Assembly: GCA_035772405.1 (NCBI GenBank)
Contig: JAYKKM010000001.1
Location: 62,001 to 126,000, forward strand
Source: Chrysogorgia sp. JL179-B06
Lineage: Eukaryota > Cnidaria > Anthozoa > Scleralcyonacea > Chrysogorgiidae
Reading direction: 5' to 3'
Length of the DNA: 64,000 nucleotides
Under the pieces are notes generated by a model. It saw only the letters and a program-made list of their open reading frames with translations, was not told the origin of the DNA and did no database searches. This document shows positions 1 to 64,000 of the stretch, piece after piece. Position 1 is the stretch's first letter; every line of letters starts with the position of its first letter. A program made the translations under genes and the position numbers.

Positions 1-82
1 GCAATGCAAACTTCACACTGCGATTAATCGGTGCAATTTCACAAACTAAACCATCTTCGCTTCTTTTTTATTTTTTCGTTAG

Positions 83-755
83 ATTACGGACATTGGACAG
101 AGGAATGTAATGATGAAGAGGTGAATGTTATCTGCCGAATCCTGAGGCGGATAACATTGACAGATCTCTCGATTATTCTTGATATCATGTGTAAGCCAAA
201 TCCAATAATTTTTCATTATACAATTATAAATGTAGATTATTACGTCACCTACAGACATTTTTGATATTTTGTAGATGGCAAGGCATCAAGAATTGTCTGT
301 ACGTTTTTTAGCCAATCCCAATCGCGATTGTATGAGTATTGTGTAATATCAAATATTTCTAATTTTCTTTTTAGAACGGTGTGGTGATGGTGAGAAAGGC
401 GCTTGAGAAATTCCCAAGTGTTCTGAGACGCGTGTACGTAACTGCCCGCTTTTCTTTCTCTAATTTCTTTGTCCCTATTTTTATTTTTATATCCCTTTCA
501 CTCACATCTCTGACTCATTTTTGACATGTTATTGGCTCATTTTTAGTTCTAAGTAGATTAGCTATTCCACGTCTCTGATTATTACTTCTTTATCTCTGCA
601 GTGTTCCATGCTGATAACTCAAGTCTATACCAAATATTTCTGAAACTTATAATGAGAACCTCCATGATCTACTGTCTAAAGAGGAAACCCAGAAACTGGA
701 AGTGAAGATGAGAGAAATGTGACACCACGTACCAGGAATGATAAAGTCAAAGTAG
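83..755 (+). pseudogene. 3' end of unrecognised gene, copy A (three exons)
   Basis: Three plus-strand exon-like blocks. 83-190 follows TTTTTTCGTTAG, is open (YGHWTEECNDEEVNV...) and ends at GTAAGC. 375-437 follows TTTTTAG, is open in phase 0 (VVMVRKALEKFP) and ends at GTAACT. 602-755 follows CTCTGCAG and matches the intact terminal exon of copy B, but has lost part of its 5' half and carries a premature TGA in the REM-HHVP region before the normal stop. The middle of the gene is outside the window. I do not recognise the protein family. The 5' exon is better preserved here than in copy B, while the terminal exon is worse. Confidence 0.55.
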
Positions 756-910
756 AAATACCTGATCAAGTGAACAAGGTAACTGAACTAGAGCGTGTGA
801 CGTGTGTGATTTTCCAAAATGTACGAATTGGGTTATCTAGGTCCATATGCTTATTTTAATATCTTAATGATATATATGTATATATATTTATATATACATA
901 AGATGTTTAC

Positions 911-963
911 GATGGTTAAAAAAGCTAAAACACTATTTTAATGTTTTAGCTTTTTTAACCATC
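911..963. repeat. Hairpin, 21-bp arms
   Basis: Arms 911-931 and 943-963 are perfect reverse complements (GATGGTTAAAAAAGCTAAAAC). It lies about 150 bp past the gene-tail stop and is conserved at 28615-28669 with a different loop. Confidence 0.8.
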
Positions 964-1019
964 TTAAATATCTTATGTATTATATGCTACACTATATTGT
1001 ATTGAGCTCTCTACGGCAT

Positions 1020-1062
1020 CTATATTTATATTTATATTTATATATATTTATATATATATTTA

Positions 1063-1093
<31 letters not shown>
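1020..1093. repeat. TA-rich microsatellite
   Basis: Imperfect TATATTTA/TATA repeats; shorter in copy B near 28720-28765. Confidence 0.9.
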
Positions 1094-1097
<4 letters not shown>

Positions 1098-1189
1098 ATC
1101 GTAATCAAATATAAATACTAAATATTGACTTAAATATACCCTTATATTCACGGGCATTACCACCACTATATATACCAAACTCCGTTTGC

Positions 1190-1440
1190 CTGTGCTCAAT
1201 GAGTGATAGAGCGCTGGGCTAGATCGAGTTGTTGGATCGTGGTTTCGACATGGCCATACATATACGGAGATACAAATGAATCATAAAACGTGTTGTGCTG
1301 CGTAGGCAGTGTAGAAATACAAATCAAATAACTAAAAAGGTTGGTGTACTACCGAAATAGCGTGTAAGTATAAGTCTAACGTTTCGAGCGAAGGCCCTTC
1401 GTCAGAGAGTGAAGCGTAAAGTGAAATAATAACAGAGAGA
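1190..1440 (+). repeat. SINE-like element with tRNA-like head
   Basis: GTGCTCAATGAGTGATAGAGC resembles a Pol III A box and GTGGTTTCGACAT a B box. Then comes a conserved segment with TAGGCAGTGTAGAAATACAAATC and AACGTTTCGAGCGAAGG. Related copies: 28827-29110 (+); 15170-15480 and 47110-47545 (reverse); partial at 58735-58800 and 61030-61215. Confidence 0.55.
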
Positions 1441-1631
1441 GACGTTTTTGTAATAACTTTTATCTTTAACTAAATTACCGTCAGTAGGCTATTTTCTGTT
1501 CTAATATTACCGTCAGAAGTACTGGAGCTCTCCTGGATCGTTAGGATCAGGCGAGAGATGAATAAGAGGACAATCATTGATCTTGTCGACTTCGCATGGT
1601 TAAGAAGTATTTCGTCAACCAAGAGTTTCCC

Positions 1632-1851
1632 ACAAATCTTGTGGTAGATCTTATATCATCCGTATACCACTTTATATCTCATTCTCTCGATCTGTACTTC
1701 GGCTTCCCTTGATTACCACCATTTAATAACCATTTCCCTTGCTTCATTCTCTCAATATACCCAGCTGCATGGTCGGGCTGGCGGGAACATTTTCTTGCGG
1801 TCGTCCCGCTGCGACACATTTCCTAGTTTCTTCAATCCTATCAGTCATTAC
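1632..1851. other. Copy-A-specific filler left of LTR
   Basis: No gene seen. The sequence departs from copy B here and leads into the gypsy-like LTR. Confidence 0.5.
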
Positions 1852-1972
1852 TGTAACATTTGAGTTAATTATGCATGTTCATGTTAATTATGCAGCATTA
1901 TGAGATATAATGCTAGTGACGCACTCAATAAAATACACTTGTCATTGCATGTCGTTGAGTACATACACTACA
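1852..1972 (+). repeat. Ty3/gypsy-like LTR
   Basis: Starts TGTAACA and ends ACTACA, contains CAATAAAATAC as a polyadenylation-like signal, and is followed at once by TGGTGACAGAATG, the position of a primer-binding site. About 121 bp. No second LTR is visible downstream. Confidence 0.6.
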
Positions 1973-1982
1973 TGGTGACAGA

Positions 1983-2215
1983 ATGCAGAACCTCAAACCG
2001 ATAGGACCGCTGAAGCTCGAGGGGAATATATCAGATAACTGGCGACGATGGCAGCAAAAATGGAACCTCACCCAATCCCTAGGAAAGAACTACCTTGTTG
2101 TAGTAGACTACCATTCGAAATACATCGAAACCTGCCAGATGAACCAGAAAAGACAGCCACCTCTGTGATCAATCACTTGAAACCCATCTTTCCACGCCAA
2201 ATCTATATGGAGAAA
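1983..2215 (+). pseudogene. Ty3/gypsy relic: Gag start joined to integrase piece
   Basis: The open frame begins MQNLKPIGPLKLEGN, typical of gypsy Gag N-termini in invertebrates (GPLxLEGNxxxNWRRWQQ pattern). It then passes directly into LGKNYLVVVDYHSKYIE, the YLVVVDYxSRYIE motif around the first catalytic Asp of Ty3/gypsy integrase. After a frame change near 2155 the integrase match continues (TATSVINHLKPIF) to about 2210. Most of gag, protease, RT and RNase H are missing. A related scrap of the 3' flank recurs near 46841-46930. Confidence 0.65.
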
Positions 2216-2595
2216 AAAAGATAAAACCGCAATCATTACGTGCACCAGAGCCTCCGCAATAAATATAATATAAAGCACTTTAAATTCCACAGCTTTTGGA
2301 GTTGAGGAGCACTTTTTTAGGAGGACTTTGCTTTTTCACTGACCAAGACATCGTTACATTCTTCTGCAATATGTCCGCAATCTTAACATATTAAACAATG
2401 GCAATGCTGTTTCTTCTTTCGCAGTTTCTAATAAATAAATAAATATATATAAATAAATCTAAATATAATAAATCTCAATACCCATTCTCATCTCAGAGAG
2501 GAAAGTTGAGAGCACAATTTCGCCAACGAAATTCTTCGCAGATAATTTTCTTTTCTGACGAGTGACATGGTGGAGTGAAAAATGGGCTTAATAAT

Positions 2596-3012
2596 GAGCG
2601 TATCAACCAGTGGTATCAACCGCGACGCATTGCACGCTGGGTTAATCGGCCATTTCTTGAATCGCGTAACTCCCTTGGTGAACTGATCTGTAAATATCTT
2701 GTCAATACTTGATATAAATTATTAAGATATATATACCTTAGAAAGTAATTATTTCTGCATTCCTCACATTTCTGACGCGAAGCGTGGAAGAACAAGCGAC
2801 GAGGTTCAAACAAAAAGATCGGGTTCCAAGTCGACGTATTTGGATTGTGGATGAATATGTATAAGAAGCCTCTATGGGGTTTTCTGCGAAGACTTGGCTA
2901 ATTTCCGGAGTATTTGCTACGTCGAGTTGTCAACGAACTGAACGAAGCACTTCAAAACACTTCATTATCGGACGGAAAGTAAACCCAAAGGCGCAATGCA
3001 CGCGCTTACTCT
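2596..3012 (+). mobile_element. Short inverted-repeat element, copy 1
   Basis: Left end contains TATCAACCGCGACGCATTGCACGC and right end GGCGCAATGCACGCGCTTACTC, imperfect inverted repeats. The interior (CGAGGTTCAAACAAAAAGATCGG...TTTGGATTGTGGATGAATA) is shared with 23750-24222 and 29935-30325. The short reading frame is broken here. Confidence 0.5.
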
Positions 3013-3039
3013 TTAAAATAAAGACACGAAAACGTTGAT

Positions 3040-3300
3040 CGTTGCGATGATGATAAAATCAAGATGAAAATTATGAACATAATAATGATTGTGATAATAA
3101 TTATAATAATCTATGATATATTTAAGTCTATGATATAATTAAGGTGAAGAGAATACTGATGATAATAGCGATAATGATAACAATGGTATCTATGATAATC
3201 AAATGGCAAATTATTACAATTGCGATAATGATAAGAACATAATGATGATTGAAATAATGATAACAATTATATTGATGATAATGGTTAATTGTACTTGGAG
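3040..3300. repeat. Imperfect GATGATAAT simple repeat
   Basis: Degenerate GATAATGATAA/GATGATTGAAATAAT runs, repeated at 30350-30600 and in shorter form in every exon-array unit (5455-5510, 9490-9555, 13535-13595, 32775-32835, 37725-37785). The open minus-strand frames in it are compositional. Confidence 0.8.
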
Positions 3301-3689
3301 TTTCGGATAACAAAAAAATAATAAACACGTATCTAATATCTATTCAGTATTCTCTTTTCTGCATGTAAAAAGTTTCTATAGATAAACAACTTTCAAGTAC
3401 AAAAGCAACAAGTTCGTACTTTATATCTCACCTGAGGATAAGAGAGATTAAATGTCATACAACCTAAAATAATTTCATACGTCCTGCGAGTGTTGACAAC
3501 TAGTGTTGACGGCGTTTAGAATTTAGTGGAAAGTTTTCTGGTCATAAAGAACATCTCCTACAGTCGGTTTCAAGATTTTTTGTCCAGTTTCGTTTTCGAA
3601 GAGGAAAAATGCCGTTTGCATTACGACAACGAGAAAAAGGACTCCAGCTAATTGCAATAAAAAGGTGAACCATCATCAGAGAGACCAAC

Positions 3690-3743
3690 CTGTTTGGAGG
3701 AAGTGGCTTCAGCTCCCCGGCCGCATTCATTCTGTTCGACAAT
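3690..3743 (-). CDS. Candidate exon, EQ-TSS type, copy 1
   Basis: 54 nt, phase 0, after GATTGAG and before GTTGGT. Reads IVEQNECGRGAEATSSKQ. Copies at 30994-31047 (same), 7859-7911 and 12286-12339 (AEQLQELGEDEPTSSCSQ) share length, donor and the EQ...E-TSS pattern while differing at most residues. Family unknown. Confidence 0.45.
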
Positions 3744-3749
3744 CTCAAT

Positions 3750-4558
3750 CTCTTTCTATCAGTCTGTGTTTTTCTTACGTGTATATTTTATGACATAAAT
3801 AATATTTATACTGGATACCATGTCCCCGAAGTGTTTTTTCAGTGGGGTCCACAACATTGCAATTAATACCATGATATAATACAACACAAATACACAATAC
3901 CATATAATACAATACAATACAACACAACACAATACCATTAAATCTAATATGATAAATATAATAAACAAATTTAATATAGTTTACAAGATAGAAGATTGGC
4001 ATCAATAATACAAAATTCAACGGTCTTTTTGAACAAATTCAAAATTATTTTATTGCGACATTTTTGTCAATTCGGAAAGTTAATTTTTTTTAAAAGTTAG
4101 AAATTCGTCGTATAATGAATCGTTGATTTTTTACCAAGGAAGGTGGCTTTTTCGATTTAAAAGTTGCCGGCTATAGCGTCGTGAAAATAGCGTAGCCACT
4201 ACGCTTAGCATTCCCGATGCAAACGACTACACTATGGTTATTTTCTACGTATAGCATACTAGGCAAACATCCAGGTCCGTTTAATATAAACCTACATGAG
4301 GAATACCGCCAGAATGTTAGAAAGTTGTGCAGATTATTGCGCTCCAGAAGTAGTTATTGCCCTTTCAATGGGTAAATGCTAACAGAGGTACGCGCATTAG
4401 TGTAAACACGCTGACTTATTCGTAGCGTTAATTCTACTTTCATCCGTACTAGCATTGTCCTACCGTACTATAGTGTAAACGTGGCCTAAAACGAGGTTAG
4501 TTTATAAGCACACAAAATTACATAAAATCAGCATTTTTGTGGAGTCTCCCAAACTTAC
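3750..4558. other. Intron-like AT-rich spacer
   Basis: Contains an ATACA pentamer run near 3893-3930 and a TAGCGTAGCCACTACGC palindrome near 4188-4206. No exon supported. Almost identical in copy B (31079-31883). Confidence 0.5.
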
Positions 4559-4620
4559 GTTGCTCATTTGTCTCTTCAAAAATTCAATTTTCTTTTTACT
4601 AAAGTTAAGAATTGGCATTT
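4559..4620 (-). CDS. Candidate exon, KIEFLKRQ type, copy 1
   Basis: Ends at GTAAGT; ATTTGACAG is upstream. One frame reads MPILNFSKKKIEFLKRQMSN. Related copies at 8595, 10596, 31884, 36837 and 42378. Confidence 0.4.
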
Positions 4621-4902
4621 CTGTCAAATATCCGTAGCTGGAATCGCTTAATGGCATCGATCTGAAATATGGACCGAAGAAGAAATTTTTGAAAATTTGT
4701 CATAAGCTAGCACATTTATCATAGAATTCGGTTTGGAGCTGAAAACGTTTCATTATCTAGTCGTTTCTTCAGAATAAAGCAGTTTAGTAAGAGGTATCTG
4801 CTATACTTTGTTCGTCTCCATGGCAACCATTTTGTTTATACCAAGTTTTACGCTTGTTTTGATGCTTTTTTGTAGTTGAAAAGTGGCGTATCCAGTAAAT
4901 AC

Positions 4903-5041
4903 CTGTAGTCCGGTGCAGCGCTTGAACTTGTTGATCAGGTATCGCTTCTACAATCATGGTTTTCTTTCGATAATTTAACGGGATCTGGTATATCACTTCG
5001 TCCAATGAACTGCATTGTAATATCGCGGTTGCTTCTGTCCT
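4903..5041 (-). CDS. Candidate exon, diverged EDRS/PDP type, copy 1
   Basis: After TTTTAATTCTTTAG, in the frame beginning EDRS it reads EDRSNRDITMQFIGR then SDIPDPVKLSKE. This matches the neighbouring EDRS...PDPLRRWKE exon, so the two are probably old paralogs. That frame stops (DT-stop) before the CAG/GTATTT donor at 4903. A second frame, starting after ATTACAATGCAG (SLDEVIYQIPLNY), stays open to that donor. Which is used is unclear. Six copies in the window. Confidence 0.4.
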
Positions 5042-5186
5042 CTAAAGAATTAAAACAGTTTCAAATACTTCTCTTTCCATGTTTTAACCTACATTAAATA
5101 AGCTTTCTAACGATATGCAGGTTATTGGATAATTTTGTATTGTATGTGCCAGGGCCCGATAAAGCGAAATAGCAAATTTCAAATAC

Positions 5187-5268
5187 TTCTCTTTCCATCT
5201 TCGCAGCGGATCCGGCATAAACCCTCGACCGCTCAACTGCTCTGCCATGTCATCCTCGCTTCTGTCCT
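5187..5268 (-). CDS. Candidate exon, EDRS/PDP type, copy 1
   Basis: 82 nt after CATTCTCTAG, with a GTATTT donor. Reads EDRSEDDMAEQLSGRGF then MPDPLRRWKE. Other copies keep length and splice sites but change residues: EDRSEREMAEQWSGRGFV (32.5 kb) and EDRSEPEMEDQLSKRGFL (13.3 kb). This pattern of protein-level change without frame loss is the best coding evidence in the array. Function unknown. Confidence 0.55.
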
Positions 5269-5520
5269 CTAGAGAATGAAAACAGTTTCAAATCAGTTGC
5301 AATTTTAATCCATGTTTTCCGAGGAGGATTGTGAAGATCATTGCACAGCTGAGAAATTATATTGTCACGAACAGTATTCAGTAAAGTGTAAAAAGGAACT
5401 CCTCAGTTTATACTTAAGTAAAAGAAAAGTATGACCTGAAAAAAAAATTGCGATAATGGTAAGAACATAACGATGATCGAAATGATAACAATTATATTGA
5501 TGAAAATGGTTAATTGTACT

Positions 5521-6236
5521 TGGATAGATAGATGATTTTATTCAGTTTTAAAAGACTTTACAGCTATAATGGCTGAATTGCGTTAAAACTTTACAATTAT
5601 AAAATAAAGTTAAAAACCTAAAAATTAAAAGTATTTGAATTACTAACAATAAAAGAATTCTTAAACCGATCAGTTTTGGCTCTAGGAACGTTAAGTTGTC
5701 TCTTATGTCTTAGCTGGTATTTACAGTTATTTTCAGATGGAAGCAGAGATTTGAGTTTGTGGGATTGATCTTGAGTGATCTCATTAAACAAGTTGCACGT
5801 CAACAGCTGCCTACGTTCGAAGAGGCGAGACAGACCACTTTCTTCGATCGAGTCTAAGGCATCCATGGATAAATTATTCTTAGAGCTCTCTTCTGCAACC
5901 TTTCGATGTCATCTGATAGATACTTGGGTAGCGAGTTGTGATAAACAGGGCATGCATATTCAAAGATCGGGCGAATACAGGTAGTATAAAATTTCAAAAT
6001 ATCTTTGGTTGGAATGGCAGCTCTTTTGAGTTGTCTCAAGAAATAGAAACGAGATGCAGCCTTCTTGGTTGTTTTCGATATATGAGAGTTCCATTTTAAG
6101 TCGCTCGATATATTCAAGCCCAGTAACTTTACTTGTTGGACGATCTCCAGTGGTTTTTCATTGACCATCACCGGTTCAAATTGGGGATTAGACTTGGCGA
6201 ATGAGATCCTGAGTTCTTTACATTTGGAGTTTCGGA
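5521..6236 (-). mobile_element. CR1/L2-like non-LTR retrotransposon 3' fragment
   Basis: Minus-strand frames 5854-6243 and 5618-5866 give the C-terminal part of a non-LTR reverse transcriptase: LLGLNISSDLKWNSHI, then IRPIFEYACPVYHNSLPKYL and RLQKRALRIIYP, the usual post-catalytic region. The two frames are out of phase by one base at PWM. The 5' part, including the catalytic YADD box, is absent (5' truncation). The 3' end is AATAAAATCATCTATCTATC, a short CTAT-type tail. It interrupts the sequence TTAATTGTACTTGGAGTTTCGG, found uninterrupted at 3290, 9565 and 13600, with a likely short duplication around TTGGA. Confidence 0.85.
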
Positions 6237-6515
6237 TAACCAAAAAATAATAAACACGTATCTAATATCTATTCTGCTTCATATAAATATACATATATAC
6301 ACATATACACACATACATACACACACACGCACATATACATATACAAATATACATAATAAATACTTCATATAAACTTCATACTAAATACTATAATACGTAA
6401 TAAATATTTCCTTTTGCTACGTGTTTGACTTCGATGGTTCGTTGCCAGCTACACCGTAACAGTATACCATTATTGTTAACATAATATATTACAAACTAAA
6501 TGTGTGATACTTTAC

Positions 6516-6635
6516 CTACGATTATCGACCCATCCTTTATTTCATTGACAAATCGAATCATATTTTTCATTTCTTCGATTTGTGCTTTCAGGATTCCTTC
6601 CAGGAATTCTATTTTATTTTGCAGTTCGATTTCTG
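6516..6635 (-). CDS. Candidate coiled-coil exon, AEIELQNKI type, copy 1
   Basis: Between TTTTGTATATTGCAG and GTAAAG. Open: EIELQNKIEFLEGILKAQ then IEEMKNMIRFVNEIKDG and SIIVG; heptad-like hydrophobic spacing. The acceptor is a tandem NAGNAG (GCAGCAG), so two starts three bases apart are possible. The preceding intron is packed with TTTGTATGTATA repeats. Confidence 0.55.
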
Positions 6636-6649
6636 CTGCAATATACAAA

Positions 6650-6735
6650 AAAACTCGTATACAAACAAATATACATACAAATATACTTACAAATATACTT
6701 ACAAATATACTTACAAATATACATACAAATTTGTA
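6650..6735. repeat. 12-bp ACATACAAATAT microsatellite
   Basis: Same family at 7699-7790, 7966-8085, 11284-11520, 11880-11955, 12150-12215, 12395-12510, 35890-35970, 36040-36130, 36420-36580, 41430-41525, 41600-41665, 41960-42120, 44590-44705 and 44780-44880, usually next to coiled-coil exon acceptors. The open frames (YKYTYK, VYLYVY) are artefacts. Confidence 0.9.
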
Positions 6736-7524
6736 TGTAAACATATCAACAGTGTCCTATATATCGTCTTCGTATTAACTTAATATTTAAAACATTCAAA
6801 TATATGTTGCATATAAAGTTGGATAAATGCTGTCCAATACAGTAATATTTTATAGTTTGAACAAGGCTTTACACAAACCTGCATGCTGTATTGCTTTAAT
6901 TTTCGTTCTCCACGAAGATTTATCCCTGTATACCGTCCACTACCCTTAACTCTGTCTTAAAACCACTACTCTTAACTTGAAACTCTTCACTCTGTCGTCA
7001 AATTACACGATTGATAAGGTTTTTTACACAAAGACAAAGACCTTAAGAAACCTGTTTTTGCGTAATTTTTATTTGATTTGCACGGAGTTAATTCTAAGCC
7101 CTTTTGGGGTAATGAATATTTACAGTCGATAGAAAACAAAATTGTTTGATAGTTAAAAGACAAAACATTCCCAGAGGTATGGATTCTTTCACGTGAATGA
7201 AATTAGTATTCGTGTGTAGGAAAGTTGAGCAGGGAATGTTGTGCTGCTGTGAAAACGTTACGAAATGGGGCCAACGTGATTGGTTATATAAATGCTGTAT
7301 TGAATTCAGTGATGGAAACACGTTCAATGTATCGAGGTAACTGTAATATTTTGTCATTTTTTTAAATTTTGCTTTTATTGTTTATTGTGTTGCAAATATC
7401 ATGCAAAATAAAGTCGATGTGATCCGTTAACCGTGATGCCATTCGACAGTTTATCGTTAATTGGCGATTATGCTCATTTAAACATAATTCAATTTTTACT
7501 TCAGGTCTATTTTAATGTCATACT

Positions 7525-7646
7525 TGCATATTATAGAAAACCATATTTTTCCTTGAGCTGTTTTCTCTTCCATGAAATTATCCTCGAGATAAAAAATATT
7601 TTGGATCCACTTTTTCTGATCAAAGATCAGTTGCTCTTTTTCATTG
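7525..7646 (-). CDS. Candidate exon, NEKEQL type, copy 1
   Basis: After CATATGTCAG and before GTATGA. Reads NEKEQLIFDQKKWIQNIFY then LEDNFMEEKTAQGKIWF. Copy at 11979-12098; distant relatives at 25829-25895 (+) and near 43495-43590 (-). Confidence 0.45.
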
Positions 7647-7858
7647 CTGACATATGTCAGTGCAGTGCACCAAAATTGTATAAATGTTTACTAAATACAC
7701 ATATACATACACATATACATACAAATATACATACAAATATACATACAAATATACATACAAATATACATACAAATATACATACAATAAACTAAATATTATG
7801 ATACCGATTGCACTCAATTCAGAAAACTGGTCATTACGAAACTGGTAGAGAGACCAAC

Positions 7859-7911
7859 CTGACTACATGATGAAGTGGGTTCATCTTCCCCTAATTCTTG
7901 TAATTGTTCAG
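7859..7911 (-). CDS. Candidate exon, EQ-TSS type, copy 2
   Basis: Donor GTTGGT, acceptor ATCTAAG. Reads EQLQELGEDEPTSSCSQ. Confidence 0.45.
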
Positions 7912-8094
7912 CTTAGATCACGAAGATATTGAAACTCTTTCTATCAGTCTGTGTTTTTCTTACGTGTACAAATATACGAATACAAATGTATACATATACA
8001 AATATATACAAATACAAATATATATACAAATACATATACAAATATATACAAATAAAATATATATACAAATATATATACAAAACTACATCGCTTT

Positions 8095-8175
8095 TCATCG
8101 TTCCTCGTTGTTCCCCTCATCCGTTTGTGTAAGCTGATTACGTATTTCAGCCAACGTTGCCGTTTGATCGGAAAG
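8095..8175 (-). CDS. Candidate terminal exon, LSDQTATL type, copy 1
   Basis: After GATGAAGTAG. Reads [17 protein letters not shown] then TDEGNNEER and TGA. The copy at 13999-14079 has the same length and stop but reads [10 protein letters not shown]. No donor precedes the stop, so this could be a 3'-terminal coding exon. The LS start resembles the LSKEIKEK coiled-coil exon. Confidence 0.45.
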   Translation of the reverse strand, partial: LSDQTATLAEIRNQLTQTDEGNNEER

Positions 8176-8594
8176 CTACTTCATCCTAAAGGATCCCTCT
8201 CTAGTCGACTTCTCTTTGGAAAAATACCCGTTTATTATTTTTGTGAAATTCACTCTAGGCATATTAACCAAATATCCGTAGTCGTCCGGTGCAGCGCTTC
8301 ATAAGGGGGGCATCGACCTGAAATATGGACCAAAGAAGAAATTTTTGAGAAGTTGTCAAAAGCTAGCACATTTATCATAGAATTCGGTTATTGCCCTTTC
8401 AATGGGTAAATGCTAACAGAGGTACGCGTATTAGTGTAAACACACTGACTTATTCGTAGCGTTAATTCTACTTTCATCCGTACTAGCATTGTCCTACCGT
8501 ACTATAGTGTAAACGTGGCCTAAAACGAGGTTAGTTTATAAGCACACAAAATTATATAAAATCAGCATTTTTGTGTGGAGTCTCCCAAACTTAC

Positions 8595-8654
8595 CTTGCC
8601 GATTTGTCTTTGTAAAAACTCTACTTGCTTTTTACTAAAGTTAAATGGGCATTT
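8595..8654 (-). CDS. Candidate exon, KIEFLKRQ type, copy 2
   Basis: Between ATTTGATAG and GTAAGT. 60 nt: KCPFNFSKKQVEFLQRQIGK. Two bases shorter than copy 1 near its 5' end, which changes the frame there. Confidence 0.45.
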
Positions 8655-8942
8655 CTATCAAATATTGGTACATGTAGCTGGAATCGCTTAATGGCATCGA
8701 CCTGAAATATGGACCAAAGAAGAAATTTTTGAAAAGTTGTCAAAAGCTAGCACATTTATCATAGAATTCGGTTTGGAGCTGAAAAAGTTTCATTATCTAG
8801 TCGTTTCTTCAGAATAAAGCAGTTTAGTAAGAGGTATCTGCTGTGCTTTGTTCGTCTCCATGGCAACCATTTTGTTTATAACAAGTTTTACGCTTGTCTT
8901 GATGCTTTTTTGTAGTTGAAAAGTGGCGTATCCAGCAAATAC

Positions 8943-9081
8943 CTGTAGTCCGGTGCAGCTCTTGAACTTGTTGATCAGGTATCGCTTCTACAATCATGGT
9001 TTTCTTTCGATAATTTAACGGGATCTGGTATATCACTTCGTCCAATCAACTGCATTGTAATATCGCGGTCGCTTCTGTCCT
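8943..9081 (-). CDS. Candidate exon, diverged EDRS/PDP type, copy 2
   Basis: Same two frames as the copy at 4903; here DRDITMQLIGR. Donor GTATTT. Confidence 0.4.
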
Positions 9082-9227
9082 CTAAAGAATGAAAACAGTT
9101 TCAAATACTTCTCTTTCCATGTTTTAACCTACATTAAATAAGCTTTCTAACAATATGCAGGTTATTGGATAATTTTGTATTGTATGTGTGCAGGGCCCGA
9201 TGAAGCGAAATAGCAAATTTCAAATAC

Positions 9228-9309
9228 TTCTCTTTCCATCTTCGGACCGGATCCGGCATAAACCCTCGACCGCTCAACTGCTCTGCCATGTCATCCTCGC
9301 TTCTGTCCT
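9228..9309 (-). CDS. Candidate exon, EDRS/PDP type, copy 2
   Basis: Same 82-nt frame and sites as 5187-5268: EDRSEDDMAEQLSGRGF then MPDPVRRWKE. Confidence 0.5.
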
Positions 9310-9681
9310 CTAGAGAATGAAAACAGTTTCAAATCAGTTGCAATTTTAATCCATGTTTTCCGAGGAGGATTGTGAAGATCATTGCACAGCTGAGAAATTA
9401 TATTGTCACGAACAGTATTCAGTAAAGTGTAAAAAGGAACTCCTCAGTTTATACTTAAGTAAAAAAAAAGTATGACCTGAAAATGCAATTGCGATAATGG
9501 TAAGAACATAATGATGATCGAAATAATGATAACAATTATATTGATGATAATGGTTGTTAATTGTACTTGGAGTTTCGGATAACAAAAAAAAAAGCAACAC
9601 GTATCTAATATCTGTTCTGCTTCATATAAATATACATATATACATATACACACACACACATATACACACATACGTACATAC

Positions 9682-9769
9682 GGATCTTTTCTAGTTCAGG
9701 TAGTAGCGTTTCATGAACTGCCATCGCAGCTGCGATGTGCATTGCCGTTGAAAATGTATCATTGGAACT
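9682..9769 (-). CDS. Candidate exon, single copy, Ala-rich helix
   Basis: After CTAAATTCTAG and before GTATGT. Reads [18 protein letters not shown] then [11 protein letters not shown]. Found once in the window, in an insert specific to the 8.9-kb unit. Predicted helical; family unknown. Confidence 0.45.
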
Positions 9770-9835
9770 CTAGAATTTAGCAACAAAAATACTGAGATAA
9801 GGTCATTATTTGTGACCCTCCATGGGAAAACATAC

Positions 9836-9870
9836 CTTATCTAAAAAACAACACGTATCTAATATCTGTT
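9836..9870 (-). CDS. Candidate short exon, [11 protein letters not shown]
   Basis: Ends at GATAAG/GTATGT, with GAAGCAG upstream after a TATATGTATA repeat. Related sequence in other units lacks the donor. Confidence 0.3.
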
Positions 9871-10167
9871 CTGCTTCATATAAATATACATATATACATA
9901 TACACATATACACACACACACACATACGCACGCATACATATTGCATACATATATATAAACATACATATACACACACATATACACACATACACGTACAAAT
10001 ATATATATACATACAAATATATTGTACTATTTATTTATAGTTTATTTTGTACTCTTTGCTGATAGTTTACCCAATAAAGTTGTTAAATAATAGTCTCTGG
10101 GGTAAATTAGGTTTTGCACTTCATCCTAAAGGATCCCTCTCTAGTCGAAAACCCAATACTAACTTAC

Positions 10168-10246
10168 CTTCTTGTTTTTCCAATTCCGCCATTTCCCTTA
10201 TTATTTCCCCACATTCCTCCACTTTTTCTTTTATTTCTTTGGACAG
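10168..10246 (-). CDS. Candidate coiled-coil exon, LSKEIKEK type, copy 1
   Basis: 79 nt between TTAATTTGTAG and GTAAGT. Reads LSKEIKEKVEECGEIIREM then AELEKQE. Five more copies (14132, 33194, 34765, 38178, 39836) keep the sites and coiled-coil character while residues vary. Confidence 0.6.
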
Positions 10247-10497
10247 CTACAAATTAAACGTAAAGCTTTGATATTTATAATTAGATTACGCCTCCCGTCT
10301 GGTCTTTCAATAGCTATGTCCTAAAGAAACGTAAAGCTCGCAGCGGTTGCTTCACTTGACAATGGGGCAAGTGGCTTGACTTGACAATGGGCCAAGTGTA
10401 GTTACTCTTGCAATTATATAAGTTACATTTACATCTCATCCATATTTCACTTCTCTTGAGATAATTTATAAACACTGATTTATAACGCAATACTTAC

Positions 10498-10537
10498 AGT
10501 ATTGTGTCTCTATTAGACGTTTTTGTTCCTCTTGCCT
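10498..10537 (-). CDS. Candidate short coiled-coil exon, RQEEQKRLIETQY
   Basis: Between TTATTATTAAAG and GTAAGT. It occupies the slot filled by different exons at 14443, 35132 and 40203. Confidence 0.45.
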
Positions 10538-10595
10538 CTTTAATAATAATAATAAAGACGTATTAGGAGCATTATAGCAATAGTCCCAAGCTTAC

Positions 10596-10640
10596 CTTGC
10601 CTAATTGTCTTTGTAAAAATTTCATTTTTTTTCCTGGTGA
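10596..10640 (-). CDS. Candidate exon, KIEFLKRQ type, copy 3
   Basis: After TTTCACCAG and before GTAAGC. One frame reads KMKFLQRQLGK. Confidence 0.35.
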
Positions 10641-11076
10641 AATTCACAAGCAAATATGCGTAGTCGTCCGGTGGAGCGCTTAATGGGGTAATCGACCTGA
10701 AATATGGACCAAAGAAGAAATTTTTGAAAAGTTGTCAAAAGCAAGCACATGCATTCTAAACACGCATGTAAAAGATGATATATAGAGATATATATATATA
10801 TATATATATAGATCTATATAGAGATAGAGATATATACACATATACGCACATACAAATACACATACAAATACACATACAAATACACACACAAATATATACA
10901 AATATACACACAAATACACATAATAAATACTTCATATAAACTTCATACTAAATACTAATACGTAATAAATATTAACTTTTGCTACGTGTTTGACTTCGAT
11001 GGTTCATTGCCAGCTACACCGTAACAGTATACCATTATTGTTTAACATATTACAAACTAAATGTGTGATACTTTAC

Positions 11077-11265
11077 CCACGATTATCGACCGATCTTTTG
11101 TTTCGTTGATGAAGCGTATTTTATTTTTTAATTCATCCACCTCCGCTGCGATCATGCCTACGAGGAATTGTTTACGTTGCACGTAAATGTGCAATCGAAC
11201 TGCATAAAATATACATCTTGTTTCAACGATGAGTCTTATTTTATTTTGCAGTTCTTCGATTTCTG
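11077..11265 (-). CDS. Candidate coiled-coil exon, AEIEELQNKI type, long copy
   Basis: 189 nt between TATATTGCAG and GTAAAG, fully open. EIEELQNKIRLIVETRCIFY at the 5' end, AAEVDELKNKIRFINETKD at the 3' end. It looks like two ancestral modules fused head to tail. Confidence 0.5.
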
Positions 11266-11283
11266 CTGCAATATACAAAACTC

Positions 11284-11520
11284 GTATACAAACAAATATA
11301 CATACAAATACACATACAAATACACATACAAATATACATACAAATACACATACAAATACATACAAATATACATACAAATACACATACAAATACATATACA
11401 AATACACATACAAATATACATACAAATATACATACAAATACACATACAAATATACATACAAATATACATACAAATATACATACAAATATACATACAAATA
11501 TACATACAAATATACATAAT
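11284..11520. repeat. Long 12-bp ACATACAAATAT array
   Basis: About 20 near-perfect units upstream (minus strand) of the exon at 11077-11265. Confidence 0.95.
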
Positions 11521-11670
11521 AAATACTTCATATAAACTAAATAATAATACGTAATAAATATTAACTTTTGCTACGTGTTTGACTTCGATGGTTCGTTGCC
11601 AGCTACACCGTAACAGTATACCATTATTGTTTAACATAATATATTACAAACTAAATGTGATATACTTTAC

Positions 11671-11858
11671 CCACGATTATCGACCCATCTTTTGTTTCAA
11701 CGATGAATCTAATTTTATTTTTGATTTCTTCGATTTCTGCTGAAATCATGCCTTCGAGGAATCGTTTCCTTTCGATGTAAATATGCAATCGAACTGCATA
11801 AAATATACATCTTTTGTTTCAACGATGAGTTTTATTTTATTTTGCAGTTCGATTTCTG
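11671..11858 (-). pseudogene. Coiled-coil exon copy with internal frameshift
   Basis: Same boundaries as 11077-11265. EIELQNKIKLIVETKD is open, then the frame is lost; LEGMISAEIEEIKNKIRF and IVETKDGSIIVG appear in another frame. Confidence 0.5.
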
Positions 11859-11978
11859 CTGCAATATACAAAAAAAACTCGTATACAAGCAAATATACAT
11901 ACACATATACATACCAATATACATACAAATATACATACAAATATACATACAAACTTCGGGTCTATTTTAATGTCATAC

Positions 11979-12098
11979 TTGCATATCATAGAAAACCATA
12001 TTTTTCCTTGAGCTGTTTTCTCTTCCATGAGATTATCCTCGAGATAAAAATATTTTGATCCACTTTTCTGATCAAAGATCAGTTGCTCTTTTTCATTG
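11979..12098 (-). CDS. Candidate exon, NEKEQL type, copy 2
   Basis: Same sites as 7525-7646. Three single-base length differences in homopolymers give QKSGSKYFY instead of QKKWIQNIFY, with the frame restored: LEDNLMEEKTAQGKIWF. Confidence 0.45.
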
Positions 12099-12285
12099 CT
12101 GACATATGTCAGTGCAGTGCACCAAAATTGTATAAATGGTTTACTAAATACAAATATTCACGCAAATATACATACAAATATACACACAAATATACATACA
12201 AATATACATACAATAAACTAAATATTATGATACCGATTGCACTCGATTCAGAAAACTGGTCATTAAGAAACTGGTAGAGACCAAC

Positions 12286-12339
12286 CTGACTACAGGAGGA
12301 AGTGGGTTCATCTTCCCCTAATTCTTGTAATTGTTCAGC
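12286..12339 (-). CDS. Candidate exon, EQ-TSS type, copy 3
   Basis: 54 nt, phase 0, acceptor GATCTAG, donor GTTGGT: AEQLQELGEDEPTSSCSQ. Confidence 0.5.
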
Positions 12340-12513
12340 CTAGATCACAAAGATATTGAAACTCTTTCTATCAGTCTGTGTTTTTCTTATGTGTACAAAT
12401 ATACAAATACAAATATATACATATATACAACTACAAATATATATACATATACAAATATATACAAATAAAATATATATAAATACAAATATATATATATATA
12501 TATAAAACTACAT

Positions 12514-12602
12514 CGCTTTTCATCGTTCCTCGTTGTTCCCCTTCTACGCTTGTGTAAGCGTAATCAACGTATTTCAGCCAACGTTGCCGTTTGATCGGAA
12601 AA
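12514..12602 (-). pseudogene. LSDQTATL terminal exon, broken copy
   Basis: [11 protein letters not shown] is followed by a stop caused by small insertions relative to 8095 and 13999. Confidence 0.45.
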
Positions 12603-12984
12603 CTACTTCATCCTAAAGGATCCCTCTCTAGCCGACTTCTCTTTGGAAAAATACCCGTTTATTTTTTTGTGAAATTCACAATAGGCATATTAACCAAATA
12701 TCCGTAGTCGTCCGGTGCAGCGCTTAATAAGGGGGGCATCGACCTGAAATATGGACCAAAGAAGAAATTTTTGAATAGTTGTCAAAAGCAAGCACATTTA
12801 TCATATAATTCGGTTTGGAGCTGAAAAAGTTTCATTATCTAGTCGTTTCTTCAGAATAAAGCAGTTTAGTAAGAGGTATCTGCTATGCTTTGTTCGTCTC
12901 CATGGCAACCATTTTGTTTATACCAAGTTTTACGCTTGTTTTGGTGCTTTTTTGTAGTTGAAAATTGGCATATCCAGTAAATAC

Positions 12985-13123
12985 CTGTAGTCCGGTGCAG
13001 CGCTTGAACTTGTTGATCAGGTATCGCTTCTACATTCATGGTTTTCTTTCGATAATTTAACGGGATCTGGTATATCACTTCGTCCAATCAACTGCATTGT
13101 AATATCACGGTCGCTTCTGTCCT
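12985..13123 (-). CDS. Candidate exon, diverged EDRS/PDP type, copy 3
   Basis: As 4903-5041, with DRDITMQLIGR and NHECRSDT. Confidence 0.4.
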
Positions 13124-13269
13124 CTAAAGAATGAAAACAGTTTCAAATACTTCTCTTTCCATGTTTTAACCTACATTAAATTAGCTTTCTAACGATATGC
13201 AGGTTATTGGATAATTTTGTATTGTATGTGTGCAGGCCCCGATAAAGCGAAATAGCAAATTTCAAATAC

Positions 13270-13351
13270 TTCTCTTTCCATGCTCGGACCGGATCCGGAA
13301 GAAACCCTCTTTTACTTAATTGGTCTTCCATTTCAGGTTCGCTTCTGTCCT
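13270..13351 (-). CDS. Candidate exon, EDRS/PDP type, most diverged copy
   Basis: Reads EDRSEPEMEDQLSKRGF then LPDPVRAWKE. It has many replacements relative to 5187-5268, but keeps the 82-nt length, CTCTAG acceptor and GTATTT donor. Confidence 0.55.
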
Positions 13352-13790
13352 CTAGAGAATGAAAACAGTTTCAAATCAGTTGCAATTTTAATCCATGTTT
13401 TCCGAGGAGGATTGTGAAGATCATTCCACAGCTGAGAAATTATATTGTCACGAATAGTATTCAGTAAAGTGTAAAACGGAACTCAGTTTATACTTAAGTA
13501 AAAGAAAAGTATGACCTGAAAAAAAAAATTGCGATAATGTAAGAACATAATGATGATCGAAATAATGATAACAATTGTATTGATGATAATGGTTGTTAAT
13601 TGTACTTGGAGTTTCGGATAACAAAAAATAATAAGCACGTATCTAATATCTATTCTGCTTCATATAAATATACATATATACATACACACGTACACATATA
13701 TTATTAAATATACATACACATTATTAAATATACATACACACATACACGCACACACATACACGTACAAATATATACATACAAATACAAATG

Positions 13791-13921
<131 letters not shown>

Positions 13922-13998
13922 AATACAAATACAAATACAAATACAAATACAAATACAAATATATATATACAAATACAAATACAAAACCACATCGCTTT

Positions 13999-14079
13999 TC
14001 ATGGTTCTTCGTTGTTCCCCTTCTCCGCTTGTGTAAGCTGATTACGTATTTCAGCCAACGTTGCCGTTTGATCGGAAAG
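13999..14079 (-). CDS. Candidate terminal exon, LSDQTATL type, copy 3
   Basis: [17 protein letters not shown] then AEKGNNEEP and TGA. Same length as 8095-8175. Confidence 0.45.
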
Positions 14080-14131
14080 CTACTTCATCCTAAAGGATCC
14101 CTCTCTAGTCGAAAACCCAATACTAACTTAC

Positions 14132-14213
14132 CTTTTTGTTGGTCGATCATTTTGGCCATTGCCCGCATGATAATTGTGCATTCTTGTAATTTTTCTTTAA
14201 TTTCATTGGAAAG
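14132..14213 (-). CDS. Candidate coiled-coil exon, LSNEIKEK copy
   Basis: 82 nt between TTATTTTGTAG and [25 protein letters not shown] then AKMIDQQK; one codon longer than sister copies. Confidence 0.6.
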
Positions 14214-14442
14214 CTACAAAATAAACGTAAAGCTTTGATATTTATAATTAGATTACGCCTCCCGCCTGGTCTTTCAATAGCTGATGTCCTAAAGAAACGT
14301 AAAGCTCGCAACGTTTGCTTCACTTGACAATGGGCCAAGTGTAGTTACTCTTGCAATTATATAAGTTACCATTTACATCTCATCCATATTTCACTTCTCT
14401 CTTGAGATATTTATAAACACTGATTTATAACACAATACTTAC

Positions 14443-14574
14443 ACAGCTAAATTTCTCCAGAAGCACATGTACACGTGCAACTTCTGCACCAAAAGATTCC
14501 TTTAAATCTTCCTCTTCCAACTCGAGGTTCAGTTCTTTTCGGACTTTCGTAAACTCTTCATCGTGAATCTTTGT
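14443..14574 (-). CDS. Candidate acidic coiled-coil exon ending EKFSC
   Basis: 132 nt, phase 0, between GACCTACAG and GTAAGT. TKIHDEEFTKVRKELNLE, LEEEDLKESFGAEVARV, HVLLEKFSC. The FSC end and donor context match the short exons at 35132 and 40203. Confidence 0.55.
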
Positions 14575-14952
14575 CTGTAGGTCATAGATAAATAAATCGT
14601 TTATTAAAACTCCATATATTGCAGTCAAAGACTGAATTACGTATGTGATTGAATTGCAAGATATTAAAATATAAAAGTAGCTGATAAATTATTAGATTTT
14701 ATAAACCTACCACACCCATTTTCTATTGTTCCCAATCGGTTTTGGTATATCATCCATATTTCATTTCTCTCTTGAGATATTTAACACTGATTTATAGCAC
14801 AACACTTGTTATTGTTATTGTTAACACTTTATTTAATGAGGATATACAGATAAAGTCTTGAAAACTTTTTTCCAATCTGGTCCTCAAGAAGCTATATAAA
14901 TACAAAATTTTAAGTCGTAGCTAATAGACTTACACAGTTAAATATTATTTAC

Positions 14953-15104
14953 CTGTTTTTCTGCGCGATCGAGCAAGTCGCACATTGGACGATTAGCTTC
15001 ATGGGTAAGTTCTGTGCGTCGTTGTATTTCCCTTTCTTCGCTCTCCCACAAGGCGTCCTCCAACTTCTTCGACAACTCTTGTACTTTTTGTTTAGCCTCC
15101 AGTT
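14953..15104 (-). CDS. Candidate long coiled-coil exon
   Basis: About 50 codons, open, ending CAG/GTAAAT; the acceptor TTTATAAG is weak. LEAKQKVQELSKKLEDALW, ESEEREIQRRTELTHEAN, RPMCDLLDRAEKQ. Strong heptads. A broken scrap of it is at 47049-47095 in copy B. First recognisable exon of array A in transcription order. Confidence 0.5.
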
Positions 15105-15169
15105 CTTATAAATATTGAATTCCTTGAGGCACCCACTTTTTAGACTACTTACATGCTATTTCGGCAGTG

Positions 15170-15480
15170 CACCAACCTTTTTAGATATTTGATTTGTATT
15201 TCTACACTGCCTACGCAGCACAACACGTTTCATTACTCATTTGTATTTCCGTATATGTATGGTCATGCTATATATAGGTGGTATTAAGTCAATCTACTAT
15301 AAATATACTAAAATATAACAGGTTACATTGGATATCATATTGATTGCTCAATAAGATCACAAGTCGTAGCACAACGTTTTATTTAGCGTAGCGACTCGCA
15401 ACTCGATCTAAACTAGCGCTCTAATTACGCACTGAGCACGCGGAAACCGTTTGGCATGAGCTAAACCACGAGAGTGATGT
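15170..15480 (-). repeat. SINE-like element, reverse copy
   Basis: Reverse complement of the element at 1190-1440. In copy B at 47110-47545. Confidence 0.5.
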
Positions 15481-15517
15481 ATATATACAGTGTTTTGGCT
15501 ATATAGCAAAGTGAAAA

Positions 15518-15571
15518 GGTGGTAAACTGCCAAGATTTTTTAGTGACGAAAAATCTTGGCAATTTACCACC
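15518..15571. repeat. Hairpin, about 24-bp arms
   Basis: GGTGGTAAACTGCCAAGATTTT pairs with AAAATCTTGGCAATTTACCACC. Copy B (around 47570-47605) keeps only part; a relative is near 57860-57915. Confidence 0.7.
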
Positions 15572-16268
15572 ATCTCACTAGTGGTGGTAATGCTGGTAAG
15601 AGGATATTGAAATCAGTATTTAGAGTTCACATTTGATTACGATGTGGAACAAACACAGTGGTTGAGAGAAATTCAGAGTAATATTATTAGACTACATAAG
15701 TATGCATACGTGTGTATATGTGTGTATATCTCGTTATCAGAGTAATAGACCTATAGGTATCCTAGAATTCGTTCATTTTGGAATGTACGTTATCTGAAGA
15801 ATACTGACGCTCAAGGAGTAAACCCAATGCTTGAAACATTACTCGATACTATCAAATAGACTTCTAAAGAACCACTGACACTCAAAGAAGAGTTTCAGAG
15901 CTCTTTGGTTCAGACCTCTGGGTTATCAGTAGGACCCTTCATTCGTTTGATTATCTATTTGATACTTTATATTGGTTTGTTTTAAAAATGCTAATAAGTG
16001 TGATGTCATCTCAGGAATTTAGAATTCTTTTCTGCTTTCTGTGTGATAGACTGGTTGAGGATTTGAGTGAAAAAGTTGATAAAATCGCTATTATATCGTT
16101 CAAGTATATCCATCAAGTTTCTATAAGGTCAAATTTTGTATAGCAGCAGAATATTATTGCATTAGCATTTCTAAAAAACAAACCTTTATAGAATATCAAC
16201 GCAAAGTTCAATTCATGAAATATTTTGTCATTCAGCTGTTCTCTTGATATAGAATATATATTATAATA

Positions 16269-17094
16269 CCGGGTGTCCCAAAAAAAAGTACTCGGGTTTG
16301 ATTCATAATAACTTCTAAACGAGTGAAGCTATTAAACTGAAATAACTTTCATTAGATAGAGGGAAGACTAACGTAGATTTTGAAATATGACAGTTGTATT
16401 TTACTTAAAAATTCACGGAGATATTAATGTTCAAAATCGGTAGCATATTTCTGGATGTGTCTAAAATATGCAAAAAACGCCGTATCAAATATTAATCAAC
16501 CTTTGCTCAACTGAAACACGCACTATTAGCAGTAAATAAATGACACTTGACAAATTGTTTATTATGAAACGAAGTATTATTATTTACAAAATACAAGCAA
16601 GATTTATTCGTTCGGAATCGCGTGTCCTCTAGCACGAATGCACTGCCTAGCCCGTGACACCATTGCGTCGAAGGAGTCATGGATCATTCGTTGTTCTAGA
16701 TTACGGCATGCTGTCACAATTGAGTTGCGAAGCTCTTCTAAATTGTGCGGTTGCTGATCATGTGGTACATTCCAAATTTGTTCATGTTCAGAATAAACTC
16801 AGAATGAAACACAATCAAACCATAACTCCATAAGACATAACATGCAACTCCCCAGAGACATCCAACATTAAGTATTTGATACGGCGTTTTTTGCATATTT
16901 TAGACACATCCAGAAATATGCTACCGATTTTGAACATTAATATCTCCGTGAATTTTTAAGTAAAATACAACTGTAACATATCAAAATCTAAGCTAGTCTT
17001 CCCTCTATCCAATGAAAGTTATTTCAGTTTAATAGCTTCACTCGTTTAGAAGTTATTATGAATCAAACCGGAGTACTTTTTTTGGGACACCCGG
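16269..17094 (-). mobile_element. Tc1/mariner-type deletion derivative, long inverted repeats
   Basis: 826 bp with terminal inverted repeats 16269-16490 and 16874-17094 (CCGGGTGTCCCAAAAAAA at the ends), flanked by TA on both sides. The sister locus in copy B (near 48990) lacks it, so it arrived after the duplication. Confidence 0.85.
16604..16797 (-). pseudogene. C-terminal remnant of a Tc1/mariner-type transposase
   Basis: Open from about 16797 to TAA at 16604: IWNVPHDQQPHNLEELRNSI then DAMVSRARQCIRARGHAIP. This resembles the last 60 residues of DDE transposases of the mariner group (LEELR...I...C...RxxxCIxxxGxH). All DDE residues are missing. Confidence 0.65.
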
Positions 17095-18519
17095 TATCAT
17101 ATTTAGGTTTCTAGGTATTTTAAGATCCTCTAGAGTAAGTTGTGTTTGAAAAGTGTCTTAACGCCATTTTGTTTTGGATACATATTTTCACTGGAGCTAG
17201 ATACAGGAATTAATGTCAAAATCATCCGATCACCGCGGTAGGTCCACTGATCTCAAACATAGGACTGGATTGAGCTTTCTATTGTATCTGAGCTGATTTT
17301 GAAGCTTGCATATTTGCATAATGTCAATTGACGAGAGATCATTAGAAGCTCCGAGTTTCCAAGCAAATCAAACTGACGCTCGCGAAATAGGTTTAGTGTT
17401 TGGCCAATATAGTTTCTTTGTTAACATTAAATGCATAAAATCTTGAACCAAATTTGACGTCTCATATTAGTCTTCTCTCACTTGATAATTAGAGCCAACG
17501 GCGGCCATTGCTAAGAGACCAAAGTCGCAGTAAATCTGTGGTAGGCCATGAATCGTTTTACCCAGTAATTTGAAAAATGTCTTCTGGTCCTCTTTGTAGT
17601 CAAAAACAACTTCTTGGGATCCTCAGTTGGTCCCTTAGTAATGGCGGACTTGCGGCTTCATTTTCTGAACAATAGTTGCTCGATCCAGTCTTCTTTCGAG
17701 ATCAGTTGGGTTAAACACGCGTATGATTTTAGGATTGATGACTATTCGTTCTATTTCCTGTTAAGTATATAAAAAAATAAATATAATATGAAATATTCAA
17801 TACCACGAGTGTGTAACAGGTGTGATATTCTGAATATTTCGCCAAATACAAGTGCACTAATCATTAATTTTTCAGTGTTATAACATTTCAATTAATTTTA
17901 CTACTTCCTGGTAAACGAATAATACCAAAATTTGTTAGGTTGGAAATCATTTTATGACAATACTTCATCATGAAAGCAGAAAAACTGTCGTTACAGCGGT
18001 CTTGGATGTGTGGTATTTAGGAAAAATGACCACGTGTGCTATTTTTCCTAAATACCCCAAGAACATTTAAGTGAGATTTTGATGTCGTTAATTATCAGGA
18101 TTAGTGAATTTGATTGAAACGTTGTTCATAAAATAATTGCACTGTTCTTGACCAATCCAACTACAGTAATAGTTTGTTATGTACATAACTAGAAGTTACT
18201 ATCGCAAAACAGATTTTAAATTAGTAGTTTGTATTTTTAATTCCTTTTATTGCTTTTCATCGAGTATTTCTAAACATATTTGCTATAAGAAAATGATCGT
18301 ATACTTTCCGTTTTTGTATTAGTTTTAATAAATGTCGAGTTCTATGTTTTACATTCGTCGACTTGTCATTTTTTTGCTGCGAGCGCTACAACATCGTTAC
18401 GACCAAATGGAAAACCACACCTGCACAGATGCTGTACAATGGCATACTTGTAGCCAACGGCAAACTGCTAAGTAAATCTGTGTTATATCTATTATTGTAC
18501 GTAATTCTTATCTAAGGAA

Positions 18520-18790
18520 TGCTTTTCATGTTGTAAAACGGCGAAAGGCCTTTCACTATGCCATGGTTGGAGCCTTAAAGGCTACTAGGTTCAATTCCTA
18601 GTACATACTGTCACTTTGCCAACTATTATTTTTCACTGTATGATGTTTTACTATAGTTATTGTATGTAATTGTTATTCTTATCTAAGGAATGCTTTTCAT
18701 GTGTTGTAATTTCACTATGCCATGGTTGGAGCCTTAAAGGCTACTTATAGGTTCAATTCCTAGTACATACTGTCACTTTGCCAACTATTA
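18520..18790 (+). repeat. Two tRNA-like T-arm units
   Basis: CTAGG-TTCAATT-CCTAG (18585-18601) forms a perfect 5-bp T-stem with a 7-base loop and a B-box core; GCCATGGTTGGAGCC upstream is weakly A-box-like. The unit is repeated near 18715-18775, and occurs singly in copy B (50690) and copy C (62500). No complete tRNA fold. Confidence 0.45.
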
Positions 18791-18846
18791 TTTTGCATTG
18801 TATGTTGTTTTACTATAGTTATTGTATGTAATTGTTATTGTTATCT

Positions 18847-19460
18847 AAGGTGTTTGTCTCAGAGAGGTGTTTGTCTTAGAAGTGTGTCTGTCTTATAGAG
18901 AGGGTATCTCTCTTAGATTGGTGTCTGTCTTAGAGAGGTATCTGTCTTATTGAGGTGTCTGTCTTAGAGAGGTGTCTGTCTTAGAGAGGTGTCTGTCTTA
19001 GAGAGATATCTGTCTGTCTGATAGAGGTGTCTGTCTTAGAGCTGTCTTAGTGAAGTGTCCGTCTTACAGAGGTAATCTATCTTAGATTGGTGTCTATCTT
19101 AGAGAGGTGTCTGTCTATCTTAGAGAGGTGTCTGTCTTAGAGGTATCTCTCCTGCATTGGTGTCTGTCTTAGAGAGATGTCTGTCTTAGAGGTGTCTGTC
19201 TTAGAGAGATGTCTGTCTTAGAGGTGTCTGTCTTAGAGAAGAGGTGTCTATCTTAGAGAGGTGTCTGTCTTAGTGAAGTGTCTCTCTTAGAGAGGTATCT
19301 CTCTTAGATTGGTGTCTGTCTTAGAGGTATCTCTCCTGCATTGGTGTCTGTCTTAGAGAGATGTCTGTCTTAGAGGTGTCTGTCTTAGATAGATGTCTGT
19401 CTTAGAGGTGTCTGTCTTAGAGAGGTGTCTGTCTTAGAGAGAGGTGTCTGTCTTAGTATA
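18847..19460. repeat. 17-bp minisatellite, copy A
   Basis: GTGTCTGTCTTAGAGAG with many variants. About 610 bp here, about 385 bp in copy B (50787-51172), about 710 bp in copy C (62603-63310). Confidence 0.95.
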
Positions 19461-20590
19461 AGAATAGAGAGAGTATAGGAATGTCATCTCTAAAGTTTAA
19501 AAGCTGAAGTTTAATTGGGCGAAAATCGGCACGAACTTGGCCGAATAATTTTTAAGTACATAAGCTACACGTTAAAGTACATAAGTACATAAGCTACACA
19601 TAAGCTACGCGTTCTCGTAATATAATAGGTACGTGTGTGATGTATTTAGACGCGGTAATTCCAAATCTGTTTTCAGAATTGAAAACGGTTAAATATTGAT
19701 CGAGATAACGTTCAAAGTATACGACGAAGCGGCCGGGAGGCTGATTACCGTCTAATTTCTAAGTATATAAACCGTTTTTATCGTAGGAACTATTTTTCAC
19801 TTGGGTCAAAGTTATAATTTGTGACGAACCCCTTCTAGTGGTGTCCGGGGGTATTTTCCCCTGTGAAATTTTGCATTTCTGAGACCTCTGGAAGGTTCCT
19901 GCATTTTGGTGAGCAGAAGTTAAGAACATTTAAAGGCCGAAACAGGGAGTGTTTAGTGAACAAACACGGCTGCAAGACTATTTGTTTCTTAAAATTAAAA
20001 TTGAAATACACTTACAAATACCCTGGGTACGAGGTTGGATAATAGGTACGTGTGTTCAGGGCCCCAAGCAAACAAAATCTGAGCCAATGGATTATTCCGC
20101 TGACTGTCCCAAATTTCTGGACACGCGACTACAAAAGCCCTCACTCTTGAACCGGGCCCTGAACCCTAGCTACGCGACTGCGTGTGTTATGTATTTAGAC
20201 TCGGTAATCAGAATTGAAATCGAGCAAATATTGGCCAAGATAACGTTCAAAATAACGTTTAAAATGTTGACTTGGGTTGGTACCTGGCCGAAGTAGTAAG
20301 CTGGTAGAACGTTCAAAATCTTATCGACAGACTACAAATACGCGGTGTGGGCACTGGGGACCACGGATGGGGAAAAGAAACTGTAGGGCTGGGGTGGGGT
20401 GGTAGAAAAGGCGAGCGAGCTAGGGTTTATTACGGATTCGTATTTCTAGTTTAAAAACACTTTAAAAAGAAGGTATTCCCTATGGGGTTACATTGTGGCC
20501 TGTTTCAAACGTTTCCCTGTACCAAACACGGAATGTGTAATTAGTGTAAATTTGATTTAGTTTTGGCATACGAAAGTGACTCGACGCAAT
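19461..20590. other. Non-coding duplicated segment
   Basis: No supported gene. It contains the empty site (about 19988-20010) for the retrotransposon found at 51768-52864. The open frame at 19949-20296 is not conserved as protein in copies B or C. Confidence 0.6.
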
Positions 20591-20653
20591 CAACCTCGTT
20601 CCCAGGACCTTATCTCCGCTTCCCGCTGGAGCGAGGCCCTGGGAACGAGGTTG
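20591..20653. repeat. Inverted repeat with AACGAGGTTG ends
   Basis: CAACCTCGTTCCCAGG ... CCTGGGAACGAGGTTG. Same in copy B at 53463-53525; related, larger one at 24310-24440. Confidence 0.75.
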
Positions 20654-21269
20654 CGACGCAATGCTTGCTTGTTCCCACAGAAGTTCATAACTCCAGGATA
20701 TAGAAGAAGCAAGCCGCTAAACGAATACATACATGAATATGAATAGTAAACCAACAGGGTGTATTGAAATGAATTAGGCCCGGGTCAAACGTCGAACTTT
20801 TCCTGAGTTGAACTCAATGTAAATTAGGAAACTCTTGTTTAAATTCATTTGCATTGAGTTCGACTCATGAAATGTTCGACGTTTGACCTTGGCCTAAGAC
20901 TAGTATGCGACATTCCTAAATACGTCATACAAGAAACAAATTCATTTAGGAATTAACAACTGGTAGAACCATCGTCGATATCATTTATGCTATAACATGG
21001 ATGAAGTGTAAACTATTATGACCCATATCTACTCAGTTTAAAGTTGCAAAATATGGCTAGAGAGACGTACTCGACAGCACAGTTATTTACTTATCTCTAG
21101 CGATATAAGACCAATACGAAAACAAAGCATGAGTTTTGATCTGCGACGTATACGAAGACAAAACAACGAGAATTTTTCTTTGTTTCCTCTTTTGTTTTGC
21201 TCTTGCCTTATATGCTTCTTATGCTTGGCTTAATATTTTTCTTACGATTATGATTATGTACATCTTTAT

Positions 21270-22130
21270 GTCGCAGGTTTGACTTCATTCCTTTGGTTTG
21301 CCTTTTGTCTTGTCCTTATGACGATCCTTATGTCTCAGGGTTGACTTCATTCCTTTGTTTTGCCTTTTGTTTTGTCCTTATGACGATCCTTATGTCTCAG
21401 GGTTGACTTCATTCCTTTGGTTTGCCTTTTGTTTTGTCCTTATGACGATCCTTATGTCTCAGGGTTGACTTCATTCCTTTGGTTTGCATTTTGTTTTGTC
21501 CTTATGACGATCCTTATGTCTCAGGTTTGACTTCATTCCTTTGGTTTGCCTTTTGTTTTGTCCTTATGACGATCCTTATGTCTCAGGCTTGACTTCATTC
21601 CTTTGGTTTGCCTTTTATTTTGTCCTTATGACGATCCTTATGTCTCAGGCTTGACTTCATTCCTTCGGTTTGCCTTTTGTTTTGTCCTTATGACGATCCT
21701 TATGTCTCAGGTTTGACTTCATTCCTTTGGTTTGCCTTTTGTCTTGTCCTTATGACGATCCTTATGTCTCAGGCTTGACTTCATTCCTTTGGTTTGCCTT
21801 TTGTTTTGTCCTTATGACGATCCTTATGTCTCAGGTTTGACTTCATTCCTTTGGTTTGCCTTTTGTCTTGTCCTTATGACGATCCTTATGTCTCAGGCTT
21901 GACTTGATTCCTTTGGTTTGCCTTTTGTTTTGTCCTTATGACGATCCTTATGTCTCAGGCTTGACTTCATTCCTTTGGTTTGCCTTTTGTTTTGTCCTTA
22001 TGACGATCCTTATGTCTCAGGTTTGACTTCATTCCTTTGGTTTGCCTTTTGTCTTGTCCTTATGACGATCCTTATGTCTCAGGCTTGACTTGATTCCTTT
22101 GGTTCGCCTTTTGTTTTGTCCTTATGCTTA
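21270..22130. repeat. 62-bp minisatellite, expanded in copy A
   Basis: Unit contains TTATGACGATCCTTATGTCTC and TTGACTTCATTCCTTTGG. The marker TTATGACGATCC occurs 13 times here but once in copy B (54140-54270). An inverted fragment of the flank lies in the fumarase intron (58036-58200). Confidence 0.95.
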
Positions 22131-23283
22131 TGATATGCTCACGTGTGCAGAACCAGGCGCCGAACTAAGTGAAATAATAAATTAAAATGTTTATGACAAC
22201 TACCACTGGGACTATAGTCTATACTCTTATAATTACATATGTCAAACGTTTTAATTAGATAAAATTTATTTCTATTATGTAAATTATTATGAAGCTATAT
22301 ATAAGTGCACACTTTGATTAGACAGTTGTCATTTTTACTGCTGAAATAAAGGAAAGAAGTAGCCTATCTCGATGTACGTTGTCTCATATACCTTTGTATC
22401 TTTTCTTAAAATTTGGTAAGCCAACTTGGAATCCCCTATCTTGTGTCCTTCAACTGGAAATTGTTGTTAGTCGGTAAGAAACTCCTTAATATTCTTTACA
22501 ACTCTTTGGTTGACCATGCGTCGCTTTAGTTATCGAGCAATTTCAACGTCAATTTATTTTGTTAAAAAGTTTAATTTAGAACTCTTGAAAGATAATACCA
22601 CTATAGTTCGTCGGTCAATCTACGTCGCTGTCAACAAGGAAATTAAAGCTCTCTAGTACAAGAAAAAAACAACACCTCAATGAGAACTAAATAACCAACG
22701 AGTTCTTATGGAAGCGGCTTAATCAGTTTTGAAAAAGGCGTATTCAAAAATATTTTACGATCGCGTCCATGTGTCGTCTATCTACTCGAAGCTCTCTGCA
22801 CATTCAGTACTACACATAGAACGAGTCATTTTAACTGGCGACTGGCTAAATAACCTACACATATTTTATTAATAAATGACCAGTAAAGAAGTTGTTTGTC
22901 TCTCTGCTACGCAGGCTAGGTGGAGAGATGGACAGTTGCTTTGCTTTAATTTCATTTCTCATTATGAGTCAGCTTGAAAAGCAAGTGCAGGAATGCAAAT
23001 GAATTTTAATCTTTCTTTGTTTGTTGCATTTTTTAGACCAGTGGAGTTCACCGGCATTCACCGAGAATCGAGATAATTCCACTGGAATATCGAGATGGTT
23101 CAAAGTATTATTCGAGAGAATCGAGATATAATTCAAAAGTCAAACTGGAAATTGTCGTTGGTCGCGGTAAGTCACGCCTTAATATTCGAATTCTTTGGTC
23201 CACCATGCATCACTTTAGTGAGCGGGCTAGTGTTCTTATTTTTCACATGGCTCGGGTTTCTTTGTTCTTTTCGGGGAATATAT
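22131..23283. other. Non-coding end of copy A
   Basis: No gene supported; closely matches 54280-55424. Homology stops at GGGAATATATT. Confidence 0.6.
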
Positions 23284-23749
23284 TCAATAGCCCCTGTACA
23301 TTAACTGTCTAAAAAGCTGGTGGCGGTTTTTGATTGTAACAGAGGAGTGCGGTGCTGAAAACAATGACAAAACAATATATTAATATTCCCCTTTAATATT
23401 CTCGCTATAGTTTTTCCTCTAATATTCCCTTCTAATATATAGTATTATATAAATCTCTTCGTCCGACTCACTCATGTCTTCCACGTGTAACTGTCTTTAC
23501 GAAGTTCTAGCATATTGAACAGAACGAACACAACGATTTACATTTGAATTTAACTCTTGAGAATCCTACTGGGCGATGAAATAATTTCATTGCGTTGCCA
23601 ACGCATAATTATAAATCATCTACTAAAAAAGGAATTTCTTTTTGACCTCGCCCATGTGAACTATTATTGGATTCCCCACTATTACAAAATATTTAAGTCG
23701 AGCTGAATTCAATATTGGGCGAGACATATATCAAACAAAATATCTTAAA
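23284..23749. other. Spacer between copies A and B
   Basis: Nothing recognised. Confidence 0.5.
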
Positions 23750-24222
23750 GGGTGAGTGTCAACCGTGACGCATTGCACGCTCGGTCGGCCATTTTTTGAA
23801 GCACGAAATTCCTTTGGTGAACTGCATCTGTAAATATCTTTGATATGCCAATCCTTGATATAAATTATTCATTTTGTCTTTTAATTGAAAGAAGATATAC
23901 CTTAGAAAGTAATTATTTCTGCATTTTTCACAAAACTCGACGTTTTCTTGACTTTCGTTTCGAATTATGTCAGCCTTGACTGACTCGAAGCGTGCAAGAC
24001 CAAGTGACGAGGTTCAAACAAAAAAAATCAGGTTCCAAGTCGATGTATTTGGATTGTGGATGAATAAGAAAGCTTCTGTAGGGTTTTCTGAAAAGACTCG
24101 GCGAATTTCCGAAGTATTTATGCCACATCAAGTTGGCAACAAAGCACTTCAAAACACTTTGTAATCGTACGGAAAGATAAACACAAACGCGCAATGCATG
24201 ACGGTTGACACTCTCTCTTTAA
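23750..24222 (+). mobile_element. Short inverted-repeat element with ORF, copy 2
   Basis: Left GAGTGTCAACCGTGACGCATTGC and right GCAATGCATGACGGTTGACACTC form terminal inverted repeats. It holds the best reading frame of the three copies (23967-24164, 65 codons, MSALTDSKRARPSDEVQ ... VFGLWMNKKASVGFSEKTR). The function of this short basic protein is unknown; it may be the N-terminal exon of a transposon protein. Confidence 0.55.
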
Positions 24223-24309
24223 CATAAAGATGTTTCTTCGCACGTAAACAATCAAAAGGTTGCTCGTCATTAACTCATAAAGACATCACGTTCCGCGAGA
24301 AAGTACTTC

Positions 24310-24440
24310 AACCAATGAAATTTCGATTTAGTTAAAAGGCACGCGAGTTACGCGGCGGGGAGCGGAGATAAGACCCTGGGTACGAGGTTGCGTAACTCGC
24401 CAACCTCGTACCGAGGGTCTTATTTCCGCTCCCCGTTGCT
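24310..24440. repeat. Inverted repeat, GGGGAGCGGAGATAAGACC arms
   Basis: Arms around 24356-24392 and 24400-24436, nearly complementary, with AACGAGG/ACGAGGTTG cores like 20591-20653. Confidence 0.75.
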
Positions 24441-24649
24441 TTGCACGTGAACAGCACGTGTGACCAGTCCATAGGTTGCTGCCCTACATCGTAAAATATT
24501 GGGCTGCCACGTGATGCTAATAGACAGTTGATTGTGGATTATATGTGAGGGTATAATGAAAGTACGTTATTTTGAGGCAACGCCCTCTGTGAATAAATCT
24601 CATTCCCTCGTGGCCTTAAAATAACCTATTAATTATATCATAGAAACTA

Positions 24650-24786
24650 CAGGGTGTATAAAAAAAAGCGCAACCTCGGAATTTCCCAAGAAATCCACTG
24701 TGTTCTTAACACAAAAGATTTTCGCCCCTGGGAATTTAAAATAGCTTGTAATCGTATTCCAGGGGCATAATTGTCTAATTACTACA
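24650..24786. mobile_element. Half of a TA-flanked MITE
   Basis: CAGGGTGTATAAAAAAAAGC onward is the reverse complement of the right half of the element at 26745-27065. The other terminus is missing. Confidence 0.75.
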
Positions 24787-24941
24787 ATATACCCAGATAC
24801 ATCTTCACCATAAATCCTTACAACATGACGTAGTTTAATCGAGTGAAATGCCAAATATTACCTGTATATATACCCAGAATCTTATCCTGCATGGCATTAC
24901 CACCATATATACATAACGTGTGACTAGGCTCTCGGCAACGG

Positions 24942-25015
24942 CTTCCGTAGCTCATTGGTCAGAGTACTGCACTAGCATCGCAAGGTCGCGTGTTTAATTC
25001 CAGCCGGAACGCCTT
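24942..25015 (+). repeat. tRNA-Ala-like pseudogene or SINE head
   Basis: GTAGCTCATTGGTCAGAG matches an A box/D arm. CTAGCAT could be an anticodon loop with AGC, and GTTTAATTCC is a weak B box. GCTTCCG and CGGAACGC partly pair as acceptor stem. Anticodon and T stems are poorly paired, so it is not a working tRNA gene. Confidence 0.45.
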
Positions 25016-25386
25016 GAGAATGTATATTTTCATCATTTTAATAAAAGAGTCTTATTACTTATTTTCTTAAAACATCTTTCCATGTTCCCATACGTTATAG
25101 AAACACTCGTAAAAGTTTGGGAGGACTCGAAATAGAGTGGAAACACACTCGCCCAGTGGGCTCGTCTTCCCACTGCCATTTCTCATTCTCCCAAACTACC
25201 ACTCGTATCTCTATAACTCTATGGAAACATGGAAAATGTTTCCTGGCGACCACACCTCAGTAGCATAGCACATCTGAGATTTAACGAGTGCTAGGTATAA
25301 ACATATATATATGTATATATGTATATATATGTATATTATTACTCTTTCCCGGAATTTGGACCCTGACGTTTTAATTTTCATTGCAG

Positions 25387-25730
25387 GAGCTTCGACAGGA
25401 GAATTATACGTTAAAAATGAAAATTGACACCAATATTTACGAAAGGGAAAACTTGATAAAAGATTTCTAGCAGTCGAATAAATGCAAACGTAAAGAATTG
25501 GAGAATGAATGTATTCGTCTTGCTGCCAACAACGAAAAACAAGTTCGAGATCTAAGATACGAACTACATTCATCAGAAATGGAACTTGAGAAGGCTACTT
25601 TGGTCAATGATGAACAAAAAGAGAAAATCGCAAAAAAAGACGAAATGTTAGCTCAAGCCAACAGTTACTCAGAGAAACTGCAAGATATGTATCAGATGGA
25701 AAGACAGTTAGAAGAACTGCAACAATTACA
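25387..25730 (+). pseudogene. Coiled-coil exon with in-frame TAG, plus copy
   Basis: Between TTTTCATTGCAG and GTGAGT. ELRQENYTLKMKIDTNIYE, then TAG after IKDF, then CKRKELENECIRLAANNEKQ through EELQQLQ, a long heptad pattern. The TAG is also in the inverted copy, so it predates the duplication, unless TTTCTAG at that point acts as an internal acceptor. Downstream frame intact here, unlike 43656-43997. Confidence 0.55.
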
Positions 25731-25828
25731 GTGAGTTTTTAAGCATACAAAATCACAAAACGAAGCGACACGTGAGAGACACACCGGATGAGAAAGAACA
25801 CCTAACATTTACTAATAAAAATTTGAAG

Positions 25829-25895
25829 AAATCTCAAGGATTATTTGGAAGAAGAAAAAATACTGAAGGGGAGACCTCGTTAAGAGATAATACAG
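25829..25895 (+). pseudogene. Relative of the NEKEQL exon, plus strand
   Basis: Upstream EKEHLTF and then NLKDYLEEEKILKG match EKEQLIF and YLEDNFMEEK of 7525-7646, but in different frames; ends at GTATGA. Probably broken. Confidence 0.35.
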
Positions 25896-26130
25896 GTATG
25901 ACATTAAAATAGACCTGAAGTAAAAATTGTATTATGTTTTAAATAAGCATAATCGTCAATTCACGATTATGCCCTACATATTCCACCTGAAAGCTGCATT
26001 CCTGTGTGACCTACTGTATGATTGCCTGGGAAATAGAAAGTGTGGTTGTACTCTTAATTGATTTACTTTAATGCCATCAATATGTATGTAATGAAAGGAA
26101 TTCTCTCTTGTCAAGAACTATGATTAGATT

Positions 26131-26744
26131 GTTATCTAAGATTCATCCCGGGAACATTTTCTCGATGTTTGAAATTTCCCGGCCAATTAAAGCTTTGCAG
26201 ATCGTCTGTTATATCGAAACTAGTTTTCTAGAATATTTTCAACACTTTTCAGTGTAATACTTGCGTTGATAATTTCATTGTAGAGCATCTGATTCAATTC
26301 CATCTGAATCAATTTTACTTTATTCCAAAATCCTAATTGGCTAATGATTGCCAAGGTATTTAGGGAAAAACCTCCGGCCGGTGTTATTGCTGCCCGATCC
26401 CCTTAGGGAGGCAGCACACTATTCTTGGCGTCCTTGTGTTTATCTCGTGCCCAGTCGATTGGCAGAGCTACTGTATAGCTGCTGTTAATCTCGATCTGCG
26501 TGAAAAAGTGGATGTTTGTTAGCAGTTACCATTCCCGGCTGCGCTGAATGTATAATGCATTGTTTTATTTACCTATGACATTTAGACATTCCTGACTTGG
26601 ACTTCTAGTAAACAATATATTTAGTATGGTGACATCCCGCATGATTTCCGTATGTTATGATCGTCTTGATACGTGTTTATATTGTTATCGAGTGGAACAC
26701 GGCAACAAACGACAGCGTCTTAATTGAAGGAGACACTGACTATA
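26131..26744. other. Spacer, no gene seen
   Basis: Unrecognised sequence. CCGTATGTTA...GATACGTGTTTATATTG resembles the stretch near 27420-27480, suggesting a local duplication around the MITE. Confidence 0.4.
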
Positions 26745-27065
26745 CAGGGTGTATAAAAAAAAGCGCAACCTCGGAATTTCCCAAGAAATCCACTTTGTTT
26801 TTATTAGCATGCACAAAAGATTTTAGGCCTCTGGGAATTAACTGTTGTTGATACTTGTAAACTAAACAACTTTTCATTAAATAAATGCATAAATTTCGAT
26901 TCAATTCTGCTTTACGTGCTCGAGTTTGTAGTAATTAGACAGTTATGCCCCTGGAATACGATTACAAGCTATTTTAAATTCCCAGGGGCGAAAATCTTTT
27001 GTGTTTAAGAACACAGTGGATTTCTTGGGAAATTCCGAGGTTGCGCTTTTTTTTTATACACCCTG
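26745..27065. mobile_element. TA-flanked MITE, complete
   Basis: 321 bp, inverted ends CAGGGTGTATAAAAAAAAGC / GCTTTTTTTTTATACACCCTG, flanked by TA. No coding sequence. Mariner-like ends. Confidence 0.85.
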
Positions 27066-27703
27066 TATAAACCTCAATGTTTTCGACAATGGTGACATCC
27101 CACATTCCCGTTCGTTAGTTCGATTTGAAATAAGACTGCTCGATCGCGAGATAAGTCGGCAAATATTACAAATAACGTGAAGTTCGATTTGGCAAAAGTG
27201 TCGCTTGAATGGAAAATTTATAACTTCGCGAGGCTTGCTCGTTTCCAGTAAATGTTGTTCGTTATTAGATGTATGGCGTTCAAATATGAATATTATGAAT
27301 ATTATAAATTGAATAGACTTTAAGCGGTTGTTAAATTTGACTCGCAAATTATGCAAATGAGCTATTTTCTTTTGTTATGGCCACAATAATTACGGGTAAC
27401 CGAAACTCGCCATATGATTACCGTATGTTATTTTAGTATTACAAGGCTACATGATCGCCTTTATACGTGGTTTATATTCTACATTCTATTTATTTGATCC
27501 TTCATGCTCTAGAAAATTTGTAGCATTGCTTGACATGCCTAATCCTGAACACTTCTACAGGCAACCTCGTATCCACTGCTCCTGTGTCTGTCCCAAGGAC
27601 TGGTTTTTAAGACAGGTTATTGTAGTCTTGAATCATCGTGATCATCTTTTCGGTCCATCTTCTTTTAATTTCAAGTCCAACCGGTATTTTTCCTTTTTTC
27701 CTG
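27066..27703. other. Spacer before copy B
   Basis: No exon I can support, although it may be intronic to a plus-strand gene running from 25.4 to 28.5 kb. Confidence 0.4.
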
Positions 27704-27784
27704 CAATGCAAACTTCACACTGCGATTAATCGGGCCAATTTCACAAACTAAACCATATTCGCTTCTTTTTCATTTTTTTGTTAG

Positions 27785-28468
27785 ATTACGGACATTGGAC
27801 AGGAATGTAATGATGAAGAGATAAATGTTATCTGCCTGAGGCGGATAACATTGAAAGATCTCTCGATAATTCTTGATATCATGTGTAAGCCAAATCCAAT
27901 TGTTTTATTATACATATAAATGTAGATTATTACGTCACCTACAGACAATTTTTGATATTTTGTAGATGGCAAGACATCGAGAATTGTTTGTAGGTTTTTT
28001 AGCCAATCCCAATCGAGATTGTATGAGTATTGTAATAATATCAAATATTTCTAATTTTCTTTTTAGAAAAGTGTCGTGATGGTGAGAAAGGCGCTTGAGA
28101 AATTCCCAACTGTTCCGAGACGCGTGTACGTAACTGCCCGCTTTTCTTTCTCTAATTTCTTTGTCCCTATTTTTATTTTTATATCCCTTTCACTCATTTT
28201 ATTTTTTACATGTTATTGGCTCATTTTTAGTTCTAAGTAGATTAGCTATTCCATGTCTCTAATTATTACTTTTTTTATCCCTGCAGTGTTCCATGCTGAT
28301 AACTCAAGTCTAAACCAAATATTTCTGAAACTGCTCTGTGATGCTATTGAGGAACACTCTTATAATGAGAACCTCCATGATCTACTGTCTAAAGAGGAAA
28401 CCCAGAAACTGGAAGTGAAGATGAGAGAAATGGGACACCACGTACCAGCAATGATAAAGTCAAAGTAG
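27785..28468 (+). pseudogene. 3' end of unrecognised gene, copy B (three exons)
   Basis: Exon from 27785 (after TTTTTTGTTAG) has small deletions that shift the YGHWT frame. Exon 28067-28129 is open (VVMVRKALEKFPTVPRRVY). The terminal exon 28287-28468, after TTTATCCCTGCAG, is intact: SSLNQIFLKLLCDAIEEH, NENLHDLLSKEETQKLEVKM, HVPAMIKSK, stop. The protein looks helical. The plus-strand coiled-coil exon at 25387 may belong to the same gene. Family unknown. Confidence 0.5.
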
Positions 28469-28614
28469 AAATACCTGATCAAGTGAACGAGGTAACTGAA
28501 CTAGAGCGTGTGACGTGATGTGATTTTTCCAAAATGTACGAATTCCCATTATCTAGGTCCATATGCTTATTTTAGTATCTTAATGATATATTTATATATA
28601 CATAAGATGTTTAC

Positions 28615-28669
28615 GATGGTTAAAAAAGCTAAAACACAATTTTGATATGTTTTAGCTTTTTTAACCATC
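28615..28669. repeat. Hairpin, 21-bp arms (copy B)
   Basis: Same arms as 911-963; the loop differs. Confidence 0.8.
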
Positions 28670-28826
28670 TTATGTATTATATGCTCTACTATATTGTATT
28701 GAGCTCTCTACGCGGCATCTATATTATTTATTTATATTTATATTTATATATATTTATATATATAAATCTCTATCGTAATCAAATATAAATACTAAATATT
28801 GATTTAAATATACCCTTATATTCACG

Positions 28827-29110
28827 GGCATTACCACCACTATATATACCAAACTCCGTTTGCCTGTGCTCAATGAGTAATTAGAGCGCTGGGCTAGATC
28901 GAGTTGCTGGGTCGTGGTTTCGACATGGCCATACATATACTGAGATACAAATGAATCATAAAACGTGTTGTGCTGCGTAGGTAGTGCAGAAATACAAATC
29001 AAATATCTAAAAAGGTTGGTGTACTGCCGAAATAGCGTGTAAGTAGTTTAACGTTTCGAGCGAAGGACCTTCATCAGAGTGTGAAACGTAAAGCGAAATA
29101 ATAACAGAGT
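28827..29110 (+). repeat. SINE-like element, copy B
   Basis: As 1190-1440: A-box-like CTCAATGAGTAATTAGAGC and B-box-like GGTTTCGACAT. Confidence 0.55.
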
Positions 29111-29396
29111 GAGACGTTTTTCTAATAACTTTAAAATTACCGTCAGTAGGCCATTTTCTGTTCCAATATTACCGTCAGAAGTACTGGAGCTCTCCTGGAT
29201 CGTTCAGATCAGGCGAGAGATGAATAAGAGGATAATCATTGATCTTGTCAACTTCGCATGGTTAAGAAGTATTTCGTCAAACAAGAGTTTTTCCCTTATC
29301 CGGCTAGCGAACGTAGTTTTCTTAAAAAGAGCGGATAATCGAACATATCGTAACGTGTTAACAATCTCACATCCAGTGGGGTGGTACGAGTGCCAT

Positions 29397-29480
29397 GTAT
29401 TTGCTCGTCAATGCCTTCTATTTGCTCGTCAATGCCTTCTATTTGCTCGTCAATGCCTTGTATTTGCTCGTCGGCCACTT
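29397..29480. repeat. 21-bp tandem repeat, four units
   Basis: TATTTGCTCGTCAATGCCTTC repeated. Absent from copy A. Minus strand reads as DEQIEGI heptapeptides, but no exon structure supports coding. Confidence 0.9.
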
Positions 29481-29934
29481 CCTTATATGGAATGCGTACT
29501 AGAAGTACATATGAAAAAATCGGCAAATCTTGACTCACGCTGCAAAATAGTCTCTCACATGAGATTCACGATTATCCTTAATTGTCAAATGCGTCCGTGA
29601 ATCGTAGGAGTAGCGCATGCGTATAATAGTCAATTACCATCCCACATGCTTAGTATCTCTCACTAGTCTATTAATCTTGCACGCCAATGGATGCGTGGGG
29701 CTAGGGTGGAGAAGAAAAGTTAATAATCACATGAATGGTTGTTATCATCCTATTTTCCACTTGGCTGTCGCGTTTCGCGCGGACGCCGTAGATCAAATTT
29801 CGACATTGCCTTCCGTTTTCGCTGGTAGTCGGAGAAATTTCCTTTGTTTTGAATATCTCCGCGAAAATTGAGAGCACAATTTCGCAAACGAAATTCTTCG
29901 CAGACATGGAGTGAAAAATGGGCTTAATAATGAG

Positions 29935-30325
29935 AGTATCAACCAGACGCATTGCACGCTGGGTCACTCGGCCATTTTCCGAATCATGTAACTCCCTTGG
30001 TGAACTGATCTGTAAATATCTTGTCAATACTTGATATAAATTATTAAGATATACCTTAGAAAGTATTTATTTCTGCATTTCTCAAATTTCTGACGCGAAG
30101 CATGGAAGACCAAGTGACGAGGTTCAAACAACAAGATCAGGTTCCAAGTCTACGTATTTGGATTGTGGATGAATAAGAAAGCCTCTATAGGGTTTTCTGA
30201 GAAGACTCGGCTAATTTCCGAGTATTTACCACGTCAAGTTGGCAACGAAGCACTTCGAAACACTTCGTTATCGTACGGAAAGATAAACACAAACGCGCAA
30301 TGCACGACTGTTGACACTAACTCTC
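29935..30325 (+). mobile_element. Short inverted-repeat element, copy 3
   Basis: Orthologous position to copy 1 (2596-3012), related to 23750-24222. Right end GCGCAATGCACGACTGTTGACAC. ORF broken. Confidence 0.5.
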
Positions 30326-30349
30326 TAAAATGAAGACAACGAAAACGTT

Positions 30350-30600
30350 GATCGTTGCGATGATGATAATCAAGATGAAAATTATGAACATTATAATGAT
30401 TGTGATAATAATTATAATGACAATGGCGTCGATGATATAATTAAGGTGAAGAGAATGCTGATGATAATAGCGATAATGATAACAATGGTATCTAGTATGA
30501 TAATCAAATGGAAAATTATTACAATTGCGATAATGATAAGAACATAATGATGATTGAAATAATGATAACAATTATATTGATGATAATGGTTAATTGTACT
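30350..30600. repeat. Imperfect GATGATAAT simple repeat
   Basis: Copy B counterpart of 3040-3300. Confidence 0.8.
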
Positions 30601-30993
30601 TGGAGTTTCGGATAACAAAAAAATAATAAACACGTATCTAATATCTATTCAGTATTCTCTTTTCTGCATGTAAAAAGTTTCTATAGATAAACAACTTTCA
30701 AGTACAAAAGCAACAAGTTCGTACTTTATATCTCACCTGAGGATAAGAGAGATTAAATGTCATACAACCTAAAATAATTTCATACGTCCTGCGAGTGTTG
30801 ACAACTAGTGTTGACGGCGTTTAGAATTTAGTGGAAAGTTTTCTGGTCATAAAGAACATCTCCTACAGTCGGTTTCAAGATTTTTTGTCCAGTTTCGTTT
30901 TCGAAGAGGAAAAATGCCGTTTGCATTACGACACGAGAAAAAGGACTCCAGCTAATTGCAATAAAAAGGTGAACCATCATCAGAGAGACCAAC

Positions 30994-31047
30994 CTGTTTG
31001 GAGGAAGTGGCTTCAGCTCCCCGGCCGCATTCATTCTGTTCGACAAT
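30994..31047 (-). CDS. Candidate exon, EQ-TSS type, copy 4
   Basis: IVEQNECGRGAEATSSKQ, donor GTTGGT; as 3690-3743. Confidence 0.45.
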
Positions 31048-31883
31048 CTCAATCTCTTTCTATCAGTCTGTGTTTTTCTTACGTGTATATTTTATGACAT
31101 AAATAATATTTATACTGGATACCATGTCCCCGAAGTGTTTTTTCAGTGGGGTCCACAACATTGCAATTAATACCATGATATAATACAACACAAATACACA
31201 ATACCATATAATACAATACAATACAATACAATACAATACAACAACACAATACCATTAAATCTAATATGATAAATATAATAAACAAATTTAATATAGTTTA
31301 CAAGATAGAAGATTGGCATCAATAATACAAAATTCAACGGTCTTTCTGAACAAATTCAAAATTATTTTATTGCGACATTTTTGTCAATTCGGAAAGTTAA
31401 TTTTTTTTAAAGTTAGAAATTCGTCGTATAATGAATCGTTGATTTTTTACCAAGGAAGGTGGCTTTCTCGATTTAAAAGTTGCCGGCTATAGCGTCGTGA
31501 AAATAGCGTAGCCACTACGCTTAGCATTCCCGATGCAAACGACTACACTATGGTAACTATGGTTATTTTCTACGTATAGCATACTAGGCAAACATCCAGG
31601 TCCGTTTAATATAAACATACATGAGGAATACCGCCAGAATGTTAGAAAGTTGTGCAGATTATTGCGCTCCAGAAGTAGTTATTGCCCTTTCAATGGGTAA
31701 ATGCTAACAGAGGTACGCGTATTAGTGTAAACACACTGACTTATTCGTAGCGTTAATTCTACTTTCATCCGTACTAGCATTGTCCTACCGTACTATAGTG
31801 TAAACGTGGCCTAAAACGAGGTTAGTTTATAAGCATATAAAATTATATTAAATCAGAATTTTTGCGGAGTCTCCCAAACTTAC

Positions 31884-31945
31884 TTTGCCCATTTGTCTCT
31901 TCAAAAATTCAATTCTCTTGTTCGTAAAATTGAAAATGGGCATAT
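31884..31945 (-). CDS. Candidate exon, KIEFLKRQ type, copy 4
   Basis: Donor GTAAGT. MPIFNFTNKRIEFLKRQMGK; the acceptor AG seen in copies 1 and 2 is not evident. Confidence 0.35.
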
Positions 31946-32230
31946 TTAGCAAATATCCGTACCTCATGGAATCACAAAATGGCATCGATCTGAAATATGG
32001 ACCAAAGAAGAAATTTTTGAAAAGTTGTCAAAAGCTAGCACATTTATCATAGAATTCGGTTTGGAGCTGAAAAAGTTTCATTATGTAGTCGTTTCTTCAG
32101 AATAAAGCAGTTTAGTAAGAGGTATCTGCTATGCTTTGTTCGTCTCCATGGCAACCATTTTGTTTATAACAAGTTTTACGCTTGTTTTGATGCTTTTTTG
32201 TAGTTGAAAATTGGCATATCCAGTAAATAC

Positions 32231-32369
32231 CTGTAGTCCGGTCCAGCGCTTGAACTTGTTGATCAGGTATCGCTTCTACAATCATGGTTTTCTTTCGATA
32301 ATTTAACGGGATCTGGTATATCACTTCGTCCAATCAACTGCATTGTAATATCGCGGTCGCTTCTGTCCT
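32231..32369 (-). CDS. Candidate exon, diverged EDRS/PDP type, copy 4
   Basis: As 4903-5041. Confidence 0.4.
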
Positions 32370-32515
32370 CTAAAGAATGAAAACAGTTTCAAATACTTCT
32401 CTTTCCATGTTTTAACCTACATTAAATAAGCTTTCTAACGATATGCAGGTTATTGGATAATTTTGTATTGTATGTGTGCAGGGCCCGATAAAGCGAAATA
32501 GCAAATTTCAAATAC

Positions 32516-32597
32516 TTCTCTTTCCATGTTCTGACCGGATCTGGAACAAAACCTTGACCGCTCCACTGCTCCGCCATCTCTCGCTCGCTTCTGTCCT
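32516..32597 (-). CDS. Candidate exon, EDRS/PDP type, copy 4
   Basis: EDRSEREMAEQWSGRGF then VPDPVRRWKE; 82 nt, CTCTAG acceptor, GTATTT donor. Confidence 0.55.
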
Positions 32598-33193
32598 CTA
32601 GAGAATGAAAACAGTTTCAAATCAGTTGCAATTTTAATCCATGTTTTCCGAGGAGGATTGTGAAGATCATTGCACAGCTGAGAAATTATATTGTCACGAA
32701 CAGTATTCAGTAAAGTGTAAAAAGGAACTCCTCAGTTTATACTTAAGTAAAAGAAAAGTATGACCTGAAAATACAATTGCGATAATGGTAAGAACATAAT
32801 GATCGAAATAATGATAACAATTATATTGATGATAATAGTTGTTAATTGTACTTGGAGTTTCGGATAACAAAAAAATAATGAACACGTATGTAATATCTGT
32901 TCTGCTTCATATAAATATACATATATACACACGTATACATATGCACATACGTACATACGCACGCATAAATATATATAAACACATATATACACATATACAT
33001 ACACATATATACACGTACAAATATATTGTACTATTTATTTATAGTTTATATTGTACTATTTATTTATAGTTTATTTTGTACTCTTCGCTGATAGTTTACC
33101 CAATAAAGTTGTTAAATAATAGTCTTTGGGGTAAATTAGGTTTTGTACTTCATCCTAAGGATCCCTCTAGTCGAAAACCCAATACTAACTTAC

Positions 33194-33272
33194 CTCCTTG
33201 TTGTATCATTTGGGACATTGCCCGCATGATGTCGGCACATTCATCTACCTTTTCTTTTATTTCTTTGGACAG
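33194..33272 (-). CDS. Candidate coiled-coil exon, LSKEIKEK copy 3
   Basis: LSKEIKEKVDECADIMRAM then SQMIQQG; TTTGTAG acceptor, GTAAGT donor. Confidence 0.6.
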
Positions 33273-33417
33273 CTACAAATTAAACGTAAAACTTTGATAT
33301 TTATAATTAGATTACGCCTCCCGCCTGGTCTTTCAATAGCTGATGTCCTAAAGTATAATGTCCTAAAATAAATGCGATATTCAAGACTCCGCTTCAATCC
33401 AAAGGCTTATTACTTAC

Positions 33418-33469
33418 TTTTGGCTTGTTTTTTTGCCCCTGCCGGGCGGCCACGGCTCCTCTTCACTTC
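33418..33469 (-). CDS. AT-hook micro-exon, one base too long
   Basis: Between ATCTTGCAG and GTAAGT. EVKRSRGRPAGAK: the RGRP core binds AT-rich minor groove in known AT-hook proteins. A single extra A in an A-run shifts the frame after the core, compared with 38402-38452. Confidence 0.55.
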
Positions 33470-33598
33470 CTGCAAGATTATGTTAAAGAAATGTTTTAAC
33501 AAGTGCCACATCCAGAAATAAAATAATTTAATAAATAATAGCATAATTTAATAAATGCGATATTCAAGACTGCTTCAATCCAAACGCTTATTACTTAC

Positions 33599-33645
33599 TT
33601 TTGGCTTGTTTTTCGATCCTGGCGGCCACGGCTCCTCTTCACTTC
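33599..33645 (-). pseudogene. AT-hook micro-exon, one base too short
   Basis: EVKRSRGR, then frame lost (QDRK) by a one-base deletion. The same deletion is in 38731, 40408, 45982 and 46319, so it was copied. Confidence 0.5.
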
Positions 33646-33813
33646 TTGCAAGATTATGTTAAAGAAATGTTTTAACAAGTTCCACATCCAGAAATAGAAT
33701 AATTTAATAAATGCCACATCCAGAAATAGAATAATTTAACAAGTGCCACATCCAGAAATAGAATAATTTAATAAATGCGATATTCAAGACTGCTTCAATC
33801 CAATGCTTACTAC

Positions 33814-33891
33814 TTATTTTCTTATACAGTGTTCCATGGTAAGTACTTCTTCTTCTCGCATTTCGATGTCATCGAATCCTCCTTCAGCCAT
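33814..33891 (-). CDS. Short ORF directly after integrase stop
   Basis: Starts 6 bases after the integrase TAG (TATATAATGG): MAEGGFDDIEMREEEVLTM. The tight spacing fits a compact transposon gene order; only the N-terminus is left. Confidence 0.4.
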   Translation of the reverse strand: MAEGGFDDIEMREEEVLTMEHCIRK

Positions 33892-33897
33892 TATATA

Positions 33898-34711
33898 CTA
33901 CTCAATGTTTTGAATATCACTCTCTGGTATCCATGAATTATGTTTACTGTCATAACCAAGCAACTTGACCAAAGCCATCTTTTTACCTCTCACCTTTCTC
34001 TTCACTATCTTCTCAACTTTATAAACGTCGTCTTTTTTGTCAACAGCTGATAGCTCTTCTTCGTAGAACTTACCAATGATAGGTTCCCCTTCATGGTCCT
34101 CTATCTCGTACACGTTAGGGTCACCGCGTATAACCTTTGACACTTTGAACAGTTCTTCGGTGAAGTTAGCTTCATACCCTTTGGTGAAAATGCTCTTATA
34201 CTTTGATATCCTGACAGTCTCGCCTACTTTGAGCTTTGGCAGTGGGTAGTCACCGAAATGGTGTCCAAACAATGTCGTCCACACTTCGTTTTTTTAGGTT
34301 TCATAAGAATAGTACTGTGTTTGGTGTTGTTGTAATTCTCAACGAGCTGGTCTAAAATGTCTATCCACTTATACGTTCCTTTACTATAAAAGTACTTCCA
34401 CATAGACGTCTTAAGTGTTCTATTAAACCGCTCCACGACTGCTGCCTTTTTATCAGAGTTTGTGCTAAAGTATTTCACATTGTGTTTCTCCAATAGATCT
34501 TTCACACCAACGTTATATAATTCCTTACCATCATCAAACTGAACAAACTTGGGATACTCGCCAAATCTAACCTTAGCCAGCTTCTCCAGTAAATCTGCCA
34601 CTGCCATAGTCATGTTTTTTGTGTCTTTCCTATATAGACAGGTATGGCAAATGCGTACCTACTTATCCGTTGTTCTGGTGCTTGTACTTACCCATATCGA
34701 CCAAATCCATT
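33898..34711 (-). pseudogene. Polinton/Maverick-type integrase with chromodomain, copy 1
   Basis: Pieces of one integrase in three frames. Near 34711-34670 DLVDMGKYKHQNNG holds the first catalytic Asp, then comes an internal deletion and RYAFAIPV. The frame 34224-34613 has QFDDGKELYNV (second Asp) and AAVVERFNRTLK (Glu). The frame 33898-34284 has VGETVRISKYKSIFTKGYE and a C-terminal chromodomain (LVKLLGYDSKHNSWIPESDI). The core and C-terminal frames are out of phase by one base near KPK, so the gene is dead. This arrangement is known from Polinton integrases. Lies between AT-hook and coiled-coil exons, same strand. The duplicate at 38969-39785 has the same break. Confidence 0.8.
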
Positions 34712-34764
34712 TTTACTTCATCCTAAAGGATCCATCTCTAGTCGAAAACCCAATACTAACTTAC

Positions 34765-34843
34765 CTCCTTGTTGTATCATTTGGGATATTGCCCGCATGA
34801 TGTCGGCACATTCATCCACCTTTTCTTTTATTTCTTTGGACAG
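34765..34843 (-). CDS. Candidate coiled-coil exon, LSKEIKEK copy 4
   Basis: LSKEIKEKVDECADIMRAI then SQMIQQG; sites as sister copies. Confidence 0.6.
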
Positions 34844-35131
34844 CTACAAATTAAACGTAAAGCTTTGATATTTATAATTAGATTACGCCTCCCGCCTGGT
34901 CTTTCAATAGCTGATGTCCTAAAGAAACGTAAAGCTCGCAACGGTTGCTTCACTTGACAATGGGGCAAGTGGCTTCAAGTGGCTTCACTTGACAATGGGC
35001 AAGTGGCTTCACTTGACAATGGGCCAAGTGTAGTTACTCTTGCAATTATATAAGTTACCATTTACATCTCATCCATATTTCACTTCTCTCTTGAGATATT
35101 TATAAACACTGATTTATAACACAATACTTAC

Positions 35132-35184
35132 ACAGCTAAATTTAGCCTGGAGCACATCGTATGTTGGCTCCTCTTCATCACTTC
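35132..35184 (-). CDS. Candidate acidic exon ending KFSC
   Basis: 53 nt between ATCTTGCAG and GTAAGT. SDEEEPTYDVLQAKFSC in the frame that agrees with LEKFSC of 14443-14574. Copy at 40203-40255. Confidence 0.5.
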
Positions 35185-35304
35185 CTGCAAGATTATGATA
35201 AAGAAATGTTCTATTAACAATTTAACAAGTGCCGCATCCAGAAATAGAATAATTTAATAAATGCGATATTCAAGACTGCTTCAATCGAAACGCTTATTAC
35301 TTAC

Positions 35305-35337
35305 TCTTTTCGGCTCTGAACTTGTCTCTTGCTGTAG
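35305..35337 (-). CDS. Micro-exon, LQQETSSEPKR or TARDKFRAEK
   Basis: 33 nt between ATCTTGTAG and GTAAGT; both frames open. Copy at 40567-40599. Confidence 0.45.
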
Positions 35338-35470
35338 CTACAAGATTATGTTAAAGAAATGTTCTATTAATAATTTAATAAATGCCACATCCAGAAATAG
35401 AATAATTTAATAAATGCCATATTCAAGACTGCTTCAATCCAAAGGCTTATTACTTACTCTTACTACTTAC

Positions 35471-35553
35471 TCTTTGATTTGAGCTGATCTCTCCTCCCGA
35501 TCGCCAATGCCACTGGTTTTCTTCTTCTTGTATGTCAGCGTTCCATTGCAAAA
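35471..35553 (-). pseudogene. First-exon type MSDR, truncated
   Basis: YKKKKTSGIGDREERSAQ before GTAAGT, but the 5' part with the ATG is deleted relative to 40935-41038. Confidence 0.5.
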
Positions 35554-35636
35554 TTTAGCGTCCTTCGCAATCTCGTACCCAGACCCAAGCATCCTCGGCC
35601 GCTTGGGACAAATTCAAATTTTGTGTATAAATGTAC

Positions 35637-35820
35637 CTTCTTTGACATGATGAGTCGCCGCTCTTCTGCGATCATCGAATGCTTTCATCCGACTTCGCTT
35701 TTGAATTAATGTTGTTTGTTCTGATCTCTCCTCCCGATCTGGCATGCCACTCGGTTTCCTCTTCTTGTAGAGCTGTGTCCCATGGTAGGTACTCCCACCT
35801 CGATTTCAATGCAATTGGAA
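35637..35820 (-). CDS. Candidate exon, GGSTYHGTQ relative
   Basis: Between ACACCTGCAG and GTACAT. Most of the 45061-45235 first exon, with its 5' end replaced by a different sequence and an acceptor, as if a first exon had been recruited as an internal exon. Copy at 41184-41364. The best frame is uncertain. Confidence 0.4.
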
Positions 35821-36280
35821 CTGCAGGTGTGACAACACGTGACGACTTTTCCGTTTTCGTACTACGTTTTTCAACAGACTGGAAACACACGCGCACGCAC
35901 GCACGCACACGCAAATACACATACCAATACACGTACCAATATACGTACCAATATACGTACAAATATACATCTTGTTTCAACGATGAGTCTTATTTTATTT
36001 TATTTTGCAGTTCTTCGATTTCTGCTGCAATATACAAAAAAACTCGTATACATACAAATATACATACAAATATACACATACAAATATACATACAAATACA
36101 CATACAAATACACATACAAATACATATAATAAATACTTCATATAAACTAAATACTAATACGTAATAAATATTTCCTTTTGCTACGTGTTTGACTTCGATG
36201 GTTCGTTGCCAGCTACACCGTAACAGTATACCATTATTGTTTAACATAATATATTACAAACTAAATGTGTGATACTTTAC

Positions 36281-36403
36281 CTACGATTATTGAGCCATCA
36301 TTTGTTTCGTCGATAAATCGTATTGGATTTTTGGTTTCTTCGATTTGTGCTTTCAGGATTCCTTCCAGGAATCTTATTTTATTTTGCAGTTATTCGATTT
36401 CTG
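36281..36403 (-). pseudogene. Coiled-coil exon AEIE type with stop
   Basis: EIE-TAA-LQNKIRFLEGILKAQIEE ... DGSIIVG. A TAA codon interrupts at the fourth residue. Same stop at 41815-41937. Truncated relatives end at 36024, 41576 and 44760. Confidence 0.5.
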
Positions 36404-36542
36404 CTGCAATATACAAAAAAACTCGTATACAAACAAATATACATACAAATATACATACAAATATACACACAAATACACACACACACATATACACATACAC
36501 GTACAAATATCTATATCCATATACAAATATATACAAATACAA

Positions 36543-36574
<32 letters not shown>

Positions 36575-36584
36575 GTACAAATAT

Positions 36585-36716
36585 AATCAATACAATACAA
36601 TACAACACAATACCATATACAATACCGTATAATACAATACAATACAATACAATACAACACAACATCATATAATACAACACAGCACAATACCATATAATAC
36701 AATACAATACAATTAG
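36585..36716. repeat. ATACA pentamer array
   Basis: Also 42127-42257 and, shorter, 3893-3930 and 31195-31245. Open frames inside are artefacts. Confidence 0.9.
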
Positions 36717-36836
36717 CATTTCACAACTAGCATTGTCCTACCGTACTATAGTGTAAACGTGGCCTAAAACGAGGTTAGTTTATAAGCATACAAAATTATA
36801 TAAAATCAGCATTTTTGTGGAGTCTCCCAAACTTTC

Positions 36837-36898
36837 CTCGCCCAATTGCATCTTCAAGAACTCGATTTTCTTTTTCCGGAAGTTGACAATCGGCATAT
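36837..36898 (-). pseudogene. KIEFLKRQ-type exon with lost donor
   Basis: MPIVNFRKKKIEFLKMQLGE is open, but the donor reads GAAAGT where other copies have GTAAGT. The same change is at 42378-42439. Confidence 0.5.
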
Positions 36899-37176
36899 TG
36901 AGCAAATATGCGTATGGTGTTGTTAATGGCCATGATCTGAAATATAGACCAAAGAAGAAATTTTTGAAAAGTTGTCAAAAGCTAGCACATTTATCATAGA
37001 ATTCGGTTTGGAGCTGAAAAAGTTTCATTATCTAGTCGTTTCTTCAGAATAAAGCAGTTTAGTAAGAGGTATCTGCTATACTTTGTTCGTCTCCATGGCA
37101 ACCATTTTGTTTATACCAATTTTACGCTTGTTTTGATGCTTTCTTGTAGTTGAAAAGTGGCGTATCCAGTAAATAC

Positions 37177-37315
37177 CTGTAGTCCGGTCCAGCGCTTGAA
37201 CTTGTTGATCAGGTATCGCTTCTACAATCATGGTTTTCTTTCGATAATTTAACGGGATCTGGTATATCACTTCGTCCAATCAACTGCATTGTAATATCGC
37301 GGTCGCTTCTGTCTT
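37177..37315 (-). CDS. Candidate exon, diverged EDRS/PDP type, copy 5
   Basis: As 4903-5041. Confidence 0.4.
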
Positions 37316-37461
37316 CTAAAGAATGAAAACAGTTTCAAATACTTCTCTTGCCATGTTTTAACCTACATTAAATAAGCTTTCTAACGATATGCAGGTTATT
37401 GGATAATTTTGTATTGTATGTGTGCAAGGCCCGATAAAGCGAAATAGCAAATTTCAAATAC

Positions 37462-37543
37462 TTCTCTTTCCATCTTCTGACCGGATCTGGAACAAAACCT
37501 CGACCGCTCCACTGCTCCGCCATCTCTCGCTCGCTTCTGTCCT
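37462..37543 (-). CDS. Candidate exon, EDRS/PDP type, copy 5
   Basis: EDRSEREMAEQWSGRGF then VPDPVRRWKE. Confidence 0.5.
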
Positions 37544-38177
37544 CTAGAGAATGAAAACAGTTTCAAATCAGTTGCAATTTTAATCCATGTTTTCCGAGGA
37601 GGATTGTGAAGATCATTGCACAGCTAAGAAATTATATTGTCACGAACAGTATTCAGTAAAGTGTAAAAAGGAACTCCTCAGTTTATACTTAAGTAAAAGA
37701 AAAGTATGACCTGAAAATACAATTGCGATAATGGTAAGAACATAATGATCGAAATAATGATAACAATTATATTGATGATAATGGTTGTTAATTGTACTTG
37801 GAGTTTCGGATAACAAAACAATAATGAACACGTATGTAATATCTGTTCTGCTTCATATAAATATACATATATACACACGTATACATATACACATACGTAC
37901 ATACGCACGCATACATATTGCATACATATATATAAACACATATATACACATATACATACACATATATACACGTACAAATATATTGTACTATTTATTTATA
38001 GTTTATATTGTACTATTTATTTATAGTTTATATTGTACTATTTATTTATAGTTTATTTTGTACTCTTTGCTGATAGTTTACCCAATAAAGTTGTTAAATA
38101 ATAGTCTTTGGGGTAAATTAGGTTTTGCACTTCATCCTAAGGATCCCTCTCTAGTCGAAAACCCAATACTAACTTAC

Positions 38178-38256
38178 CTCCTTGTTGTATCATTTGCGAC
38201 ATTGCCCGCATGATGTCGGCACATTCATCTACCTTTTCTTTTATTTCTTTGGACAG
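38178..38256 (-). CDS. Candidate coiled-coil exon, LSKEIKEK copy 5
   Basis: LSKEIKEKVDECADIMRAM then SQMIQQG. Confidence 0.6.
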
Positions 38257-38401
38257 CTACAAATTAAACGTAAAACTTTGATATTTATAATTAGATTACG
38301 CCTCCCGCCTGGTCTTTCAATAGCTGATGTCCTAAAGTATAATGTCCTAAAATAAATGCGATATTCAAGACTCAGCTTCAATCCAAAGGCTTATTACTTA
38401 C

Positions 38402-38452
38402 TTTTGGTTTATTCTTGGCGCCAGATGGGCGGCCACGGCTCCTCTTCACTCC
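38402..38452 (-). CDS. AT-hook micro-exon, intact
   Basis: 51 nt, phase 0, between ACCTTGCAG and GTAAGT: GVKRSRGRPSGAKNKPK. RGRPxGxKNKPK is a textbook AT-hook core, as in plant AHL and animal HMGA-type proteins. Differences from 33418-33469 in the GAK segment fall on third codon positions, supporting this frame. Confidence 0.7.
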
Positions 38453-38566
38453 CTGCAAGGTTATGTTAAAGAAATGTTCTATTAACAAGTTCCACATCCA
38501 GAAATAGCATAATTTAATAAATGCGATATTCAAGACTCAGCTTCAATCCAAAGGCTTATTACTTAC

Positions 38567-38618
38567 TTTTGGCTTGTTTTTTTGCCCCTGCCGGGCGGCC
38601 ACGGCTCCTCTTCACTTC
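38567..38618 (-). CDS. AT-hook micro-exon, one base too long
   Basis: Same as 33418-33469, including the extra A. Confidence 0.5.
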
Positions 38619-38730
38619 CTGCAAGATTATGTTAAAGAAATGTTTTATTAACAAGTGCCACATCCAGAAATAGAATAATTTAATAAATGCGATATTCAAG
38701 TCTGCTTCAATCCAAACGCTTATTACTTAC

Positions 38731-38777
38731 TTTTGGCTTGTTTTTCGATCCTGGCGGCCACGTCTCCTCTTCACTTC
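38731..38777 (-). pseudogene. AT-hook micro-exon, one base too short
   Basis: EVKRRRGR then frame lost, 47 nt. Confidence 0.5.
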
Positions 38778-38881
38778 CTGCAAGATTATGTTAAAGAAAT
38801 GTTTTATTAACAAGTGCCACATCCAGAAATAGAATAATTTAATAAATGCGATATTCAAGACTGCTTCAATCCAATGCTTAC

Positions 38882-38962
38882 TACTTTTTTTCTTATACAG
38901 TGTTCCATGGTAAGTACTTCTTCTTCTCGCATTTCGATGTCATCGAATCCTCCTTCAGCCAT
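38882..38962 (-). CDS. Short ORF after integrase stop, copy 2
   Basis: Same MAEGGFDDIEMREEE start as 33814-33891; an extra A extends the frame beyond KK. Confidence 0.35.
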
Positions 38963-38968
38963 TATATA

Positions 38969-39785
38969 CTACTCAATGTTTTGAATATCACTCTCTGGTA
39001 TCCATGAATTATGTTTACTGTCATAACCAAGCAACTTGACCAAAGCCATCTTTTTACCTCTCACCTTCTTTCTCTTCACTATCTTCTCAACTTTATAAAC
39101 GTCGTCTTTTTTGTCAACAGCTGATAGCTCTTCTTCGTAGAACTTACCAATGATAGGTTCCCCTTCATGGTCCTCTATCTCGTACACGTTAGGGTCACCG
39201 CGTACAACCTTTGACACTTTGAACAGTTCTTCGGTGAAGTTAGCTTCATACCCTTTGGTGAAAATGCTCTTGTACTTTGATATCCTGACAGTCTCGCCTA
39301 CTTTGAGCTTTGGCAGTGGGTAGTCACCGAAATGGTGTCCAAACAATGTCGTCCACACTTCGTTTCTTTAGGTTTCATAAGAATAGTACTGTGTTTGGTG
39401 TTGTTGTAATTCTCAACGAGCTGGTCTAAAATGTCTATCCACTTATACGTTCCTTTACTATAAAAGTACTTCCACATAGACGTCTTAAGTGTTCTATTAA
39501 ACCGCTCCACGACTGCTGCCTTTTTATCAGAGTTTGTGCTAAAGTATTTCACATTGTGTTTCTCCAATAGATCTTTCACACCAACGTTATATAATTCCTT
39601 ACCATCATCAAACTGAACAAACTTGGGATACTCGCCAAATCTAACCTTAGCCTTCTCCAGTAAATCTGCCACTGCCATAGTCATGTTTTTTGTGTCTTTC
39701 CTATATAGACAGGTATGGCAAATGCGTACCTACTTACCCGTTGTTCTTGTGCTTGTACTTACCCATATCGACCAAATCCATTTTT
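38969..39785 (-). pseudogene. Polinton/Maverick-type integrase with chromodomain, copy 2
   Basis: Near-identical duplicate of 33898-34711: same deletion near RYAFAIPV, same frame change after KPKETK, core frame 39298-39684 and chromodomain frame 38969-39358. One codon (Leu) shorter near LLEK and one Lys longer in the VKRKKVRGKK segment. It was duplicated as part of the 5-kb unit, not by transposition. Confidence 0.8.
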
Positions 39786-39835
39786 ACTTCATCCTAAAGG
39801 ATCCATCTCTAGTCGAAAACCCAATACTAACTTAC

Positions 39836-39913
39836 CCCTTGTTGTATCATTTGGGATATTGCCCGCATGATGGCGGCACATTCATCCACCTTTTCTTTTA
39901 TTTCTTTGGACAG
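39836..39913 (-). CDS. Candidate coiled-coil exon, LSKEIKEK copy 6
   Basis: LSKEIKEKVDECAAIMRAI then SQMIQQG; one base shorter at the donor side. Confidence 0.55.
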
Positions 39914-40202
39914 CTACAAATTAAACGTAAAGCTTTGATATTTATAATTAGATTACGCCTCCCGCCTGGTCTTTCAATAGCTGATGTCCTAAAGAAACGT
40001 AAAGCTCGCAACGGTTGCTTCACTTGACAATGGGGCAAGTGGCTTCAAGTGGCTTCACTTGACAATGGGGCAAGTGGCTTCACTTGACAATGGGCCAAGT
40101 GTAGTTACTCTTGCAATTATATAAGTTACCATTTACATCTCATCCATATTTCACTTCTCTCTTGAGATATTTATAAACACTGATTTATAACACAATACTT
40201 AC

Positions 40203-40255
40203 ACAGCTAAATTTAGCCTGGAGCACATCGTATGTTGGCTCCTCTTCATCACTTC
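40203..40255 (-). CDS. Candidate acidic exon ending KFSC, copy 2
   Basis: SDEEEPTYDVLQAKFSC; as 35132-35184. Confidence 0.5.
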
Positions 40256-40407
40256 CTGCAAGATTATGATAAAGAAATGTTCTATTAACAATTTAACAAG
40301 TGCCACATCCAGAAATAGAATAATTTAATAAATGCGACATCCAGAAATAGAATAATTTAATAAATGCGATATTCAAGACTGCTTCAATCCAAACGCATAT
40401 TACTTAC

Positions 40408-40454
40408 TTTTGGCTTGTTTTTCGATCCTGGCGGCCACGGCTCCTCTTCACTTC
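40408..40454 (-). pseudogene. AT-hook micro-exon, one base too short
   Basis: 47 nt; the acceptor context reads TTGGAG instead of TTGCAG. Confidence 0.45.
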
Positions 40455-40566
40455 CTCCAAGATTATGTTAAAGAAATGTTCTATCAACAAGTCCCACATC
40501 CAGAAATAGAATAATTTAATAAATGCGATATTCAAGACTGCTTCAATCCAAAGGCTTATTACTTAC

Positions 40567-40599
40567 TCTTTTCGGCTCTGAACTTGTCTCTTGCTGTAG
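40567..40599 (-). CDS. Micro-exon, LQQETSSEPKR or TARDKFRAEK, copy 2
   Basis: 33 nt, as 35305-35337. Confidence 0.45.
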
Positions 40600-40719
40600 C
40601 TACAAGATTATGTTAAAGAAATGTTCTATTAATAATTTAATAAATGCCACATCCAGAAATAGAATAATTTAATAAATGCGATATTCAGGACTACTTCAAT
40701 CCAAAGGCTTATTACTTAC

Positions 40720-40769
40720 TTTCCTCTTATTTTCGTCTTTGTTGTTATTGTTGTTGTCTCTTGCTGTAG
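40720..40769 (-). CDS. Micro-exon, TARDNNNNNNKDENKRK or LQQETTTITTK
   Basis: 50 nt between CTTGTAG and GTAAGT. It shares its 5' half with the previous micro-exon; the 3' half is an AAC-rich expansion. Confidence 0.4.
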
Positions 40770-40934
40770 CTACAAGATTATGTTAAAGAAATGTTCTATT
40801 AATAATTTAACAAGTGCCACATCCAGAAATAGAATAATTTAATAAATGCCACATCCAGAAATAGAATAATTTAATAAATGCCATATTCAAGACTGCTTCA
40901 ATCCAAAGGCTTATTACTTACTCTTACTACTTAC

Positions 40935-41038
40935 TCTTTGATTTGAGCTGATCTCTCCTCCCGATCGCCAATGCCACTGGTTTTCTTCTTCTTGTATGTC
41001 AGCGTTCCGTGGTAGGTACTCCCTGCTCGATCGCTCAT
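40935..41038 (-). CDS. Candidate first coding exon MSDRAGS
   Basis: ATG at 41038, MSDRAGSTYHGTLTYKKKK then TSGIGDREERSAQIK, donor GTAAGT at 40935. The inverted CCAAT upstream is kept, but the E2F-like site of 45294 is lost. Confidence 0.5.
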
Positions 41039-41183
41039 AATTGCAAAATTTAGCGTCCTTCGCAATCTCGTACCCAGACCCAAGCATCCCCGGCCGCTTG
41101 GGACAATCCATTTCTAAATCGATTCTGATTGGTTGAGTATTCAAATTCTTTCATTCAAATTCAAATTTTGTGTATAAATGTAC

Positions 41184-41364
41184 CTTCTTTGACATGATGA
41201 GTCGCCGCTCTTCTGCGATCATCGAATGCTTTCATCCGACTTCGCTTTTGAACTAATGTTGTTTGTTCTGATCTCTCCTCCCGATCTGGCATGCCACTCG
41301 TTTTCTTCTTGTAGAGCTGTGTCCCATGGTAGGTACTCCCACCTCGATTTCAATGCAATTGGAA
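41184..41364 (-). CDS. Candidate exon, GGSTYHGTQ relative, copy 2
   Basis: As 35637-35820. Confidence 0.4.
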
Positions 41365-41814
41365 CTGCAGGTGTGACAACACGTGACGACTTTTCCGTTT
41401 TCGTACTACGTTTTTCAACAGGCTGGAAACACAGGCGCACGCACGCACACGCAAATACACATACCAATACACGTACCAATATACGTACCAATATACGTAC
41501 CAATATACGTACAAATATACATCTTGTTTCAACGATGAGTCTTATTTTATTTTATTTTGCAGTTCTTCGATTTCTGCTGCAATATACAAAAAAACTCGTA
41601 TACATACAAATATACACATACAAATATACACACAAATACACATACAAATACACATACATATAATAAATACTTCATATAAACTAAATACTAATACGTAATA
41701 AATATTTCCTTTTGCTACGTGTTTGACTTCGATGGTTCGTTGCCAGCTACACCGTAACAGTATACCATTATTGTTTAACATAATATATTACAAACTAAAT
41801 GTGTGATACTTTAC

Positions 41815-41937
41815 CTACGATTATTGAGCCATCATTTGTTTCGTCGATAAATCGTATTGGATTTTTGATTTCTTCGATTTGTGCTTTCAGGATTCCTTCC
41901 AGGAATCTTATTTTATTTTGCAGTTACTCGATTTCTG
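41815..41937 (-). pseudogene. Coiled-coil exon AEIE type with stop, copy 2
   Basis: As 36281-36403; here EEIKNPIRF. Confidence 0.5.
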
Positions 41938-42077
41938 CTGCAATATACAAAAAAACTCGTATACAAACAAATATACATACAAATTACATACAAATATACA
42001 CACAAATACACACACACACACATATACACATACACGTACAAATATCTATATCCATATACAAATATATACAAATACAA

Positions 42078-42114
<37 letters not shown>

Positions 42115-42377
42115 CGTACAAATATAATCAATACAATACAATACAACACAATACCATATACAATACCGTATAATACAATACAATACAATACAATACAACA
42201 CAACACCATATAATACAACACAGCACAATACCATATAATACAATACAATACAATTAGCATTTCACAACTAGCATTGTCCTACCGTACTATAGTGTAAACG
42301 TGGCCTAAAACGAGGTTAGTTTATAAGCACACAAAATTATATAAAATCAGCATTTTTGTGGAGTCTCCCAAACTTTC

Positions 42378-42439
42378 CTCGCCCAATTGCATCTTCAAGA
42401 ACTCGATTTTCTTTTTCCGGAAGTTGACAATCGGCATAT
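42378..42439 (-). pseudogene. KIEFLKRQ-type exon with lost donor, copy 2
   Basis: As 36837-36898. Confidence 0.5.
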
Positions 42440-42717
42440 TGAGCAAATATGCGTATGGTGTTGTTAATGGCCATGATCTGAAATATAGACCAAAGAAGAA
42501 ATTTTTGAAAAGTTGTCAAAAGCTAGCACATTTATCATAGAATTCGGTTTGGAGCTGAAAAAGTTTCATTATCTAGTCGTTTCTTCAGAATAAAGCAGTT
42601 TAGTAAGAGGTATCTGCTATACTTTGTTCGTCTCCATGGCAACCATTTTGTTTATACCAATTTTACGCTTGTTTTGATGCTTTTTTGTAGTTGAAATGTG
42701 GCGTATCCAGTAAATAC

Positions 42718-42856
42718 CTGTAGTCCGGTCCAGCGCTTGAACTTGTTGATCAGGTATCGCTTCTACAATCATGGTTTTCTTTCGATAATTTAACGGGATC
42801 TGGTATATCACTTCGTCCAATCAACTGCATTGTAATATCGCGGTCGCTTCTGTCTT
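42718..42856 (-). CDS. Candidate exon, diverged EDRS/PDP type, copy 6
   Basis: As 4903-5041. Confidence 0.4.
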
Positions 42857-43002
42857 CTAAAGAATGAAAACAGTTTCAAATACTTCTCTTGCCATGTTTT
42901 AACCTACATTAAATAAGCTTTCTAACGATATGCAGGTTATTGGATAATTTTTTATTGTATGTGTGCAAGGCCCGATAAAGCGAAATAGCAAATTTCAAAT
43001 AC

Positions 43003-43084
43003 TTCTCTTTCCATCTTCTGACCGGATCTGGAACAAAACCTCGACCGCTCCACTGCTCCGCCATCTCTCGCTCGCTTCTGTCTT
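43003..43084 (-). CDS. Candidate exon, EDRS/PDP type, copy 6
   Basis: EDRSEREMAEQWSGRGF then VPDPVRRWKE; the only DNA change at the start is silent (GAA for GAG). Confidence 0.5.
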
Positions 43085-43655
43085 CTAGAGAATGAAAACA
43101 GTTTCAAATCAGTTGCAATTTTAATCCATATTTTCCGAGGAGGATTGTGAAGATCATTGCACAGCTAAGAAATTATATTGTCATGAACAGTATTCAGTAA
43201 AGTGTAAAAAGGAACTCCTCAGTTTATACTTAAGTAAAAGAAAAGTAATCTAATCATAGTTCTTGACAAGAGAGAATTCCTTTCATTACATACATATTGA
43301 TGGCATTAAAGTAAATCAATTAAGAGTACAACCACACTTTCTATTTCCCAGGCAATCATACAGTAGGTCACACAGGAATGCAGCTTTCAGGTGGAATATG
43401 TAGGGCATATTACCCATAATCGTTAATTGACGATTATGCTTATTTAAAACATAATACAATTTTTACTTCAGGTCTATTTTAATGTCATACCTGTATTATC
43501 TCTTAGCGAGGTCTCCCCTTCAGTATTTTTTCTTCTTCCAAATAATCCTTGAGATTTCTTCAAATTTTTATTAGTAAATGTTAGGTGTTCTTTCTCATCC
43601 GGTGTGTCTCTCACGTGTCGCTTCGTTTTGTGATTTTGTATGCTTAAAAACTCAC

Positions 43656-43997
43656 TGTAATTGTTGCAGTTCTTCTAACTGTCTTTCCATCTGACACATA
43701 TCTTGCAGTTTCTCTGAGTAACTGTTGGCTTGAGCTAACATTTCGTCTTTTTTTGCGATTTTCTCTTTGTTCATCATTGACCAAAGTAGCCTTCTCAAGT
43801 TCCATTTCTGACGAATCTAGTTCGTATCTTAGATCTCGAACTTGTTTTTCGTTGTTGGCAGCAAGACGAATACATTCATTCTCCAATTCTTTACGTTTGC
43901 ATTTATTCGACTGCTAGAAATCTTTTATCAAGTTTTCCCTTTCGTAAATATTGGTGTCAATTTTCATTTTTAACGTATAATTCTCCTGTCGAAGCTC
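43656..43997 (-). pseudogene. Coiled-coil exon with TAG, inverted copy
   Basis: Inverse of 25387-25730. Carries the same TAG after IKDF, plus a two-base deletion after NDEQ that shifts the frame. It has the same orientation as the surrounding array, so this arm may be the source locus. Confidence 0.55.
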
Positions 43998-44343
43998 CTG
44001 CAATGAAAATTAAAACGTCAGGGTCCAAATTCCGGGAAAGAGTAATAATATACATATATATATATGTATATATGTATATATGTATATATGTATATATGTA
44101 TATATGTATATATGTAATATATGTATATATGTAATATATGTATATATGTATGTTTATACCTAGCACTCGTTAAATCTCAGATGTGCTATGCTACTGAGGT
44201 GTGGTCGCCAGGAAACATTTTCCATGTTTCCATAGAGTTATAGAGATACGAGTGGTAGTTTGGGAGAACGAGAAATGGCAGTGGGAAGACGAGCCCACTG
44301 GGCGAGTGTGTTTCCACTCTATTTTCCTTTTTTTTTTACTTAC

Positions 44344-44370
44344 CGAACTGGATGATGGTGCAGGAACAGG
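44344..44370 (-). CDS. Micro-exon, PVPAPSSSS
   Basis: 27 nt, phase 0, between a strong acceptor TTTTTTGTTCCAG and GTAAGT. Proline/serine-rich linker. Confidence 0.45.
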
Positions 44371-45060
44371 CTGGAACAAAAAATCGAGAATTCTGTGGTA
44401 ATGAGACGTAACTACATCACGAAGGGAACTGAAATACAGAAATAAACCGATCATCACCATCGTCTTTTTCTTCTTGCTTATTCTTGGTCGTCAAGCAGAC
44501 TTAGACATTTCAATGCAATTGGAACCGCAGGTGTGACAACACGTGACGACTTTTCCGTTTTCGTACTACGTTTTTCAACAGGCTGGAAACACACGCGCAC
44601 GTACGCACATGCAAATACACATACCAATATACATACCAATATACGTACAAACATACATACAAATATACGTACCAATATACGTACCAATATACGTACAAAT
44701 ATACATCTTGTTTCAACGATGAGTCTTATTTTATTTTATTTTGCAGTTCTTCGATTTCTGCTGCAATATACAAAAAAACTCGTATACATACAAATATACA
44801 TACAAATATACACATACAAATATACATACAAATATACATACAAATACACATACAAATACATATAAATACATATAAAGTGAATGAAATTTTATGATATGAA
44901 CAGTTTGTCCCACTTGCCAGGATGAAATATCTTCAAGTGCACATGCAAAGCCATTGCTGACAAAATAGAACACTGCCAATTTCATTATTCCTGATAGGTG
45001 GGTATGAAACTACCATATGAACAAAAAAACATGGTCAAATTGTTTTGTGTATAAATGTAC

Positions 45061-45235
45061 CTTCTTTGACATGATGAGTCGCCGCTCTTCTTCGATCATC
45101 GAATGCTTTCATCCGACTTCGCTTTTGAGTGGATTTGGTTTGAGCTGATCTGTCCTCCCGATCGCCAATGCCACTCGTTTTCTTCTTCTTGTAGAGCTGT
45201 GTCCCATGGTAGGTACTCCCACCTCGATCGCTCAT
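45061..45235 (-). CDS. Candidate first coding exon MSDRGGS, intact
   Basis: ATG at 45235. MSDRGGSTYHGTQLYKKKK, TSGIGDREDRSAQTKSTQKR and RMKAFDDRRRAATHHVKE, then donor GTACAT. Basic, low-complexity N-terminus without a signal peptide. Related exons at 35471, 35637, 40935 and 41184 are truncated or rearranged, so this is the best-preserved start. The upstream E2F/CCAAT motifs fit a promoter. Function unknown; joining to the coiled-coil and AT-hook exons is inferred from strand and spacing. Confidence 0.55.
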
Positions 45236-45293
45236 AATTGCAAAATTTAGCGTCCTTCGCAATCTCGTACCCAGACCCAAGCATCCCCGGCGC

Positions 45294-45335
45294 GCGGGAA
45301 ATGGCTCAATCCATTTCTAAATCGATTCTGATTGG
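45294..45335 (-). promoter_or_regulatory. E2F-like site and inverted CCAAT box
   Basis: On the minus strand TTTCCCGC (45294-45301) and CCAAT (45331-45335) lie about 60-100 bp upstream of the MSDRGGS ATG. This pairing is usual for cell-cycle promoters in animals. Confidence 0.45.
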
Positions 45336-45497
45336 TTGAGTACGTAAACGTCTACTGAGCTGCGCAGATAATTTCGCTCCCACGCCTTCAGCGGCATTGC
45401 TTGTTCATTGCTGTTGTTTTAGGCAGCCCAAATGTAAAGATTAATTGTGTATATGGTTCATTAAAGTATTGAACTTGTAATAAAAGCTTGTATTTAC

Positions 45498-45571
45498 CTT
45501 GTTATTGCTGCCGAAATTCGACTGAGATCAAAACTCGCCCCGCTCCCCTCATTGCCGACTTCGCGCGACAT
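45498..45571 (-). CDS. Candidate first coding exon MSREVGN
   Basis: ATG at 45571: MSREVGNEGSGASFDL then SRISAAIT, donor GTAAAT. Single copy. It could be an alternative first exon for the array gene. Confidence 0.45.
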
Positions 45572-45587
45572 GCTGACGACAACTTTG

Positions 45588-45595
45588 TTATAAAT
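45588..45595 (-). promoter_or_regulatory. TATA-like box
   Basis: ATTTATAA on the minus strand, only 17-24 bases before the MSREVGN ATG. That is close for a TATA box and may be chance. Confidence 0.2.
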
Positions 45596-45981
45596 AATGA
45601 CAAGGTTGGCAAGTAAATTCACTGTTGACAACTAAACACCTCAACAAATAGTCAAATAGTTTGAAAACAACGAGTAGAACAACCACGAAAATAACAACAC
45701 TTTGAAAACCAATAATTTTACCACATAGTCACAAACTACTGTGTTTCAAAACGGTCCGGAAAGACTAGAAAAGACCGAAAGTTTGCAGTATTTTGCCCAA
45801 ATTTTAGCCTGTCCCGATGCGGGATGCCCATTGCCTGCTACTGGTCACTTTCTTTAAATCTAAAATAGCAAGCTCTATTGGCTAGCACAAATGCAAAAAT
45901 CGTGACTCTCTTGGCAGTGAAAGGGGCAACCGGGGGGGGGATTAAATAGTCGGAGCCATAGTAAAACAAAATAATACATAA

Positions 45982-46021
45982 TTGTTTTTCGATCCTGGCG
46001 GCCACGGCTCCTCTTCACTTC
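45982..46021 (-). pseudogene. AT-hook micro-exon, truncated
   Basis: Keeps the CTTGCAG acceptor and RSRGR, lacks the donor. Confidence 0.45.
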
Positions 46022-46133
46022 CTGCAAGATTATGTTAAAGAAATGTTCTATTAACAAGTGCCACATCCAGAAATAGAATAATTTAATAAATGCGATATTC
46101 AAGACTGCTTCAATCCAAAGGCTTATTACTTAC

Positions 46134-46166
46134 TCTTTTCGACTTTTTTGTCGCCCCTATCGGCAG
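46134..46166 (-). CDS. Micro-exon, LPIGATKKSKR or ADRGDKKVEK
   Basis: 33 nt between ATCTTGTAG and GTAAGT; both frames open. Confidence 0.4.
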
Positions 46167-46318
46167 CTACAAGATTATGTTAAAGAAATGTTCTATTAAT
46201 AATTTAATAAATGCCACATCCAGAAATAGAATAATTTAATAAATGCCACATCCAGAAATAGAATAATTTAATAAATGCCATATTCAAGACTGCTTCAATC
46301 CAAAGGCTTATTACTTAC

Positions 46319-46365
46319 TTTTGGCTTGTTTTTCGATCCTGGCGGCCACGGCTCCTCTTCACTTC
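46319..46365 (-). pseudogene. AT-hook micro-exon, one base too short
   Basis: 47 nt, as 33599-33645; sites intact. Confidence 0.5.
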
Positions 46366-46402
46366 CTGCAAGATTATGTTAAAGAAATGTTTTATTAAAA
46401 AC

Positions 46403-46534
46403 TACCTTGAAATACGAATCCGCAATAATCCCCTCGCACTACCCCCCACCCCCCCCCCCCCCCCCACCCTAGAGTTTCTTTTCCTTATCCATGGTCCCCA
46501 GTGCCCAGACCGCGTCTGTCGATAACAAATCGAT
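46403..46534 (-). repeat. Inverted fragment of duplication right half, with poly-C
   Basis: Reverse complement of sequence near 20325-20450. Contains a C run at about 46446-46466. Confidence 0.7.
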
Positions 46535-46608
46535 GCCATTTCCAGAAATAGAATAATTTAATAAGTGCCACATCCAAGACTGCTTCAATCCAAAGGTTTA
46601 TTACTTAC

Positions 46609-46674
46609 TACTCGTTTTCTTTTGTTTTTTGAACCAGGAGGGCGCCCTCGACATCTCCTTGTCACTTGCTGTTC
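46609..46674 (-). CDS. AT-hook micro-exon, canonical
   Basis: 66 nt, phase 0, between ATCTTGCAG and GTAAGT: EQQVTRRCRGRPPGSKNKR then KRV. RGRPPGSKNK flanked by basic residues is a canonical AT-hook. Its 5' QQ.T start matches the LQQET micro-exons, tying the micro-exon families together. Confidence 0.75.
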
Positions 46675-47109
46675 CTGCAAGATTATGTTAAAGAAATGTT
46701 TTATTAACAATTTAATAAGTGCTTGCTATTCTCGCCCTCGTCTGGGGGTTTGCCATTGCTTTTTTTACCATGACTTTGCATATGATTCGTTACTTAATTC
46801 TTTTTTTGACTGATTCCAGCTGTTACCTTAGATCTTATATTTCGTTATAACACTTTCCGCGCCAAATCTGTATGGAGAAAAAAATACAATAAATATAATA
46901 TAAACCACTTTAAATTGCACTGCTTTTGGAGTTTAGCAGCACTTTGCTAACTTTTAGGAGTAAAGAACGGACTGCTTATTCGTTCAGTCTCGTAGTTTTC
47001 TCTTGAAGTTTTGTTTTCTTCTTCACGCTTTTTAATGTGGCTTGTCCACTCTTGTACTTTTTATTTAGCCTCCAGTTATTAAATATTGAATTCCTTGAGG
47101 CACCCACTT

Positions 47110-47545
47110 TCTTACTGTTTTAGGAAGACTATCGCTCGAAACGTTAGACTACTTACATGCTATTTCGGCAGTTCACCAACCTTTTTAGATATTTGATTTG
47201 TATTTCTACACTGCCTACGCAGCACAACACGTTTCATTACTCATTTGTATTTCCGTATATGTATTGCCATGCTATATATAGGTGGTATTAAGTCCATCTA
47301 CTATAAATATACTAAAATATAATAGGTTACATTGGATATCATATTGATTGCTCGATGAGATCACACAAGTCGTAGCACAACGTTTTATTTCCTAGAGGTA
47401 ACTATGTCAACGGAGATCTATCAGCTAGGCTAAAAGGCCTTGTACGTTTGGAAATCAAAGTGTGTCGAAGCTGCGGCCTAGCAACTCGATCTAAACTAGC
47501 GCTCTAATTACGCAATGAGCACGCGGAAACCGTTTGGCATGAGCT
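47110..47545 (-). repeat. SINE-like element, reverse copy in B
   Basis: As 15170-15480, with an extra segment near 47395-47475. Confidence 0.5.
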
Positions 47546-47847
47546 AAACCACGAGTGTGGTGGCCAAGATTTTTAGTGACGAAAAATCTTGGCAATTTAC
47601 CAGCTTCTCACTAGTGGTGGTAATGCTGGCAAGGGGATATTGAAATTAGTATTTAGAGTTCACATTTGATTACGATGTGGAACAAACACAGTGGTTGAAA
47701 GAAATTCAGAGTGTAATATTTATTAGACTACATAAGTATGCATACGTATGTACATGTGTGTATATCTCGTTATCAGAGTAATAGACCTATAGATATCCTA
47801 GAATTCGTACATTTTGGAATGTACGTTATCTGAAGAATACTGACGCT

Positions 47848-48190
47848 CACGGAGTAAACCCAATGCTTGAAACATTCCTCGATACTATCAAATAAACTTA
47901 TAAAGAACCACGGACACTAAAGGAGTAAGCCAAATGCTTAAATAGTTCCTCGATACTATAGGAACCACTGACATTCAAGGAGTAAACCCAATGCTTAAAG
48001 AGTTCGTCGATAATATAGGAACCACTGTCATTCAAGGAGTAAACCCAAAGCTTAAAGAGTTCCTCGATACTATAGGAACCACTGACACTAAAGGAGTAAA
48101 CCCAATGCTTAAAGAGTTCCTCGATACTATAGGAACCACTGACACTAAAGGAGTAAACCCAATGCTTGAAGAGTTCCTCGACACTACCAA
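47848..48190 (+). repeat. 57-bp tandem repeat, six units
   Basis: GGAGTAAACCCAATGCTTAAAGAGTTCCTCGATACTATA core; one unit in copy A (15805-15855). The last units are open as LKEFLDTIGTTDTKGVNPM (19 residues each), but no gene structure is seen around it. Confidence 0.9.
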
Positions 48191-48251
48191 ATAGACTTCT
48201 AAAGAACCACTGACACTCAAAGAAGAGTTTCAGAGCTCTTTGGTTCAGACC

Positions 48252-48642
48252 TGGGTTATCAGTAGGTACATGAAATCGCTACTATATATTTAGAACTTAA
48301 TTGCCTATACGAAGCATTAAACTTCGCAGCAAGCGGCAGAACTGAGTTGAAGCAGGATTTCGATTAAGCGAAATATAGTAGCGCGGCGGATGGCATTTCT
48401 ATTGTACAAATTGAATGGTTTTCTACTTGGTTCTTGTAACACAAATGCTCGTAAAACAGAAAAGAGAAAGTCGTTATCGCTACTATGTTCGCTTAATCGA
48501 ATTCTAGTTTTAGCAAGGAATGGAATATAGTGTACTAAGAAATAGTACCTTATAAACTTTAAGGTGCCTAATAGAACCCGAAATTCTAGATTATTTACAA
48601 ACCTTCTATATAACGTAAATAGATAAACAGTGAAATATTTCA
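48252..48642. mobile_element. Copy-B-specific insertion with internal inverted repeat
   Basis: Absent from copy A (near 15925). CGATTAAGCGAAATATAGTAGCG (48361) and CGCTACTATGTTCGCTTAATCG (48478) pair. Type unknown. Confidence 0.5.
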
Positions 48643-49555
48643 TTCGTTTGATTATTTATTTGATACTTTATATTGGTTTGTTTTCAAAATGCTAATAAGT
48701 GTGATGTCATCCCAGGAATTTAGAATTCGTTTCTGCTTTCTGTGTGATAGACTGGTTGAGGATTGAGTGAAAAATTTGATAAAATCTCTATTATATCGTT
48801 CAAGTATATCCATCAAGTTTGAATAAGATCAAATTTTGTATAGCAGCAGAATATTGTATGCGATATGATTGACGTCACATCATTAGCATTTCGAAAAATC
48901 AAACCTTTGTAGAATATCAACGCAAAGCTCAAATCATGAAATATTTTGTCATTCAGCTGTACTCTTGATATAGAATATATATCAATATCCTATTTAGGTT
49001 TCTAGGTATTTTAAGATCCTCAAGAGTAAGTTGTGTTTGAAAAGTGTCTTAACGCCATTTTGTTTTCGAAACATATTTTCACTGGAGCTAGATACAGGAA
49101 TTAATGTCAAAATCATCCGACCACCGCGGTAGGTCCACTGATCTCAAACATAGGACTGGGTTGAGCTTTCTATTGTATCTGATAAGCTGATTTTGAAGCT
49201 TGCATATTTGCATAATGTCAATTGACGAGAGATCATTAGAAGCTCCGAGTTTGCAAGCATCAAACTGTTACGCTCGCGAAATAGGTTTAGTGTCTGGGCA
49301 ATATACATTAGTTACTTTAACATTAAATGCATAAAATCTTGAACCAAATTTGACGTCTCATATTAGTCTTCTCTCGCTGGATAATTAGAGCCAACGGCGG
49401 CCATTACTAAGGGACCAAAGTCGCAGTAAATCTGTAGGTAGGCCATGAATCGTTTTACCCAGTAATTTGAAAAATATCTTCTGGTCCTCTTTGTAGTAAA
49501 ACTGTTTGATTTTGTCGATGGTAAGAGCACATAATCCAAAAAAAACAACTTCTTA

Positions 49556-49727
49556 GGATCCGGGTCATCACCTACCTATACTATCAAGTTTTGTGATTGG
49601 TTGATTAAAACAATAAAACAATAGAATCAACCACAAAGAAACCAATTTCCTAACCCTAACCACTTTTGTTCCATATAGCCAATCACAAAACCTGTTCATT
49701 TTAGGTACGTATTTACCATAGGATCCT
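49556..49727. mobile_element. Small MITE with GGATCC target duplication
   Basis: The sequence between two AGGATCC copies is absent from copy A, which reads TTGGGATCCTCAGTTGG (near 17610). CAAGTTTTGTGATTGGTTG and AGCCAATCACAAAACCTG form imperfect inverted repeats. Confidence 0.7.
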
Positions 49728-50619
49728 CAGTTGGTCCCTTAGTAATGGCGGACTTGCGGCTTCATTTTCTGAACAATAGTTGCTCGATCCAGTCTTCTTT
49801 CGAGATTAGTTGGGTTAAACACGCGTATGATTTTAGGATTGATGACTATTCGTTCTATTTCCTGTTAAGTATATAAAAAAATAAATATAATATGAAATAT
49901 GAAATACCACGAGTGTGTAACAGGTGTGATATTCTGAATATTTCACCAAATACAAGTGCACTAATCATTAATTCTTCAAGGACAAGTGTTATAACATTTC
50001 AATTAATTTTACTACTTCCTGGTAAACGAATATCAAAATTTGTTAGGTTGGAAATCATTTTATGACAATACTTCATCACGAAAGCAGAAAAACTCGTTAC
50101 AGAAAACTGTGGTATTTAGGGAAAATGACCACGTGTGCTATTTTTGCTAAATACCCCAAGAACATTTTAGTGAGATTTTGATGTCGTTAATTATCAGGAT
50201 TAGTGAATTTGATTGAAACGTTGTTCATAAAATAATTGCACTGTTCTTGACCAATCAAAATACAGTAATGGTTTGTTATGTATATAACTAAAAATTACTA
50301 TCGCAAAACAGATTTTAAATTAGTAGTTTGTATTATTTTTAATTCCTTATTGCTTTTCATCGAGTATTTCTAAACATATTTGCTATAAGAAAATGATTGT
50401 ATACTTTCCGTTTTTGTATTAGTTTTAATAAATGTCGAGTTCTATGTTTTACATTCGTCGACTTGTCATTTTTTTGCTGCGAGCGCTACAACATCGTTAC
50501 GACCAAATGGAAAACCACACCTGCACAGATGCTGTACAATGTCATATTTGTAGCCAACGGCAAACTGCTAAGTAAATCTGTGTAATATCTATTATTGTAC
50601 GTAATTCTTATCTAAGGAA

Positions 50620-50710
50620 TGCTTTTCATGTTGTAAAACGGCGAAAGGCCTTTCACTATGCCATGGTTGGAGCCTTGAAGGCTACTAGGTTCAATTCCTA
50701 GTACATACTG
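50620..50710 (+). repeat. tRNA-like T-arm unit, copy B
   Basis: Single copy here, where copy A has two (18520-18790). Confidence 0.45.
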
Positions 50711-50786
50711 TCACTTTGCCAACTATTATTTTTCACTGTATGATGTTTTACTATAGTTATTGTATGTAATTGTTATTGTTATCTAA

Positions 50787-51172
50787 GGTGTTTGTCTCAG
50801 AGAGGTGTTTGTCTTAGAAGTGTGTCTGTCTTATAGAGAGGGTATCTCTCTTAGATTGGTGTCTGTCTTAGAGAGGTATCTGTCTTATTGAGGTGTCTGT
50901 CTTAGAGAGGTGTCTGTCTTAGAGAGATATCTGTCTGTCTGATAGAGGTGTCTGTCTTAGAGCTGTCTTAGTGAAGTGTCTGTCTTAGAGAGGTAATCTA
51001 TCTTAGATTGGTGTCTGTCTTAGAGAGGTCTCTGTCTTTGAGAGGTGTCTGTCTTAGAGGTGTGTATGTCTTAGATGTGTGTCTGTCGTGGAGAGGTGTC
51101 TGTCTTAGAGAGAGGTGTCTGTCTTAGAGAGGTGTCTGTCTTAGAGAGAGGTGTCTGTCTTAGTATAAGAAT
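50787..51172. repeat. 17-bp minisatellite, copy B
   Basis: As 18847-19460. A short reverse-orientation run of the same unit is at 51470-51535. Confidence 0.95.
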
Positions 51173-51767
51173 AGAGAAAGTATAAGAATGTCATCTCTAA
51201 AGTTTAAAAGCTGAAGTTTAATTGGGCGAAAATCGGCACGAACTTGGCCGAATAATTTTTAAGTACATAAGCTACACGTTAAAGTACATAAGTACATAAG
51301 CTACACATTAGCTACGCGTTCTCGTAATATAATAGGTACGTGTGTGATGTATTTAGACGCGGTAATTCCAAATCTGTTTTCAGAATTGAAAACGGTTAAA
51401 TATTGATCGAGATAACGTTCAAAGTATACGACGAATCGGCCGGGAGGCCGATTACCGTCTAATTTCTAAGACAGACATTTCACTAAGACAGACACCTCTC
51501 TAAGACAGACACCTCTCTAAGACAGACACCTCTCTAAGTATATAAACCGTTTTTATCGTAGGAACTATTTTTCACTTGGGGGGCAAAGTTATAACTTGTG
51601 ACGAACCCCTTTTAGTGGTGCCGGGGGTATTATCCCCTGGGAAATTTTGCATTTCCGAGACCTCTGGAAGGTTCCTGCATTTTGGTGAGCAGAAGTTAAG
51701 AAAATTTAAAGGCCGAAACAGGGAGTGTTTAGTGAACAAACACGGCTGCAAGACTATTTGTTTCTTA

Positions 51768-52864
51768 AACTTAATACAACACTGAGTACTTCAGCTGTGG
51801 TTCCATCGCTTCCTGAAATACAGCAACGATTGCAAGATGACATGGATAAAGTAACGAAATGGTCTACTGAGAACAAGATGGTTATTAATGCCCCCAAAAC
51901 AAAGGCTTTGCTCGTAACTGGAAAACGACTGTCAAACAAGATATTGAACAGTGAATTGAATGTTACAGTTAGCAACAATCAAATAGAACAAGTAAATGCT
52001 CAGAAACTACTTGGTGTAAAGATTGACGCACAGCTAAACTTTAATGAGCACATTGACGATATCTGCAAGAAGTTATCACAGAGAATTGGCGTACTCAAAA
52101 AAATCAAGCGAAATTTGCCAGTGGAGGAGCGTAAGCTGTTTTATAATGCGATGATTAAACCTGTGATGTTATATGGATCTTGTGTCTGGAGTATGACATC
52201 TTGTGAAAACATAGAGCGTGTGTTCAAGCTCCAAAAGCGAGCTGCGCGCGTAATACTTGATGCGGATATGAATGATAGAAGTGCACAGTTATTCAATACC
52301 CTAAAATGGATTCCATTATCTGCTGAAATAAAACTGCAAAAGTGTTGTGTAATATACAAGTGTGTTGTCGGAGAATCACCTAGTTACATGAACCAAATTT
52401 TTACCAGAAACTCGGACATGCATAGTAGAGCTACACGACATAGTAACTACAACTTAGTTTGTCCACGATATCGTAGGGAGACTGAGGGTGGAAAAACCTT
52501 TCAAATAAATGGTGCAAAACTGTGGAATACTGTTCCTATAGATATTCGCAAAAAAGAGACAATCGGCTCTTTTAAGATTGCTCTGAAGAAGCACTTAATG
52601 TTAGATGATACATAGATTTATGTTCTATTGTTTATATTTATAATATTATTCTTTATAATTTGCCTCATACTATGTTTTTTAAATTTTAACTTTATCCTGA
52701 ATTTTATCTATATTTACTGATTATCCATTGTAAATAAGTGTTTTAGAATTCTGTAATTTTGTAGTACTGTTTAGTTTAAATATTGAGGGCCACAAGTTTA
52801 TCAGTTTTCTGTCAAGTGTCTACCCTCGTTAAATAAAGTTGTCTATCTATCTATCTATCTATCT
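51768..52864 (+). mobile_element. CR1/L2-like non-LTR retrotransposon, 5'-truncated
   Basis: Insertion defined by two empty sites (19988-20010 and 63820-63860). It ends AATAAAGTTG followed by CTAT repeats. About 20 bp of target sequence is missing at the junction. Confidence 0.85.
51782..52615 (+). CDS. Reverse transcriptase C-terminal part, open frame
   Basis: Open for about 275 codons to the natural TAG. It begins downstream of the catalytic YADD box: LPEIQQRLQDDMDKVTKW, KTKALLVTGKRL, KLLGVKIDAQLNFNEHI, MIKPVMLYGSCVW, RVFKLQKRAARVILDA, GAKLWNTVPIDIRK. This is the standard end of CR1/L2/jockey-type RT proteins. The ATG at 51725 lies in flanking host sequence, so it is not the real start. 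No frameshift: a young insertion. Not an active gene, because the endonuclease and RT core are missing. Confidence 0.85.
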   Translation: MSTSAVVPSLPEIQQRLQDDMDKVTKWSTENKMVINAPKTKALLVTGKRLSNKILNSELNVTVSNNQIEQVNAQKLLGVKIDAQLNFNEHIDDICKKLSQRIGVLKKIKRNLPVEERKLFYNAMIKPVMLYGSCVWSMTSCENIERVFKLQKRAARVILDADMNDRSAQLFNTLKWIPLSAEIKLQKCCVIYKCVVGESPSYMNQIFTRNSDMHSRATRHSNYNLVCPRYRRETEGGKTFQINGAKLWNTVPIDIRKKETIGSFKIALKKHLMLDDT

Positions 52865-54139
52865 ACTTACAAATACCAGGGGTTACGAGTTGGATAATAG
52901 GTACGTGTTTTCAGGGCCCCAAGCAAGCAAAATCTGAGCCAATGGATTATTCTGCTGACTGTCCCAAATTTCTGGACACGCGACTACAAAAGCCCTCACT
53001 GTTGAACCGGGGCCCTGAAACCCTAGCTACGCCACTGCGTGTGTTATGTATTTAGACTCGGTAATTCTAAATCTTATTTCAGAATTGAAATTGAGTAAAT
53101 ATTGGCCAAGATAACGTTCAAAATAATGTTTAAAATTGTGACTTGGGTTGGTACCTGGCCGAAGTAGTAAGCTGGTAGAACGTTCAAAATCTTATCGACA
53201 GAGACTACAAATACGCGGTGTGGGCACTGGGGACCACGGATGGGGAAAAGAAACTGTAGGGCTGGGGTGGTGTGGTAGAAAAGGCGAGCGAGCTAGGGTT
53301 TATTACGGATTCGTATTTCTAGTTTAAAAACACTTTAAAAAGAAGGTATTCCCTATGGGGTTGCATTGTGGCCTGTTTCAAACGTTTCCCTGTGCCAAAC
53401 ATGGAATGTGTAATTAGTGTAAATTTGATTAGTTTTGGCATATGAAAGTGACTCGACGCAATCAACCTCGTTCCCAGGACCTTATCTCCGCTTCCCGCTG
53501 GAGCGAGGCCCTGGGAACGAGGTTGCGACGCAATGCTTGCTTGTTCCCACAGAAGTTCATAACTCCAGGATATAGAAGAAGCAAGCGGCTAAACGAATAC
53601 ATACATGAATATGAATAGTAAACCAACAGGGTGTATTGAAATGAATTAGGCCCGGGTCAAACGTCGAACTTTTCCTGAGTCGAACTCAATGTAAATTAGG
53701 AAACTCTTTTGTTTAAGTTCATTTGCATTGAGTTCGACTCATGAAATGTTCCACGTTTGACCTGGGCCTAAGACTAGTATGCGACATTCCTAAATACGTC
53801 GTACAAGAAACAAATTCATTTAGGAATTAACAACTGGTAGAACCATCGTCGATATCATTTATGCTATAATAACATGGCTGAAGTGCAAACTATTATGACC
53901 CATATCTACTCAGTTTAAAGTGTGCAAAATATGGCTAGAGAGACGTACTCGACAGCACAGTTATTTATTTATCTCTAGCGATATAAGATCAATACGAAAA
54001 CAAAGCATGAGTTTTGATCTGCGACGTATACGAAGACAAAACAACGAGAATTTTTCTTTGTTTCCTCTTTTGTTTTGCTCTTGCCTTATATGCTTCTTAT
54101 GCTTGGCTTAATATTTTTCTTACGATTATGATTATGTAC
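52865..54139. other. Non-coding duplicated segment, copy B
   Basis: Matches 20010-21270. Contains the AACGAGGTTG inverted repeat at 53463-53525. No gene supported. Confidence 0.6.
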
Positions 54140-54270
54140 ATCTTTATGTCTCAGGCTTGACTTCATTCCTTTGGTTTGCCTTTTGTTTTGTCCTTATGAC
54201 GATCCTTATGTCTCAGGCTTGACTTCATTCCTTTGGTTTGCCTTTTTTGTTTTGTCTTTATGCTTATGCA
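54140..54270. repeat. 62-bp minisatellite, contracted
   Basis: One full unit plus a partial one, against 13 in copy A. Confidence 0.9.
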
Positions 54271-55445
54271 CTGCACGTGTGCAGAACCAGGCGCCGAACT
54301 AAGCGAAATAATAAATTTAAATTTTTATGACAAAGAACTTTAGCTCCCTGCACTGGGACTATAGTCTATACTCTTATAATTACATATGTCAAACGTTTTA
54401 ATTAGATAAAATTTATTTCTATTATGTAAATTATTATGAAGCTATATAAGTGCACACTTTGACTAGACATTGTCATTTTTACTGACGAAGTAAAGGAAAG
54501 AAGTTGCCTATGTCGATGTACGTTGTCTATATACCTTTTCTTAAAACTTGCTAAGCCAACTTGGAATCCCCTATCTTGTGTCCTTCAACTGGAAATTGTC
54601 GTTAGTCGGTAAGAAACTCCTTAATATTCTTTACAACTCTTTGGTCGACCATGCGTCGCTTTAGTTATCGAGCAATTTCAACGTCCAATTTATTTTGTTA
54701 AAACTTAGTTTAATTTAGAACTCTTGAAAGATAATACCACTATAGTTCGTCGGTCAGTCTACGCGCTGTCAACAAGGAAATTAAAGCTCTCTAGTACAAG
54801 AAAAAAAGAACACCTCAATGAGAACTAAATAACCAACGAGTTCTTATGGAAGCGGCTTAATCAGTTTTGAAAAAGGCGTATTCAAAAATATTTTACGATC
54901 GCGTCCATGTGTCGTCTATCTACTCGAAGCTCTCCCATTCAGTACTACACATAGAACGAGTCATTTTAACTGGCGACTGGCTAAATAACCAACACGTATT
55001 TTATTAATAAATGACCAGTAAAGAAGTTGTTTGTCTCTCTGCTACGCAGGCTAGGTGTAGAGATGGGAAGTTGCTTTGCTTTAATTTGATTTCTCATTTA
55101 CGAGTCAGCTTGAAAAGCAAGTGCAGGAATGCAAATGAATTTTAATCTTTCTTTGTTTGTTGGATTTTTTAGACCAGTGGAGTTCACCGGCATTCACCGA
55201 GAATCGAGATAATTCCACTGGAATATCGAGATAGTTCAAAGTATTATTCGAGAGAATCGAGATATAATTCAAAAGTCAAACTGGAAATTGTCGTTGGTCG
55301 CGGTAAGTCACGCCTTAATATTTCGAATTATTTGGTCCACCATGCATCACTTTAGTGAGCGGGCTAGTGTTCTTATTTTTCACATGGCTCGGGTTTCTTT
55401 GTTCTTTTCGGGGAATATATTTGATGGGTCTATCACATTTTCAAA

Positions 55446-57197
55446 GATGTTTGCCTTGGTAGAGGAGGACAGCCAGAGCAGGTTTCCCATCACGACCTCC
55501 ACATCCAATTTCTTGAATAAAGTCCTCCACATTGTGAGGCGTTTATCTGTTTATAGTTTATAGTTTTTACGCGTTTATAGTTTATCTGTAACATGCAGAG
55601 TTACCTGTCCTTTATGTTTTTCCAGGGTATTGGAACATACCAATTAGCATGTTTTCTGCAACATGTTCTTTGCTATTTACATATGAAAGCCCCTGTGTAG
55701 GGCCGTAGGCTATCCGTGAAAAATAGAAAGAGGCGACCACTTTCTTTGCTTGTCTTACAATAGACTACTGTCTTTGGACATGAATCACGTTCAGATCAAC
55801 AACTTATTGAGCAACCATTCAAATGCTATCAATAAGTTATCATTCACCTTTGACTTGTATAGATAAATGTTAGGGCAATTAGGGCTTACAACAATTAAAT
55901 GATAATCAGGTCTCATACTCAAAGCCGGTGTGATATCTTGACATGTTTTATGGTAGCGGTTGCTGCAAGAGCAAGTATACTGGTGCACCATTAATAATCA
56001 ATGACCTCAACTCTCCACGTCTGCCAAAGCACTCACGAAAAGCTATATATTTTTCTTTTGAATTTCTAGATTCCCTGAAAGGTATAACACAGTATGCACA
56101 TAATTTAAAGCACCATGAAGCACAGTAATATAATTATGTTGAAAACAATTTTTTACCAATACCAAAGGTCCAAAACAAGGAACACATGATACAGTATAGA
56201 CTTTAATAAACAACCAGATTTTAACTAAAAGCTTTTAAATATTTGTGAAGATTGTTGCACACAAAAAAACTTATGATTGAAGAAATACATGTAGAAGACA
56301 ATGCACGAATACAATAAACGGATCGATATGCTGTTACTCTAATATTTATAGTAAACATGAATCGAATACTCTAAAAAGTTGGTATACACTACAGTACTGC
56401 CGAAATCGAGATCTAACTTTAATTTAATTTTTTAATTTTAATTTAATTTTTTAATTTAATGAATTTGTCACAATATATTTACAAGTTACTATTAATACAA
56501 AAAGTACATACAAATACAACGAATAAGACAGGTGTGACAGGAGAAAGGAACAGGACTTACGTCCCAATTGACACCTGACCCCTTAATGGTAGATACAATT
56601 GGATTTTGGACTTAGCCTTCTTTTTGTACCTTTCACTCTTCGAACGTTAGACCTCCTATTTCTACATTAGAGTCTTTATATAAAAACACACACCGGTACG
56701 AATTATATTCGTATCAAACTTACCACTTTGGAATAACATGCGCTTCGTCAGAAGCACTCTGAATCATCTCGCGCCACATCTCATTGAGAATTATCGTCTC
56801 CGGATTGGCAAAAATAAATGAAAATCGCTCGTCGAGAACTCCTTTCACATCTTGGGTTTCGACTGTACCAGCCAGACATGCACATATGAAATCCCCGCTT
56901 TTTTATTTCATTCATTTGGGATTATATCAGTGCAACAAGTAAGTGGGCATATTAAAATCACTATTGCGCACAATGGATAGTCATTGTAGCCTGTTCTGGG
57001 ACAAGTTGGAAGCTATCAAAGACTAGTCTTCCATACGCTGTAAGGCTGTGAGCATGCAGATGGCGAAAGCATCTCGGCGCTGGATGTCAGATAAAATAGG
57101 CCATCTCTTTGATGCTCGTTCAGCTTCGTAACACCAGAAAATCCTTCTAAAACTCTTTGACCGCATCGTCGAAATCCTCACGTGAAACAGAAGACAT
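55446..57197 (-). pseudogene. RecQ-like DNA helicase pseudogene, introns retained
   Basis: Pieces in helicase order on the minus strand. From ATG 57197: MSSVSREDFDDAVK, then in shifted frames GFSGVTKLNEHQRDGLFYL and RRDAFAI. Exon 56724-56873 between GGTACAG and GTAAGT: FSFIFANPETIILNEMW and DEAHVIPKW, the Walker B box. Exon from 56076 after ACCTTTCAG: AFRECFGRRGELRSLI, LALAATAT and LIVVSPNCPNIY. Near 55780 CPKTVVYCKTSKES; near 55650 SKEHVAENM; near 55500 HNVEDFIQEIGCGGRDGKPA, motif VI with GRAGRDG changed to GCGGRDG. The Walker A region is gone. Several frameshifts. Presence of introns shows a DNA-level duplicate, not a retrocopy. Confidence 0.75.
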
Positions 57198-57475
57198 ATT
57201 GAAAGACAATAACCGCAAATTATGCAAATACAGAATTAAAAGAAATGATTTTAGTGAGCTTTGTTGTGCGACTTCTGGACGATCCTTTCTGTCAGCAGAT
57301 GAAGGTCACAGTATGATGTAGCCAATAAAATAAATCATTAAATGAAAGTTTCTGTTCATGGCCAATCAACGTCGAAATCCAGATTCTGGACTGAATTGGC
57401 TCTTTCAGCGTTGTCATTGGTGCGGCGAGTTCTGAGAAAGCGCCATCTGGTCCAGAGGTTCTTCCCGCTCGTGAG
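57198..57475. other. Interval between helicase and fumarase relics
   Basis: The two relics diverge from here on opposite strands. No exon recognised. Confidence 0.4.
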
Positions 57476-58035
57476 ACTGGATTGAACACAAAGATTGGTT
57501 TTGCAGAAAAAATGGCTGCAACAACCTGGATGATCTACTTCACACCTCTAAATGGGTACCTTGCAAATGGTAACGAAGTTAGCTGCAGAGCTAACATTTT
57601 TACCATTTTCAAGGTACCAAGATGTGGTCTTGGAGAGTTATCTTTACCAGAAAATGAACCAGGAAGCAGTATTATGCCAGGTTTGTATTTTTAGTTTATA
57701 AACTACACCTCATTTTAACCCTTTATACTGTGCCCCTGAAGGGGTGGTCACCGAACGAATGTCGAGTGATTTGGCCATCGTGAGACTGAGTAGAAAAGCC
57801 GTTGAGAGACCAACACTTTCTATCCGTCAGTAGAGTGCTACGTAGACAGTGTTTTGGAAATATAGCAAAGTGAAAAGGTGGTGAACTACTGAGATTTTTA
57901 GTAACGAAATACTGAAGTTTCAAGCGGAGCCCTTCATCGGGGTAAGACTCGTTTTATACTCTGATATCAGAGAAGGATATATAACTCGTCTTACACTAAT
58001 ATAACTCGTGTTATATGCCTGGATTACACGAGAGC

Positions 58036-58200
58036 ATAATCATTAATCATAAGACAAAACAAAGGAATGAAGTCAAGCCTGCGACATAAAGATGGACATA
58101 ATCATAAGAAGCATAAGCCAAGCATACGAAGCATAAGGCAAGAGCAATACAAAAGAGGAAACAAAGAAAAATTCTCGTTGTTTTGTCTTCGTATGTCTCA
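58036..58200 (-). repeat. Inverted fragment of duplication sequence in fumarase intron
   Basis: Reverse complement of 21120-21330 (start of the 62-bp array and its left flank). Confidence 0.75.
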
Positions 58201-58289
58201 GAGGAAACGTTATCGCTCGTGTGAACCAGGCCGTTGATACAGATATCTTCATCGACGAAGGGATCCGCTCCAAGCGATCTATTAACTAT

Positions 58290-58735
58290 TTCTATTGAGC
58301 GATCAACGGTTGATATTGAGCGACCATTAACAGTTTGAGCGACCAACAGTTTGAGCGATGAACAGTTTGAGCGAAACAGTTTGAGCGATCAACGGTTTGA
58401 GCGATCAACGGTTTGAGCGATCAACGGTTTGAGCGATCAACGGTTTGAGCGATCAACAGTTTGAACGGTCAACAGTCAACAGTTTGAGCGATCAACGGTT
58501 TGAGCGATCAACGGTTTGAGCGATCAACGGTTTGAGCGATCAACGGTTTGAGCGATCAACAGTTTGAACGGTCAACAGTTTGAGCGATCAACAGTTTGAG
58601 CGATCAACAGTTTGTATTGAGCGATCAACAGTTTGAGCGATCAACGGTTTGTATTGAGAGATCAACGGTTTGTATTGAGAGATCAACGGTTTGTATTGAG
58701 AGATCAACAGTTTGGATTGAGCGATCAACGGCTAT
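58290..58735. repeat. 16-bp minisatellite in fumarase intron
   Basis: TTTGAGCGATCAACGG with variants, about 25 units, later units extended by TATTGAG. Confidence 0.9.
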
Positions 58736-59083
58736 TTCGGCAGTACGCCAACTTTTAGAGTATTTGATTTGTATTTCTACACTGCCTACACAACAAGACA
58801 CTTTTCTATCACTTTGTTGATTAACTTTATGTTTATAATATCTAGTAAAGGTAAAGTCAATTCAACACAATGTGAGGCTATCACAATGATTGCAGTTAAA
58901 GTGATGAGCAACCAGATGGGCAACCAAGTTGCTGTCAATGTTGGTGGAAATAATTGTCATTTTGAATTAAACGTATTCGAACCACTCGTGATTCTTAATG
59001 TATTACAATCAACGCCAACTGTGTTGACGGAATTGTTGCAAACCGCAAAAAATGAGTCCTTAATGCTTGTCACATCATTGAAT

Positions 59084-59155
59084 CCCTATATTGGTTATGA
59101 CAAGGCAGCTAAGATTGTTTGCAATCTCAGCTGCCTTTTCATAACCAATATAGGG
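59084..59155. repeat. 34-bp inverted duplication inside fumarase exon
   Basis: Arms 59084-59117 and 59122-59155 pair with two mismatches around a TTTG loop. The left arm codes [11 protein letters not shown]; the right arm is its inverted copy. Confidence 0.9.
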
Positions 59156-59160
59156 TTGCA

Positions 59161-60699
59161 CATCAAGAAGGAACTACATTAAAAGCACATCAAGAAGGAA
59201 CTACATTAAAAGCACATCAAGAAGGAACTACATTACAAGCACATCAAGAAGGAACTACATTACAAGCACATCAAGAAGGAACTACATTAAAAGCACATCA
59301 AGAAGGAACTACATTAAAAGCACATCAAGAAGGAACTACATTAAAAGCACATCAAGAAGGAACTACATTACAAGCACATCAAGAAGGAACTACATTACAA
59401 GCACATCAAGAAGGAACTAGATTAAAAGCACATCAAGAAGGAACTACATTAAAAGTACATCAAGAAGGAACTACATTACAAGCACATCAAGAAGGAACTA
59501 CATTACAAGTACATCAAGAAGGAACTACATTAAAAGCACATCAAGAAGGAACTACATTAAAAGCACATCAAGAAGGAACTACATTAAAAGCACATCAAGA
59601 AGGAACTACATTACAAGCACATCAAGAAGGAACTACATTACAAGCACATCAAGAAGGAACTACATTACAAGCACATCAAGAAGGAACTACATTAAAAGCA
59701 CATCAAGAAGGAACTACATTAAAAGTACATCAAGAAGGAACTACATTACAAGCACATCAAGAAGGAACTACATTAAAAGCACATCAAGAAGGAACTACAT
59801 TAAAAGCACATCAAGAAGGAACTACATTAAAAGCACATCAAGAAGGAACTACATTACAAGCACATCAAGAAGGAACTACATTACAAGCACATCAAGAAGG
59901 AACTACATTACAAGCACATCAAGAAGGAACTACATTACAAGCACATCAAGAAGGAACTACATTAAAAGCACATCAAGAAGGAACTACATTACAAGCACAT
60001 CAAGAAGGAACTACATTACAAGCACATCAAGAAGGAACTACATTAAAAGCACATCAAGAAGGAACTACATTAAAAGCACATCAAGAAGGAACTACATTAC
60101 AAGCACATCAAGAAGGAACTACATTACAAGCACATCAAGAAGGAACTACATTAAAAGCACATCAAGAAGGAACTACATTACAAGCACATCAAGAAGGAAC
60201 TACATTACAAGCACATCAAGAAGGAACTACATTAAAAGCACATCAAGAAGGAACTACATTACAAGCACATCAAGAAGGAACTACATTACAAGCACATCAA
60301 GAAGGAACTACATTAAAAGCACATCAAGAAGGAACTACATTACAAGCACATCAAGAAGGAACTACATTAAAAGCACATCAAGAAGGAACTACATTAAAAG
60401 CACATCAAGAAGGAACTACATTACAAGCACATCAAGAAGGAACTACATTAAAAGCACATCAAGAAGGAACTACATTAAAAGCACATCAAGAAGGAACTAC
60501 ATTACAAGCACATCAAGAAGGAACTACATTACAAGCACATCAAGAAGGAACTACATTACAAGCACATCAAGAAGGAACTACATTAAAAGCACATCAAGAA
60601 GGAACTACATTAAAAGCACATCAAGAAGGAACTACATTAAAAGCACATCAAGAAGGAACTACATTAAAAGCACATCAAGAAGGAACTACATTAAAACAA
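59161..60699 (+). repeat. 27-bp coding minisatellite, 57 units
   Basis: CATCAAGAAGGAACTACATT + A(A/C)AA + GCA. Exactly 57 units of 27 bp with no indel. Variants: TTAAAA/TTACAA (Lys/Gln), GCA/GTA (Ala/Val, units 11, 13 and 21) and one ACA to AGA (Arg, unit 10). Confidence 0.95.
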
Positions 60700-60836
60700 G
60701 CTGCTATTGCCTTGGAATATCTCACTGCAGAGGAATTTGATTCATATGTAAAACCGGAGGAAATGCTGGGACCAAAGTAGGGGGACTGGAGATTAATTTA
60801 ACTGACCAATAGGCTCACGTTTATTTGGTAACTTTT

Positions 60837-60901
60837 TATATATGCCATGGAGAGGCTATGTTAAATTGTTTATTTAACATAGCCTCTCCATGGCATATAT
60901 A
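60837..60901. repeat. Perfect 30-bp palindrome, 5-base loop
   Basis: Arms 60837-60866 and 60872-60901 (TATATATGCCATGGAGAGGC...). 57 bases after the fumarase stop. Confidence 0.9.
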
Positions 60902-60931
60902 TGATTTGGGATTTGTCGATTTGTCGGATTT

Positions 60932-61326
60932 GTCGTGGTATAACAAACTTAAATATAGCTTTAAGCCTAGAAAGTTCTGAAACTACTTATATATTATAAA
61001 CGCATTTATCAAAAATCTATATTATAAAATATTATAAAAGTCGGTGTGCTATCGAAATAGTGTATTGGAGGTGTAAGGTTTTGAGTGAATGCCCAATTAC
61101 TACTCTCTGGCGAAGGGCCTTCACTCGAAGTGTTTGATCTCCTCCACACCGGCTTTCGGCACTACACCAACCTTTTACAGTTCTTTATTTGTATTTCTAC
61201 ACTACCTACGCTTAATAAGTGATAGAACAACGATAGATTTGTCGTGGTACAACAAACTTAAATATAGCTTTAAGCCTAGAAAGTTCTGAAACTATTATAT
61301 ATTATAAACACATTTATCAAAAATCT
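60932..61326 (+). repeat. Direct repeat pair flanking a SINE-like insert
   Basis: 60932-61019 and 61241-61326 match (AACTTAAATATAGCTTTAAGC...). The 61030-61215 sequence between them is an inverted-repeat relative of the element at 1190-1440. No gene up to 61820. Confidence 0.7.
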
Positions 61327-61820
61327 AACAATGGCGTAATGTTGGAGCAGAGGAAGAGAAAAAAGAGATGAGTTCTTAGGGAAGAATTGTTGAAAGACTT
61401 GAGAAAATAATAGGCTTAAAAGAAAATTCAAAATGGAATCTGTCCATATTAAGCTTTCAGATCCTGATTTATGCAAACAAAAAGATTCTGTTTTCAATAT
61501 GTCTTTATTTTAGCTAGTCGTAAGTCACTTCAGTTAGTATAAATATCGGTCTAATTTCGATGATTAGTTAGCAGACGTAGCACTTGATAAGTTGTCTGCC
61601 GAAATGCATCGTGCTCTTTTCTTTTAAGCTTATTATTTCCTTTAAGCTTATTATTTCCTTTTAAAGGATGAGTGTCCAGCTAATGCTTTGCGCGCTTGTG
61701 TTATTGTTTTGATTTGGGAAACTTGCTTCTATTACTACCTCGGTTTATTACGTGTTCTTGTTGTTTTGTCATCTTATTACGACATAATATGTTAATAGTC
61801 GTTTAAATCAGTTTGTAGTG

Positions 61821-61946
61821 ATGTCTGACTGTTTGTCGAATATTGTGAACCGCACTCTTCGTGCCGCCGTCTATCAGCGTGTTCTATTCTCAACGGCTTC
61901 AATTACAACGGCCTTGTCCAATACAACGATTTACAGCAGCGACTAG
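61821..61946 (+). CDS. Small ORF, 41 codons, doubtful
   Basis: MSDCLSNIVNRTLRAAVYQR then VLFSTASITTALSN to TAG. Lies after a sequence resembling the left end of the 23750-24222 element (GAGTGTCCAGCTAATGC). The amphipathic Arg-rich start is presequence-like, but there is no other support. Confidence 0.2.
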   Translation: MSDCLSNIVNRTLRAAVYQRVLFSTASITTALSNTTIYSSD

Positions 61947-61983
61947 CGTTCGTTTTTAGCGTAATATCTGTTCCTCTACTCAA

Positions 61984-64000
61984 GAACATTGAAGTGAGAT
62001 TTTGATGTCGTTAATTATCAGGAATAAGTGAATTTGATTGAAAAGTTATTCATAAAATAATTGCACTGTTCTTGACCAATCCAACTACAGTAATAGTTTG
62101 TTATGTACATAACTAGAAGTTACTATCGCAAAAGAGATTTTAAATTAGTAGTTTGTATTATTTTTAATTCCTTTTATTGCTTTTCATCGAGTATTTCTAA
62201 ACATATTTGCTATAAGAAAATGATCGTATACTTTCCGTTTTTGTATTAGTTTTAATAAATGTCGAGTTCTATGTTTTACATTCGTCGACTTGTCATTTTT
62301 TTGCTGCGAGCGCTACAACATCGTTACGACCAAATGGAAAAACCAGATGCTGTACAATGTTATACTTGTAGCCAAAGGCAAACTGCTAAGTAAATCTGTG
62401 TAATATCTATTATTGTACGTAATTCTTATCTAAGGAATGCTTTTCATGTTGTAAAACGGCGAAAGGCCTTTCACTATGCCATGGTTGGAGCCTTGAAGGC
62501 TACTAGGTTCAATTCCTAGTACATACTGTCACTTTGCCAACTATTATTTTTCACTGTATGTTGTTTTACTATAGTTATTGTATGTAATTGTTATTGTTAT
62601 CTAAGGTGTTTGTCTCAGAGAGGTGTTTGTCTTAGAAGTGTGTCTGTCTTATAGAGAGGGTATCTCAGATTGGTGTCTGTCTTAGAGAGGTATCTGTCTT
62701 ATTGAGGTGTCTGTCTTAGACAGATATCTGTCTGTCTGATAGAGGTGTCTGTCTTAGAGAGGTCTCTGTCTTAGAGCTGTCTTAGTGAAGTGTCTGTCTT
62801 AGAGAGGTAATCTATCTTAGATTGGTGTCTGTCTTAGAGAGGTGTCTGTCTTAGAGAGGTGTCTGTCTTAGAGAGGTGTCTGTCTTAGAGAGGTGTCTGT
62901 CTTAGAGAGGTGTCTGTCTGTCTTAGAGAGGTATCCGTCTTAGAGGTATCTCTCCTGCATTGGTGTCTGTCTTAGAGAGATGTCTGTCTTAGAGGTGTCT
63001 GTCTTAGAGAAGAGGTGTCTGTCTTAGAGAGGTGTCTGTCTTAGAGGTGTGTCTGTCTTAGTGAAGTGTCTCTCTTAGAGAGGTATCTCTCTTAGATTGG
63101 TGTCTCTCTTAGATTGGTGTCTGTCTTTGAGAGGTGTCTGTCTTAGATGTGTGTCTGTCTTAGATGTGTGTCTGTCTTAGAGAGAGGTGTCTGTCTTAGA
63201 GAGGTGTCTGTCTTAGAGAGAGGTGTCTGTCTTAGAGAGAGGTGTCTGTCTTAGAGAGAGGTGTCTGTCTCAGAGAGGTGTCTGTCTTAGAGAGGTGTCT
63301 GTCTTAGTATAAGAATAGAGAAAGTATAAGAATGTCATCTCTAAAGTTTAAAGGCTGAAGTTTAATTGGGCGAAAATCGGCACGAACTTGGCCGAATAAT
63401 TTTTAAGTACATAAGCTACACGTTAAAGTACATAAATACATAAGCTACACATAAGCTAGATGTATTTAGACGCGGTAATTCCAAATCTGTTTTCAGAATT
63501 GAAAACGGTTAAATATTGATCGAGATAACGTTCAAAGTATACGACGAAGCGGCCGGGAGGCTGATTACCGTCTAATTTCTAAGACAGACACCTCTCTAAG
63601 TATATAAACCGTTTTTATCGTAGGAACTATTTTTCACTTGGGGGGCAAAGTTATAACTTGTGACGAACCCCTTTTAGTGGTGTCCGGGGTTATTATCCCC
63701 TGGGAAATTTTGCATTTCCGAGACCTTTGGAAGGTTCCTGCATTTTGGTGAGCAGAAGTTAAGAAAATTTAAAGGCCGAAACAGGGAGTGTTTAGTGAAC
63801 AAACACGGCTGCAAGACTATTTGTTTCTTAAAATTAAAATTAAAATTGAAATACACTTACAAATACCCTGGGTACGAGGTTGGATAATAGGTACGTGTGT
63901 TCAGGGCCCCAAGCAAACAAAATCTGAGCCAACGGATAATTCCGCTGACTGTCCCAAATTTATTTTTATTTATTTTATTTATTTATTAACTTTACAACCA
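61984..64000 (+). repeat. Segmental duplication, partial copy C
   Basis: Starts at AAGAACATTGAAGTGAGATTTTGATG, matching 18058 and 50157, and continues to the window end. It has the tRNA-like unit (62440-62530) and the uninterrupted retrotransposon target site at about 63820-63860. Confidence 0.9.
62603..63310. repeat. 17-bp minisatellite, copy C
   Basis: Longest of the three arrays. Confidence 0.95.

Follow-up and report, generated by a model that had tools for sequence, protein, structure and literature searches.

In this study, we describe a 27-bp minisatellite that was very probably born inside a family of class II fumarase (FH) pseudogenes, where slippage between short flanking repeats would have founded an array that now stands at two loci. 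The genome contains one FH gene whose exons 2-8 are uninterrupted, on C233, and three loci that carry its last exon, on C1, C24 and C288; by genome search, two arrays are present, on C1 and C24. The window, i.e. the whole stretch of 64,000 nucleotides that was analysed, corresponds to C1:62001-126000, and the assembly searched comprises 781 Mb in 522 contigs. Features of the FH copy in the window are collected in Table 1.

Table 1. Positions in the window of the rearranged FH copy, its minisatellite and the two palindromes
Feature	Position	Strand	Remarks
FH exon 6/intron 6 remnants	57476..57618	+	three pieces: forward, inverted, forward
FH exon 7, 3' part	57619..57680	+	joined directly to the exon 6 remnant; tblastn match
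FH intron 7 copy	57681..58850	+	contains shortened 16/21-bp minisatellite, 58329-58729, ~400 bp
FH exon 8, front part	58851..59119	+	deletion and frame disruption
Palindrome	59079..59160		exon 8 arm 59079-59117, inverted copy 59122-59160, 4 nt apart
Minisatellite	59158..60696	+	57 units of 27 bp, GCACATCAAGAAGGAACTACATTAAAA, read as HQEGTTLKA in the frame of FH
FH exon 8 end with stop codon	60697..60780	+	83/84 bases as in the parent
FH 3' flank	60781..60863	+	60667-60863 at 94.0% over 199 columns
Second palindrome	60837..60901		30-nt perfect arms; first arm is FH 3' flank

TRF reported the tandem array in the window (59158-60696) with a period of 27, 57.0 copies, 97% matches, 0% indels and a score of 2861, and cutting it into 27-mers gave exactly 57 units, which fall into five types: 28 end in TTAAAA and 25 in TTACAA, two have GTA and TTACAA, one has AGA and one has GTA and TTAAAA. 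These values bear out the original prediction of a 57-copy, 27-bp array without indels, and the coordinates given for it (59161..60699) did locate the array, with an offset of 3 bases. Head-to-tail units within the range of ~10-100 bp, many copies and variant units identify it as a minisatellite. Comparison with the parent locus showed that the most frequent unit at C1 is identical to last-exon DNA of class II fumarase in the same genome, in agreement with the source first proposed for it. In the genome search, the counts of which are lower bounds, all matches of at least 98% to the unit lay on C1 or C24.

Other repeats and weaker matches were met during these searches. Unit matches of 69-74% on C10 and at 470 kb on C288 were rejected, as they are located in arrays of an 18-bp unit; these arrays are large, kilobases long and of the GCTTGACCTGCTTGATGT type (C10:518500-528499 and C288:465500-475400), and the 18-bp unit of C10 occurs in both orientations, on either side of ~1 kb. 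A Pfam match of the minisatellite to DUF2345 (87.6 bits, cut-off 30.7) was also set aside, with 0 stretches passing alone, and was read as summed weak repeat matches. Within the window, three arrays (18848-19456, 50786-51163 and 62604-63307) have one 17-bp unit in common, AGGTGTCTGTCTTAGAG, and by eye a stretch of ~90-100 bp (GATTTGTCGTGGTA...) was found twice, at 60920-61020 and 61234-61325, with a palindromic element between.

The parent gene was located by tblastn with E. coli FumC together with splice-site inspection at C233:375433-389540, on the minus strand. Its exons 2-8, which constitute the gene model (exon 1 was not located), join without a stop into 463 residues; each of them is preceded by AG, and exons 2-7 are followed by GT. 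The closest named protein relatives are those of the octocorals Dendronephthya gigantea (88%) and Xenia sp. (85%), and the best match overall reached 91%, which points to the genome of a probable octocoral. Class II fumarate hydratase is the source of the unit, the tail and the flanks of the array, but the C233 gene has one HQEGTTLK unit (n=1), which answers the search for an intact parental gene and the count of its units suggested by the original prediction. Intron 7 of this gene, ~9.4 kb long (18736-28142 in parent positions, FHrc, counted on the reversed C233 stretch), contains, over much of its length, a 16-bp minisatellite of the AACAGTTTGAGCGATC type. In the whole assembly the fumarase C-terminal domain was found with E <=0.001 at five places, namely C233 (full domain), C288, C1 twice and C24, this genome-wide tally of FH copies being based on searches with the C-terminal part.

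The C1 locus is a truncated, intron-bearing and rearranged partial duplicate of the 3' part of FH. Its exon 6/intron 6 remnants consist of a forward exon 6 piece (57476-57522, 95.7% to FHrc 17870-17916, +), an inverted exon 6/intron 6 piece (57516-57584, 87.0% to FHrc 17993-17925, -) and a forward exon 6 end (57584-57618, 94.3% to FHrc 17920-17954, +); the inverted piece is partly a repeat, because 57516-57552 within it also matches three further places of the parental locus. The junction of exon 6 and exon 7 has a 3-base overlap, ACC (57616-57618), and 57616-58213, intron 7 included, aligns with parent 18671-19293 at 90.9% identity over 626 columns. On the 3' side of the array, the 36 residues that begin with the last unit and run to the end of the frame are matched with E 1.9e-10 by PDB entries named fumarate hydratase, mitochondrial, and Pfam FumaraseC_C scores above its cut-off; on the 5' side, FH exon 8 was recognized with E 1.9e-24, in a frame other than that of the array. 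Both flanks are hence related to fumarate hydratases, as anticipated, and the normal fumarase sequence that had been claimed for both sides is found on the 3' side, but not on the 5' side, where exon 8 has a deletion, a different frame and an inverted piece before the array. The 3' flank beyond the stop codon (60781-60863), taken alone, agrees with the parent in 66/83 positions of a gapless global alignment.

FH exons 1-4 were not seen by tblastn in C1:42001-136000, where FH is represented by the rearranged pieces of exons 6-8 and by a separate exon 5 piece. The latter, at 9682-9811 of the window (-), comprises the end of intron 4 and the start of exon 5; it matches the parent at 89%, and its intron-derived portion, which comes first, contains a stop. 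An intron retained, homology beyond the exons and a frame disabled relative to the parent characterize the C1 copy as a duplicated pseudogene. Because it retains intron 7, the copy came by DNA duplication and not by reverse transcription, and a processed pseudogene was rejected.

In a class II fumarase one frame spans the conserved exons as far as the C-terminal domain, and C1 has no such frame. The upstream FH frame (ORF 58769-59182) ends with HIKKELH and a stop inside the first unit, out of frame with the array, by which a working fumarase at C1 was rejected; judged by its reading frames, the locus cannot encode the FH enzyme. The fumarase with an internal array that the original prediction had described is therefore replaced by a rearranged partial duplicate, with an FH frame that stops in unit 1 and no ATG that opens the array frame. 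The predicted 553-codon open frame does exist, as a mechanical frame of 553 aa at 59119-60780 that starts from a TTG located inside the inverted FH fragment. From stop to stop the array frame covers 59113-60780 (555 codons), and its sole ATG, at 60763, lies six codons (18 bases) before the stop, i.e. near the frame's end and not where a start codon in frame with the array would open a repetitive protein gene. In the remaining frames of the array, stops number 30 and 1 (forward) and 57 in each of the three reverse frames.

Among the 116 units of both arrays, seven distinct variants occur, all of them missense and 0 silent. A single change of the unit can be missense in 57 ways, silent in 18 and a stop in 6, and under random single changes the probability of 0 silent variants out of seven is 0.15 and that of no stop in seven is 0.58. 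The seven variants give no sign of selection on the array protein, and the open frame needs none, since the array is young and its unit length of 27 is divisible by 3. No array-like protein was present in the best 120 of 572 hits, 119 of which match 6-7% of the query and one, a fumarase, 19%, and nothing in the sequence suggests translation of the array.

The original prediction did not include the pair of palindromes, the rearranged remnants of exons 6 and 7, the C24 array or the C288 single-unit pseudogene. The arms of the palindrome at 59079-59160 are 39 nt long and 90% complementary, and as single-stranded DNA it is predicted to fold at -32.2 kcal/mol (z -10.4 vs shuffles). Between forward exon 8 and a forward unit, as expected of template switching, lies an inverted piece of ~41 bp (59115-59155) that corresponds to FHrc 28455-28415 inverted, at 90.2%, and adjoins the array. 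Both arms, and C288, have TTAT where the parent has TTAC, a state that fits a local source of the inverted copy. The second palindrome (60837-60901), with -32.3 kcal/mol as single-stranded DNA (z -14.7 vs shuffles), stands where FH homology ends on the 3' side. These inverted FH pieces and the 3-base junction at C1 have the appearance of template-switch products that arose in replication or repair.

Inverted copies left by template switching have been described in great apes (PMC7954356) and in RNA genes (PMC8794818). There, a few bases give way to an adjacent stretch copied in inverted orientation, which results in a near-perfect hairpin, as at 59079-59160 and 60837-60901, whereas here several events fall within one 3.4-kb duplicate and a minisatellite adjoins one of them; the work cited is apparently not concerned with minisatellites. 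Foldback insertions at yeast DNA breaks (PMC11724301) are similar in their short inverted duplications and in microhomology at junctions, but are mostly of 5-34 bp and come from an assay, whereas those described here are of ~41 and 30 bp and were found in a genome.

On C24 the contig begins with at least 59 units (1593 = 59 x 27), the array being open to the contig end with the break exactly at a unit edge. The array is followed by an FH tail of 78 bases, 2 of them mismatched, and then by sequence unlike the 3' flank of C1. Comparison of C24:2400-20000 with C1:42001-136000 yielded one matching stretch only, of 55 bp; because the surroundings match in just this stretch, C24 is a second locus, and the possibility that C24 and C1 are alleles of one locus was rejected. 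The two arrays have the unit, the phase and the K/Q and A/V variants in common and differ in rare variants, and their unit order was not clearly alike, the longest common run of 10 units being reached in 32/500 shuffles. Since the 5' side of C24 lies off the contig, it is the unit, the phase and the K/Q and A/V variants that argue for a common ancestor of the two arrays. Directly at the end of the FH tail of C24 there is a stretch of 837 bp (1669-2505) with 11-bp inverted ends, CCAGTGTGACC, which were found by eye and not reported by self-comparison. It is possibly a DNA transposon, and no target-site duplication was found around it (8-bp flanks TGCTGGGA and TTGTTCAT).

The C288 copy has one unit in a degenerate exon 8. 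A long 21-bp version of the intron 7 minisatellite lies beside this exon 8 copy, and the 16/21-bp intron minisatellite is common to three FH copies, C233, C1 and C288. In the three-way alignment of exon 8 (parent, C1 and C288), the ungapped columns comprise 247 that are alike, 6 in which C1 and C288 share a difference from the parent, and 16 and 18 with differences restricted to C1 and C288, respectively; 200 further columns are gapped. Two of the six shared differences are protein-changing (V/I and S/N by translation), and since three octocoral FH proteins carry the parent's residue at both sites, the pseudogene state is derived. C1 and C288 would so descend from one earlier duplicate, or share one in part.

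The ends of exon 8 have few mismatches to the parent (1/84 in C1, 0/46 in C288 and 2/78 in C24), compared with 18/255 in the front of C1 and 34/282 in that of C288, the latter count being alignment-dependent (24 differences in the three-way alignment vs 34 in another). Pooled over copies, with a boundary between end and front picked after seeing the data, these are 3/208 vs 52/537 (p 3e-5; C1 alone p 0.053, C288 alone p 0.007). Such unusual closeness to the parent beside the arrays is not what plain neutral decay predicts, and conversion from the parent is perhaps one reason why pseudogene tails are nearer to it than fronts.

The parental unit runs from GAAAGCAC to TTAAAACA, and slippage between their AAA stretches gives exactly 27 bp. 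These 27 bp would have been duplicated in a common ancestor of the C1 and C24 copies, by slipped replication or by unequal exchange involving the AAA in GAAAGCAC and that in TTAAAACA; later slippage, unequal exchange and conversion may have raised the array to 57 units at C1 and at least 59 at C24, with TTAAAA and TTACAA, the main variants, putatively mixed in the process. At C1 the inverted piece has taken the place of the bases that precede the first unit (in the parent, CAAAGAAA), and each TTAAAA unit at C1 is followed by G(C/T)ACATC. Because the TTAAAA-GCACATC junctions need AAA before GCA, which was removed at C1, the founding duplication most likely predates the fold-back, so that the palindrome would bound the array without having founded it. 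According to a review (PMC6947457), minisatellites are founded by slippage or unequal exchange at repeats of 5-10 bp flanking the unit. The array agrees with that description in the short direct repeats that flank the unit in its single-copy ancestor and in whole-unit expansion with variant units interspersed. It differs in its source, a coding exon in a duplicate and not a transposable element, and in founding repeats that are merely AAA (imperfectly 5/7 bases), below the 5-10 bp of the review, which counts against an origin by slippage.

Slippage within a pseudogene is nevertheless the reading we prefer, and the alternatives bear in part on other steps. Transposable elements might have done the copying, if FH fragments travelled with the repeat-filled intron 7 element or were taken up next to an element. 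This could be suggested by the 16/21-bp minisatellite contained in C233, C1 and C288 and by the 837-bp stretch at the end of the C24 FH tail, which has CCAGTGTGACC on one side and the reverse complement of CCAGTGTGACC on the other; however, the duplicated stretches end differently at each locus, C24 has no target-site duplication and its 11-bp ends were seen by eye only, which makes such a carrier unlikely, and a carrier does not account for the founding of the array. An assembly artefact, in which mis-joined or collapsed reads produced the length of the array or the second array on C24, appears quite unlikely: the beginning of C24 inside the array at a unit edge is a place where assemblies tend to break, and tandem repeats lead to assembly errors according to the title of PMC6868369, but the C1 array stands between distinct flanks within a contig of 296 kb, and the two arrays differ in rare variants and 3' flanks. 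The copy number may be off, whereas the array itself most likely exists.

It is very improbable that the array is a nascent repetitive protein gene, in which it would be an exon joined by splicing to a start further upstream and would have grown as antifreeze glycoprotein genes did. The 57 and 59 units without stop or frameshift, the FH stop codon that closes the C1 frame, and the AG in the region of the frame within the inverted arm (CTCAG, ATAG), which offers candidate splice acceptors, would all suit such a gene, but no ATG opens the array frame, none of the seven variants is silent, the best 120 of 572 hits include no such protein, and a young 27-bp array remains open without selection. 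Still less probable is the fuller version of this idea, an embryonic repeat-protein gene of >500 residues grown from a 9-residue enzyme segment, with a splice acceptor made by the fold-back, already copied to a second locus and caught before or soon after gaining expression. The remaining alternative is an allele of a working fumarase in which the last exon has expanded. The FH sequence that flanks the array and the intact tail and stop codon are what it would have, yet the exon 8 deletion and the inverted piece lead to a stop in unit 1, exons 1-4 are missing from the tblastn matches in C1:42001-136000 and uninterrupted FH exons 2-8 exist on C233, leaving it a negligible chance.

The notothenioid antifreeze glycoprotein genes originated from a small piece of a trypsinogen-like gene. 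Their protein has grown out of a small part of an enzyme gene (PMC10256766), and the array resembles that case in the amplification in frame of such a part beside gene remnants; in contrast, a secretory start and expression are known there, whereas no start codon opens the array described here. A literature search that missed most subscription journals found no fumarase-derived minisatellite and no publication on soft-coral minisatellites, and in the literature on coding minisatellites and pseudogenes, seen in part, no title dealt with a fumarase-derived array.

The class of event is ordinary, and its record is unusually complete. The birth of a minisatellite is recorded with unusual clarity by the single-copy ancestor on C233, the single-unit pseudogene on C288 and the expanded arrays on C1 and C24, and since all stages are found in one genome, the founding repeats, the order of events and the spread between loci are directly readable. 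The locus is also a caution that enzyme codons in a long open frame may reflect nothing more than a repeat with a unit length, 27, that is divisible by 3. Were the array expressed, it would bear on the origin of repetitive proteins.
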